Shown here in pieces: positions 1-42,553 of a DNA stretch of 42,553 bases. Numbering within the stretch: the stretch's first letter is position 1; each line of letters opens with the position of its first letter. Source of the stretch: an uncultured Lachnospiraceae bacterium (lineage in GTDB: Bacteria; Bacillota; Clostridia; Lachnospirales; Lachnospiraceae); contig CANRGZ010000006.1 of NCBI GenBank assembly GCA_947630295.1, positions 1-42,553 of the forward strand, read 5' to 3'. The notes beneath the pieces are model-generated. The model saw only the letters and a program-made list of their open reading frames with translations. It did not search any database and was not told where the DNA came from. The position numbers were made by a program, and so were the translations under genes.

Positions 1-939
1 GCCCTGGTGCAGGCGGTGATTGAACTGCTGGTGCAGTACGGTGCTTCCGTGATCATTGCGGAAAGTCCGGCGGGCATCTACACTGCTTCTTCGCTGAAGG
101 AGGATTACAAGTCTTCCGGCTTTCTGGAAACGGCGGAAGCCGCAGGCGCGGTCTTCAATTATGATACGGGCGTTACGGAGATCCATAATGAAAACGGCAT
201 TGCCTGCAAATCCTTTACCGTGCTGAAACCCATAGAGGATGCGGACATCATCATAGATTTATGTAAACTCAAAACCCATTCGCTGACCAAGATGACCTGC
301 GCGGTGAAAAATCTGTTCGGGCTGATTCCCGGCACCGATAAAGTCGAAATGCACGCCCGGTTCAGCCAGTCCACCACCTTTGCCCATATGCTGATCGATC
401 TGTGCGAGGCTGTGCTGCAGCAAAAGCCCATGATCAGCATCTGCGACGCTATTCTGGCCATGGAAGGGGAGGGCCCCGGCACGGGGGATCCCAGAAAACT
501 GAATGCGGTGCTGACCAGCAAAAGTCCCTATGCGCTGGATCTGGCCTGCTGTGAACTGGTCAGTTTCGGAAATACCGTGGAAATGCTGGAGCTGGAGAAA
601 AAACGGGGACTGTGCCCGTCTTCGGCAAAGAATCTGGAAATCCTGGGCACGCCGATCAAAGAATTGCAGGTCAGCGATTTCGCGGAACCAAAGTCTCAGA
701 ATCTGTCCCGGCTGATCAAGCTGATACCGCCGTTTATGAAGCCGAGACCCGTCATCGATACTTCCGTCTGCGTGGGCTGCGGGATGTGCGCCAGAAGCTG
801 TCCGGCGGAAACCATCGTGGTGGAAAATAAAAAAGCCCATATCGGCAGGAAAAAATGTATTCGCTGTTTCTGCTGTCAGGAGCTTTGTCCCTATAAGGCC
901 GTATCGATCAAACGAAGCCTGATTTTTAAATGGCTTTAG
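1..939 (+). CDS. DUF362 family protein with C-terminal 2x[4Fe-4S] ferredoxin domain (5' partial)
   Basis: The frame is open from the first base of the window, so the N-terminus is missing. The body matches the DUF362 family, whose biochemical role is not settled. The last ~55 residues carry two ferredoxin-type motifs, CVGCGMCARSC (about nt 769-800) and CIRCFCCQELC (about nt 859-891), each CxxCxxCxxxC followed by P. They are expected to bind two [4Fe-4S] clusters, so an electron-transfer role in the cytoplasm is likely but the partner is unknown. The stop codon TAG at 937-939 abuts the first copy of the dispersed repeat described below. Family assignment is confident; function is not. Confidence 0.85.
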   Translation, partial: ALVQAVIELLVQYGASVIIAESPAGIYTASSLKEDYKSSGFLETAEAAGAVFNYDTGVTEIHNENGIACKSFTVLKPIEDADIIIDLCKLKTHSLTKMTCAVKNLFGLIPGTDKVEMHARFSQSTTFAHMLIDLCEAVLQQKPMISICDAILAMEGEGPGTGDPRKLNAVLTSKSPYALDLACCELVSFGNTVEMLELEKKRGLCPSSAKNLEILGTPIKELQVSDFAEPKSQNLSRLIKLIPPFMKPRPVIDTSVCVGCGMCARSCPAETIVVENKKAHIGRKKCIRCFCCQELCPYKAVSIKRSLIFKWL

Positions 940-1021
940 GAGGAAGGCTTATGCGAAGCATAACTCAAAATGCCTTCCGACGACTTGGCAGGTGCGCTTC
1001 CCAAGCGCGCGTGCCGTTACC
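939..1021 (+). repeat. Dispersed structured repeat, copy 1
   Basis: This is an 83-bp element beginning GGAGGAAGGCTTATGC and ending GTGCCGTTACC. It matches copies at 13259-13341 and 28302-28381. It can fold as a hairpin TTATGC-GAA-GCATAA inside an outer GGAAGGC/GCCTTCC pairing, followed by a second hairpin GCGCTT-CCC-AAGCGC flanked by GGCA/TGCC. It contains a GGAGG ribosome binding site and an ATG at 951 opening a 24-codon frame (951-1025). It lies between the DUF362 gene and the PspC gene, in the same direction. Confidence 0.8.
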
Positions 1022-1051
1022 TTAATCTTTAATTTAATTAAGGAGAAAAAA

Positions 1052-1249
1052 ATGAAAAAGAGATTATACAGAGTCGAAGAAGGCAAAATGATCGCCGGTG
1101 TCTGCGGCGGGATCGCGGAATACCTGGATGTGGATCCGACAGTGGTGCGGCTGATCTGGGCAGTGCTGGTCTTTGCATTTGGGACAAGCATTTTCGCTTA
1201 TATTATTGCGGCAATCATTATGCCTGTAAAATCAGATATTGATAATTAG
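1052..1249 (+). CDS. PspC domain protein, 65 aa
   Basis: This small membrane protein consists of essentially one PspC domain. The N-terminal part has the KKRLYRVEEGKMIAGVCGG pattern followed by AEYLDVDPTVVRLIW, then one hydrophobic helix (about residues 35-60, VLVFAFGTSIFAYIIAAIIM). PspC domains are found in phage-shock and envelope-stress proteins; stand-alone versions are common in Firmicutes and their role is not defined. The ATG at 1052 is preceded by AAGGAG at 1040-1045. The gene sits 30 bp downstream of repeat copy 1, so the repeat is part of its 5' leader if it is cotranscribed with the upstream gene. Confidence 0.85.
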   Translation: MKKRLYRVEEGKMIAGVCGGIAEYLDVDPTVVRLIWAVLVFAFGTSIFAYIIAAIIMPVKSDIDN

Positions 1250-1263
1250 AGGAGAGAATACAA

Positions 1264-1521
1264 ATGGAATATACCTATACACCCCAGGGGGTCTGCTCCA
1301 TGCGGATCAAACTGCAGCTGGATGACAACGTGGTATCCGGCGTAGAGTTTACCGGCGGCTGCAACGGCAATCTGAAAGCCATTTCCAAGCTGGTGGACGG
1401 TATGACGGTGGAGCAGATCGAAGAAAAACTGGCGGGCAATACCTGCGGAATGAAAAGCACATCCTGTGCGGATCAGCTGGCGAAGGCAGTCAGAGCCGCT
1501 TATGAGGAAGTGCATCGCTGA
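1264..1521 (+). CDS. TSCPD domain protein (TIGR03905-like), 85 aa
   Basis: This is a compact protein with the GGCNGNLKAISKLVDG and CGMKSTSCADQLAKAV segments typical of the stand-alone TSCPD family. The TSCPD domain is also found at the C-terminus of some B12-dependent ribonucleotide reductases. Three conserved cysteines (in GGCNGN, NTCGM and TSCADQ) are visible and could bind metal. No reaction is established for the stand-alone family. It lies 14 bp after the PspC stop, behind GGAGAG, and ends 2 bp before the next start, so these small genes are likely cotranscribed. Confidence 0.85.
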   Translation: MEYTYTPQGVCSMRIKLQLDDNVVSGVEFTGGCNGNLKAISKLVDGMTVEQIEEKLAGNTCGMKSTSCADQLAKAVRAAYEEVHR

Positions 1522-1523
1522 CA

Positions 1524-2138
1524 ATGCTGTACGATCAGAACATCAGAGAACCGCTGTTTGACTTTCTGGAAGACAGTTACGGTAAGATCCGCATTCTGGA
1601 AGAAAAGACCATGGGGAAATCCCGGGCGGATATCGTGATGATCACGGAAAATGCGCTTTTCGGTATTGAGATCAAAAGCGATGCCGATACCTACGCGCGG
1701 CTGGCCAGACAGGTAAAGGATTATAACCGGTTTTACGATTATAATATGGTAGTCACCGGAACCAGGCACGCCATGCATATCGAAGCCCATGTGCCGGACT
1801 GGTGGGGCATCATTACCGTAGAGGATACGCCGGCGGGCCCGGATTTTTACCGGCTGCGCCCGCCCGCGCCAAATCCGAAAATGAACTGGAAATCCAAGCT
1901 GTCCCTGCTTTGGCGGCCGGAACTGGCGCAGCTGCAGCAGGAAAATGCCATGCCTGCTTACCGGGACAAAAGCAAGGCCTTTGTCATAGAAAAAATCGCG
2001 GGCCGCATTCCGGAAAAAAGTACGGAAGACGCGCTGAACCGGCAGATCTGCGACATTTTGTTCGAGCGGGATTACACCACCATTGCGGAAACCCTTGCCG
2101 ACTACCGCAAGTCCGCCGGAAGACGCAGGCGAAAATGA
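1524..2138 (+). CDS. sce7726-like protein with PD-(D/E)XK nuclease-like core, 204 aa
   Basis: The central segment RADIVMI...FGIEIKSDADTYARL (about residues 34-62) resembles the D-x(n)-ExK core of the PD-(D/E)XK superfamily. It is followed by QVKDYNRFYDYNMVV, as in sce7726-type proteins. That family is predicted to be nuclease-related but has no established substrate. The C-terminus is basic (SAGRRRRK). The start ATG at 1524 is 2 bp after the preceding stop, which suggests translational coupling. The gene overlaps no neighbour and ends 10 bp before the methyltransferase start. Family call is fairly confident; function is inferred from fold only. Confidence 0.7.
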   Translation: MLYDQNIREPLFDFLEDSYGKIRILEEKTMGKSRADIVMITENALFGIEIKSDADTYARLARQVKDYNRFYDYNMVVTGTRHAMHIEAHVPDWWGIITVEDTPAGPDFYRLRPPAPNPKMNWKSKLSLLWRPELAQLQQENAMPAYRDKSKAFVIEKIAGRIPEKSTEDALNRQICDILFERDYTTIAETLADYRKSAGRRRRK

Positions 2139-2148
2139 AAGGAAAACC

Positions 2149-3366
2149 ATGGACGGAACAAACAATCATACCGTCGTACAATTAAAAAAAGGAGAAGGCC
2201 GCACGGTGAAATCCGGCGGTCTTTGGATTTATGACAATGAAATCGACCGGATCAGCGGTCATTTCCGAAACGGAGAAATGGTGACCGTCTGTGATTTTGA
2301 CGGATATCCCTTGGGCAGAGGCTACATCAATCAAAATTCCCGGATCCGGGTCCGGATGATGACACGAAACGCGGCGCAGGAGATGGACGCCGCGTTTTTT
2401 CGAAAACGGCTGCAGGATGCCTGGGAATACCGCAAAAAAGTAACGGATACATCCTGCTGCCGCATTGTATTCGGGGAGGCGGACTTTCTGCCGGGGCTGG
2501 TGATCGATAAATTTTCCGACGTGCTGGTGGTACAGGTACTGACCCTGGGGATGGAAGCTTTTAAGTTGGAAATTGTTTCCATATTAAAAGCGCTGCTGGC
2601 AGAGGACGGCATTTTCATCCGGGGCGTCTATGAAAGAAGCGACGCCAGAGAGCGGAAAAAAGAAGGCCTGCCGGAGGTGACGGGCTTTCTCGGAGAAGAA
2701 TTTGACACGATGGTGCCGGTGACGGAAAATGGCATCCGCTATATGGTGAATGTCAAAGACGGGCAGAAGACCGGGTTCTTTCTGGATCAGAAATACAACC
2801 GGCTGGCGGTGCAGAAACTCTGTCGGGGCGCATCGGTGCTGGACTGTTTTACCCACACCGGATCCTTTGCATTAAACGCCGCATACGCCGGGGCATCCTC
2901 TGTGCTGGGGGTGGATGCGTCCGCCCTGGCCATCCAACAGGCACAGGAAAACGCCCGGCTCAATCATCTGGAAGATATCACGCAGTTTATCTGCGCGGAC
3001 GTTTTTGAACTGCTGCCTGCACTGGAAAAGGAACAGAAGCGGTTTGATGTAGTGATTTTAGACCCGCCTGCCTTTACCAAATCCAGAAATTCCATTAAAA
3101 ATGCAGTCAAAGGATATCGGGAAATCAATCTGCGGGGTATGAAGCTGTTAAAAGACGGCGGCTATCTGGCCACCTGCTCCTGTTCGCATTTTATGGACAA
3201 TGCAACCTTTGCCGGAGCCATCCGGCAGGCGGCTGCCGGCGCCCACAAAATCCTCAGACAGGTGGAGATGCGTACCCAGGCGCTGGATCATCCCTATCTC
3301 TGGGCGGCGGATGAGAGTTATTATCTGAAGTTCTTTATTTTTCAGGTGCTGGAAAGCCGTAAATAA
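2149..3366 (+). CDS. rlmI: Class I SAM-dependent rRNA methyltransferase, RlmI family
   Basis: This protein of 405 aa should methylate a cytosine in 23S rRNA using S-adenosylmethionine (the RlmI family modifies C1962 in E. coli). An N-terminal PUA-like region (about 1-80, with KSGGLWIYDNEID) precedes a Rossmann methyltransferase domain. The SAM-binding loop DCFTHTGSFALNAAYAG is at about 231-247, VLGVDAS follows, and the catalytic-site motif ILDPPAFTKSR is at about 302-312. CSCSHF near residue 342 corresponds to the m5C-family cysteine motif. The ATG at 2149 was chosen because it follows AAAGGAAAACC and matches family starts; an in-frame ATG at 2083 lies inside the previous gene. The exact target base in this organism is inferred. 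Confidence 0.85.
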   Translation: MDGTNNHTVVQLKKGEGRTVKSGGLWIYDNEIDRISGHFRNGEMVTVCDFDGYPLGRGYINQNSRIRVRMMTRNAAQEMDAAFFRKRLQDAWEYRKKVTDTSCCRIVFGEADFLPGLVIDKFSDVLVVQVLTLGMEAFKLEIVSILKALLAEDGIFIRGVYERSDARERKKEGLPEVTGFLGEEFDTMVPVTENGIRYMVNVKDGQKTGFFLDQKYNRLAVQKLCRGASVLDCFTHTGSFALNAAYAGASSVLGVDASALAIQQAQENARLNHLEDITQFICADVFELLPALEKEQKRFDVVILDPPAFTKSRNSIKNAVKGYREINLRGMKLLKDGGYLATCSCSHFMDNATFAGAIRQAAAGAHKILRQVEMRTQALDHPYLWAADESYYLKFFIFQVLESRK

Positions 3367-3380
3367 AGAAAAAATACCTA

Positions 3381-3410
3381 TTGACAAGTCGAAAAGCATA
3401 ATGCTACAAT
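3381..3410 (+). promoter_or_regulatory. Sigma-A type promoter of the ilv-leu operon
   Basis: TTGACA at 3381-3386 and TACAAT at 3405-3410 are separated by 18 bp. Transcription would begin near 3417, just before the T-box stem I. Confidence 0.75.
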
Positions 3411-3416
3411 ATGCCA

Positions 3417-3716
3417 TACAACTGAAAAGAAACGCGAAGAAGTGGAGTAGTAGACAGGATGGCTGCTGTGCAGAGAAATGTCGGTTGGTGCAAGACATCA
3501 GGGCTGTCGGTTGAACTGGCCATGGAGCGGCTGGGATGAAACAAAAAAGTAGTCGCAGACGGGAACTCCCGTTACAGAGGAAAGGAGTGATGGCTCCTTA
3601 AGGTGCATCCTGAAAAGAACGGGATGAAGAAGAGTGGTACCGCGGAAGAAACAGATGTTTGCTCTTTCGTCTCTTATAGTGATACAGATCACGAAGAGGC
3701 GGAAGAGTTTTTTTTT
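3417..3716 (+). promoter_or_regulatory. T-box leader (tRNA-sensing), probably tRNA-Leu
   Basis: This long leader upstream of ilvB carries the conserved T-box sequence AGTGGTACCGCGG at 3633-3645, whose TGGT (3635-3638) would pair with the uncharged tRNA acceptor end. The distal stem I signature GGTTGGTGCAAGACAT is near 3483-3498, and AGTGGAGTAGTAGA is near the base of stem I. The 3' side of the specifier loop reads GAA-CTG-G, so the specifier codon is read as CUG (3516-3518), a leucine codon. When tRNA-Leu is charged, the downstream terminator should form; when it is uncharged, the operon is transcribed. The specifier assignment is from pattern alone. Confidence 0.85.
3662..3716 (+). terminator. 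T-box attenuator terminator
   Basis: The arm CTCTTTCGTCTCTT (3662-3675) pairs with AAGAGGCGGAAGAG (3694-3707) with G-U wobbles. Nine T residues follow (3708-3716). It lies just after the T-box sequence, the position expected for the regulated terminator. Confidence 0.85.
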
Positions 3717-3792
3717 CACAGGAATTGCCGCGGGGGCTCCTTTTTGAAAATACCCGCGCGTTGGTACGCGCGGTGGATATCGGAGAGATGAG

Positions 3793-5499
3793 ATGCAGAA
3801 ACAGAACAATGAAACCATGTCCGGTGCGCAGATTGTCATTGAGACCCTGATCGAACAGGGCGTTACGGATGTTTTCGGCTATCCGGGCGGACAGGTGCTC
3901 AATATTTATGACGAGCTTTACAAGGCACAGGATCGGATCAACCATATCCTGACGGCCCACGAACAAGGGGCTTCCCACGCGGCCGACGGCTATGCCCGGG
4001 TGACGGGCAAGGTGGGGGTTGTCATTGCTACCTCCGGCCCCGGCGCCACCAATCTGGTGACAGGCATTGCCACGGCGATGCTGGATTCCATCCCCATGGT
4101 AGCCATTACCGGAAATGTGCCGACCTCCCTGATCGGCAGGGACAGTTTTCAGGAAATCAATATCACGGGTGTCACGATCCCCATCACAAAGCACAACTTT
4201 TTTGTCAGCGACGTCAGAAAGCTGGCGGATACGATCCGGGAAGCCTTTCAGATCGCGAAATCCGGCCGCCCCGGGCCTGTGCTGGTGGATATTCCCAAGG
4301 ATGTGCAGACGGCGGAGTGCGTTTTCGAAAGACGCGGCGTGGTGGATGCTTATCCCCAGGAAATCGTAGACGACAGTGAAATCGACAGGGCGGTGGAACT
4401 GATCCGGGAAGCCAAACGTCCCTACATTTATATCGGCGGCGGCGCCGCAGGGGCGGGACTGGCGCAGGATGTCATCACCCTGGCGGAAAAGATCGACGCG
4501 TATATCGGCTGTACCTTTATGGGGCTTTCCGCCATTCCCAGCAGCCATCCCAGATTTTTAGGAATGCAGGGCATGCATGGACATTATGCCTCCTCCCTGG
4601 CCAACAAAGACGCGGATCTGGTCATTGGCCTGGGCGTGCGCTTCAGCGACCGTGCCACCGGCAATGTGGCCAAGTATTCCAAAAAGGCAAAAATCATACA
4701 GATCGATGCAGATCTGGCGGAAATCAATAAAAACGTAAGAGTCGAACTGGGCCTGGTAGGCGATATCCGCTCTTCCTTCAAACGGATCGTGGAGCGCTGC
4801 GAGGCAGCGGAGCATCCCCAGTGGCGGCAGCAGGTGGAAGCGCTGAAGGCAGAAGAACAGGCCATCAGCGACGCGGCGGAAGCAAAGGCAGGCGATGCCA
4901 TGACCCCGAAGAAAATCTTCGATGTGATCAACGCGGTCAAGGATGACGACACCATTATCGCCACCGACGTGGGACAGCATCAGATGTGGGCGGCCCAGTA
5001 TATCGATTTTGAAAAGACCAGGCGGATCGCTTCCAGCGGCGGTCTGGGTACCATGGGTTACGGACTGGGGGCGGCCATCGGCGCGCAGATCGCGGACGGC
5101 GCCAAAACCGTACTGATCACCGGCGACGGCAGCTTCGGCATGAATCTGAATGAACTGGCCACAGCCGCCAGCTATCAGACCCCGGTGATTATCGTCATAC
5201 TGAACAACGGCGTACTGGGTATGGTCCGGCAGTGGCAGACCCTGTTTTACGGCAAGCGTTATTCCAATACCGTACTGGATCGGAAGACGGATTTCGTGAA
5301 GCTGGGAGAAGCCTTCGGCATCAAATCCACACGGGTTTCCACCATTGCGGAATTTCAGAAGGCGTTTGAAGAGGCCTATGCATTTAACGGCCCGTTTTTG
5401 ATCGATACGCTGATCGACAAGGATGAATTTGTCCTGCCCATGATGCCGCCGGGCGGATCCGTGGAGGAAATCATTACTGCAAAGGAACAGGAGGCGTAA
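3793..5499 (+). CDS. ilvB: Acetolactate synthase, large (catalytic) subunit
   Basis: This 568-aa protein condenses two pyruvates, or pyruvate with 2-oxobutyrate, to acetohydroxy acids. It is the first common step of Val/Leu/Ile synthesis and depends on thiamine diphosphate, Mg and FAD. The catalytic glutamate lies in [14 protein letters not shown] near residue 56. The ThDP/Mg motif GDGSFGMN is at about 443-450 and ends at NN near 472. [10 protein letters not shown] is also typical. It is the first gene after the T-box. The start ATG at 3793 follows GGAGAG, and a nearby ATG at 3788 is out of frame. The small subunit ilvN starts 4 bp after its stop. Length is normal for the family. Confidence 0.96.
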
Positions 5500-5502
5500 G
5501 AC

Positions 5503-5988
5503 ATGCGGTTTGTAATATCTGTTTATGTGGAAAATAAATTCGGCGTACTGGCCCGTGTCTCCGGTTTGTTCATGCGCAGAGGCTTCAATATCGATACCTT
5601 GACTGTGGGCGAAACCGAAAATCCCAAATATTCCAGAATCACCATTACCCTGGACGGCGACGTGTATATCTGCGAGCAGGTCATCAACCAGCTCAAGAAA
5701 CTGCACAACGTCAAAAAAGTCAAGCTGCTGGAAAACGGCAGCGCGGTAGAACGGGAACTGATGATTCTCAAAGTCATCAACAAACCGGAAAACCGCAGCG
5801 AGATCATGGCCGCGGCGGAAATATTCCGGGCGAAGATCATCAATTACACCACGGAATCCATGTGTGTGGAAGTGACGGGGGAACCGTCCAAGATCAAAGC
5901 GTTTATCGAGGTCATGAAGCCGCTGGGTATCGTGGAAATGTGCCGGACCGGCGTGGTGGCGCTGGAACGGGGCAGTACGATCCTGTAA
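5503..5988 (+). CDS. ilvN: Acetolactate synthase, small (regulatory) subunit
   Basis: This 161-aa regulatory subunit activates IlvB and confers feedback inhibition, usually by valine. The N-terminal ACT domain (about 1-75) opens with FVISVYVENKFGVLARVSG and contains RRGFNIDTLTVGETE, the usual effector-binding surface. The C-terminal half (about 80-161) matches the second ALS small-subunit domain and has MCRTGVVALERG near the end. It is 4 bp downstream of ilvB, so coupled expression is likely. Acting with IlvB follows from the family; the specific effector here is inferred. Confidence 0.94.
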   Translation: MRFVISVYVENKFGVLARVSGLFMRRGFNIDTLTVGETENPKYSRITITLDGDVYICEQVINQLKKLHNVKKVKLLENGSAVERELMILKVINKPENRSEIMAAAEIFRAKIINYTTESMCVEVTGEPSKIKAFIEVMKPLGIVEMCRTGVVALERGSTIL

Positions 5989-6030
5989 GTATTTTTTAAA
6001 TTTATCATATTAAGAAAAAATCAAACATAA

Positions 6031-7062
<1,032 letters not shown>

Positions 7063-7080
7063 GGAAAGCGGGACAGGACA

Positions 7081-8748
7081 ATGGTAAAAGAACAAATCGT
7101 GGACGGTTTTCAAAACGCACCCCACCGCAGCCTGTATCATGCACTGGGACTGACGGAGGAAGAACTGAGCCGGCCTTTGATCGGAATTGTCAGTTCCTAT
7201 AATGAAATCGTACCGGGGCATATGAATCTGGACAAGATCGTGGAAGCGGTGAAGATGGGGGTCGCCATGGCAGGCGGTACCCCTGTCGTGTTCCCGGCCA
7301 TTGCGGTCTGCGACGGCATTGCCATGGGACACACGGGCATGAAGTATTCTCTGATTACCAGGGATATGATCGCGGATTCCACGGAAGCCATGGCGCTGGC
7401 CCACGGGTTTGACGGCCTGGTCATGGTGCCCAACTGTGATAAAAATGTGCCGGGCCTTCTGATGGCTGCGGCGCGCATCAACATTCCGACGATTTTTGTC
7501 AGCGGCGGTCCCATGCTGGCAGGACGGGTGAACGGAAAGAAAACCAGTCTTTCCGGCATGTTTGAAGCGGTAGGCGCTTACACAGCCGGCAAAATCGACG
7601 ACGCGCAGCTGAAAAACTGCGAGGAACATACCTGTCCCACCTGCGGTTCCTGTTCGGGCATGTATACGGCAAATTCCATGAACTGCCTGACGGAAGTCCT
7701 GGGCATGGGCTTAAGCGGCAACGGAACCATTCCGGCGGTGTATTCGGCCCGTCTGAAACTGGCCAAACATGCGGGTATGCAGGTGATGGAGCTGGTGAGA
7801 AAGAATATCCGGCCGAGAGACATTATGACGGAGGCGTCCATTCGAAACGCCCTGACGGCGGACATGGCGCTGGGCTGTTCCACCAACAGTATGCTGCATC
7901 TGCCGGCCATTGCCAACGAATGCGGCGTGGCTTTCAATCTGGATATGGCCAATGAAATCAGTGAGAAGACGCCGAATCTCTGCCATCTGGCGCCGGCGGG
8001 ACCCACTTATATGGAAGATTTGAACGAAGCCGGCGGCGTTTATGCGGTATTAAAAGAACTGGAAGGACTGGGCCTGCTGGACACATCAGTCATGACCTGT
8101 ACCGGAAAGACCTTAGGAGAAAATATCGCGTCCGCCTGCAACCGGAACCCGGAAGTCATCCGTACCACGGACAATCCCTACAGTAAGACCGGCGGCATCG
8201 CCGTACTGCGGGGCAATCTGGCTCCCGATGGCTGCGTGGTGAAACGAAGCGCTGTTGCGCCGGAAATGCTGGTGCATGAAGGCCCGGCCAGAGTATTTGA
8301 CAGCGAGGAAGAAGCCATTGCGGCAATTTATGCCGGAAAGATCCAAAAAGGCGACGTGGTGGTCATCCGTTATGAAGGACCTTCCGGCGGCCCCGGTATG
8401 CGGGAAATGCTTTCGCCTACTTCGGCCATTGCCGGTATGGGACTGGACAAAGAGGTGGCGCTGATCACCGACGGACGTTTTTCCGGTGCGACCAGGGGCG
8501 CGGCCATCGGCCACATTTCTCCTGAAGCCGTCAGAGGCGGCCTGATCGCCTATGTGAAAGACGGCGATAAGATTTCCATTAATATTCCGGCGTATTCCAT
8601 CACACTGCAGGTGGATGCAGCCGAGATCGAAGCCAGAAAGGCGTCCATGCCGATCCGGAAGAAAGAGGATATCAAAGGCAGCCTTGCCCGGTATGCCGCT
8701 ATGGTAAGCTCTGCAGACAAGGGCGCGATTATCAATACATTCAAATAA
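7081..8748 (+). CDS. ilvD: Dihydroxy-acid dehydratase
   Basis: This 555-aa Fe-S enzyme dehydrates 2,3-dihydroxy acids to the 2-keto acids used for Val, Ile and Leu. Cluster-ligand cysteines are visible in [10 protein letters not shown] (about 115-124) and in the [18 protein letters not shown] segment (about 183-200). [16 protein letters not shown] and TDGRFSG, near 422-470, are standard active-site motifs. It starts 18 bp after ilvC behind GGAAAGCGGGA. Length and motifs fit a functional enzyme. Confidence 0.96.
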
Positions 8749-8763
8749 GATCGGTACAAGACC

Positions 8764-9948
8764 ATGAAGCAGGAAGAATTGAAACAACTGTCTGCGGCAC
8801 TGTCCGCATTCTGTGTCTTTCGCGGGCTCCTGACCCAGGAACCCGTGAAGGCGCTGCGGGCGTGTCTGGACTGTGAAGAAGGCATAGAGAAAAATGTCGG
8901 ACTGTACGGGGCCTTTGTATATTCCCTGGCGCCTTACGATTACTGTTTTTCCGATTTTCTGCTGCAGGCGGTGTATACGGATGAAAACCGGTACATTATC
9001 TGCACGGCGGAGAAAAAGGCAATCGCAGAAACGGTGCGAAGCAATGCGGAACGAGAGCTTTCCGTGCTTTCCGCGCTGACATGCCTGACCACGGAAGACC
9101 TGATTAAAACCGGTTCCTACACGGGCTATCTGCCTGCATTTACAAATCAAAAGACGGATATTTCCTCCATTTACCGGGAGCGGCTGGCCCATATCGACCA
9201 GTATGGCTACGGGATTTTTGCCGCTGCCAGAATGTTTTCGGTTTCCGGCGGCGCGATTTGTCCCGTGGAAGCACCGGACGACGTATCCGCCGACCAGTTT
9301 ATCGGTTATGAAGAGGAACGGAAGCAGGTCTTTGAAAACACAAAAGCGCTGATTGAGGGAAGGCCCGCGGCCAATGTGCTGCTCTGCGGCGATGCCGGCA
9401 CCGGGAAATCCTCTACCGTCAAGGCCTGTGCCAATGCGTTTTACGCCCAGGGGGTGCGGCTCATCGAACTGCGCAAGGACCAGCTGCTATCGCTTTCTTA
9501 TGTGATGGGCAAAATCGCAAAGCAGCCCCTGAAATTTATTATTTTCATCGACGATCTGTCCTTTAATAAAAATGATGATTCTTTCAGCATGTTAAAAGCG
9601 GCGCTGGAGGGATCTGCTTCCGCAAAGGCGGACAATGCGGTGATTTATGCCACAAGCAACCGCAGACACATCATCAAAGAACAGTTCTCCGACCGGGAGA
9701 CCTCCGACGACGTGCATCACAACGATACCATGCAGGAGCTGCTGTCCCTTTCGGATCGTTTTGGCCTGGTGGTTTACTTTTCCAGGCCCAATAAGGCGCT
9801 CTATCTGGAAATCGTGCACCGGCTGGCAGAAAAGTATCAGATTACGATGCCGCCGGAAGCGTTGGACAGGAAAGCGGAAGCCTTTGCGCTGGCCCGGGGC
9901 AGCCGTACACCACGGGGCGCGGAACAGTTCATTCACGGATTATTGTAG
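8764..9948 (+). CDS. DUF815-type AAA ATPase, function unknown
   Basis: This 394-aa protein has a Walker A motif GDAGTGKSS at about 209-217, a Walker B FIIFIDDLSF at about 257-266 and a sensor-like ATSNRRH near 296-302. It matches the DUF815 predicted-ATPase family. The first ~190 residues are a less conserved helical region. No substrate is known for the family. It sits inside the branched-chain amino acid operon, 15 bp after ilvD and 20 bp before ilvA, so it should be expressed with them. Whether it serves that pathway, for example as a chaperone for an enzyme, is untested. There is no membrane segment or signal peptide. Confidence 0.85.
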   Translation: MKQEELKQLSAALSAFCVFRGLLTQEPVKALRACLDCEEGIEKNVGLYGAFVYSLAPYDYCFSDFLLQAVYTDENRYIICTAEKKAIAETVRSNAERELSVLSALTCLTTEDLIKTGSYTGYLPAFTNQKTDISSIYRERLAHIDQYGYGIFAAARMFSVSGGAICPVEAPDDVSADQFIGYEEERKQVFENTKALIEGRPAANVLLCGDAGTGKSSTVKACANAFYAQGVRLIELRKDQLLSLSYVMGKIAKQPLKFIIFIDDLSFNKNDDSFSMLKAALEGSASAKADNAVIYATSNRRHIIKEQFSDRETSDDVHHNDTMQELLSLSDRFGLVVYFSRPNKALYLEIVHRLAEKYQITMPPEALDRKAEAFALARGSRTPRGAEQFIHGLL

Positions 9949-9968
9949 AAAAGAGAACTTAGAGGAAT

Positions 9969-11177
9969 ATGGAAGAAAACAAAACGCTGACGCTGGACAA
10001 TGTCTATAAGGCCAATTACGCTTTGAAAGACGTGATCCGGCGGACGGATATCATTTACGCACCCAAGCTGTGCCCCGGCACAGAGCTGTACCTGAAAACC
10101 GAAAACTTACAGATCACCGGTTCATTCAAGGTCAGGGGCGCGTATTATAAGATGCTGCAGCTTTCCGAAGAAGAAAAGAAATGCGGCGTCATTGCCTGCT
10201 CGGCGGGTAATCATGCCCAGGGCGTGGCACTGGCTGCCCAGAAGCTGGGCATGAAGGCAGTCATTTGTCTGCCGGACGGCGCGCCGATTTCCAAAGTCGA
10301 GGCCACAAGAAGCTACGGTGCGGAAATCTGCCTGGTGGAGGGCGTGTATGACGACGCCTATCAGAAAGCGCTGCAGCTGCGGGATGAGAAGGGATATACC
10401 TTTATTCATCCCTTTGACGATCCGGATGTGATCGCCGGACAGGGAACCATTGCCATCGAACTGTCGGAACAGATTCAGGATATGGACGCAGTGGTGGTGC
10501 CCATCGGCGGCGGCGGTCTGATTTCCGGCGTGGCCTATACCATCAAATCCCTGAATCCGAAGGTCAAAGTATACGGCGTGCAGGCATCAGGGGCACCTTC
10601 GATGCTCAATTCCATTCATGACATGCACATTGAAACGCTGGATTCCGTCCGGACGATTGCGGATGGTATCGCGGTGAAAAAGCCGGGCTCCCTGACTTAT
10701 GACATTTGCGCGGAATATGTGGACGACATTGTAACGGTGACCGACGACGAAATCTCGGCGGCTATCTTAGCGCTGATGGAACAGCATAAGCTGGTAACCG
10801 AAGGCGCGGGGGCAGTGGCCGTGGCAGCTGTCATGTTCGGCAAGGTGGAAACCGCGGGCAAAAAAACGGTATGTCTGCTTTCGGGCGGCAATATCGATGT
10901 AACCATTCTGTCCCGTGTCATTAACCGCGGCCTGCTGATGTCCGGCAGAAGCTGTCAGCTGATGATTGAGCTGGTGGACAAACCCGGACAGCTGATGGAT
11001 GTGTCAAGGATTATTGCCGAGCAGGGCGGAAATGTCACCGCCGTGCACCATGAACATACGAACGAAGGCGCGGACATCAACGGCTGTTATCTGCGTCTGA
11101 CGCTGGAAACCAGAAATTTCGAACATATCAGCGCCATTAAAAAAGCGCTGACGGATTTTGGAATCAAAATCATATGA
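9969..11177 (+). CDS. ilvA: Threonine ammonia-lyase with C-terminal ACT domain
   Basis: This 402-aa PLP enzyme deaminates threonine to 2-oxobutyrate, the isoleucine precursor. The PLP lysine lies in ITGSFKVRGAYYKM (about residue 54), the phosphate-binding glycine loop is GGGGLISG (about 180-187), and SAGNHAQGVA is also typical. A single ACT domain occupies about 325-402 (LMIELVDKPGQLMDVSRII). This ~400-aa form with one ACT-like domain occurs in both biosynthetic and catabolic enzymes. The operon context favours biosynthesis. The next gene, ridA, removes the reactive enamine this enzyme releases. Confidence 0.93.
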   Translation: MEENKTLTLDNVYKANYALKDVIRRTDIIYAPKLCPGTELYLKTENLQITGSFKVRGAYYKMLQLSEEEKKCGVIACSAGNHAQGVALAAQKLGMKAVICLPDGAPISKVEATRSYGAEICLVEGVYDDAYQKALQLRDEKGYTFIHPFDDPDVIAGQGTIAIELSEQIQDMDAVVVPIGGGGLISGVAYTIKSLNPKVKVYGVQASGAPSMLNSIHDMHIETLDSVRTIADGIAVKKPGSLTYDICAEYVDDIVTVTDDEISAAILALMEQHKLVTEGAGAVAVAAVMFGKVETAGKKTVCLLSGGNIDVTILSRVINRGLLMSGRSCQLMIELVDKPGQLMDVSRIIAEQGGNVTAVHHEHTNEGADINGCYLRLTLETRNFEHISAIKKALTDFGIKII

Positions 11178-11191
11178 TGTTGGGGGAAAAC

Positions 11192-11572
11192 ATGATCACG
11201 AAAATATCTACACCAAAAGCACCTGCCGCCATCGGACCCTATTCACAGGCCATGAAAACAGGCGGCATGCTGTTTACATCCGGACAGATCGCACTGGATC
11301 CGGAAAGCGGCAATTTAAACGGAGAGGATATCAGGCAGCAGACAAAGCAGGTTATGGAAAATCTGCAGGCCGTGCTGGAAGCCGCAGGCGCTTCCTTTGA
11401 CACGGTGGTAAAGACCACCTGCTTTTTAAGTGATATTTCTGATTTTGCTGCATTTAATGAAGTATACGGCGCTTATATGACTTCCGCGCCGGCCAGAAGC
11501 TGCGTGGCGGTGAAGGATCTGCCGAAGGGCGCGCTGGTGGAAGTGGAAGCGGTGGCAGTCTGTAATGAATAG
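11192..11572 (+). CDS. ridA: RidA family reactive intermediate deaminase
   Basis: This 126-aa protein hydrolyses 2-aminoacrylate and 2-aminocrotonate, the unstable enamine/imine products of PLP dehydratases such as IlvA, and so protects other PLP enzymes. The family pattern is clear: APAAIGPYSQAMKTGGMLF at the N-terminus, SGQIALDP, and APARSCVAVKDLPKGALVE near 98-116 with the substrate-binding arginine. The ATG at 11192, preceded by GGGGGAAAAC, gives the usual N-terminus. An upstream in-frame ATG at 11174 overlaps the end of ilvA and would add an atypical extension. Direct adjacency to ilvA supports the pairing of enzyme and detoxifier. Confidence 0.92.
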   Translation: MITKISTPKAPAAIGPYSQAMKTGGMLFTSGQIALDPESGNLNGEDIRQQTKQVMENLQAVLEAAGASFDTVVKTTCFLSDISDFAAFNEVYGAYMTSAPARSCVAVKDLPKGALVEVEAVAVCNE

Positions 11573-11603
11573 CAGTCTGTAATATATAAAGGAGAGTATT
11601 GGC

Positions 11604-13283
11604 ATGATAAACGCTTCAAAGTATACCAAACAGTTTTATCCCGTGCAGAATCCCACCCGCAGGTGGGCTGCAAAGACCAGTATCGATCATCCGCCGGTAT
11701 GGTGTTCGGTGGATCTTCGGGACGGCAACCAGTCTCTGATCATCCCCATGGGACTGGAAGAAAAGATTGAATTTTTCAAGCTGCTGGTAAAAATCGGATT
11801 CAAGGAGATCGAAATCGGATTTCCCGCGGCTTCCGAGACGGAATACAATTTCCTGCGGACCCTGATCCATGAAGGACTGATTCCGGACGATGTGACGATC
11901 CAGGTGCTGACCCAGGCGCGGGAGCATATCATCCGCAAAACTTTTGAAGCGCTGGAAGGATGCAAAAACGCGATCGTACATCTGTACAATTCCACTTCGG
12001 TGGCGCAGCGCGAACAGGTATTTAAAAAATCCAAAGAAGAAATCATCAAAATCGCTACGGATGGCGCTGAGTTGTTTGACCGGATCGCCTCCGAAAGCGG
12101 AACCAGTTACCGGTATGAGTATTCACCGGAATCCTTTACCGGAACCGAGCCGGAATTTGCACTGGAAATCTGCAACGCGGTGCTGGACGTCTGGAAACCC
12201 ACGCCGGAGCGGAAGGTGATTATCAATCTGCCGGTGACGGTGGAGCTTTCTTCGCCCCATGTTTACGCCGATCAGATCGAGTATATGTGCGATCATCTGA
12301 AATACCGGGATTCCGTGGTGGTATCGCTGCATCCTCACAATGACCGGGGCTGCGCGGTGGCGGATTCCGAACTGGGCCTTTTGGCCGGAGCGGACCGGAT
12401 CGAAGGCACGCTGTTCGGCAACGGAGAACGTACCGGCAACGTGGATATCATTACGCTGGCCATGAATATGTATATGCAGGGCGTGGAACCAAATCTAGAT
12501 TTCACCGACATGCCTTCCATTGTCAATCTGTATGAACGGGTGACGGGGATGCAGGTCAGCGACCGGCAGCCTTACGCCGGAAAACTGGTCTTTGCGGCAT
12601 TTTCCGGTTCCCATCAGGACGCCATTGCCAAGGGCATGCGCTGGCGGGAAGAAAAACACTGCGACACCTGGACCGTACCTTATCTGCCCATTGATCCGAC
12701 AGATGTGGGCCGGGAGTACGAGACCGATGTCATCCGCATCAATTCCCAGTCGGGCAAGGGCGGCATCGGCTATCTGCTGGAGCACAAGTTCGGCTATATC
12801 CTGCCGGTGGCCATGCGGGAAGACGTTGGGTATACGGTCAAAAATGTGTCCGACCACGCCCATGCGGAGCTTTCACCGGAGGAAGTACTGGATGTATTCC
12901 GTGATACGTACGTCAACATCAACAATCATATCCGGCTGATTGATTATCATTTTGTACGGACACCGGCGATCAAGGTTATGCTGACCGTGGAGATCGACGG
13001 AGAAGTCAAAGAGCTGACGGCGGGCGGCAACGGCCGTCTGGATGCGGTCAGCAATGCGGTGAAGCGGCAGCTGGGCATCGGATTTTCCGATCTGACTTAC
13101 GAGGAACATGCGCTGAACAAAGGATCTTCTTCCCAGGCCATTACCTACGTCAGCATTACGCTGTCAAACGGCCGGAAAGTCTGGGGCGCAGGCATCCACG
13201 ACGACATCATTGCATCGTCCATCAACGCGCTGTTTTCCGCAATAAATCGAGGTATTGAGGAGGAAGGCTTATGCGAAGCATAA
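11604..13283 (+). CDS. leuA: 2-isopropylmalate synthase (long LeuA type)
   Basis: This 559-aa enzyme condenses acetyl-CoA with 2-oxoisovalerate, the first committed step to leucine. The divalent metal and catalytic region appears as WCSVDLRDGNQSL (about 33-45) and SLHPHNDRG (about 243-251), with GNGERTGNVD following. The C-terminal regulatory domain (about 430-559) should bind leucine for feedback inhibition. The N-terminal sequence and length resemble the long LeuA type known from Actinobacteria and some Clostridia rather than the ~510-aa E. coli type. The last ~8 residues (EEGLCEA) and the stop codon lie inside repeat copy 2, so the native C-terminus has been replaced or extended by that element. 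Confidence 0.94.
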   Translation: MINASKYTKQFYPVQNPTRRWAAKTSIDHPPVWCSVDLRDGNQSLIIPMGLEEKIEFFKLLVKIGFKEIEIGFPAASETEYNFLRTLIHEGLIPDDVTIQVLTQAREHIIRKTFEALEGCKNAIVHLYNSTSVAQREQVFKKSKEEIIKIATDGAELFDRIASESGTSYRYEYSPESFTGTEPEFALEICNAVLDVWKPTPERKVIINLPVTVELSSPHVYADQIEYMCDHLKYRDSVVVSLHPHNDRGCAVADSELGLLAGADRIEGTLFGNGERTGNVDIITLAMNMYMQGVEPNLDFTDMPSIVNLYERVTGMQVSDRQPYAGKLVFAAFSGSHQDAIAKGMRWREEKHCDTWTVPYLPIDPTDVGREYETDVIRINSQSGKGGIGYLLEHKFGYILPVAMREDVGYTVKNVSDHAHAELSPEEVLDVFRDTYVNINNHIRLIDYHFVRTPAIKVMLTVEIDGEVKELTAGGNGRLDAVSNAVKRQLGIGFSDLTYEEHALNKGSSSQAITYVSITLSNGRKVWGAGIHDDIIASSINALFSAINRGIEEEGLCEA

Positions 13284-13341
13284 CCAGGAATGCCTTCCGA
13301 CGATTTGGCAGGGGCGCTTTTCAAGCGCGCGTGCCGTTACC
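13259..13341 (+). repeat. Dispersed structured repeat, copy 2 (leuA-leuC junction)
   Basis: This 83-bp copy has the same boundaries as copy 1 and differs from it at scattered positions. It encodes the end of leuA in one frame. In another frame, from ATG 13271, it opens a 34-codon ORF reaching 13375 that resembles the one in copy 1. The hairpin arms GCGCTT/AAGCGC are intact around a changed loop (TTC instead of CCC). Confidence 0.85.
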
Positions 13342-13350
13342 GAATAAAAA

Positions 13351-13373
13351 GGAGGAAGGCTTATGCGAAGCAT
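13351..13373 (+). repeat. Partial repeat copy that provides the leuC ribosome binding site and start
   Basis: These 23 bp repeat exactly the first 23 bp of copy 2 (13259-13281), from GGAGGAAGG through the ATG to GAAGCAT. GGAGG at 13351-13355 is seven bases from the ATG at 13363, which is read as the start of leuC. The two 23-bp segments flank the rest of copy 2 as direct repeats, 92 bp apart. Confidence 0.85.
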
Positions 13374-14625
13374 GACAATGACGCAGAAAATACTGGCGGC
13401 CCATGCCGGGCTGGCCTCTGTGGAGGCCGGACAGCTCATCAGCGCGCAGCTGGATATTGTGCTGGGCAATGACATTACGACGCCGGTGGCAGTCAATGAA
13501 TTTGAAAAAGCAGGATTTGATCAGGTATTTGACCCGGACCGGGTGGCGATTGTGCTGGATCATTTCGTGCCGAATAAGGATATCAAAGCGGCGGAGCAGT
13601 CCAAACAGTGCCGGACTTTCGCCTGCTCCCACTGTATCAGTCATTTTTATGACGTAGGGAAAATGGGCATCGAACATGCGCTGCTGCCGGAGCAGGGCGT
13701 TGTTACCGCCGGCGACTGTATTATCGGCGCAGACAGCCACACCTGTACATATGGGGCGCTGGGCGCATTTTCCACCGGCGTGGGCAGCACCGATATGGCA
13801 GCGGGCATGGCCACCGGAAAAGCATGGTTTAAGGTGCCTTCCGCCATCCGTTTCCGTCTGCGCGGAAAGCTGCCGGCCAACTGCAGCGGCAAAGACGTGA
13901 TCCTGACCATTATCGGAAAGATCGGCGTAGACGGCGCATTGTATAAGAGCATGGAATTTACCGGAGAAGGCGTCAGCTCCTTAAGCATGGACGACCGGCT
14001 CTGTATCTGCAATATGGCCATTGAGGCGGGCGCCAAGAACGGCATTTTCCCTGTGGACGACGTCACAAAAGCCTATCTGCAGGGCCGCAGCGAGCGTGAA
14101 CCTGTGATTTATGCAGCAGACGAAGACGCGGAATATGAACAGACCATCGATATTGATTTGTCAGCCATCGTTCCCACCGTCAGCTGTCCCCACCTGCCGG
14201 AAAATACCCGGGCGGCGGCGGAACTGTCCGACGTCCGCATCGATCAGGTGGTGATCGGCAGCTGCACCAACGGACGAATGGAAGATATGGAAACGGCATA
14301 CCGCATTCTGAAGGGCAAAAAAGTCGCGGAGGGCGTGCGCTGTATCATCATTCCCGCAACGATGCAGATTTTGAAAGAATGCATCGAACGCGGCTATGTC
14401 AGTGCCTTTATTGACGCGGGCGCAGTAGTTTCCACACCGACCTGCGGGCCCTGCCTGGGCGGATACATGGGCATTCTGGCAGCAGGCGAACGCTGCATCG
14501 CCACCACCAACCGGAATTTTGTCGGCAGAATGGGGCATGTGGACAGCGAGGTATATCTGGCAAGCCCCGCAACGGCGGCGGCCAGCGCCATTACCGGTTA
14601 TATTACAGATCCGAAGGAGGCCTGA
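13363..14625 (+). CDS. leuC: 3-isopropylmalate dehydratase, large subunit
   Basis: This 420-aa aconitase-family subunit isomerises 2- to 3-isopropylmalate with LeuD. The [4Fe-4S] ligands are expected in the first-domain cysteine (FACSHC region) and in IGSCTNGR (about 297-304) and [10 protein letters not shown] (about 357-366). [20 protein letters not shown] is also diagnostic. The start at 13363 (MRSMTMTQK) uses the ribosome binding site inside the partial repeat; in-frame ATGs at 13372 and 13378 probably mark the ancestral N-terminus but have poorer spacing. It is the standard short, prokaryotic two-subunit form, with leuD 2 bp downstream. Confidence 0.93.
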
Positions 14626-14627
14626 AC

Positions 14628-15116
14628 ATGAATACCGAAGGAAAGGTTTTTAAATATCCGGACAACGTGGATACGGACGTCATCATTCCGGCCCGTTATC
14701 TGAACACGCCGAAGGCGGAAGAACTGGCACAGCACTGCATGGAGGATATCGACGCCTCCTTTGTAAAACAGGTGCAGCCCGGAGACATCATGGTGGCAGG
14801 CTGGAATTTCGGCTGCGGCTCTTCCAGGGAGCATGCGCCCCTGGTCATCAAAACCTGCGGTACCGGCTGCGTCATCGCAAAGAGCTTTGCCCGGATCTTT
14901 TACCGCAACGCCATCAATATTGGCCTTCCGATTCTGGAATGCCCGGAAGCCGCGGAGGAAATCGCGGCAGGGGATTCGGTACAGGTGGATTTTGACAGCG
15001 GCACCATCACCGATCTGACCAGCGGAAAATCCTGGCACGCGCAGCCGTTCCCGCCGTTTATTCAGAATATTATCGCCAGCGGCGGACTGCTGGCTTCGCT
15101 GAAGAAGGAGGCGTAA
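14628..15116 (+). CDS. leuD: 3-isopropylmalate dehydratase, small subunit
   Basis: This 162-aa partner of LeuC forms the swivel domain of the isomerase. The substrate-specificity and active-site loop [12 protein letters not shown] is at about 61-72, and [14 protein letters not shown] near the N-terminus is typical of the short LeuD. It starts 2 bp after leuC, behind GAAGGAGG within the end of leuC, so it is probably translationally coupled. Confidence 0.94.
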
Positions 15117-15121
15117 ACCCT

Positions 15122-16192
15122 ATGCAGAAAAAAATCACGGTGCTTTCCGGCGACGGCATCGGCCCGGAGATCATTGCCGAGGCCATCAAAGTTTTAAACC
15201 GGATCGCGGATAAATACGGACATACCTTTGATTATACCTACGTGGATATCGGCGGCTGCGCTATTGATAAATACGGCGTGCCCATTACCGAAGAAGGCAT
15301 GGCCTGCTGCAAGGCTTCCGACAGTGTGCTTCTGGGGGCGGTAGGCGGTCCGAAATGGGATACGGTACCGGCACAGATCCGTCCGGAAAAAGCCCTGCTG
15401 GCGGTTCGGAAAGAACTGAATCTGTTTGCAAACTTACGGCCCACCAGGCTGTTTTCCCAGCTGGCAGACGCCTCGCCCTTAAAAAAGGAAGTCGTGGGCG
15501 GCGGCATTGACCTGCTGATTGTCCGGGAGCTGACCGGCGGCGTGTATTTCGGAGAGAAGAAAACCGAAGAAGTGAACGGCGAGCAGGTGGCCACGGATCT
15601 GATGCCCTATGCGGAGCATGAGATCGAACGGATCGGAAGGGTGGCCTTTGAGACAGCCATGAAGCGTGGGAAAAAGCTGGCTTCCGTGGACAAGGCCAAC
15701 GTACTGGAAACCTCCCGTCTCTGGAGAAAGACTATGCACCGGCTGTCCGAAGAATATCCGGAGGTGGAATACAGCGATATTCTGGTGGACAACACGGCCA
15801 TGCAGCTGATCAAGAATCCTACCCAGTTTGACGTGCTGGTGACGGAAAATATGTTCGGCGACATTCTTTCCGACGAGGCTTCCATGCTGACCGGTTCCAT
15901 CGGCATGATGCCGTCGGCGTCATTGTCTTCCGGAACCTTGGGTATGTATGAGCCGATCCACGGTTCGGCGCCGGATATCGCGGGACAGGATATTGCAAAT
16001 CCCCTGGGAACCATTCTTTCCGCGGCGATGATGCTGCGGTATTCCTTCGATCTTGCGAAGGAGGCGGACGCCATTGAGCGGGCGGTGGATCAGGTGCTGG
16101 ATGAGGGCTATCGGACCACGGACATTATGCAGGAGGGATGCCGGAAGGTTTCCTGCAGCGAAATGGGGACGCTGGTGGCGGAGAAATTATAA
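15122..16192 (+). CDS. leuB: 3-isopropylmalate dehydrogenase
   Basis: This 356-aa NAD-dependent oxidative decarboxylase makes 2-oxoisocaproate, the leucine precursor. Motifs include [11 protein letters not shown] (about 8-18), [13 protein letters not shown] (about 135-147), a [19 protein letters not shown] region near 248-266 and [12 protein letters not shown] near 279-290. It is the last gene of the ilv-leu operon, 5 bp after leuD, and is followed by a terminator. Confidence 0.95.
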
Positions 16193-16205
16193 TGAACTGA
16201 AAATG

Positions 16206-16238
16206 AAAAAGCAGGAGCATACGGCCCCTGCTTTTTTT
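16206..16238 (+). terminator. Terminator of the ilv-leu operon
   Basis: AAAAAGCAGG (16206-16215) pairs with CCTGCTTTTT starting at 16227, across an ~11-base loop, with a run of seven T. It lies 14 bp after the leuB stop. Confidence 0.85.
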
Positions 16239-16272
16239 CAGAAGGCGAAGAAAGAAAATTATCCTAAAAAAA

Positions 16273-16314
16273 TTAGCACTCACCTATTGACAATGCTAAT
16301 AAATGTGCTATTAT
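16273..16314 (+). promoter_or_regulatory. groESL promoter with an imperfect CIRCE (HrcA) operator
   Basis: TTAGCACTC (16273-16281), nine bases, then CAATGCTAA (16291-16299) matches the CIRCE inverted repeat except for two bases at the start of the right arm. A TTGACA -35 box (16287-16292) overlaps the operator, and TATTAT (16309-16314) is 16 bp downstream. HrcA bound here would block the promoter until heat shock. The hrcA gene is not in the window. Confidence 0.85.
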
Positions 16315-16353
16315 AACTGTAACAATCGTGCAGGAACAAATTATCCTGCATGA

Positions 16354-18309
<1,956 letters not shown>

Positions 18310-18381
18310 TGCTGCCGGGGTCGAAAAGCAGGAAGCACGGAACCATCCGCAGGCATCAATATAATGTTGAAAAAACAGATC

Positions 18382-18415
18382 AAAGGGTATGGTTTGAAAA
18401 AACCGTACCCTTTTT
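18382..18415 (+). terminator. groESL terminator
   Basis: AAAGGGTATGGTTT (18382-18395) pairs with AACCGTACCCTTT (from 18401) across a short A-rich loop, ending in five T. It lies about 70 bp after the groEL stop. Confidence 0.88.
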
Positions 18416-18453
18416 GCATTCGTAAAAAGCCGGCTCGGACAGGATATTTTTTC

Positions 18454-18482
18454 TTTACAGTATGGGTGAAATATGGTAAAAT
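18454..18482 (+). promoter_or_regulatory. Promoter of the permease gene
   Basis: TTTACA (18454-18459) and TAAAAT (18477-18482) with a 17-bp spacer lie just ahead of the attenuator-like leader. Confidence 0.7.
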
Positions 18483-18489
18483 GTGTCCA

Positions 18490-18589
18490 ATTGAGGGTTC
18501 CTTTAAGTTCGGCACAAAGTGGCCGGCAAGGTACGGATGGATATGGATTGATACGATGACGCTGTGCCTTGCTGCACAGTGTCTTTTTT
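18490..18589 (+). promoter_or_regulatory. Putative pyrimidine (PyrR-like) attenuator in the permease leader
   Basis: A terminator forms from GACGCTGTGC (18558-18567) with GCACAGTGTC (18574-18583) plus six T. Upstream, CCTT (18500-18503) and AAGG (18528-18531) enclose an inner CGGCAC/GTGGCCG hairpin. CCTTTAAG...AAGG resembles the PyrR-binding anti-antiterminator of uracil transport leaders, but its loop is not an exact match. GGCACA (18511-18516) could instead pair with TGTGCC (18563-18568) and disrupt the terminator. The permease downstream is a plausible target. The effector is inferred. Confidence 0.5.
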
Positions 18590-18617
18590 CATCATAGTAA
18601 TGAGGAGGGAATAAAAA

Positions 18618-20003
18618 ATGAAAATGATCTACGATGTGGAAGACAGACCGAAGCCCGGTCAGATTCTGGTTTTCGCAATCCAGCAGCTGTTGGCGATCAT
18701 GGCAGCCACCATTGCGGTGCCGATTATCACCAACGGAAGCGCGGGTCTGAAAGGCGACGACGCCATGAGCATTGCGGCGGCACTGTTCGGCGCAGGTGTG
18801 GGAACACTGGTATACGTATTGTTTACAAAGGCGAAAAGTCCGGTGTTTTTAGGTTCTTCCTTCGCTTTTCTGGGATCCATGGCGGCAGCGTTTGCCGGTG
18901 CGGTATCGGCCCAGGCAGGGTATGCAGGACTGATCATCGGTGCGATTTTTGCCGGTCTGGTCTATGTAGTCATTGCATTGATCGTTAAATATGCCGGTGT
19001 GGCATGGATCAATAAACTGATGCCCGCCGTGGTCATCGGACCTACGGTAGCCATCATCGGCCTTTCTCTGGCGGGCAGCGCCATTGGCGATCTGCAGACG
19101 CCGGATATCGAAGGCGGGTCTCCTCTGATTGCGGTTTTCTGCGGCCTGGTCACACTGGTTGTGGTTACCATCTGCTCCACCTACGGCAAAAAAATGGTAA
19201 AACTGATTCCGTTCATTATCGGTATTCTGGCAGGCTATGCACTGGCAGCGATACTGACGGGTATCGGTTATGCGGCAGGCGTCGATGCGCTGAAGATCAT
19301 TGATTTCAGCCCGATTACCGCGCTGTTTGACGGCGGCGTGACTGCAGGTACCTTCATTGCCGCGCCGAGTTTCACCTTTGTCAAGGCAGTCAAAGGCGTT
19401 GCGGATATCGACGCTTCCTATATCGGAACGGTGGCGGTTGCGTATATTCCGGTGGCATTCGTGGTATTTGCGGAGCACATTGCGGATCATAAAAATATTT
19501 CCTATATTATTGAGCGGGACCTGCTGGATCAGCCGGGCCTGCACAGAACTTTGCTTGGCGACGGCGTCGGCTCCATCGTGGGTGCGGCCTTCGGCGGATG
19601 TCCCAATACTACATATGGAGAATCGGTGGCCTGTGTGGCGATCACAAGAAATGCTTCCGTTGTGACGATTATTGCCACGGCTTGCCTTGCCATTGTGGTT
19701 TCCTTCCTTTCTCCGGTGATTGCCTTCTTAAATTCCATTCCTTCCTGTGTCATGGGCGGCGTATGTATGGCTCTGTACGGATTTATTGCAGTCAGCGGTC
19801 TGAAAATGGTACAGAAGGTGGATCTGAATGAAGACAGGAATCTCTTTGTCGTCAGTGCGATTCTGATCGCCGGTATCGGCGGCCTGACGCTGACCTTCGG
19901 CAAGGTTACGCTGACAGCGGTGGCCACGGCGCTGATTCTGGGCATTATTGTCAACCTGATCTTAGGCCCTTCGGACAAAAAGAAGGCAGACGCGGAAAAA
20001 TAG
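18618..20003 (+). CDS. Uracil/xanthine permease (NCS2, UraA-like)
   Basis: This 461-aa inner-membrane protein has many hydrophobic helices and should import uracil or a related nucleobase with protons. Family segments include PGQILVFAIQQLLAIMAAT at the N-terminus, AFLGSMAA..., FVVFAEHIADHKNIS (about 280-294) with the conserved acidic residue of TM8, and GGCPNTTYGES (about 329-339) of TM10. The length fits NCS2 permeases. Uracil is preferred over xanthine because of the UraA-like TM10 motif and the pyrimidine-type leader, but sequence alone does not prove substrate. It is a single-gene unit between its own promoter and terminator. Confidence 0.88.
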   Translation: MKMIYDVEDRPKPGQILVFAIQQLLAIMAATIAVPIITNGSAGLKGDDAMSIAAALFGAGVGTLVYVLFTKAKSPVFLGSSFAFLGSMAAAFAGAVSAQAGYAGLIIGAIFAGLVYVVIALIVKYAGVAWINKLMPAVVIGPTVAIIGLSLAGSAIGDLQTPDIEGGSPLIAVFCGLVTLVVVTICSTYGKKMVKLIPFIIGILAGYALAAILTGIGYAAGVDALKIIDFSPITALFDGGVTAGTFIAAPSFTFVKAVKGVADIDASYIGTVAVAYIPVAFVVFAEHIADHKNISYIIERDLLDQPGLHRTLLGDGVGSIVGAAFGGCPNTTYGESVACVAITRNASVVTIIATACLAIVVSFLSPVIAFLNSIPSCVMGGVCMALYGFIAVSGLKMVQKVDLNEDRNLFVVSAILIAGIGGLTLTFGKVTLTAVATALILGIIVNLILGPSDKKKADAEK

Positions 20004-20033
20004 TCTGCAGAACAACAACACAAATGCACACAA

Positions 20034-20065
20034 AGACAGCCGGAAAGATGCCGGCTGTCTTTTTT
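20034..20065 (+). terminator. Terminator of the permease gene
   Basis: AGACAGCCGG (20034-20043) pairs with CCGGCTGTCT (20051-20060), a 10-bp perfect stem followed by T residues. Confidence 0.9.
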
Positions 20066-20088
20066 CTGTATGAAAAAAAGTAAAATGA

Positions 20089-20126
20089 AAAATTCTCTTG
20101 AATATAGATTGTATAGAGAGAATTTT
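20089..20126 (+). promoter_or_regulatory. 10-bp inverted repeat upstream of dgt (possible operator)
   Basis: AAAATTCTCT (20089-20098) and AGAGAATTTT (20117-20126) are exact inverted repeats with an 18-bp spacer, 20 bp before the dgt start. They could be an operator or a leader hairpin. No binding protein is indicated. Confidence 0.35.
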
Positions 20127-20145
20127 GGCGAGAAAGGAGCCTTTT

Positions 20146-21153
20146 ATGCTGATCAGAGAAATGATTGAACAGCGGGAACATGAGATTCTGTCTCCCTATG
20201 CGGCATTTTCGGACTGCTCCGCAGGAAGGGATCGAAAAGAACCTCCCTGTGATATCCGTCCGGTGTATCAGAGAGACCGGGATCGGATTCTGCACAGCAA
20301 ATCATTTCGCCGACTGAAACAGAAAACACAGGTGTTCTTAAACGCCAGCGGAGACCATTACCGGACCCGGATGACCCATACGCTGGAGGTATCCCAGACG
20401 GCACGGACCATTGCAAAGGCCCTGCGGCTGAATGAAGATCTGACGGAGGCCATAGCGCTGGGGCATGATCTGGGACATACGCCCTTCGGGCACAGCGGAG
20501 AAGCGGTGCTCCGGGAAATTTCCGGCTTCGGGTTTTCCCATCACCAGCAGAGCCTGCGCATTGTGGAAGTCCTTGAAAATGAAGGCAAAGGACTCAATCT
20601 GACAAAGGAAGTCCGGGACGGCATTTTAAATCATCAGATCAGCGGAAATCCCGCCACGCTGGAAGGACAGGTGGTGCGGCTTTCGGATAAAATCGCCTAT
20701 GTCAATCACGATATAGACGACGCCATTCGGGCGAAGGTGCTGAAAGAATCAGATATTCCGGCACAGTTTACCCGGGTGCTGGGGAACAGTCAGCGGGAAC
20801 GGCTGGATCACCTGATCCACGATATCGTATCCAACAGCATGGACAAGCCCCGGATCTGTCTTTCCAAAGACAAGGAGGAAGCGCTGCTGGGGCTGCGGAA
20901 ATATATGTTTGAATATGTTTACCGGAATCCGGAGGCGAAAAAAGAGGAACAGAAAGCGCAGAATCTCCTGCGCAGGCTGGTGGAATATTATATGGAGCAT
21001 CCGGATGAGATACCGGAATGGAACCGCGCTCTTGCAGCAGCACGGGGAGAAACCCATGAACGGGCTGTGATCGATTATGTATCGGGTATGACGGATTCCT
21101 ATGCGATCACAAAATTTACGGAGCTGTTCGTTCCGTGCCCATGGAGTGTCTGA
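20146..21153 (+). CDS. dgt: Deoxyguanosinetriphosphate triphosphohydrolase-like protein (HD domain)
   Basis: This 335-aa protein cleaves dNTPs, classically dGTP, to deoxynucleoside and triphosphate. The HD metal site is visible in RTRMTHTLEVSQ (about 68-79) and ALGHDLGHTPFGHSGE (about 104-119), with the final ligand in KIAYVNHDIDD (about 183-193). RPVYQRDRDRILHSKSFRRL near 40-59 is typical of the shorter dGTPase-like family. The ATG at 20146 follows AAAGGAGCC; an in-frame upstream ATG at 20098 lacks a ribosome binding site. It precedes dnaG as in many Clostridia. Nucleotide preference is not determinable here. Confidence 0.9.
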   Translation: MLIREMIEQREHEILSPYAAFSDCSAGRDRKEPPCDIRPVYQRDRDRILHSKSFRRLKQKTQVFLNASGDHYRTRMTHTLEVSQTARTIAKALRLNEDLTEAIALGHDLGHTPFGHSGEAVLREISGFGFSHHQQSLRIVEVLENEGKGLNLTKEVRDGILNHQISGNPATLEGQVVRLSDKIAYVNHDIDDAIRAKVLKESDIPAQFTRVLGNSQRERLDHLIHDIVSNSMDKPRICLSKDKEEALLGLRKYMFEYVYRNPEAKKEEQKAQNLLRRLVEYYMEHPDEIPEWNRALAAARGETHERAVIDYVSGMTDSYAITKFTELFVPCPWSV

Positions 21154-21178
21154 GGATTTTGTAAAAAAGAGGTAGCTT

Positions 21179-22963
21179 ATGTATTATGCAGATGACATCG
21201 TGGAACAGGTGCGCAGTTCGGTGGATATCGTGGATGTGATCGGTTCCTATGTGCGTCTGAAAAGAAAGGGAAATTCCTATTTCGGTCTGTGTCCGTTTCA
21301 CAATGAAAAAACAGGGTCCTTTTCGGTTTCCGGACAGAAACAGATGTATTACTGTTTCGGCTGCGGCGCCGGCGGCAATGTTTTTACGTTTTTGATGGAA
21401 TATGAAAATGCTTCCTTTACCGAAGCACTGAAGATGCTGGCGGACCGGGCCGGCATTCGGCTGCCGGAAGAAAATCACAGCGCCCAGGAACGGCGCAGAG
21501 CCGACGAACGGAATACCCTGCTTGAAATTGAAAAAGAAGCGGCGAAATATTATTACGTATATCTTCGGAGTCCGAAAGGCGCGCAGGCGATGCAGTATCT
21601 GACGGACCGGGGACTTTCGGCGGAAACCATGCGGAACTTCGGACTGGGAGCCAGCGGCAAAAGCGGCGGGCTTTACGCGTACCTGAAGCAGAAATCCTAT
21701 ACGGATCAGCAGCTGGAGGCAGCGGGACTGGTGGTTTACGATGAAAAGCGGGGACCCCATGACCGTTTCTGGAACCGGGTAATGTTTCCGATTATGAATC
21801 AGAGCGGAAAGGTGATCGGTTTCGGCGGCCGGGTCATGGGCGACGCGAAGCCGAAATATCTGAATTCGCCGGAGACGCCGATTTTTGACAAAAGCCGCAA
21901 TCTGTACGGCCTGCATATCGCAAGGAGTTCCCGGGCGGGATATTTCCTGCTCTGCGAAGGGTATATGGACGTGATATCGATGCATCAGGCAGGATTTTCC
22001 AACGCCGTAGCATCCCTTGGCACTTCCCTGACCCAGGGACATGCCAGCCTGCTGAAACGCTATACCGGCGAGGTACTGCTGTTGTATGACAGCGATGCGG
22101 CGGGGGTCAAGGCGGCGCTGCGGGCCATACCGATTCTGCAGGAGGCAGGTCTGGCCGTGAAGGTGGTGGACCTGACGCCCTATAAGGACCCGGACGAGCT
22201 GGTCAAGGCCATTGGCCCGGAAGGACTGCAGCAGCGGATCGATGCGGCGGAGGACAGTTTTCTGTTTGAGATCCGGACGATGCAGAAAAAGTATGATATG
22301 CAGACGCCGGCACAGGCGACGGCATACTATAGGGAAGTTGCAAATAAACTGCTGGGTTTTCCGACGGCACTGGAACGGAAAACCTACACACAGGCAGCGG
22401 CGCAGATGCTGCAGATCAGTTACCGGGAACTGGCGGGGTTTGTTACCGGCGCGGGCATAGCCCAGGGCGGTGAACCCAAAGTCCGGCGGGTGCCGTCTGC
22501 CGAAGACGCAAAGAAAACAGAAGATAAGGGAAAACGGAAGGCACAGCGGCTGATGCTGACCTGGCTGAGCGAGGATCCGAAACGATTCCGGGTCATTCAA
22601 AAATATCTGGGGTATGAGGATTTTTCCGAGGGCCTTTACCGGGATGTGGCCGAGGCACTGTTTGCGCAGCTGGAAAGCGGAAATGTTTCTCCCGCGGCGA
22701 TTACCAGCCGGTATCAGGAGGAAGCGGATCAGCGGGAACTGGCCAGAATATTCAATACGCAGCTGCAGGCGCCGCCGTCGGAGGAAAAAAGGGCGGAAGT
22801 CATCTCCGAACTGATCTACAAGATCCGGGCCTTTGCACTGGAAGATATGAAGGCGCATCTTGACCCGGCGGATATGGCGCAGATGCAAAAGTTTATTCAA
22901 AGAAAACAGGAACTGGAGAAAATCAGAAATCTGCATATTTCCCCAGACGAATGGGAAAGCTAG
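21179..22963 (+). CDS. dnaG: DNA primase
   Basis: This 594-aa enzyme makes RNA primers for replication. The N-terminal zinc-binding domain shows CPFHNEKTGSF (about 38-48) and YYCFGCGAGGN (about 59-69). The TOPRIM catalytic domain shows LCEGYMDV (about 257-264), LYDSDAAG (about 302-309) and KDPDEL (about 336). The C-terminal ~130 residues should bind the DnaB helicase. The start ATG at 21179 follows AAGAGGTAG. It lies 25 bp after dgt and 27 bp before rpoD, the classical macromolecular synthesis arrangement. Confidence 0.95.
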   Translation: MYYADDIVEQVRSSVDIVDVIGSYVRLKRKGNSYFGLCPFHNEKTGSFSVSGQKQMYYCFGCGAGGNVFTFLMEYENASFTEALKMLADRAGIRLPEENHSAQERRRADERNTLLEIEKEAAKYYYVYLRSPKGAQAMQYLTDRGLSAETMRNFGLGASGKSGGLYAYLKQKSYTDQQLEAAGLVVYDEKRGPHDRFWNRVMFPIMNQSGKVIGFGGRVMGDAKPKYLNSPETPIFDKSRNLYGLHIARSSRAGYFLLCEGYMDVISMHQAGFSNAVASLGTSLTQGHASLLKRYTGEVLLLYDSDAAGVKAALRAIPILQEAGLAVKVVDLTPYKDPDELVKAIGPEGLQQRIDAAEDSFLFEIRTMQKKYDMQTPAQATAYYREVANKLLGFPTALERKTYTQAAAQMLQISYRELAGFVTGAGIAQGGEPKVRRVPSAEDAKKTEDKGKRKAQRLMLTWLSEDPKRFRVIQKYLGYEDFSEGLYRDVAEALFAQLESGNVSPAAITSRYQEEADQRELARIFNTQLQAPPSEEKRAEVISELIYKIRAFALEDMKAHLDPADMAQMQKFIQRKQELEKIRNLHISPDEWES

Positions 22964-22990
22964 CAGATAACAACCGGAGGATGGCAAATA

Positions 22991-24106
22991 ATGGACGAAA
23001 ACATGGCAAAAATGGCTGAAAAAATGAAAGAACTTCTGAAAATGGCCAAGAAGAAGAAAAATATCCTGGAATATCACGAGATCAATGATTTCTTCAAGGA
23101 TATGCCGCTGGATGCGAATCAGATGGAAGCGATTCTGGATTATCTGGAGCAGAACAGCGTGGATGTGCTGCGCATCAGCGATACGGAGGAACCGAACGAT
23201 GAGTCGCTGCTTTTGATCGGCGATGAAGAGGAAGACGAGGATATCGAAAAGATCGATTTGTCCGTTCCGGAAGGCGTCAGTATCGAGGATCCTGTGCGCA
23301 TGTACCTGAAAGAGATCGGCAAGGTACCGCTTTTGACAGCCGAAGAGGAAATCGATCTGGCAAAACGAATGGAAGCAGGGGACGAAGAGGCGAAAAAACG
23401 GCTGGCCGAGGCCAATCTGCGTCTGGTGGTTTCCATTGCAAAGCGGTACGTGGGCAGAGGTATGCTTTTCCTCGATCTGATTCAGGAAGGCAATCTGGGA
23501 CTGATCAAAGCAGTGGAAAAATTTGACTACCGGAAAGGCTATAAATTCAGTACCTATGCCACATGGTGGATTCGTCAGGCAATTACCAGAGCCATTGCAG
23601 ATCAGGCAAGGACGATCCGGATTCCGGTGCACATGGTGGAGACCATCAACAAGCTGATCCGGGTATCAAGACAGCTGCTGCAGGAACTGGGCCGGGAACC
23701 AACGCCGGAAGAGATTGCAAAGGAAATGGGCATCCCGGAAGAACGGGTACGGGAGATCGTGAAAATTTCCCAGGAGCCGGTTTCTCTGGAAACGCCCATC
23801 GGCGAGGAAGAGGATTCCCACCTCGGAGATTTCATACAGGATGACAATGTGCCCATCCCGGCGGATGCGGCTGCCTTTACGCTGTTAAAAGAGCAGCTGG
23901 TGGAGGTACTGGATACGCTGACGGACAGGGAGAAAAAGGTGCTGGTGCTGCGGTTCGGATTAAATGACGGCCGGGCGCGGACACTGGAAGAGGTCGGAAA
24001 AGAATTTAAGGTAACAAGAGAGCGAATCCGGCAGATTGAAGCCAAAGCGCTGCGCAAGCTGCGGCATCCGAGCCGGAGCAGAAAATTAAAGGATTATCTG
24101 GAGTAG
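22991..24106 (+). CDS. rpoD: Primary RNA polymerase sigma factor (sigma-70/SigA)
   Basis: This 371-aa housekeeping sigma factor has a short region 1.1 rich in acidic residues and region 1.2 with [19 protein letters not shown] (about 99-117). Region 2 contains [20 protein letters not shown] (about 185-204), which includes the -10 recognition helix. Region 4.2 ends with [20 protein letters not shown] (about 342-361), the -35 helix-turn-helix. It should recognise the TTGACA/TATAAT-type promoters called in this window. The ATG at 22991 follows CCGGAGGATGG. Confidence 0.96.
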
Positions 24107-24111
24107 GCAAT

Positions 24112-24798
24112 ATGGTTTCAAAACGACTGGAAATGCTTTGCGGCATGGTGACAAAAGGACACAGACTGGCGGACATCGGCACGGATCATGCACTTTTGCC
24201 CATTGCGCTGGTGCAGAAACGGATCGTGCCCCATGCAATAGCGATGGATGTGAAGGAAGGACCGCTGCAGCACGCCAAAGACAATATTGCAGTGGCGGGA
24301 CTGGAAGATTACATAGAAACCAGATTGTCGGACGGACTTAAAAATCTGAAGCCCGAGGAAACAGATACTGTACTGATCTCCGGCATGGGCGGCCGGCTGA
24401 TGACGAAGATTCTGGACGGCTGGGATGCTTTGGACGGCGTGAAGGAATGGATTTTCCAGCCCCAGTCGGAGCTGGCGGAGTTTCGCAGGTATCTGGCCCG
24501 GCGGGGACTGGCCATCACGGATGAACGGATGCTGTGTGAGAACGAAAAATATTACACAATCCTGCAGTGTAAGCCGGGCAGCCCTTATGAGGCAGACCCC
24601 CTTTCCGCGGCTTTTGGCCCCATTCTGCTTGCAAGACGGGATGCGGTACTGAAGGAGTTTCTGGAAAAGGAAATGCAGACGCTGCTGGTGCTGCTGGATG
24701 GCCTGAAGGATACGGACAGCGAAAAGGCCGCCGCCCGGGCAAAGGAATTGAATGAAACGGGGCTTTTGATTTCAAACGCCATTGATCTGCTCGGATAA
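24112..24798 (+). CDS. trmK: tRNA (adenine(22)-N1)-methyltransferase
   Basis: This 228-aa SAM-dependent enzyme forms m1A22 in bacterial tRNAs. The SAM-binding strand and loop are LADIGTDHALLPIALV (about 18-33), followed by AMDVKEGPLQHA (about 43-54) and the active-site motif ISGMGGRLM (about 88-96). FQPQSELAEFRRYLARRGL near 115-133 is also family-typical. It is 5 bp after rpoD, the position usual for trmK in Firmicutes. Confidence 0.9.
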   Translation: MVSKRLEMLCGMVTKGHRLADIGTDHALLPIALVQKRIVPHAIAMDVKEGPLQHAKDNIAVAGLEDYIETRLSDGLKNLKPEETDTVLISGMGGRLMTKILDGWDALDGVKEWIFQPQSELAEFRRYLARRGLAITDERMLCENEKYYTILQCKPGSPYEADPLSAAFGPILLARRDAVLKEFLEKEMQTLLVLLDGLKDTDSEKAAARAKELNETGLLISNAIDLLG

Positions 24799-24816
24799 AA
24801 GAAGGGAGCGGAAAAA

Positions 24817-26469
24817 ATGAAACAGTATACGCTGCGTATCGACGGAAAAGACCGGGTGTACGGAGAGGACGTCTGTTACGCGGAAATTGCACGGGAATAT
24901 CAGCATCTGTTTTCAGACGATATTCTGCTGGTTCGCGTGGAGGGACGTTTCCGCGAGCTGTCCAGAAAAGTACAGGAAAGCGGCACGCTGCAGCTGATTA
25001 CTGCCCGGGACGCGGAAGGAAACCGTACCTATCGGCGGACGCTGATTTTTCTGATGCTGAAGGCAGCATACGATCTTCGAAACCGTTTCGGGATTTTAGA
25101 ACTGATCATCGAGCATACCATCGGCAGCGGACTGTTCTGCACAGCGGATCAGCCCATGGACGATACCTATGTGAAGGCACTGAAAATGCGGATGCGGGAA
25201 CTGGTGATCTCCAATCAGCCCATTCGAAAGGATTGTATTCAGACAGATGAGGCCATCGCTATGTTCGAAGGCCGGAACATGGCGGACAAGGCCCGCCTGT
25301 TCCGGTACAGAAGAAGTTCCCGGATCAATGTTTATGAGCTCGATGATTATGTGGACTATTGCTACGGCTCTATGCTTCCCTCCACGGGATATCTGAAATA
25401 TTTTGATCTGGAGACCTTTGATGGCGGTCTGATTTTGAATATGCCGCCTGCGGAGCATCCGCGGGAAATCCGGCCTTTTGTGCCGTACCGGAAGCTGTTT
25501 GCGGTACAGCAGGAAACCAACCAGTGGGGCCGGCTCATGGGCATCCGGACGGCGGCGGATCTCAACGACTGTATTACCAGGGAAGATATCAACCGGCTGA
25601 TTCTGGTACAGGAGGCGCTGCAGGAAAAGAAAATCGCGGAAATCGCGGAGGATATTTACAGGAAGGGGAAAAGGATCGTATTGATCGCGGGACCTTCTTC
25701 TTCCGGAAAAACCACCTTTTCGCACCGGCTTTCGGTGCAGCTGGAAACCATGGGCCTGCATCCGCATCCCATTCCGGTGGACAATTATTTCATCAACCGG
25801 GAGGATATGAAGCCGGGACCGGACGGACAGCTGGATTTCGAAGCGCTGGAGGCCGTGGATACGAAGCAGTTCAACGAAGATATCCGGAAGCTGCTTGCCG
25901 GGGAAAAAGTGGAGCTGCCGGTGTTTAACTTTATTACCGGAAAGCGGGAATATAAAGGCGGCTATGAGCAGCTGCAGGAAAATGATATTCTGGTGGCGGA
26001 GGGGATTCACTGCCTGAACGAAGAACTGACAAGTTCGCTGCCGCGGGAAAGCAAGTATAAAATTTACATCAGCGCGCTGACGGTATTGAACATCGACGAT
26101 CACAACCGGATCCCGACGACGGATGCGCGGCTGCTGCGCAGGCTGATCCGGGACGCCCGGACCCGGGGGCGCAGCGCAAAGGAAACGCTGGAAGGCTGGG
26201 CGTCTGTCAGACGCGGAGAAGAACGAAATATTTTCCCCTATCAGGAGGAGGCGGACGCCATGTTCAACTCCGTTCTGATATATGAACTGGCGGTACTGAA
26301 ACCTTATGCGGAAGCGCTTTTGTTCGGGGTCAACCCGGAAGACGCGGCCTACAGCGAGGCCCGGAAGCTGCTGAAATTTCTGGATTATTTTGTGACCATA
26401 CAGCCGGAAGCGGTGCCCACCAATTCGATCTTGCGGGAATTTATCGGCGGCGGATGCTTCCATGTCTGA
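24817..26469 (+). CDS. Nucleoside kinase with N-terminal TGS-like domain (uridine kinase-like)
   Basis: This 550-aa protein has an N-terminal region (about 1-180) resembling the TGS and second domains of threonyl-tRNA synthetase. The kinase domain of the uridine kinase/phosphoribulokinase type follows. Walker A is IAGPSSSGKTTF (about 290-301), and DNYFINREDMKPG (about 323-335) is the substrate-binding stretch. LVAEGIHCLNE near 395-405 is the Walker B-like strand. The fused form is widespread in Clostridia. Its nucleoside substrate is not established from sequence. It follows trmK by 18 bp behind GAAGGGAGCGG. Confidence 0.85.
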   Translation: MKQYTLRIDGKDRVYGEDVCYAEIAREYQHLFSDDILLVRVEGRFRELSRKVQESGTLQLITARDAEGNRTYRRTLIFLMLKAAYDLRNRFGILELIIEHTIGSGLFCTADQPMDDTYVKALKMRMRELVISNQPIRKDCIQTDEAIAMFEGRNMADKARLFRYRRSSRINVYELDDYVDYCYGSMLPSTGYLKYFDLETFDGGLILNMPPAEHPREIRPFVPYRKLFAVQQETNQWGRLMGIRTAADLNDCITREDINRLILVQEALQEKKIAEIAEDIYRKGKRIVLIAGPSSSGKTTFSHRLSVQLETMGLHPHPIPVDNYFINREDMKPGPDGQLDFEALEAVDTKQFNEDIRKLLAGEKVELPVFNFITGKREYKGGYEQLQENDILVAEGIHCLNEELTSSLPRESKYKIYISALTVLNIDDHNRIPTTDARLLRRLIRDARTRGRSAKETLEGWASVRRGEERNIFPYQEEADAMFNSVLIYELAVLKPYAEALLFGVNPEDAAYSEARKLLKFLDYFVTIQPEAVPTNSILREFIGGGCFHV

Positions 26470-26485
26470 ACATACAAAGAAATTA

Positions 26486-26519
26486 CAGGGTCGGTTTCCT
26501 TAAAAGGGAACCGGCCCTG
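26486..26519. terminator. Stem-loop between convergent genes
   Basis: CAGGGTCGGTTTCC (26486-26499) pairs with GGGAACCGGCCCTG (26506-26519), a 14-bp stem with G-U pairs and a 6-base loop. T-runs on both sides are weak, so it is called a likely bidirectional terminator from its position between the kinase and CAP genes. Confidence 0.6.
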
Positions 26520-26527
26520 CTGTGATG

Positions 26528-27403
26528 TTATCCGATGAAAAACTGTGTCCAGTACCGAACGCCGCCGGTTTCATAATAGCCGACGCCGATTCTGGTATAA
26601 GCGGCATTTAATATATTGGCACGATGGCCGCTGGAATTCATCCATGCCTGCATGACACGTTCCGCGTCCGGATAACCGTAGGCAATGTTTTCACCGCAGG
26701 CGCGGTAGCGGACATTTCCTTCTTGCAGCGCGGTAAAGCAGCTGCTGCCGTTGGGCCGGGTATGACTGAAGGATACGGCGATTTCCCTTGCCCGGACATT
26801 GGCGCAGGCCTGTACCTGCAGGTCGATGGTGACCGGAGACAGTCCTCTGGCGCTGCGTTCCTGATTTACAAGGGCTGTGATCTGCTCTGCGAAAGAACCT
26901 GTCTGCAGATCCGGTGTTTCTGTGGCTGCCGGTGCTTTCGTGGGTGTCGGCACCTTTGTGGGCGTCGGCGCCTTTGTAACTGCCGGCGCTTTTGTGGGTG
27001 CCGGCGCTTTTGTAACTGCCGGCGCTTTTGTAGCCGCAGGTGCTTTTGTAGCCGCGGGCGTTTCTGCAGCAGGCGGCGCCTGGGTCACAACCGGCGGCGC
27101 AGTCGGCGCATCTGTAGCGCCGGGGGTACAGGACCCGGAATTGCCGCAGCCGGGCAGCAGATAGAACCTGCAGGAATACTGCTGCAGCAGTTCCTGCAAA
27201 TCGGCACAGCCGGGGTGCTGCTGTAAGATATCCAGCATACGGTCCACGCATGCATTGCCGGTTTCATTTCCGATAGAATATACCGACAGTCCGGAAAGAT
27301 CTGCCGGGTTTGCGGTCCGGCATACCGCAGCATTTGCAGTAACCGGCAGCAGGCCGGTCAGAATGCTTAAAATCAGGGCGGTCAGAAATTTTTTCTTTCT
27401 CAT
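26528..27403 (-). CDS. Secreted CAP-domain (SCP/YkwD-like) protein with TKAP-repeat linker
   Basis: This 291-aa protein has a signal peptide (MRKKKFLTALILSILTG, cleavage probably after TANAA near residue 26). A ~75-residue N-terminal region has four cysteines or more. A Pro/Thr/Ala linker of about eight KAPAxT-type units (about 110-165) leads to a C-terminal CAP domain (about 170-291) with SFSHTRPNG, CGENIAYG and WMNSSGHRANILN. The two histidines and glutamate of the CAP cavity are thus present. Bacterial CAP proteins are secreted and of varied, mostly unknown function, some in spores or cell wall. The ATG at 27403 has GGAGGAAA upstream. It is a lone minus-strand gene facing away from sigK. 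Confidence 0.88.
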   Translation of the reverse strand: MRKKKFLTALILSILTGLLPVTANAAVCRTANPADLSGLSVYSIGNETGNACVDRMLDILQQHPGCADLQELLQQYSCRFYLLPGCGNSGSCTPGATDAPTAPPVVTQAPPAAETPAATKAPAATKAPAVTKAPAPTKAPAVTKAPTPTKVPTPTKAPAATETPDLQTGSFAEQITALVNQERSARGLSPVTIDLQVQACANVRAREIAVSFSHTRPNGSSCFTALQEGNVRYRACGENIAYGYPDAERVMQAWMNSSGHRANILNAAYTRIGVGYYETGGVRYWTQFFIG

Positions 27404-27594
27404 AATAAGTTTCCTCCTGTCTGTGTTTTTGGTAATAACAGCTTCACTCTAACATCCCGTTTTTTGAAAAACAATGCAAAAAAAATGGAAGAAATGTCAA
27501 ACTTATGGTATTCGAAATAATTTTTGAAGGAAAAGCACGAACAAGTTGTTTCAGACATAAAATGTAAGAAACATCAGCTTGAGGTGCTTTTTTT

Positions 27595-28221
27595 GTGCAG
27601 ACTTTTCCACAACCGCTTACGGCAGAGGAGGAACAAAAATATTTTGCGGCATACCGGGCAGGCAGCGCCGAAGCAAAAGATAAGCTGATCGAGCATAATC
27701 TCAGACTGGTTGCCCATGTGGTTAAAAAGTATCAGAATTCCGATGAAGAAACGGAAGATCTGCTGTCCATCGGAACCATTGGCCTGATGAAGGCCATTAC
27801 CACATTTGATGCGAACAAGGGCAGACTTGCCACATACGCGGCCCGGTGTATTGAAAACGAACTGCTGATGCTGTTTCGGAGCCGGAAAAAAATATCCAGA
27901 GAGGTTTCCCTTTATGAGCCCATCGGAAAGGACAAGGAGGGCAATGTGATCGAACTGATCGACGTCATCGAAGGCAGCGAAGACGATGTTTTGGAACAGA
28001 TTGAAAAAAAACAGGTGTTTGAGGTACTGGAGCAGAATATCGGGCATATTTTAGAGCCGCGGGAGAAACAGATCCTGGAAATGCGCTACGGACTGAACGG
28101 ACAGGAGGAAATGACGCAGCGTGAAATCGGAAAACAGCTGGGAATCAGCCGCAGTTATGTGTCGAGAATTGAAAAAAAGGCGCTGCAGAAGCTGAAGAAT
28201 AAACTGAGCCATATCTGCTGA
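27595..28221 (+). CDS. sigK: Late mother-cell sporulation sigma factor SigK (uninterrupted)
   Basis: This 208-aa sigma-70 family protein has region 2 as EHNLRLVAHVVKKYQ (about 33-47) and LLSIGTIGLMKAITTFD (about 57-73), and region 4 as EMTQREIGKQLGISRSYVSR (about 170-189). The start is read as GTG at 27595, eight bases after GAGGTG. Sequence and length match SigK of Clostridia that lack a pro-sequence. The gene is continuous, with no skin element splitting it. An AACAAG resembling a SpoIIID site lies near 27540; that is weak. Its presence implies an endospore former. Confidence 0.88.
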   Translation: MQTFPQPLTAEEEQKYFAAYRAGSAEAKDKLIEHNLRLVAHVVKKYQNSDEETEDLLSIGTIGLMKAITTFDANKGRLATYAARCIENELLMLFRSRKKISREVSLYEPIGKDKEGNVIELIDVIEGSEDDVLEQIEKKQVFEVLEQNIGHILEPREKQILEMRYGLNGQEEMTQREIGKQLGISRSYVSRIEKKALQKLKNKLSHIC

Positions 28222-28301
28222 AACGGATGAGAGTAAAATGAGAAGAAAATGAACTTTTTATGAAATTTACAACTTATACATCATGTGATATCATAGAAAG
28301 A

Positions 28302-28381
28302 GGAGGAAGGCTTATGCAAAGCATAATTTTAAATGCCATCCGACGATTTGGCAGGGGCGCCTCGGGCGCGCATGCCACTAC
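28302..28381 (+). repeat. Dispersed structured repeat, copy 3
   Basis: This 80-bp copy starts GGAGGAAGGCTTATGC and ends ATGCCACTAC. Compared with copies 1 and 2, the second hairpin changes both arms together: GCGCTT/AAGCGC becomes GCGCC/GGCGC around TCG. Pairing is therefore kept. The outer GGAAGGC arm faces GCCATCC here, with one mismatch. It lies 20 bp before the yifB start. Confidence 0.75.
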
Positions 28382-28401
28382 ATTTTTTACAAGGAGAAAG
28401 T

Positions 28402-29934
28402 ATGATATCACAGGTGAATGCAGCCTGCATCTGTCATATGCAGGTACAGATAGTAAAAATAGAGGCGCTGGTGTTAGACGGGCTGCCGGAACTGACGCTG
28501 GTAGGCGGCGCTGACAGCGGCGTTAAGGAATCGGCGGTACGTGTCATCAACGCCCTCAAAAACGCGGGCATCAAGCTGCCGCCAAAACGGATTACGTTAA
28601 ATTTCTATCCAGCGGAAGAAAAAAAGACAGGCAGTCATATGGATCTGGCCATTGCAGCCGCCATTCTGGCCGCCTACGCGGTCATTGACCGGCAGGCGCT
28701 GCAAAACAGCATTTTCATCGGGGAAGTGGGATTAAACGGTGCGGTGCTGCCGGTACGGGGCGTTTTGCCGATTCTGACCCGGACAAAGGCTTTGCAGGTC
28801 AGACAATGCTATATTCCTCTGCAGAATGCGGAAGAAGCAGCACTGGCCGGAGAAATCCGCGTCTACGCCGTGTCCGCGCTGCGGGAACTGATTGACGGGC
28901 TGCAGGGGAAACAGGCGCCCTTCCGGCCGGCGGGACAACCTCCGGCTGCAGCGTCGGAAAAAGATATGGAGGATTTTAAGGACGTCTCGGGACAGCCCGC
29001 CGTCAAACGCGCCGTGAAAATCGCTGCGGCAGGGATGCATTCCTTTCTGATGATCGGGGCTTCCGGCACGGGAAAAACCATGACCGCCAGGCGGCTGCAG
29101 CGGATCCTGCCGCCGCTGACCAGGCAGGAACAGATGGAACTGACAGCGCTGTACAGCCTGGTGGGGTCATGCAGTATCGACAAAATGCCGGTGACGGAGC
29201 GGCCCATGCGCAGTTACAGCGCCGGAACCGGCCTGAAACGGCTGACCGGCGATCTGAAAAAACAGTTTCCGGGGGAAATGGTGCTGGCGGACCGGGGTGT
29301 TTTATTTTTGGATGAATTATCTGCCTTTCCGGCGAATACCTTAGAAATAATCAGACAGGCATCCGATGAAGGCAGGGTGCGGTTTGACGACGGCGGCAGG
29401 ATTTTTTCGCTGCCGGCGGGATTTATGCTGGTTTCCTGTATGAACGCCTGTAAGTGCGGCGCCTATCCCGATATGGGAAAATGTACCTGTTCCATTGCGG
29501 AAATCCGGCGGCATGCGGCCAGAATATCCCAGTCTTTTCTGGAGCGGACAGATATCTGTATCCATTTTCCGCGAATTTCCTATGAGGCACTGGCAACTTC
29601 TGAGAAAGCACAGAGAGAAACAACGCAGATGATGCAGGACGAGGTCCGCCGCGCATTTGAAATACAGCGGCAGCGGTACCGGGACGTACCGATCACAAGC
29701 AACCGGGATCTGACGCCGGACATGATCAAAACATATTGCCGTCTGGATCCTGCACAGGAAAAGCTGCTGCAGGAAACCTATGAAAAACTGCATTTAAGCG
29801 CCCGTACCATGCATTCGGTACTGAAAGTCGCCCGTACCATCGCGGATCTGGAGCAAAGCGAAAAAATCGGGACGGCGCATCTGATCGAAGCCATTGGTCT
29901 GCGCAATATTGACCGCAATTTCTGGAAGGTGTGA
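28402..29934 (+). CDS. YifB/ComM family Mg-chelatase-like AAA+ ATPase
   Basis: This 510-aa protein has an N-terminal Lon-S5-like ChlI domain (about 20-140; AGADSGVKESAVRV-like segment as GGADSGVKESAVRVINAL). An AAA+ domain follows, with Walker A GASGTGKTM (about 216-224) and Walker B VLFLDELSAF (about 301-310). A C-terminal Mg-chelatase helical domain closes it. ComM homologues promote branch migration during natural transformation in gamma-proteobacteria; the Firmicutes role is inferred. The ATG at 28402 follows ACAAGGAGAAAG; starts further upstream would run through repeat copy 3. It overlaps or abuts dprA, as is common. Confidence 0.88.
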   Translation: MISQVNAACICHMQVQIVKIEALVLDGLPELTLVGGADSGVKESAVRVINALKNAGIKLPPKRITLNFYPAEEKKTGSHMDLAIAAAILAAYAVIDRQALQNSIFIGEVGLNGAVLPVRGVLPILTRTKALQVRQCYIPLQNAEEAALAGEIRVYAVSALRELIDGLQGKQAPFRPAGQPPAAASEKDMEDFKDVSGQPAVKRAVKIAAAGMHSFLMIGASGTGKTMTARRLQRILPPLTRQEQMELTALYSLVGSCSIDKMPVTERPMRSYSAGTGLKRLTGDLKKQFPGEMVLADRGVLFLDELSAFPANTLEIIRQASDEGRVRFDDGGRIFSLPAGFMLVSCMNACKCGAYPDMGKCTCSIAEIRRHAARISQSFLERTDICIHFPRISYEALATSEKAQRETTQMMQDEVRRAFEIQRQRYRDVPITSNRDLTPDMIKTYCRLDPAQEKLLQETYEKLHLSARTMHSVLKVARTIADLEQSEKIGTAHLIEAIGLRNIDRNFWKV

Positions 29935-29939
29935 GCAGG

Positions 29940-31061
29940 ATGGATCGATATGAATACTGGCTTGCATCCTTAAACAGCAGAGGACTGGGTGCGGCGGGCA
30001 GAAGACGGCTGCGGCAGGCTTTTGGCAGCGCCCGGGCGGTGTATGGGGCCCCAGCGGAAACCATCCGGTCCGTACCCGGACTGAAGGAGGCAGTGAAGGA
30101 CGCGCTGATTGAAAGCAGGCGGGATGCGGATCGTCTGGCGCGGGACTTTGCGCAGTTGGAGAAAAAAGGGATCCGTATGCTTACGGAAGCGGATGCGGAC
30201 TATCCCAGGCGGCTTTCATGTGTGAAAGACCGGCCGGATATACTGTTCGTCAGAGGCCGCCTGCCGGCGGAAGATGTTTTAAGCGCTGCAGTGGTGGGAA
30301 GCCGCCGGGCCACCGCTTACGGACGGAAGGCAACGGAATATTTTTCAAAAGAACTCAGTGCCCGGGGCGCGCAGATCATCAGCGGAATGGCTTACGGGAT
30401 TGACAGCTGCGCCCATGAGACGGCGCTGCAGCAGGGGGCGGACACCTTTGCGGTCATGGGCTGCGGGATCGATATCTGCTATCCGGCCGAAAAAATCGAC
30501 CTTTATGAGAGAATCCGGCAAAACGGAGGCATTCTCAGCGAGTTCCCTCCCGGGGCGCCGCCATTGCCCTTTCAGTTTCCCATGCGCAACCGGATCATCG
30601 CCGGACTGGCAGATCTTGTGATTGTGGCGGAAGCGCGGGAAAAGAGCGGATCTCTGATTACGGCAGGCTGCGCGCTGGAGCAGGGGAAGGACGTATACAT
30701 TGTACCGGGACGGATCGACGATCCTGGCAGCCGCGGCAGCAACATGCTGTGGTTTGACGGAGCCATTCCCGCACTGTCAATTGATACAATTCTGGAGGGC
30801 AGCGTATGCAAAAAAATGTTGAATACTGACAAAGAAAAAAAGGAGGTTTTTAAAGAAAATTTAAAAAAAGATGAAAAATTTGGACTTGCTAAGCGTTCGG
30901 ATATAGTGTATAGTTGTCTCGATTTGCAGATGAAAGGGCTGGATGAGATCGCTGCGGAGACAAAGCTCCGGCCCGAAGAAGTCCTGCAGGCTTTGATCGT
31001 GATGCAGCTGGAGGGAAGAATTGAAGAGCCTGTCAGGGGATATTATATGAAAAAAATTTGA
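29940..31061 (+). CDS. dprA: DNA-processing protein DprA
   Basis: This 373-aa protein loads RecA on incoming single-stranded DNA. The Rossmann-like core shows VVGSRRATAYGRKA (about 119-132), ISGMAYGIDSCAHETAL (about 146-162), GCGIDICYP and FPMRNRIIAGLADLVIV (about 213-229). SGSLITAGCALEQGKDVY follows. The C-terminal ~60 residues form a winged-helix-like DprA domain. The ATG at 29940 is preferred because AAGG lies ten bases upstream; a GTG at 29931 overlapping the yifB stop is the alternative. In many Firmicutes this gene pairs with yifB and topA, as here. Confidence 0.92.
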   Translation: MDRYEYWLASLNSRGLGAAGRRRLRQAFGSARAVYGAPAETIRSVPGLKEAVKDALIESRRDADRLARDFAQLEKKGIRMLTEADADYPRRLSCVKDRPDILFVRGRLPAEDVLSAAVVGSRRATAYGRKATEYFSKELSARGAQIISGMAYGIDSCAHETALQQGADTFAVMGCGIDICYPAEKIDLYERIRQNGGILSEFPPGAPPLPFQFPMRNRIIAGLADLVIVAEAREKSGSLITAGCALEQGKDVYIVPGRIDDPGSRGSNMLWFDGAIPALSIDTILEGSVCKKMLNTDKEKKEVFKENLKKDEKFGLAKRSDIVYSCLDLQMKGLDEIAAETKLRPEEVLQALIVMQLEGRIEEPVRGYYMKKI

Positions 31062-31078
31062 AACCGAAGGGATTACAG

Positions 31079-33160
31079 ATGGCCAGTTATCTTGTTATAG
31101 TGGAATCTCCTGCAAAAGTAAAAACAATCAAGAAATTTTTAGGATCCAATTACACAGTGGCAGCGTCCAACGGACATGTCAGAGACCTGCCGAAAAGCAC
31201 GCTGGGAATTGATGTGGAGCATGAATTTCAGCCCAAATACATTACCATCCGGGGAAAAGGGACGCTGCTGGCTTCCCTGCGCAAGGAAGTCAAAAAAGCA
31301 GATAAAATATTTCTCGCAACCGACCCGGACCGGGAAGGCGAGGCCATTTCCTGGCATCTGACCCAGGCCATCAATATGGAAGGAAAAAAGGTCGTTCGGA
31401 TTACTTTCAATGAGATTACGAAAAATGCCGTGAAGGCTTCCATTAAAAATCCGCGCCCCATCGATATGAATCTGGTAGACGCGCAGCAGGCCAGACGTAT
31501 GGTGGACCGTATGGTAGGCTACGCGATTTCGCCGGTGCTCTGGAACAAGGTCAGAAGGGGCTTAAGCGCAGGCCGCGTACAGTCGGTGGCACTGCGGATT
31601 GTCTGCGACAGGGAGGAAGAAATCGCGGCGTTTGTACCGGAGGAATACTGGACGCTGGAAGTGGCGTTTCCTTACGGCAGTCAGAAAAAACCGGTGCTGG
31701 CACATTATTACGGAACCAATCAGCAAAAAACAGAATTGAAAAACGAGACGCAGGTCAATGAAATCCTGCGTGATATTGAAGGCAGGCCGTTTGAGGTGAC
31801 GGAGGTCAGGAAAGGAGAGCGGATCAAAAAAGCGCCGCTGCCCTTTACGACTTCTACCATGCAGCAGGAAGCATCCAAAGCCCTGGGCTTTACGGCCCAG
31901 AAGACGATGCAGATCGCCCAGAAGCTGTATGAAGGTGTGGAAATCAAGGGGAAAGGCACCATTGGTTTGATTACCTATCTTCGTACCGACTCCGTGCGTA
32001 TTTCCGAAGAAGCAAAAACGGCTGCCTCTGCTTATATTACGGAGCAATTCGGGGAAGCATATCTTCGGAAGGGGGAAAGCAGCGGAAAGACCGGCGGAAA
32101 GATTCAGGATGCCCATGAGGCCATCCGGCCCACAGATATCCGGCTGCTGCCTGCAGAGGCAAAGGAGTCTCTGAGCCGGGATCAGTTCCGGCTGTATCAG
32201 CTGATCTGGCGAAGATTTGCAGCCAGTATGATGGAAGACGCCGTGTACGAGACGATATTTGCCCGTCTGCGCTGCGGGGAACATTGCTTTAACACGAGTA
32301 CGTCAAAATTGAAATTTGAAGGATTCCGCTGCTGCTATGTGGAAAGCGATGAAGAAGCGGAGGAAAAAAATAAAATCGAGGGACTGGAGCCCGGACAGCT
32401 TCTGGAGGCGTCAGAGGTGATTCCAAAGCAGCATTTTACGCAGCCGCTGCCCCATTATACGGAGGCTTCGCTGATCAAAACACTGGAAGATCTGGGCATC
32501 GGAAGACCCAGTACCTATGCGCCGATCATTACCACCATTCTTTTCCGCAGATATATTGTCAAGGAAGGCAAGAGCCTGTATGTGACGGAAATCGGCGAAA
32601 CCGTCAACCGGATCATGAAAGAGGCGTTTCCTTCGATTATAGACGAACATTTTACCGCTTATATGGAATCTTTACTGGACAAAGTGGCCGAAGGCGTTGT
32701 ATCATGGTATACGGTAGTATCGAACTTTTATCCCGACCTGAAAGACGCGGTAGACCAGGCAAATGCGAAGCTGGAAAAGGTAGAGATCGAGGACGAGAAG
32801 ACCGATGTTATCTGTGAGGAATGCGGCCGGAACATGGTCATCAAATACGGGCCTCACGGAAAGTTCCTGGCCTGCCCCGGATTTCCGGAATGCAGAAATA
32901 CCAAGCCTTACAATGAAAAGGCGGGGGTGAAATGTCCTTTGTGCGGAAAGGAAGTACTGATCCGCAAGACCAGAAAAGGCAGGCGCTATTACGGCTGTGA
33001 GGGCAATCCGGAATGCGGTTTTATGTCCTGGCAGAAACCGGCGGACAAACTGTGTCCCAGATGCGGCCAGCCGATGGTGGAAAAGGGCAATACGATCGTG
33101 TGCATGAATGAGCAGTGCAGATATATTGAAGGAAAGAACAGTGAACAGCAGACTTCATGA
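31079..33160 (+). CDS. topA: DNA topoisomerase I (type IA)
   Basis: This 693-aa enzyme relaxes negative supercoils. The TOPRIM domain has VIVESPAKVKTIKKFLG (about 6-22) and ATDPDREGEAISWHL (about 80-94). The catalytic tyrosine is Tyr300 in ITYLRTDSVRIS. Three C-terminal four-cysteine zinc ribbons (about 578-680) open with CEECGRN, CPLCGKE and CPRCGQP. The ATG at 31079 follows GAAGGG; an in-frame ATG at 31058 overlaps dprA and adds seven atypical residues. It overlaps the next gene by 20 bp. Confidence 0.95.
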   Translation: MASYLVIVESPAKVKTIKKFLGSNYTVAASNGHVRDLPKSTLGIDVEHEFQPKYITIRGKGTLLASLRKEVKKADKIFLATDPDREGEAISWHLTQAINMEGKKVVRITFNEITKNAVKASIKNPRPIDMNLVDAQQARRMVDRMVGYAISPVLWNKVRRGLSAGRVQSVALRIVCDREEEIAAFVPEEYWTLEVAFPYGSQKKPVLAHYYGTNQQKTELKNETQVNEILRDIEGRPFEVTEVRKGERIKKAPLPFTTSTMQQEASKALGFTAQKTMQIAQKLYEGVEIKGKGTIGLITYLRTDSVRISEEAKTAASAYITEQFGEAYLRKGESSGKTGGKIQDAHEAIRPTDIRLLPAEAKESLSRDQFRLYQLIWRRFAASMMEDAVYETIFARLRCGEHCFNTSTSKLKFEGFRCCYVESDEEAEEKNKIEGLEPGQLLEASEVIPKQHFTQPLPHYTEASLIKTLEDLGIGRPSTYAPIITTILFRRYIVKEGKSLYVTEIGETVNRIMKEAFPSIIDEHFTAYMESLLDKVAEGVVSWYTVVSNFYPDLKDAVDQANAKLEKVEIEDEKTDVICEECGRNMVIKYGPHGKFLACPGFPECRNTKPYNEKAGVKCPLCGKEVLIRKTRKGRRYYGCEGNPECGFMSWQKPADKLCPRCGQPMVEKGNTIVCMNEQCRYIEGKNSEQQTS

Positions 33161-33734
33161 AATACTCTCGTTTCGGGAAGCGGAAATTTCATTTGCCGGC
33201 CGGCAGGGCGTGATTGCCGGTACAGATGAAAATGACGTGATCAAAGTGCGGCTGCAGGCGGCGCCGGGAGAGGCCCTTCCGGGGCTGTATGAAAGAGGCA
33301 CCGGCCTGATCGATACCGGACAGAACCGTTTCTCATTTACGGGAGAAGTGACGGAACGCTACATGCAGGACAATGTCTGTATGCTGAATATCAGGGTACT
33401 GAGCGGGTTTTATGAGGTGGCAGCGTATCCGCAGGAACAGTTTTCCGGGGAGCGGGAAGCCATCGTTATCAGTGCTTCCAGCGAAAAGTTTGTGGTGAAT
33501 ATTCTGGAAATGGATCCGAATCACGCCCTGATACGGGGCTCATCTTCCATTTCGGATCAGCAGAAGGTATGGCTCAGATACCGGGAACTGGCAGTGGCAG
33601 GGCTGACGCAGCTGGTACAGGAAACGGAAAAGCAGTCGGTTTACTGTCTGGATTTTTCGGTGGAATCTTTGGAGAAGCGCGGTAAAATTGCCGAAATGAT
33701 ACTGAAAGAAAACAGTGAGGAAAAGGAAAAATGA
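33141..33734 (+). CDS. Hypothetical protein, possibly degenerate PilZ-like
   Basis: The protein is 197 aa and not securely recognised. The start is a GTG at 33141, with GGAAAG five bases before it, overlapping the end of topA by 20 bp. The first half looks like a small beta-rich domain (GTGLIDTGQNRFSFTGEV). The second half has a layout reminiscent of PilZ (VVNILEMDPNHALIRGSSS, then YCLDFSVESLEKRGKIAEMI), but the c-di-GMP-binding RxxxR and D/NxSxxG residues are not clear. There is no signal peptide or membrane helix. It overlaps the following DUF6115-like gene by 4 bp, so the two are probably cotranslated. Confidence 0.6.
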   Translation: MNSRLHEILSFREAEISFAGRQGVIAGTDENDVIKVRLQAAPGEALPGLYERGTGLIDTGQNRFSFTGEVTERYMQDNVCMLNIRVLSGFYEVAAYPQEQFSGEREAIVISASSEKFVVNILEMDPNHALIRGSSSISDQQKVWLRYRELAVAGLTQLVQETEKQSVYCLDFSVESLEKRGKIAEMILKENSEEKEK

Positions 33735-35095
33735 CAGCATTGCAGATCGTTACAATCGCCGCTGTGGCAGTCGGCGTCTTAATTGTGATTTTAAGTATGG
33801 TGTTGTCGGAAAATGCGCTGACAACGAAAAAGGAAAAAGCACGGAATGCGGAGCGTGAGGAAAAAGCCAGAAAGGAATTTGACGACTATCTGGAATCCAG
33901 GATGGATGAGATCCGGCAAAGCATCGCGGCATTTGAGCAGGAGACCTTTGGCGTCCTGAGCAAAAACGCCGTGCATTCCATCGAAGTGGCGTCCAATGAA
34001 GCGGTGGAAAAGATTGAAGCCAGAACGGAAGATGTCAGGAAACAGATGGACGATCTGTTTGAAAATACAAAAAAGGAAATCACGTCGCTGGATGAGCAGT
34101 ATGTGCGAAAACTGAAAGACCACAACAAAGAAGTCAGTGAGAAGGCGGATGAAATCCTGAAAGAAGCAGTCAAGGATCTGGATCTGGTGAAGGTAGAGGC
34201 AAAAGATGTGGTTGCAGCGCTGGAAAAAGCCTGCAATGCCAGTGCATCAAAAGCGGCCAGAGAAGCCATTGACGAACTGGATATTATTGCAGTGATCAAG
34301 GATATTTATGCGAAGAACGAACCCGCAAAGAAAGAAAATGCAAAGAAAGAAACTGTGAAGAAAGAATCCGCCCCGGCCCCGGCGGTTGACAAGGCCGATC
34401 CGGAAACGGCGGAAGAAACCACTGCAGCGCCTGAAGCACAGTCCGAAGATCAGGAAACGAAAGGAAAAGTTCCGGAAGAGAAGGTTTCTGAAAACAAAGA
34501 AGAAAATACAGAGCCGGCCGTGGAAAACAAAATAGGCGAAGAAATCATTGCCGCGGTGGAGGCATATGAAGAAGAAAAACCGGTTGCCATAAAAGAACTG
34601 GCAAAAGAGATCGGTGAGATGGATTTTGAGGTTTCCGAGGAGGAAATCAGTAAAATCAAAAAAGAGGAGCATCTGGACAAGATAAAAGCAGAAAATCCTG
34701 ACAATGAGAAAAAAGAGGCGGAACCGCCGGCAGAAGAGCCGCAGCCGGATTCGTCAAAAACCAGAGTGCTTCCTAAAATAGAAGAGGAATTTGTTTATAT
34801 GGAAGAAACGCCGGAAGAAAGCAGTCCCGCGGAAGCTGCAGTGACAGAGGAAACACCCGCGGAGACCCCGTCCGAAGAAGAAACCTCTGCGGAGGAGGAG
34901 CAGCCTGTGGAAGAGGAAAGTAAGCTGTTCCGGGTGATGCGTGAAAATAATATTTTTTCATCGGAAATTGATGAGAAAATCGTATCCGAGGTTCTTCGGA
35001 TGAACAAACGAAAAAAAAGCAGTATGCAGATTGCTAATGAAGTGGGCATCCGCATTGCAGAGGTAAGAACGATCATTGATCTGTTCAGCGAATAA
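33731..35095 (+). CDS. Membrane-anchored coiled-coil protein, DUF6115-like
   Basis: This 454-aa protein has one N-terminal transmembrane helix (LQIVTIAAVAVGVLIVILSM, about 4-23) and a long charged coiled coil (about 30-185). A very acidic Glu/Pro/Ala-rich linker follows (about 195-395). The C-terminal ~60 residues resemble a helix-turn-helix (MNKRKKSSMQIANEVGIRIA), as in the DUF6115 family. Such proteins occur near motility genes in some Clostridia, but no flagellar gene is seen here. The function is unknown. The low-complexity linker explains the long open frames on the opposite strand. Confidence 0.65.
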   Translation: MTALQIVTIAAVAVGVLIVILSMVLSENALTTKKEKARNAEREEKARKEFDDYLESRMDEIRQSIAAFEQETFGVLSKNAVHSIEVASNEAVEKIEARTEDVRKQMDDLFENTKKEITSLDEQYVRKLKDHNKEVSEKADEILKEAVKDLDLVKVEAKDVVAALEKACNASASKAAREAIDELDIIAVIKDIYAKNEPAKKENAKKETVKKESAPAPAVDKADPETAEETTAAPEAQSEDQETKGKVPEEKVSENKEENTEPAVENKIGEEIIAAVEAYEEEKPVAIKELAKEIGEMDFEVSEEEISKIKKEEHLDKIKAENPDNEKKEAEPPAEEPQPDSSKTRVLPKIEEEFVYMEETPEESSPAEAAVTEETPAETPSEEETSAEEEQPVEEESKLFRVMRENNIFSSEIDEKIVSEVLRMNKRKKSSMQIANEVGIRIAEVRTIIDLFSE

Positions 35096-35126
35096 ACCGC
35101 ACTGAAACACACAGAAAGGCAAAAAG

Positions 35127-35600
35127 ATGAAAGCAAAGGCATTACTCAGGAGTATCGGAATCGGTATTATCGCGGCGGCGCTTGCATTCGCGGCATTCGG
35201 TTTTATTCTCGAGAATGTGGAAAAGGACAAGCCGAAGGTTGCGGAAAAGCAGACGGAAGCACCGAAGGAAAGTGCTGCGCCGAATCAAAACAAGGGAACA
35301 GAATCACCGGAAACGGAAGCGCCCGGGGAAACAGAACCCGGTGAAACGAAGGATCCGGCGGAAAACACGTCCGGCAGCGAGGATGAGGTGAAGTATACGC
35401 TGCAGGTGGAAGACGGCATGTCTGCCTGGGATGTGGCGAAACTGCTGAAAGAAAACGGGATTATCCGGGATGCGGAAGAGTTTAACGAAGTGATCAAAAC
35501 CCGGGACGCGGATGAATCCATTAATCCCGGCACCTATGATTTTACGAATAATGATACCTACGACCAGATCATCCGTGATCTGACGGGAAATACGAAGTAG
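35127..35600 (+). CDS. MltG-like N-terminal domain protein, membrane anchored, no catalytic domain
   Basis: This 157-aa protein has an N-terminal hydrophobic helix (about 9-28) and an extracytoplasmic Glu/Thr/Pro-rich linker. The C-terminal ~70 residues ([20 protein letters not shown]...INPGTYDF) resemble the LysM-like domain that precedes the lytic transglycosylase domain of MltG/YceG. The catalytic domain with its glutamate is absent, so it is not expected to cut peptidoglycan. It may bind wall material or modulate another enzyme; this is inference. AGAAAGGC precedes the ATG at 35127. Confidence 0.65.
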
Positions 35601-35623
35601 CTTCAGATTTTCATCAAAAAAAC

Positions 35624-35652
35624 TTGCATAGAAATTGGTTCTGTGGTACAAT
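35624..35652 (+). promoter_or_regulatory. Promoter of rpsB-tsf
   Basis: TTGCAT (35624-35629) and TACAAT (35647-35652) are separated by an optimal 17 bp, with TGTGG just before the -10 box. Confidence 0.8.
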
Positions 35653-35722
35653 ACAACGGCTAAAAAAGCACGCATGTGAATTTTCGGGTTGGTGTCTGTG
35701 TACCGAGGGGCAAGACAAATCC

Positions 35723-35752
35723 CGGCTGATGCGCTGCATCAGCCGTTTTTTT
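35723..35752 (+). terminator. Leader terminator upstream of rpsB (probable S2 autoregulation)
   Basis: CGGCTGATGC (35723-35732), loop GCT, then GCATCAGCCG (35736-35745) form a perfect 10-bp stem followed by seven T. It lies between the promoter and rpsB. It must be read through or regulated for S2 synthesis, consistent with an autogenous ribosomal protein leader. The upstream segment 35655-35722 would hold the sensing structure. Confidence 0.8.
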
Positions 35753-35830
35753 GTGCGAACCCCCACGGATGAGACATGGATGATCCGAAAGCGGAAACAT
35801 GCGGAAGAAAAACCAAATGGAGGAAGAATC

Positions 35831-36625
35831 ATGAATGTAATTTCTATGAAGCAGCTGTTGGAGGCAGGCGTACATTTCGGACATCAGACCAGAAGATGGA
35901 ACCCCAAGATGGCGCCCTATATTTACACCGAGAGAAACGGTATCTATATCATTGACCTTCAGAAATCCGTAGGCAAGGTAAACGAAGCGTATTACGCAGT
36001 TGCTGATATCGTTGCTAACGGCGGTACGATCCTTTTTGTAGGAACCAAGAAGCAGGCCCAGGATGCAGTTATGACAGAAGCAAAGCGCTGCGGCATGTTT
36101 TATGTAAACGAAAGATGGCTCGGTGGTATGCTGACTAACTTTAAGACCATCCAGTCCCGTATCACCCGCCTGAAATCCATTGAAAAGATGGAAGAAGACG
36201 GTACTTTTGAAGTTCTGCCCAAGAAGGAAGTCATTGCCCTGAAGAAAGAGCAGGAAAAGCTGGAGAAGAACTTAGGCGGTATCAAGGAAATGCGGAAGAT
36301 TCCGGATGCGATCTTCGTTGTAGATCCCAAAAAGGAAAGAATCTGCGTACAGGAAGCACATACACTGGGCATTCCGCTGATCGGTATTGCAGATACCAAC
36401 TGTGATCCGGAGGAACTGGATTTTGTGATCCCCGGAAACGACGATGCGATCCGTGCGGTCAAACTGATTGTATCGAAGATGGCAGACGCGGTCATCGAAG
36501 CAAAGCAGGGTGAAGTCATGGCGGACGCCGCAGGCGAAGCAACGGAAGAAATGACGGAAGCGGAAGCTCCGGCAGAGACCGAGGCCCCGGCAGAAGGAGC
36601 ACCGGCTGAGACAGCAGCAGAATAA
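35831..36625 (+). CDS. rpsB: 30S ribosomal protein S2
   Basis: This 264-aa protein is bound to the 30S subunit. [20 protein letters not shown] at the N-terminus, [15 protein letters not shown] (about 95-109) and [20 protein letters not shown] (about 188-207) are typical. The C-terminal ~30 residues are a low-complexity [11 protein letters not shown] tail, a common variable extension. The ATG at 35831 follows GGAGGAAGAATC and gives the standard N-terminus. tsf follows after 20 bp. Confidence 0.95.
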
Positions 36626-36645
36626 TGCAGGAGGATTTGAATAAT

Positions 36646-37566
36646 ATGGCGATTACAGCTTCAATGGTAAAAGAGTTAAGAGAAATGACCGGCGCAGGCA
36701 TGATGGACTGCAAGAAGGCATTATCAGAAACAAACGGCAATATGGACGAGGCAGTAGAGTACCTCAGAAAGAACGGCCAGGCCAAGGCAGAAAAGAAAGC
36801 CGGCCGTATCGCAGCAGAAGGTATTGTAACGACTGCGATCGAAAATGATAAGAAAGCCGTGATTGTAGAAGTCAACAGCGAGACGGACTTTGTTGCGAAG
36901 AACGAAGATTTCCGCACTTATGTGGCACAGGTTGCGGATCAGGCGCTGGGTTCTTCCGCAGCGGATATGGACGCCTTCCTGCAGGAAGCATGGAAAGCGG
37001 ATCCGTCCAAGACGGTCAAGGATTCTCTGGTTGAGAAGATCGCAGTTATCGGCGAGAACCTTACCATTCGTCGTTTTGAAAAGATTGAAACCGAAGGCGC
37101 TGTTGTATCCTATATCCACGGCGGCGGCAGAATCGGCGTGCTGGTTGCAGCAGACACTGCGGTTGTAAACGATGCGGTGAAGGAAGCGCTGGTGAATGTA
37201 GCAATGCAGGTTGCAGCCCTTTCTCCCAAGTATGTTTCCGCAGCGGATGTTTCCGAGGAATACAAGAATCATGAGAAGGAAATCCTGCTGGCACAGGCCA
37301 AACTGGAAAATCCGAACAAGCCGGACAACATCATCGAAAAGATGATCATCGGCCGTCTGAACAAGGAACTGAAGGAGATTTGCCTCCTGGATCAGCCTTA
37401 CGTAAAAGACGGCGATGTGACGGTCGGTCAGTATATCAAATCGGTTTCCAAGGAAGTTGGTACGGATATTACTGTGAAGAAGTTCGTCAGATTTGAGACC
37501 GGCGAGGGCATCGAGAAAAAGGAAGAAAACTTTGCGGAAGAAGTTGCAAAACAGATGGGAATGTAA
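36646..37566 (+). CDS. tsf: Translation elongation factor Ts
   Basis: This 306-aa nucleotide exchange factor for EF-Tu has the N-terminal UBA-like domain with LREMTGAGMMDCKKAL (about 10-25) and the conserved CNSETDFVAKN-like stretch, here VNSETDFVAKNEDF (about 78-91). The dimerisation core extends to the C-terminus (ENFAEEVAKQMGM). The ATG at 36646 follows CAGGAGGATTTG. In many bacteria pyrH and frr come next; here an AT-rich, phage-like segment begins right after the stop codon and no terminator is visible. Confidence 0.95.
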   Translation: MAITASMVKELREMTGAGMMDCKKALSETNGNMDEAVEYLRKNGQAKAEKKAGRIAAEGIVTTAIENDKKAVIVEVNSETDFVAKNEDFRTYVAQVADQALGSSAADMDAFLQEAWKADPSKTVKDSLVEKIAVIGENLTIRRFEKIETEGAVVSYIHGGGRIGVLVAADTAVVNDAVKEALVNVAMQVAALSPKYVSAADVSEEYKNHEKEILLAQAKLENPNKPDNIIEKMIIGRLNKELKEICLLDQPYVKDGDVTVGQYIKSVSKEVGTDITVKKFVRFETGEGIEKKEENFAEEVAKQMGM

Positions 37567-37856
37567 GTACGTTGGCGAAGTTTTAAATCTGAGAGCCAAT
37601 AAAGCCAGTAAATACAAGGGTTTCAAAGACTTTCGATTGATTATCGTGAATTGCGTAAAGTACCGTATTCTACCGTAACTTGCCATAAAATATCAGGCTG
37701 TTTTGAGTAAGATTTGGGTACAAAAATGCGTAAAACCGAAATCAAATCCCTTCGGAGAAGTTTACGCAACTGTGACTTGAAATGTTTAACACCGACACAA
37801 ACGAATATCAATAGCGTAAATTGGCAACTACTTATACAAACGTAATAGTAAATATT
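37567..37856. other. Junction region with repeated GCGTAAA motifs; no gene seen
   Basis: No credible gene was found between tsf and the membrane protein leader. The heptamer GCGTAAA occurs at 37653-37659, 37728-37734 and 37814-37820, and in inverse orientation at 37761-37767. Short repeated heptamers beside a junction resemble arm-type binding sites of tyrosine integrases. A direct GTACCGTA/CTACCGTA pair is near 37659-37677. An attachment-site function is inference. Confidence 0.4.
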
Positions 37857-37925
37857 GTTATGAATCAGAAGATAGGGTATCCAATGTTTTATGGTTGGCT
37901 GCCCTTTCTTCTGATAATTCATAAC
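37857..37925 (+). repeat. Long imperfect hairpin upstream of the membrane protein gene
   Basis: GTTATGAAT (37857-37865) and CAGAAGA (37866-37872) pair with TCTTCTG (37907-37913) and ATTCATAAC (37917-37925), with a three-base bulge. Additional AGGG/CCCT and CCAA/TTGG pairing is possible inside. It ends six bases before the ribosome binding site of the next gene, so a leader regulatory role is possible. Confidence 0.5.
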
Positions 37926-37943
37926 TATGGAAGGAGGATTGAA

Positions 37944-38417
37944 ATGAAAGTCTTTAAACGCTCGTTACCTACATTAATATGGATATTGCTTATGATAATA
38001 GGCATTATTTTCCTATCAAATTCTGGTGCAAGTTATGGTCAATATAGAGAAGAAGCATGGCATATTGTCCGACCGATATTTATGGGTTCTGCTTTATTTT
38101 GGGTTGTGGCTATTTTGATGATTATACAAACTATCATTTTGAATATGAAATCCATTAAATACCATGCTGTAATAGAAAGCATATTACTGGTTGGTATTAT
38201 CTGTGCCACTGTTTTCTTGTTTAAAAATTTTCTTGATTTTACAGCAAGTTATGAAACGGTCACAAAAATGACTGACTCAACAGAAGCAGATTTAAATATA
38301 TTAGCACACATATTTTCCTATCGTAAAACCATTTTGTTATATACCGTCTTATCTATTGGAGCAGCGGCAGCTAATGTAGCATTAGATTTTATCGTAAAAA
38401 AGAGGGATATAGCCTGA
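37944..38417 (+). CDS. Hypothetical four-helix membrane protein, 157 aa
   Basis: The protein is not recognised. About four hydrophobic helices are visible: residues ~8-27 (LPTLIWILLMIIGIIFLS), ~46-66 (ALFWVVAILMIIQTIIL), ~75-95 (VIESILLVGIICATVFLF) and ~128-150. The N-terminus is positive (MKVFKR) and the C-terminus ends KKRDIA. The ATG at 37944 follows AAGGAGG at 37931-37937; the frame is open further upstream through the hairpin, but without a ribosome binding site. It is the only plus-strand gene of the AT-rich element and converges on the DGR operon. A cargo or superinfection-type function is possible but unsupported. Confidence 0.6.
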   Translation: MKVFKRSLPTLIWILLMIIGIIFLSNSGASYGQYREEAWHIVRPIFMGSALFWVVAILMIIQTIILNMKSIKYHAVIESILLVGIICATVFLFKNFLDFTASYETVTKMTDSTEADLNILAHIFSYRKTILLYTVLSIGAAAANVALDFIVKKRDIA

Positions 38418-38427
38418 ACTATATCCC
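38396..38427 (-). terminator. Terminator of the DGR transcript
   Basis: TATATCCC (38420-38427) and GGGATATA (38404-38411) form an 8-bp stem with an 8-base loop. On the minus strand it is followed by CTCTTTTTTAC, a good T-run. It overlaps the end of the plus-strand membrane protein gene. Confidence 0.75.
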
Positions 38428-38437
38428 CCTAAAATTA

Positions 38438-38668
38438 TTATTCAATTTCTTCTTTAAGAGTTGCTAATTCTTCTTGAATAGCATTAATTTCATCCCTTAC
38501 TGCTTGTCTTTGTGTATGAAGCTCATTTACATCGTATGGGGATTCTAACCCTAACAGTTGACACTCCATACATTTAGAAATTTTCCAATCACCAATAGGT
38601 GAAGTAGTGCAACTAAGCATTGCCTGTAAATCTCTAATTCTCTGTTCTTTTTCTTGATAGGTGTTCAT
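38438..38668 (-). CDS. Small coiled-coil protein overlapping the RT gene, 76 aa
   Basis: The ATG at 38668 is preceded by GGGAGAG (about 38677-38683) and lies 35 bp inside the end of the reverse transcriptase gene. The protein starts MNTYQEKEQRIRDLQ, has the segment TTSPIGDWKISKCMECQ with a CxxC pair, and ends in a heptad-like helix (RDEINAIQEELATLKEE). It resembles small proteins seen in gut phage tail regions, from memory only. It could be a DGR accessory or a phage structural or assembly protein. The upstream in-frame ATG at 38749 would put 27 more residues inside RT and lacks a ribosome binding site. Confidence 0.65.
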   Translation of the reverse strand: MNTYQEKEQRIRDLQAMLSCTTSPIGDWKISKCMECQLLGLESPYDVNELHTQRQAVRDEINAIQEELATLKEEIE

Positions 38669-39866
38669 AATAGTCTCTCCCTTCAATAAATGGTTTAATA
38701 AATAAATCATTATACAATTTATCCATTCTTTTTTGTGTTTGATATGCACTGTAATGTTTTAAACTACCACGCCATGAACCATATGCCTCTGAAATATCTT
38801 GATAAGACATTTTACCTTCATCAAGAAGTTGTCTAAACTTCTTTAATTTTCTACGCTCTCTTGTGATAGCCTTTTTATTCATCCGCTTAATTACCTTTCC
38901 AGTGCTTGTAAAAGTATATCTTACTTTTAAAAATGTAAATCCTTTTGATATTTTTACAATCTGAGTTTTCTTTTGATTAATGAATATACCATATTCTTTA
39001 CAAATGTTATTAATATCTAATAATAATTGTTGCAAATATTCTTTACTTGGATGAATAATATATGTATCATCCATATATCGTCCATAATATTTTAGACCTT
39101 TTACAATCTTACAATAATTATCTATACGGGTTGGATAAAGTAGACCTGATACCTGAGAAATTTGACTACCAATTCCGATAGATTTCTCCATATATCTCTT
39201 ACCAGTTAATAATCTTTTATCAATCTTTGCATATTCTAAAGCGTTAAATACCGTAGTAAGACAATATTTATATTCTTCATCATTCATATAAGAAACATCA
39301 ACTTTAAAAGCATTAATGATTTTACGAATAAACTCTAAAGTTTCCTTGTCTTTTAATCTCTTTTCAAATTCTTCCATTAATTTATCATGACGAACATTAT
39401 CAAAAAATTTAGTAAAATCAATTAATAGTATATAACCTTCATTAGTTCTGTATTGACGATAATATTTATGTAAATGTGTAACAAGTCTATTTCTTGAAAA
39501 TTCAACACCTTTATTTTTTAAAGAAGCTCCATTATCATAGATAAAATATTTTGTAAAAAATGGCGTGAGAATATTATCACATAGTGACCTCAATACAACT
39601 CTATCATAAATATGAATAGCTTTTATTTCTCTCATTCTTCCTCGTTCACATAGAGGAAATTCATTAAACGGTAATTGTTCATAAGTATTAGATAAAATTT
39701 CATCTTGGGATTTGCTTAAATTACGTAACAAATTCATTTCATATCGTTGCACAGACTCTTTCCATATACTTCCCTTTTTACATTTCTGAAAAGCATCGTA
39801 TAGTTTATTTCCATCATAAAAACTACTAAAATCTGTGTTATTTTTAATACTATCTTTCATTATCAT
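38634..39866 (-). CDS. DGR reverse transcriptase
   Basis: This 410-aa reverse transcriptase should copy the TR RNA into cDNA with errors at adenines. The catalytic aspartates are in LLIDFTKFFDNVRH (about 147-160) and YGRYMDDTYII (about 261-271; YMDD at 264-267). The segment IGIGSQISQ (about 230-238) carries the xGxxxSQ motif that distinguishes DGR reverse transcriptases from group II intron and retron enzymes. The C-terminus ends in a thumb-like helical, basic region without maturase, endonuclease or HNH domains. GAGG lies about ten bases before the ATG at 39866. It follows the TR, in the order target-avd-TR-RT known from the Bordetella phage DGR. Confidence 0.95.
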   Translation of the reverse strand: MIMKDSIKNNTDFSSFYDGNKLYDAFQKCKKGSIWKESVQRYEMNLLRNLSKSQDEILSNTYEQLPFNEFPLCERGRMREIKAIHIYDRVVLRSLCDNILTPFFTKYFIYDNGASLKNKGVEFSRNRLVTHLHKYYRQYRTNEGYILLIDFTKFFDNVRHDKLMEEFEKRLKDKETLEFIRKIINAFKVDVSYMNDEEYKYCLTTVFNALEYAKIDKRLLTGKRYMEKSIGIGSQISQVSGLLYPTRIDNYCKIVKGLKYYGRYMDDTYIIHPSKEYLQQLLLDINNICKEYGIFINQKKTQIVKISKGFTFLKVRYTFTSTGKVIKRMNKKAITRERRKLKKFRQLLDEGKMSYQDISEAYGSWRGSLKHYSAYQTQKRMDKLYNDLFIKPFIEGRDYYEHLSRKRTEN

Positions 39867-40141
39867 TTATCATTTACCTCGTTTCTAACACCAACTGACG
39901 TATCAGGATGTATCAAGATAATCATTTTCCTTGCGGAAGGACAAAGCTCTCCTTTCCTTAACCGTATATCGGCACGTAGCCTACACATAGTATACGGTAA
40001 CGAAATCGGGCGCACACCGTTACTGTTAGAAGCGTTGTTGTTGTTGGAATTACCATTGTTGTTGCAATTCGCAAAATTCGTAGCAGAGGCGTATACAGAG
40101 CTTACCCTAAAGAAAAAGCAGAACATAGTTATGTCCTGCAA
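39867..40141 (-). ncRNA. DGR template RNA region (contains TR)
   Basis: This 275-bp non-coding gap between the Avd-like gene and RT contains the TR and ~135 bases downstream of it in the transcript sense. In known DGRs that downstream spacer folds, binds RT and Avd and primes cDNA synthesis. Visible structure includes inverted repeats ACCGTATA (39961-39968)/TATACGGT (39991-39998) and GGAAGGA (39935-39941) with TCCTTTCC (39950-39957). RNA ends are not determinable from sequence. Confidence 0.75.
40003..40091 (-). repeat. DGR template repeat (TR), 89 bp
   Basis: Read on the minus strand it contains twelve AAC/AAT codon-like triplets in register with the VR frame. It aligns without gaps to VR at 40824-40912 (offset 821). 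Eleven positions differ, and every one is an A in the template sense. Beyond both ends the two sequences diverge at non-A positions as well, which sets the boundaries. Confidence 0.95.
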
Positions 40142-40711
40142 TTAACTTTCTTTATTATTTCCTGTTTGCTTTGTTTTTGATTCTTCTTGGATTCTTTTTA
40201 AAATACGATTGTCACTTTTTCTCCATCCTTTTAATAACGCAATTTCTTTTTCTATCATTCTCGTATATTGTAGATATTTATTAATATCTGTTGGAATAAC
40301 TGAAATAATATACTGCATCTCTTGAAGTAATTGTTCACAATTACCAATAGCACGATTTTGAAAATTTCTTCGCTCAAAGAACTCCGATTCAAAAACAGGA
40401 TAGATAGTATTGGCTTGTGTAATGTTCATGATTATACTATGTAAAATATTTAGAATATTATTTCTCATTTTATCAATAAGCCAGTCAGGATATTCATCTA
40501 ATATATATAATTGACCATATTTTTTGACCAACTCATTGAATACTATTTTATCTTCTTCGGACATATTTTTAGTAAGAGCGGTAGCATTTCTCACTTTATC
40601 TTTAATACCAAAATTTCTTAATAAGAGAATTGTTAAATCTCTTCGTAAAACAATAGCATTACGATAAAACTCCAAATCTGATAAATTTCTTTTATTTTTT
40701 AAAACACTCAT
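40142..40711 (-). CDS. avd: Avd-like accessory protein of the DGR
   Basis: This 189-aa, strongly helical and basic protein contains LSDLEFYRNAIVLRRDL near residues 10-26, typical of the Avd/four-helix-bundle family. That family forms a pentameric barrel, binds the template RNA and RT, and is required for mutagenic retrohoming. It is longer than the ~128-aa Bordetella phage Avd; the extra length is mainly a C-terminal basic tail (KRIQEESKTKQTGNNKES). It lies between the VR gene and the TR. AAGGAAGG precedes the ATG at 40711. Assignment rests on position and partial sequence resemblance. Confidence 0.8.
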   Translation of the reverse strand: MSVLKNKRNLSDLEFYRNAIVLRRDLTILLLRNFGIKDKVRNATALTKNMSEEDKIVFNELVKKYGQLYILDEYPDWLIDKMRNNILNILHSIIMNITQANTIYPVFESEFFERRNFQNRAIGNCEQLLQEMQYIISVIPTDINKYLQYTRMIEKEIALLKGWRKSDNRILKRIQEESKTKQTGNNKES

Positions 40712-40776
40712 ATAATAATAAACCTTCCTTTACCTTTTATTATTTTATAAACAATCCATTCTTTGTTATTAAAAAC

Positions 40777-40803
40777 ATCCCGACCCCACAAGGGGGTCGG
40801 GAT
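40777..40803 (-). terminator. GC-rich hairpin downstream of VR (terminator and possible DGR target hairpin)
   Basis: ATCCCGACCCC (40777-40787) and GGGGTCGGGAT (40793-40803) form an 11-bp perfect stem with a 5-base loop, starting seven bases after the VR gene stop. On the minus strand it is followed by GTTTTTAA, so it can terminate. In studied DGRs a hairpin or cruciform just beyond VR increases retrohoming. Confidence 0.85.
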
Positions 40804-40809
40804 TTAAGA

Positions 40810-41775
40810 TTAACCGATTAAGAAAAGCGGGCGCACACCGTAACTGTTAGAAGCGTCGTCGTTGCCGGAATGACCATTGCCGTCGCAAATCGCAAAATTC
40901 GTAGCAGAGGCGACAGCAGATAACCAATACCATTGTCTACCACCATCGCCCGTTCCACCTAAACCACAAACTTTTGCAGTTGGGTCTAATCTAAATAATG
41001 GAAGTTGTAAATTTGCCGCTCCAATATCATAAAATGAAGAACTAAATACTGTTGAACCATATAATTGTACTTCGGACATAAGGCGTAATTGTATACTGAC
41101 CCATTCCCATCCAGAAGAATAACCAGTAAAATTAGCACCAGCCATAGAAACACCCTGTGCAGACTGTTTATGTGTTAATAAATCTTTGAATGATAATAAA
41201 TGATTTTGTAACGCAGTCTGTAAAGCAGTCGCATATATGGGTAATACAAGTTGATTCATATCGCTACCTTCATATGCAGCCTTTTGTAAATCTGCGGAAG
41301 TTTGTTTTACAGAACCTACAGGATTATCAGGATTTGCCGATACACCAGTTGTATTTGTACTATTCATTTTTGCAGTTGCGGTAAAACAATTTTTTGGTAC
41401 AACTACTGCATGATGTTTTACTAATGATGTATCACCGTTCTTTAAATACATATCAAAACCAGCAAGGACACAACGAACGGTTTCATTCTCAGTAAATGTA
41501 GTATTAATTGTTACATCAAAATAATCACCAATAAATAAATCAGCGAATTTTCCACTATTAATCATTTCACAAATTTGAGTGATAGTATAAACATTATTTA
41601 AATTTTTCCCTCTAAAAATTGCATTATGCGCCGCTGCTGTTTGAGGAATTAATGTTGCAAGAGCATCCGCATATCTAATTGATTTTGTACCGCCAGCGGT
41701 TTCAATTAAAAGTAAATCTTCAGCAGATAAAGAAGTTACTTTAGCAATATCACTTATTTTTGTATATGTAGCCAT
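40810..41775 (-). CDS. DGR variable protein, probable phage receptor-binding/tail protein
   Basis: In this 321-aa protein the first ~200 residues look like a phage structural region; it starts MATYTKISDIAKVTSLSAED. The C-terminal part (about 225-321) resembles the C-type-lectin-like fold used by DGR targets, with SEVQLYGSTVF, LPLFRLDP, QWYWLSAVASATNF and NSYGVRPLFL. Residues ~288-318 are encoded by VR. Nine codons differ from TR, giving I, D, G, H, G, D, D, Y and L where the template would give N (eight positions) or I (one). AAGGAGG lies before the ATG at 41775 and overlaps the end of the upstream tail-fibre gene. Adhesion to a host surface is the expected role, by analogy to Mtd. Confidence 0.88.
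   Translation of the reverse strand: MATYTKISDIAKVTSLSAEDLLLIETAGGTKSIRYADALATLIPQTAAAHNAIFRGKNLNNVYTITQICEMINSGKFADLFIGDYFDVTINTTFTENETVRCVLAGFDMYLKNGDTSLVKHHAVVVPKNCFTATAKMNSTNTTGVSANPDNPVGSVKQTSADLQKAAYEGSDMNQLVLPIYATALQTALQNHLLSFKDLLTHKQSAQGVSMAGANFTGYSSGWEWVSIQLRLMSEVQLYGSTVFSSSFYDIGAANLQLPLFRLDPTAKVCGLGGTGDGGRQWYWLSAVASATNFAICDGNGHSGNDDASNSYGVRPLFLIG
40824..40912 (-). repeat. DGR variable repeat (VR), 89 bp
   Basis: This is the gapless partner of TR, located in the last ~105 bp of the target gene and ending 11 bases before its stop codon. Its promoter-distal end (40828-40840, GTGTGCGCCCG in the sense direction) is GC-rich and unchanged, as expected of the initiation-of-mutagenic-homing site. 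Confidence 0.95.
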
Positions 41776-41788
41776 ATCTATGACCTCC

Positions 41789-42553
41789 TTACGTTGTAAT
41801 TAATTTAAAACTTGAACTAATAATAGCTCCATCATCAGTTGTAATAAGTATATTGTTATTTGTGCAAATTCCAAAAATGGCTTCTTTTTTAACAAGCATT
41901 CGTTCTAACATTGATACATCTTCTTGTAAAGTTTCAACTTTATTTTGCAAATCAGCAATAGCTTCTAATAAAGAATCCATTGTGCCAGCAAATACATCCC
42001 ACTTTCCATCAGTTGTATAATAAACATTTGTACCATCAGTATATGTATGTCCAGCACCTTCTTTAAAATTTGTATCTGTAATAAATCCATCACTAATGTT
42101 ATACATATAACCAGCAACTTTACTATCGGCATTTAAAGCAAAAAATTCTTTAGAAGTAATAGTACCTCTAGGTATAATTGCTCCATTTAGTGATTGAACA
42201 AGTTGTAAAGCTAATTCATAATAATATTTTGAATTATCTGTATCATCATTAACTCTTGTTTCACCACCTGTACCAACTGCATAACTTTTTGAAAGATTTG
42301 AATAATCTTTAGCATTTTTCTCCGATGTAGCAGCAGCATTTTGTGATTTCTTTGCTTCATTTTCAGAAGTCTTAGCATTGTTTTCACTTGTTTTTGCGGC
42401 AGCAGCAGATTTTTCACTTGCATCCGCAGAGTCAGCAGAATCATCAGCACTATTTTTAGAATCATTTGCTGATTGTGCAGCAGCATTTTGTGATTTCTTT
42501 GCTTCATTTTCAGAAGTCTTAGCATTGTTTTCACTTGTTTTTGCGGCAGCAGC
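41789..42553 (-). CDS. Phage tail-fibre-like protein, 5' partial
   Basis: The frame is open from the right window edge and 254 residues are visible. The first ~90 are a low-complexity Ala/Ser/Asn/Lys/Glu coiled-coil-like repeat (AKTSENEAKKSQNAAA and similar), typical of tail fibre shafts. A globular part follows (GGETRVNDDTDNSKYYYELA, GAIIPRGTITSKEFFALN), then a short coiled coil (LLEAIADLQNKVETLQEDVS) and a C-terminal domain ending SSSFKLITT. It lies 13 bp upstream of the DGR target gene, so the two are probably made together and may assemble in one tail structure. The starts near 42106 are internal methionines. Confidence 0.8.
   Translation of the reverse strand, partial: AAAAKTSENNAKTSENEAKKSQNAAAQSANDSKNSADDSADSADASEKSAAAAKTSENNAKTSENEAKKSQNAAATSEKNAKDYSNLSKSYAVGTGGETRVNDDTDNSKYYYELALQLVQSLNGAIIPRGTITSKEFFALNADSKVAGYMYNISDGFITDTNFKEGAGHTYTDGTNVYYTTDGKWDVFAGTMDSLLEAIADLQNKVETLQEDVSMLERMLVKKEAIFGICTNNNILITTDDGAIISSSFKLITT
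42330..42553 (-). repeat. 147-bp tandem repeat unit in the tail-fibre gene
   Basis: The 77 bp at 42330-42406 are repeated exactly at 42477-42553, an offset of 147 bp (49 codons). The second copy runs into the window edge, so the number of units is unknown. Near-perfect nucleotide identity suggests recent duplication or ongoing recombination. Confidence 0.85.

Follow-up and report, generated by a model that had tools for sequence, protein, structure and literature searches.

A diversity-generating retroelement with a covarying spacer RNA, probably at the edge of a prophage behind tsf in a Lachnospiraceae genome

Few of the mutation machines known in microbes are as targeted as diversity-generating retroelements (DGRs). 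Tens of thousands of DGR cassettes are on record, and the one described here is one more (PMC8144416). In the Bordetella phage BPP-1, whose parts follow the order mtd-avd-TR-brt, efficient retrohoming depends on a hairpin of this kind, through the structure of its stem and not through the stem sequence (PMC3240598). The BPP-1 spacer recruits RT-Avd and primes the cDNA (PMC12875486). In the Faecalibacterium prophages Roos, Pioen and Lelie, the VR lies at the C-terminus of DUF6273 proteins, and DGR activity has been seen in reads for Roos and Pioen (PMC11792537).

We have analysed a stretch of 42,553 nucleotides (the window), which is a whole contig (C6) of an uncultured, gut-type Lachnospiraceae bacterium. 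The contig breaks off within the tail-fibre gene that precedes the target, so the remainder of the prophage lies outside our view. In transcript order, the minus strand carries a target gene with a 3' VR, a hairpin, a long Avd gene, the TR, a structured spacer, the RT, a small phage gene and a terminator. Every part that the first-pass annotation had named for 38438-41775 was found at its place. The features are as follows.

41789-42553, minus: tail-fibre gene preceding the target, truncated where the contig stops
40810-41775, minus: target gene, 321 aa, with a predicted C-type-lectin-like C-terminal domain; its last ~35 codons are the VR
40824-40913, minus: VR core, 12 changes relative to the TR, all at TR adenines
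40828-40839, minus: constant GGTGTGCGCCCG stretch at the 3' end of VR and TR, the putative IMH position (role by analogy with BPP-1, PMC3240598)
40777-40803, minus: DNA hairpin/cruciform element 3' of the target stop codon, also terminator-like
40142-40711, minus: long-form Avd, 189 aa; an insertion separates helices 1 and 2 of its four-helix bundle
40118-40139, minus: short hairpin with a T-run between avd and TR, terminator-like
40003-40092, minus: TR core, intergenic, rich in AAC/AAT codons
39868-39961, minus: structured spacer RNA from TR to RT, with covariation across relatives
38634-39866, minus: DGR reverse transcriptase, 410 aa, with YMDD and GSQISQ
38438-38668, minus: small coiled-coil phage protein (phrog_17180), overlapping the RT end by 35 nt; not DGR-specific
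38401-38430, minus: terminator-like hairpin that closes the operon, just beyond 38438-41775
37567-37830, strand not assigned: edge of the inserted element directly 3' of the tsf stop codon, with four GCGTAAA/TTTACGC repeats

The architecture is that of the Bordetella phage cassette, as had been proposed: the part order equals that of BPP-1, the TR is intergenic between avd and RT, a hairpin follows the stop codon, the VR ends a receptor-binding-type gene, and a small ORF overlaps the RT end. However, the BPP-1 RT sits on a distant branch, its Avd has 128 aa against 189 aa here, its bbp4 is by inspection unrelated to the small ORF of the window, and our spacer RNA model has no match in BPP-1. 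The DGR of Roseburia phage Shimadzu shares a P2-like tail module, a tail fibre target, Avd and RT, and its small ORF behind the RT is weakly similar to ours, whereas its RT is 39% identical, its Avd is short (~136 aa) and the spacer model finds no match. The Faecalibacterium DGRs also come from gut Clostridia prophages with DUF6273 targets, though the DUF6273 match of the window target is weak and their RTs are only ~27% identical. The nearest relative that we have found is the IMG/VR contig 3300006213_000868 (L007), where RT, Avd and target are 69%, 67% and 55% identical, respectively. It keeps the same part order and has P2-like baseplate genes upstream, but it lacks a phrog_17180-type small gene behind the RT and its spacer has an insertion.

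We consider that the best explanation, with a probability of about 0.95, is a complete DGR on the border of a prophage that has integrated at the tsf 3' end; the DGR would act by mutagenic retrohoming into the target VR. The completeness claimed by the first-pass annotation is upheld by the A-only TR/VR mismatches, the RT clade, the Avd profile and fold, the lectin-like target and the recurring hairpin. Direct support comes from the parts themselves, these mismatches, the RT membership, the folds, the hairpin, the covariation and the activity traces in relatives; the retrohoming steps, docking on the spacer and a function in attachment would follow what is described for BPP-1. Overall, this is a known kind of system, and the features that appear new are the spacer RNA family, which has no Rfam match, and the long Avd of the clade.

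TR and VR align over a gapless 90-bp core with 12 mismatches, the first on the fuzzy 5' edge of the repeat, and all 12 fall at TR adenines (7 A>G, 3 A>T, 2 A>C). The criterion applied for a DGR was at least 75% of mismatches at TR adenines. As A makes up 28 of the 90 TR bases, random placement would give 12 of 12 with a probability of ~1e-7. Nine VR codons are altered, mostly from AAC/AAT to other codons and never to a stop, and the target frame stays open. There is one TR and one VR in the whole genome (97% complete), and A-only pairs are present in 33 related loci in addition to the window. One viral contig (L017) has two VRs, at 1052-1144 and 4933-5027, that are served by one TR, i.e., a two-target DGR.

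VR and TR diverge just 3' of the constant stretch. This IMH-like end and a hairpin/cruciform after the VR are both expected of a DGR, and by comparison with the BPP-1 work (PMC3240598) both are present here. The hairpin starts 6 nt after the stop codon and has an 11-bp stem and a 5-nt loop, with a DNA folding energy of z = -5.3. Nearly all relatives carry a GC-rich stem after the VR, mostly of 6-11 bp with a loop of 4-6 nt, and the stem sequences differ. A further terminator-like hairpin (40118-40139) lies inside the predicted template transcript and could separate the mRNA from the template RNA.

We have looked for traces of activity in relatives. Three viral contigs (L023, L024 and L032) have RTs that are 98.7-99.8% identical, and they show 14-19 VR differences over 95 positions, with 13-17 of these at TR A, compared with 6-9 differences in 370 positions of flank and 2 differences in the TR. 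Further VR pairs agree, with 14 of 14 differences at A for L014/L015 and 12 of 12 for L022/L026. These contigs and the like pairs belong to the same RT family as the window, their RTs being about 44-49% identical to its RT. Because related VRs differ almost solely at TR adenines while the RTs are nearly identical, the comparison supports the view that the family is active, in near relatives and not directly for the window copy. The TR of the window had no match in the viral contigs, and no near-identical strain or close copy was found.

On the other hand, the window copy might be a DGR by descent that is now defunct, its VR changes being old traces in a decaying prophage edge. We regard this as unlikely. 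There is indeed no second copy showing present change, and the contig shows just one prophage end. However, the frames of RT, Avd and target are open, YMDD and GxxxSQ are kept, in agreement with the first impression that the parts are intact, the hairpin and the spacer fold are kept, and the VR changes have left the target readable.

The contig is chromosomal, with ilv-leu genes, groEL, dnaG, rpoD, topA, rpsB and tsf (names from reading the sequences), and these host genes would fit a Clostridia-type genome. Homology to two congeners ends at the tsf stop codon; both congeners have a tsf terminator, and the window is without one. A second genome from the host's order has this small gene, together with lysis genes, facing tsf at the same place, with no adjacent RT. 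Since phage genes lie at the tsf 3' end in this second genome too, this is apparently a site that such phages use for insertion, and the GCGTAAA/TTTACGC repeats are possibly integrase arm sites. The phage-like segment in a Clostridia chromosome is in this way borne out, and can be specified as an insertion at the tsf 3' end. It is quite improbable that misassembly attached the phage part to the host contig: the GC content does fall from ~52% to ~31% and the genome is a draft MAG of 121 contigs, but the break lies exactly at the stop codon where the two congeners keep their own terminator, phage late genes face tsf at the same place in the other genome, and the GCGTAAA repeats mark the edge. 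Between tsf and the cassette, and convergent with the latter, a low-GC gene (37944-38417) encodes a 157-aa membrane protein with no family match.

The RT of the window is recognised by the phage RT profile PHROG_1423 (E 1e-75). Among solved structures, the BPP-1 DGR RT (8ub7) is closest to it in sequence. In a maximum-likelihood tree of 53 RTs it falls within the DGR group (BPP-1, VP58.5, BalMu-1, Toutatis, Roos and two plasmid RTs with annotated avd) with support 100/98, apart from four group II and six retron RTs; the program flagged long branches in this tree. Its motif 4 is GSQISQ (GxxxSQ), where four group II and most retron controls have SP instead. The group II profile TIGR04416 gives 83 of 300 bits, far under the curated cut-off, and St85 (NF038233), the sole retron profile scoring, 18 of 235 bits; neither class describes this RT. 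The check by profile and tree, which the first-pass annotation had suggested, thus groups it with DGR RTs and not with retrons or group II introns. That it is an RT of another class (retron, group II intron or defence RT) beside a chance duplication has next to no standing, as the weak scores to group II and defence RTs are those that all bacterial RTs give and lie far under the cut-offs, and the highly supported tree and the adenine bias refute it.

The same genome holds a second, different DGR-type RT (44% identical, GDQLSQ) on contig C1 (L045, 1-3022, cut at the 5' end). It lies at the contig edge, and behind it come small phage genes (one of which reads as holin-like), an excisionase and an integrase, which means that the genome carries two prophages with DGR-type RTs. 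An Avd for this RT was not found elsewhere in the genome.

An Avd accessory protein, a four-helix bundle, is another mark of a DGR. The gene between target and TR matches PHROG_3206 (Avd of DGR) with E 9e-9, and its predicted model (pLDDT 83) can be superposed on BPP-1 Avd (4dwl) over all 107 residues of the latter (Z 14.4, rmsd 1.9 A). The model also aligns with the S23/IVP family, which Avd resembles. Since helical bundles score high in general, sequence profile and position carry equal weight here. In the clade of the window, an insertion separates the first two helices, in comparison with the short Avds (L030, L068).

The VR lies at the 3' end of a C-type-lectin-like target gene, which is also expected of a DGR. 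Compared with solved folds by a second aligner, the C-terminal part of the target finds 9qa6 (Z 11.8), Legionella Lcl (8q4e, Z 6.4) and then many C-type lectins, a moderate support for a C-type-lectin-like domain; the first 40 residues of the model are of low confidence. Foldseek gave no significant E-value for the target and Avd models, and the fold support comes from the second aligner. Because the upstream gene is tail-fibre-like and L007 has P2-like baseplate/tail genes before its target, the target likely acts at the tail tip.

The cassette content had been read correctly, and can be refined in that the last, 75-aa gene (38438-38668) is a phage gene. In the window and in 26 fetched loci it either overlaps the end of the RT gene or lies right beside it, and it has the motif IGDWK..K.YEA.L..PYD..EL...RQ.VRD.INELQ. 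We have rejected it as a DGR-specific fourth gene, because the same phrog_17180 domain sits elsewhere beside tail or lysis genes without an adjacent RT, or is fused to another small protein. A tblastn search of the small ORF in phages gave no match. In two loci (L070, L071), a CLec/FGE-like gene is followed by a helical Avd-like gene, with a phrog_17180 domain directly upstream; these are probably further DGRs of another type.

The earlier reading of the parts stands as listed, and it had missed that the spacer between TR and RT is a structured RNA. From an alignment of 21 loci made without guidance, RNAalifold derives 18 pairs in the spacer, and 17 of them have changes on both sides. Across 15 loci, 94% of cells pair, and two-sided changes occur in 89 cells versus 29 in shuffles (0 of 500 reach 89), a large margin, though the structure was derived from the sequences used in the test, which is a bias in its favour. 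When the partner is slid by 1-3 columns, only 16-24 two-sided cells are left. Single-sequence folding of the window TR plus spacer is no stabler than shuffles (z -0.86), and the fold is visible by alignment alone.

In 46 fetched records, the RNA model finds 31 places at E < 0.01, all between TR and RT. Searched blind, by RNA alone, in 391 genomes of the class, it returns the window and three other loci, each directly before an RT of ~32% identity to that of the window and behind a TR with A-only VR differences. That is, the covariation-backed model picks out DGRs by RNA alone, as a search tool independent of the RT. BPP-1, Shimadzu and more distant phage DGRs give no match at E < 0.01, and an Rfam search of the cassette found no family. 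The starting point of the BPP-1 RT is set by the spacer RNA, and by analogy the window spacer may have the same recruiting and priming role; the model offers a testable map of a docking RNA outside that single well-studied case. More tentatively, the ~95-nt spacer could be an undescribed RNA family common to DGRs down to 32% RT identity, a docking and priming RNA for RT and long Avd with the Avd insertion as its partner, which we think possible but rather doubtful.

By the BPP-1 model, the spacer of the TR-containing transcript would fold into a docking structure for RT and Avd, and the RT would copy the TR into cDNA with misincorporation opposite adenines. The cDNA would then take the place of the VR in the 3' part of the target gene, with the constant VR 3' end (IMH) and the hairpin behind the stop codon as guides. 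This would yield a tail-associated protein of lectin fold whose binding surface is varied and most likely serves attachment to the host.

Structured RNAs are also present in the host part of the window, namely a T-box leader (3428-3677) and three GA-cis RNAs (935-1025, 13255-13345 and 28298-28386).

Follow-up and report, generated by a model that had tools for sequence, protein, structure and literature searches.

The diversity-generating retroelement (DGR) of Bordetella phage BPP-1 (mtd/Avd/TR/brt) combines the gene order target-Avd-TR-RT and a position near the phage attachment site with adenine-biased changes in a C-terminal variable repeat (VR), an IMH, a hairpin after the VR and a spacer between the template repeat (TR) and the reverse transcriptase (RT) gene (PMC3240598, PMC12875486), all of which it has in common with the locus that we describe here, where the attachment site is a probable one. 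Its IMH consists of a stretch of G and C only, plus a 21-bp element that departs from the TR at five positions; the phage DGRs described earlier carry 4-nt GRNA loops in the inverted repeat after the VR, and function is lost in BPP-1 when the loop is lengthened by 2 nt or changed to CTTT (PMC3240598). In BPP-1 the spacer is reported to adopt a fold and to recruit RT-Avd (PMC12875486). The same order of target, Avd, TR and RT is found in Roseburia phage Shimadzu and in the human-gut phage MT835664.1, both of which are arranged as tail tip, target, Avd, TR, RT and lysis genes (tape measure, tail proteins, BppU, target, Avd, TR, RT, holin and endolysin in MT835664.1) and have RTs that are ~39% and ~33% identical to ours, respectively. 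The nearest relative is IMG/VR contig 3300006213_000868 (L003), with an RT 69%, an Avd 66% (E 4e-11) and a target 55% identical, and with a spacer and a hairpin similar to those described below. Some 31,000 DGRs had been catalogued by 2021 (PMC8144416), and our locus, an ordinary and correctly recognised member of this known family, adds one well-resolved case to a large catalogue.

The window, the whole stretch of 42,553 nt that was analysed, corresponds to contig C6 in the draft assembly of a gut-type bacterium; this contig breaks off at 42553, within the repeats of a fibre gene. The cassette is transcribed from the minus strand in the order fibre, target, hairpin, Avd, TR, spacer, RT and 103-aa ORF, and its features, by coordinate, are the following:

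38438..38749, minus strand: small ORF of 103 aa downstream of the RT gene, matching PHROG 17180
38634..39866, minus strand: DGR reverse transcriptase of 410 aa, with IGSQISQ (232) and YMDD (264) (PHROG 1423, E 1e-75; RVT_1)
39867..40002, minus strand: TR-RT spacer, the structured part of the DGR RNA (covariation; model match at 39874-39997)
40003..40091, minus strand: template repeat (repeat pair detected mechanically; adenine-only differences)
40003-40019, minus strand: IMH*-side end of the TR, with a fixed A at 40006
40142..40711, minus strand: Avd-like accessory protein of 189 aa (a modest match to PHROG 3206, 'Avd protein of DGR', E 9e-9)
40777..40803, minus strand: inverted repeat with an 11-bp stem and the loop CTTGT, a candidate hairpin/cruciform target element (z = -5.6 as single-stranded DNA)
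40810..41775, minus strand: target (variable) protein of 321 aa, predicted C-type-lectin fold, C-terminal VR (ORF; AlphaFold model; structural matches; 24 related VR-bearing proteins)
40824..40912, minus strand: variable repeat, at the 3' end of the target gene (repeat pair and comparison with the TR)
40824-40840, minus strand: IMH side of the VR, with C at 40827
41789..42553, minus strand: C-terminal part of a tail fibre/BppU-type protein, cut by the contig end (tail-fibre PHROGs)

This is almost certainly a DGR of the phage tail-tip type, mutagenic retrohoming being the one reading compatible with every part, namely adenine-only changes that include transversions, an RT, an Avd, a lectin target, an IMH, a hairpin, a spacer RNA and the same bias in relatives. 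Anatomy, adenine-only bias, direction from TR to VR, conserved RNA and hairpin elements and homology are all observed at the locus. The exact cassette was found in a single genome among those examined. It differs from the described systems in several details: Avd has 189 aa instead of the 128 aa of BPP-1; upstream of the target lies a BppU-type fibre gene, whereas L003 has baseplate J and further tail genes; and Shimadzu and MT835664.1 retain a wider phage context where the window holds a fragment only.

It had been claimed from the window alone that 89 aligned bases contain 11 differences, all at the 27 adenines of the template and none at the other 62 bases, and that they record at least one past round of mutagenic retrohoming. 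Realigning 40003-40091 with 40824-40912 (ungapped, as reverse complements) bore this out: there are 0 gaps and 11 mismatches over 89 bases, and these hit 11/27 template adenines versus 0/62 other bases (TR composition A27 C24 T22 G16; Fisher p = 3.6e-7), with no substitution at a template C, G or T. The substitution counts (A>G 7, A>C 2, A>T 2) were also correct. What has to be amended is the number of mutagenic changes: all 11 do lie at template adenines, but the outermost, 3'-most one (A40006/C40827) is the fixed IMH*/IMH mismatch discussed below, which leaves 10. The bias survives this correction, since in the 82-base core without the IMH site 10/26 adenines differ versus 0/56 other bases (p = 2.5e-6). 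None of the 11 mismatch sites has an A in the VR, so the direction from the TR (40003) to the VR (40824) is unambiguous. The repeats match far better than chance would allow (E = 7e-26 within the genome), and the 1.9 Mb assembly contains no third copy, a search of the genome having found no additional VR. Outside the 89 bases homology stops at once on both flanks (two T mismatches and more non-A differences), so the boundaries of TR and VR are fair.

Similar repeats could also arise if the target gene's 3' terminus had undergone an ordinary duplication and the copies had then diverged by drift or selection, with an accidental adenine pattern, and selection on a binding surface could indeed concentrate changes. 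We consider this very improbable, because 0/62 non-A sites differ (p = 3.6e-7), because the unmutated adenines are held by the copy on the RT side, and because RT, Avd and spacer RNA are adjacent. The comparison with relatives goes further. A scan prefiltered on adenine bias would have been circular, and repeats were therefore sought upstream of 37 related RTs with no base filter, which yielded 35 distinct TR/VR pairs. In these, 523/986 template adenines differ versus 25/2344 template C, G or T (p ~ 3e-292), although the 35 pairs are not all independent as several loci are closely related; duplication is thus already refuted by the pooled bias. Four of the related loci, from Treponema and IMG/VR contigs, carry, several kb upstream, an additional VR that belongs to another target protein, of ~199 aa where complete (L012 319-411, L013 1026-1118, L052 1664-1758 and L053 3115-3205).

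Alternatively, the VR could have been changed by adenine-specific editing or deamination instead of reverse transcription, which would equally place every change at A. Deamination gives A>G only, however, and transversions make up 4/11 of the changes here (3/10 without the IMH site). The replacement bases in the relatives are G 257, T 138 and C 128, a spectrum from which the 10 core changes of the window do not differ (p = 0.39), and an RT and a template copy lie next to each other. This explanation is already refuted, and we give it practically no weight. At least one past round of mutagenic retrohoming is thus supported by an adenine-only pattern that includes transversions, by the DGR parts and by the 35 relative pairs; this conclusion concerns past homing, not present activity.

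The A/C mismatch recurs, in the same form as TR A40006 and VR C40827, in 29 of the 30 TR/VR pairs that were compared at this position (the window's own and 29 from relatives, so that 28 of the recurrences are in relatives). The 3' border has GATT in the template and GCTT in the recipient, the one exception carrying C on both sides. The mismatch is also present in MT835664.1, Roseburia phage Shimadzu, Acutalibacter phage Fontainebleau, Dulem virus 34 and others, distant phages whose RTs are only ~29-40% identical. A randomised site would not yield C every time, which is why we read A40006/C40827 as an IMH*/IMH marker and not as a mutagenesis event; it adjoins an identical, GC-rich 3' stretch, the arrangement expected of an IMH. 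In practice, this fixed position inflates the adenine-bias counts in the gut-phage DGR group by one false 'A to C' per pair. Where BPP-1 has five IMH/IMH* mismatches, there is here a single A/C, and this conserved single-base mismatch may be new, as a minor point.

A second difference concerns the hairpin, which starts 6 nt past the stop codon of the target gene and has a GC-rich stem. In nearly all relatives a 6-11-bp stem lies 4-44 nt from the end of the VR, with differing sequences and mostly without a T run. We considered 40777-40803 as a plain intrinsic terminator: a T run does follow it in the window, but most of the relatives' hairpins lack one, so a terminator alone does not explain why the hairpin is conserved. 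Loops in the relatives are mostly of 5 nt (CTTGT, GTTTA, CGTGT, GGTGA and others). Compared with the GAAA-type GRNA loop of BPP-1, the CTTGT loop here is of 5 nt, and the prevalence of 5-nt loops over 4-nt GRNA may be another new if minor point. The comparison yields two testable points on how target and template are told apart, one conserved mismatch and a different hairpin loop. Tentatively, and with more doubt than conviction, we suggest that in a large group of gut-phage DGRs one conserved base (GATT in the TR, GCTT in the VR) takes over from the five-mismatch IMH/IMH* of BPP-1 the role of distinguishing recipient from template, along with a 5-nt-loop hairpin replacing GRNA. If true, this would be a different target-recognition code protecting the TR from being overwritten.

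The RT adjoins the TR and contains the [ILV]GxxxSQ and YxDD motifs. Its best solved relative is 8ub7 ('Reverse transcriptase', E 3.5e-15), which we take to be the BPP-1 DGR complex, and its score against group II introns (83 bits) is far below the cut-off of 300 bits. The 103-aa ORF is probably the last gene of the cassette. Across 16 spacers, 18/20 predicted pairs have changed on both sides, and 94% of the cells are paired, versus 71% in shuffles and 30-54% when slid. A covariance model built from these spacers finds the spacer in DGRs outside the model set, including MT835664.1 (E 7e-7) and L032 (E 6e-7). It is the covariation alone that is significant, the thermodynamic fold of the spacer by itself being unremarkable (z = -0.9), and there was no Rfam match in 37500-42553. 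The structure agrees with the report on the BPP-1 spacer (PMC12875486). The same genome contains a second DGR-type RT, 44% identical, that is cut by a contig start (L039, contig C1, 3-860) and followed by a small phage-type ORF (829-1146) and a tyrosine integrase (1763-3022), that is, a second prophage with its own DGR; the TR and VR of this second DGR were not found in the assembly.

The target protein ends shortly after the VR, whose end lies 11 nt from the stop codon. An AlphaFold model built with 25 aligned relatives (mean pLDDT 78, pTM 0.80, the N-terminal 38 residues being unreliable) places the VR across the last strands, and the modelled C-terminus would be a C-type-lectin fold holding the VR. 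The structural matches are mostly C-type lectins, among them 9qa6 (Z 14.1) and T. denticola TvpA (2y3c, Z 6.4), of which only 9qa6 stands clear, as a Z of 6.4 can also be reached by unrelated folds whose arrangement is a common one. This clear list of lectins came solely from the second structural aligner, Foldseek having given no match of the model below E 0.001 in the PDB; searches with the protein sequence found no match in viral_contigs or among PDB sequences. TvpA is likewise a DGR variable protein with a C-type-lectin fold, in its case a cellular target and not a phage tail protein. In the frame of the target gene, 27/27 TR adenines fall at codon position 1 or 2 (15 and 12, respectively), twelve codons are AAC or AAT, and no combination of substitutions at TR adenines can reach a stop codon. 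The ~8e15 protein variants reachable from the TR would be as many receptor-binding variants, never truncated by a stop.

How the cassette would work can be proposed from research on BPP-1, from which we take the enzymatic steps, spacer priming, IMH/hairpin recognition and receptor binding. RT and Avd would copy the TR RNA into cDNA, with errors opposite template adenines and priming from the structured spacer between TR and RT. The cDNA would then take the place of the VR in the 3'-terminal part of the target gene. There, the GC-rich stretch on the 3' side, with its IMH mismatch, may mark the recipient together with the hairpin beyond the VR, and 23 bases of perfect 5' homology would permit completion. 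The product would be a receptor-binding protein of C-type-lectin fold, whose gene follows one for a BppU-type baseplate or fibre protein, and the whole would belong to what is probably a piece of a prophage integrated at the tsf 3' end. The borders of this insert are marked by a short repeat:

37552..37566, plus strand: left copy of the 15-bp tsf 3'-end sequence CAGATGGGAATGTAA, a probable attachment-site core
C33 647-661: right copy of the 15-bp tsf sequence with one mismatch, CAGATGGGTATGTAA

The last 72 bases of contig C6 are exactly the first 72 of contig C33, and the fibre gene apparently continues there in positions 1-645, which contain BppU_N. Within the window, fibre gene positions 42305-42553 hold two 102-bp direct repeats that are 90% identical, inside which the assembly breaks. 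Synteny with two congeners extends to the last base of tsf (37566) and resumes at C33:647, the congeners having other genes in between. With the 15-bp repeats at both borders, the arrangement looks like a site-specific insertion at the tsf 3' end. The insert appears to be a tail-tip/DGR prophage fragment of ~5.6 kb. At its right border the BppU domain starts at profile position 23, ~21 residues apparently being missing, judging from the alignment to a complete relative, and the fragment is probably defective, with a truncated fibre gene and no integrase seen; the contig break lies in a repeat, and a full prophage may be present between the borders. The BppU part had no match in viral_contigs.

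These features bear on whether the DGR is a fossil, in which the VR was mutated in the past and the capacity has since been lost with a defective prophage. A fragment of ~5.6 kb whose BppU gene has lost its 5' end and which shows no integrase would fit, as would the absence from the assembly, a draft broken inside the fibre gene, of any match to the portal PF04860 or to the baseplate J of L003. The absence of phage genes is weak evidence, however, given that contig break in the fibre repeats and the fact that the contig upstream in the second prophage is missing as well; phrog_2, used as a terminase marker, had no match in the assembly either, but it is uninformative, with matches in 11/14 control genomes. 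Moreover, the RT, Avd and target ORFs are intact, and the identity of TR and VR at every non-A site suggests that homing was recent relative to drift. We regard loss of the capacity as a real but lesser prospect.

What lies between tsf and the pst operon varies within the genus (37566 to C33:647 here; L047 2413-4081; L048 5081-5578): the interval contains the DGR fragment and a DUF4143 ATPase in our genome, an AbiEi/AbiEii-type pair in G002 and another gene in G001. At the left end of the insert, on the opposite strand, 37821-38417 (plus) encodes a 198-aa membrane protein with a weak YmiA-like match only, possibly a prophage accessory gene. Finally, a dispersed repeat of ~80-110 bp, with copies 83-93% identical, is found in the window at 937-1026, 13258-13373 and 28297-28376, and again in C33 (14325-14414 and 18361-18524) and C1 (3681-3777).
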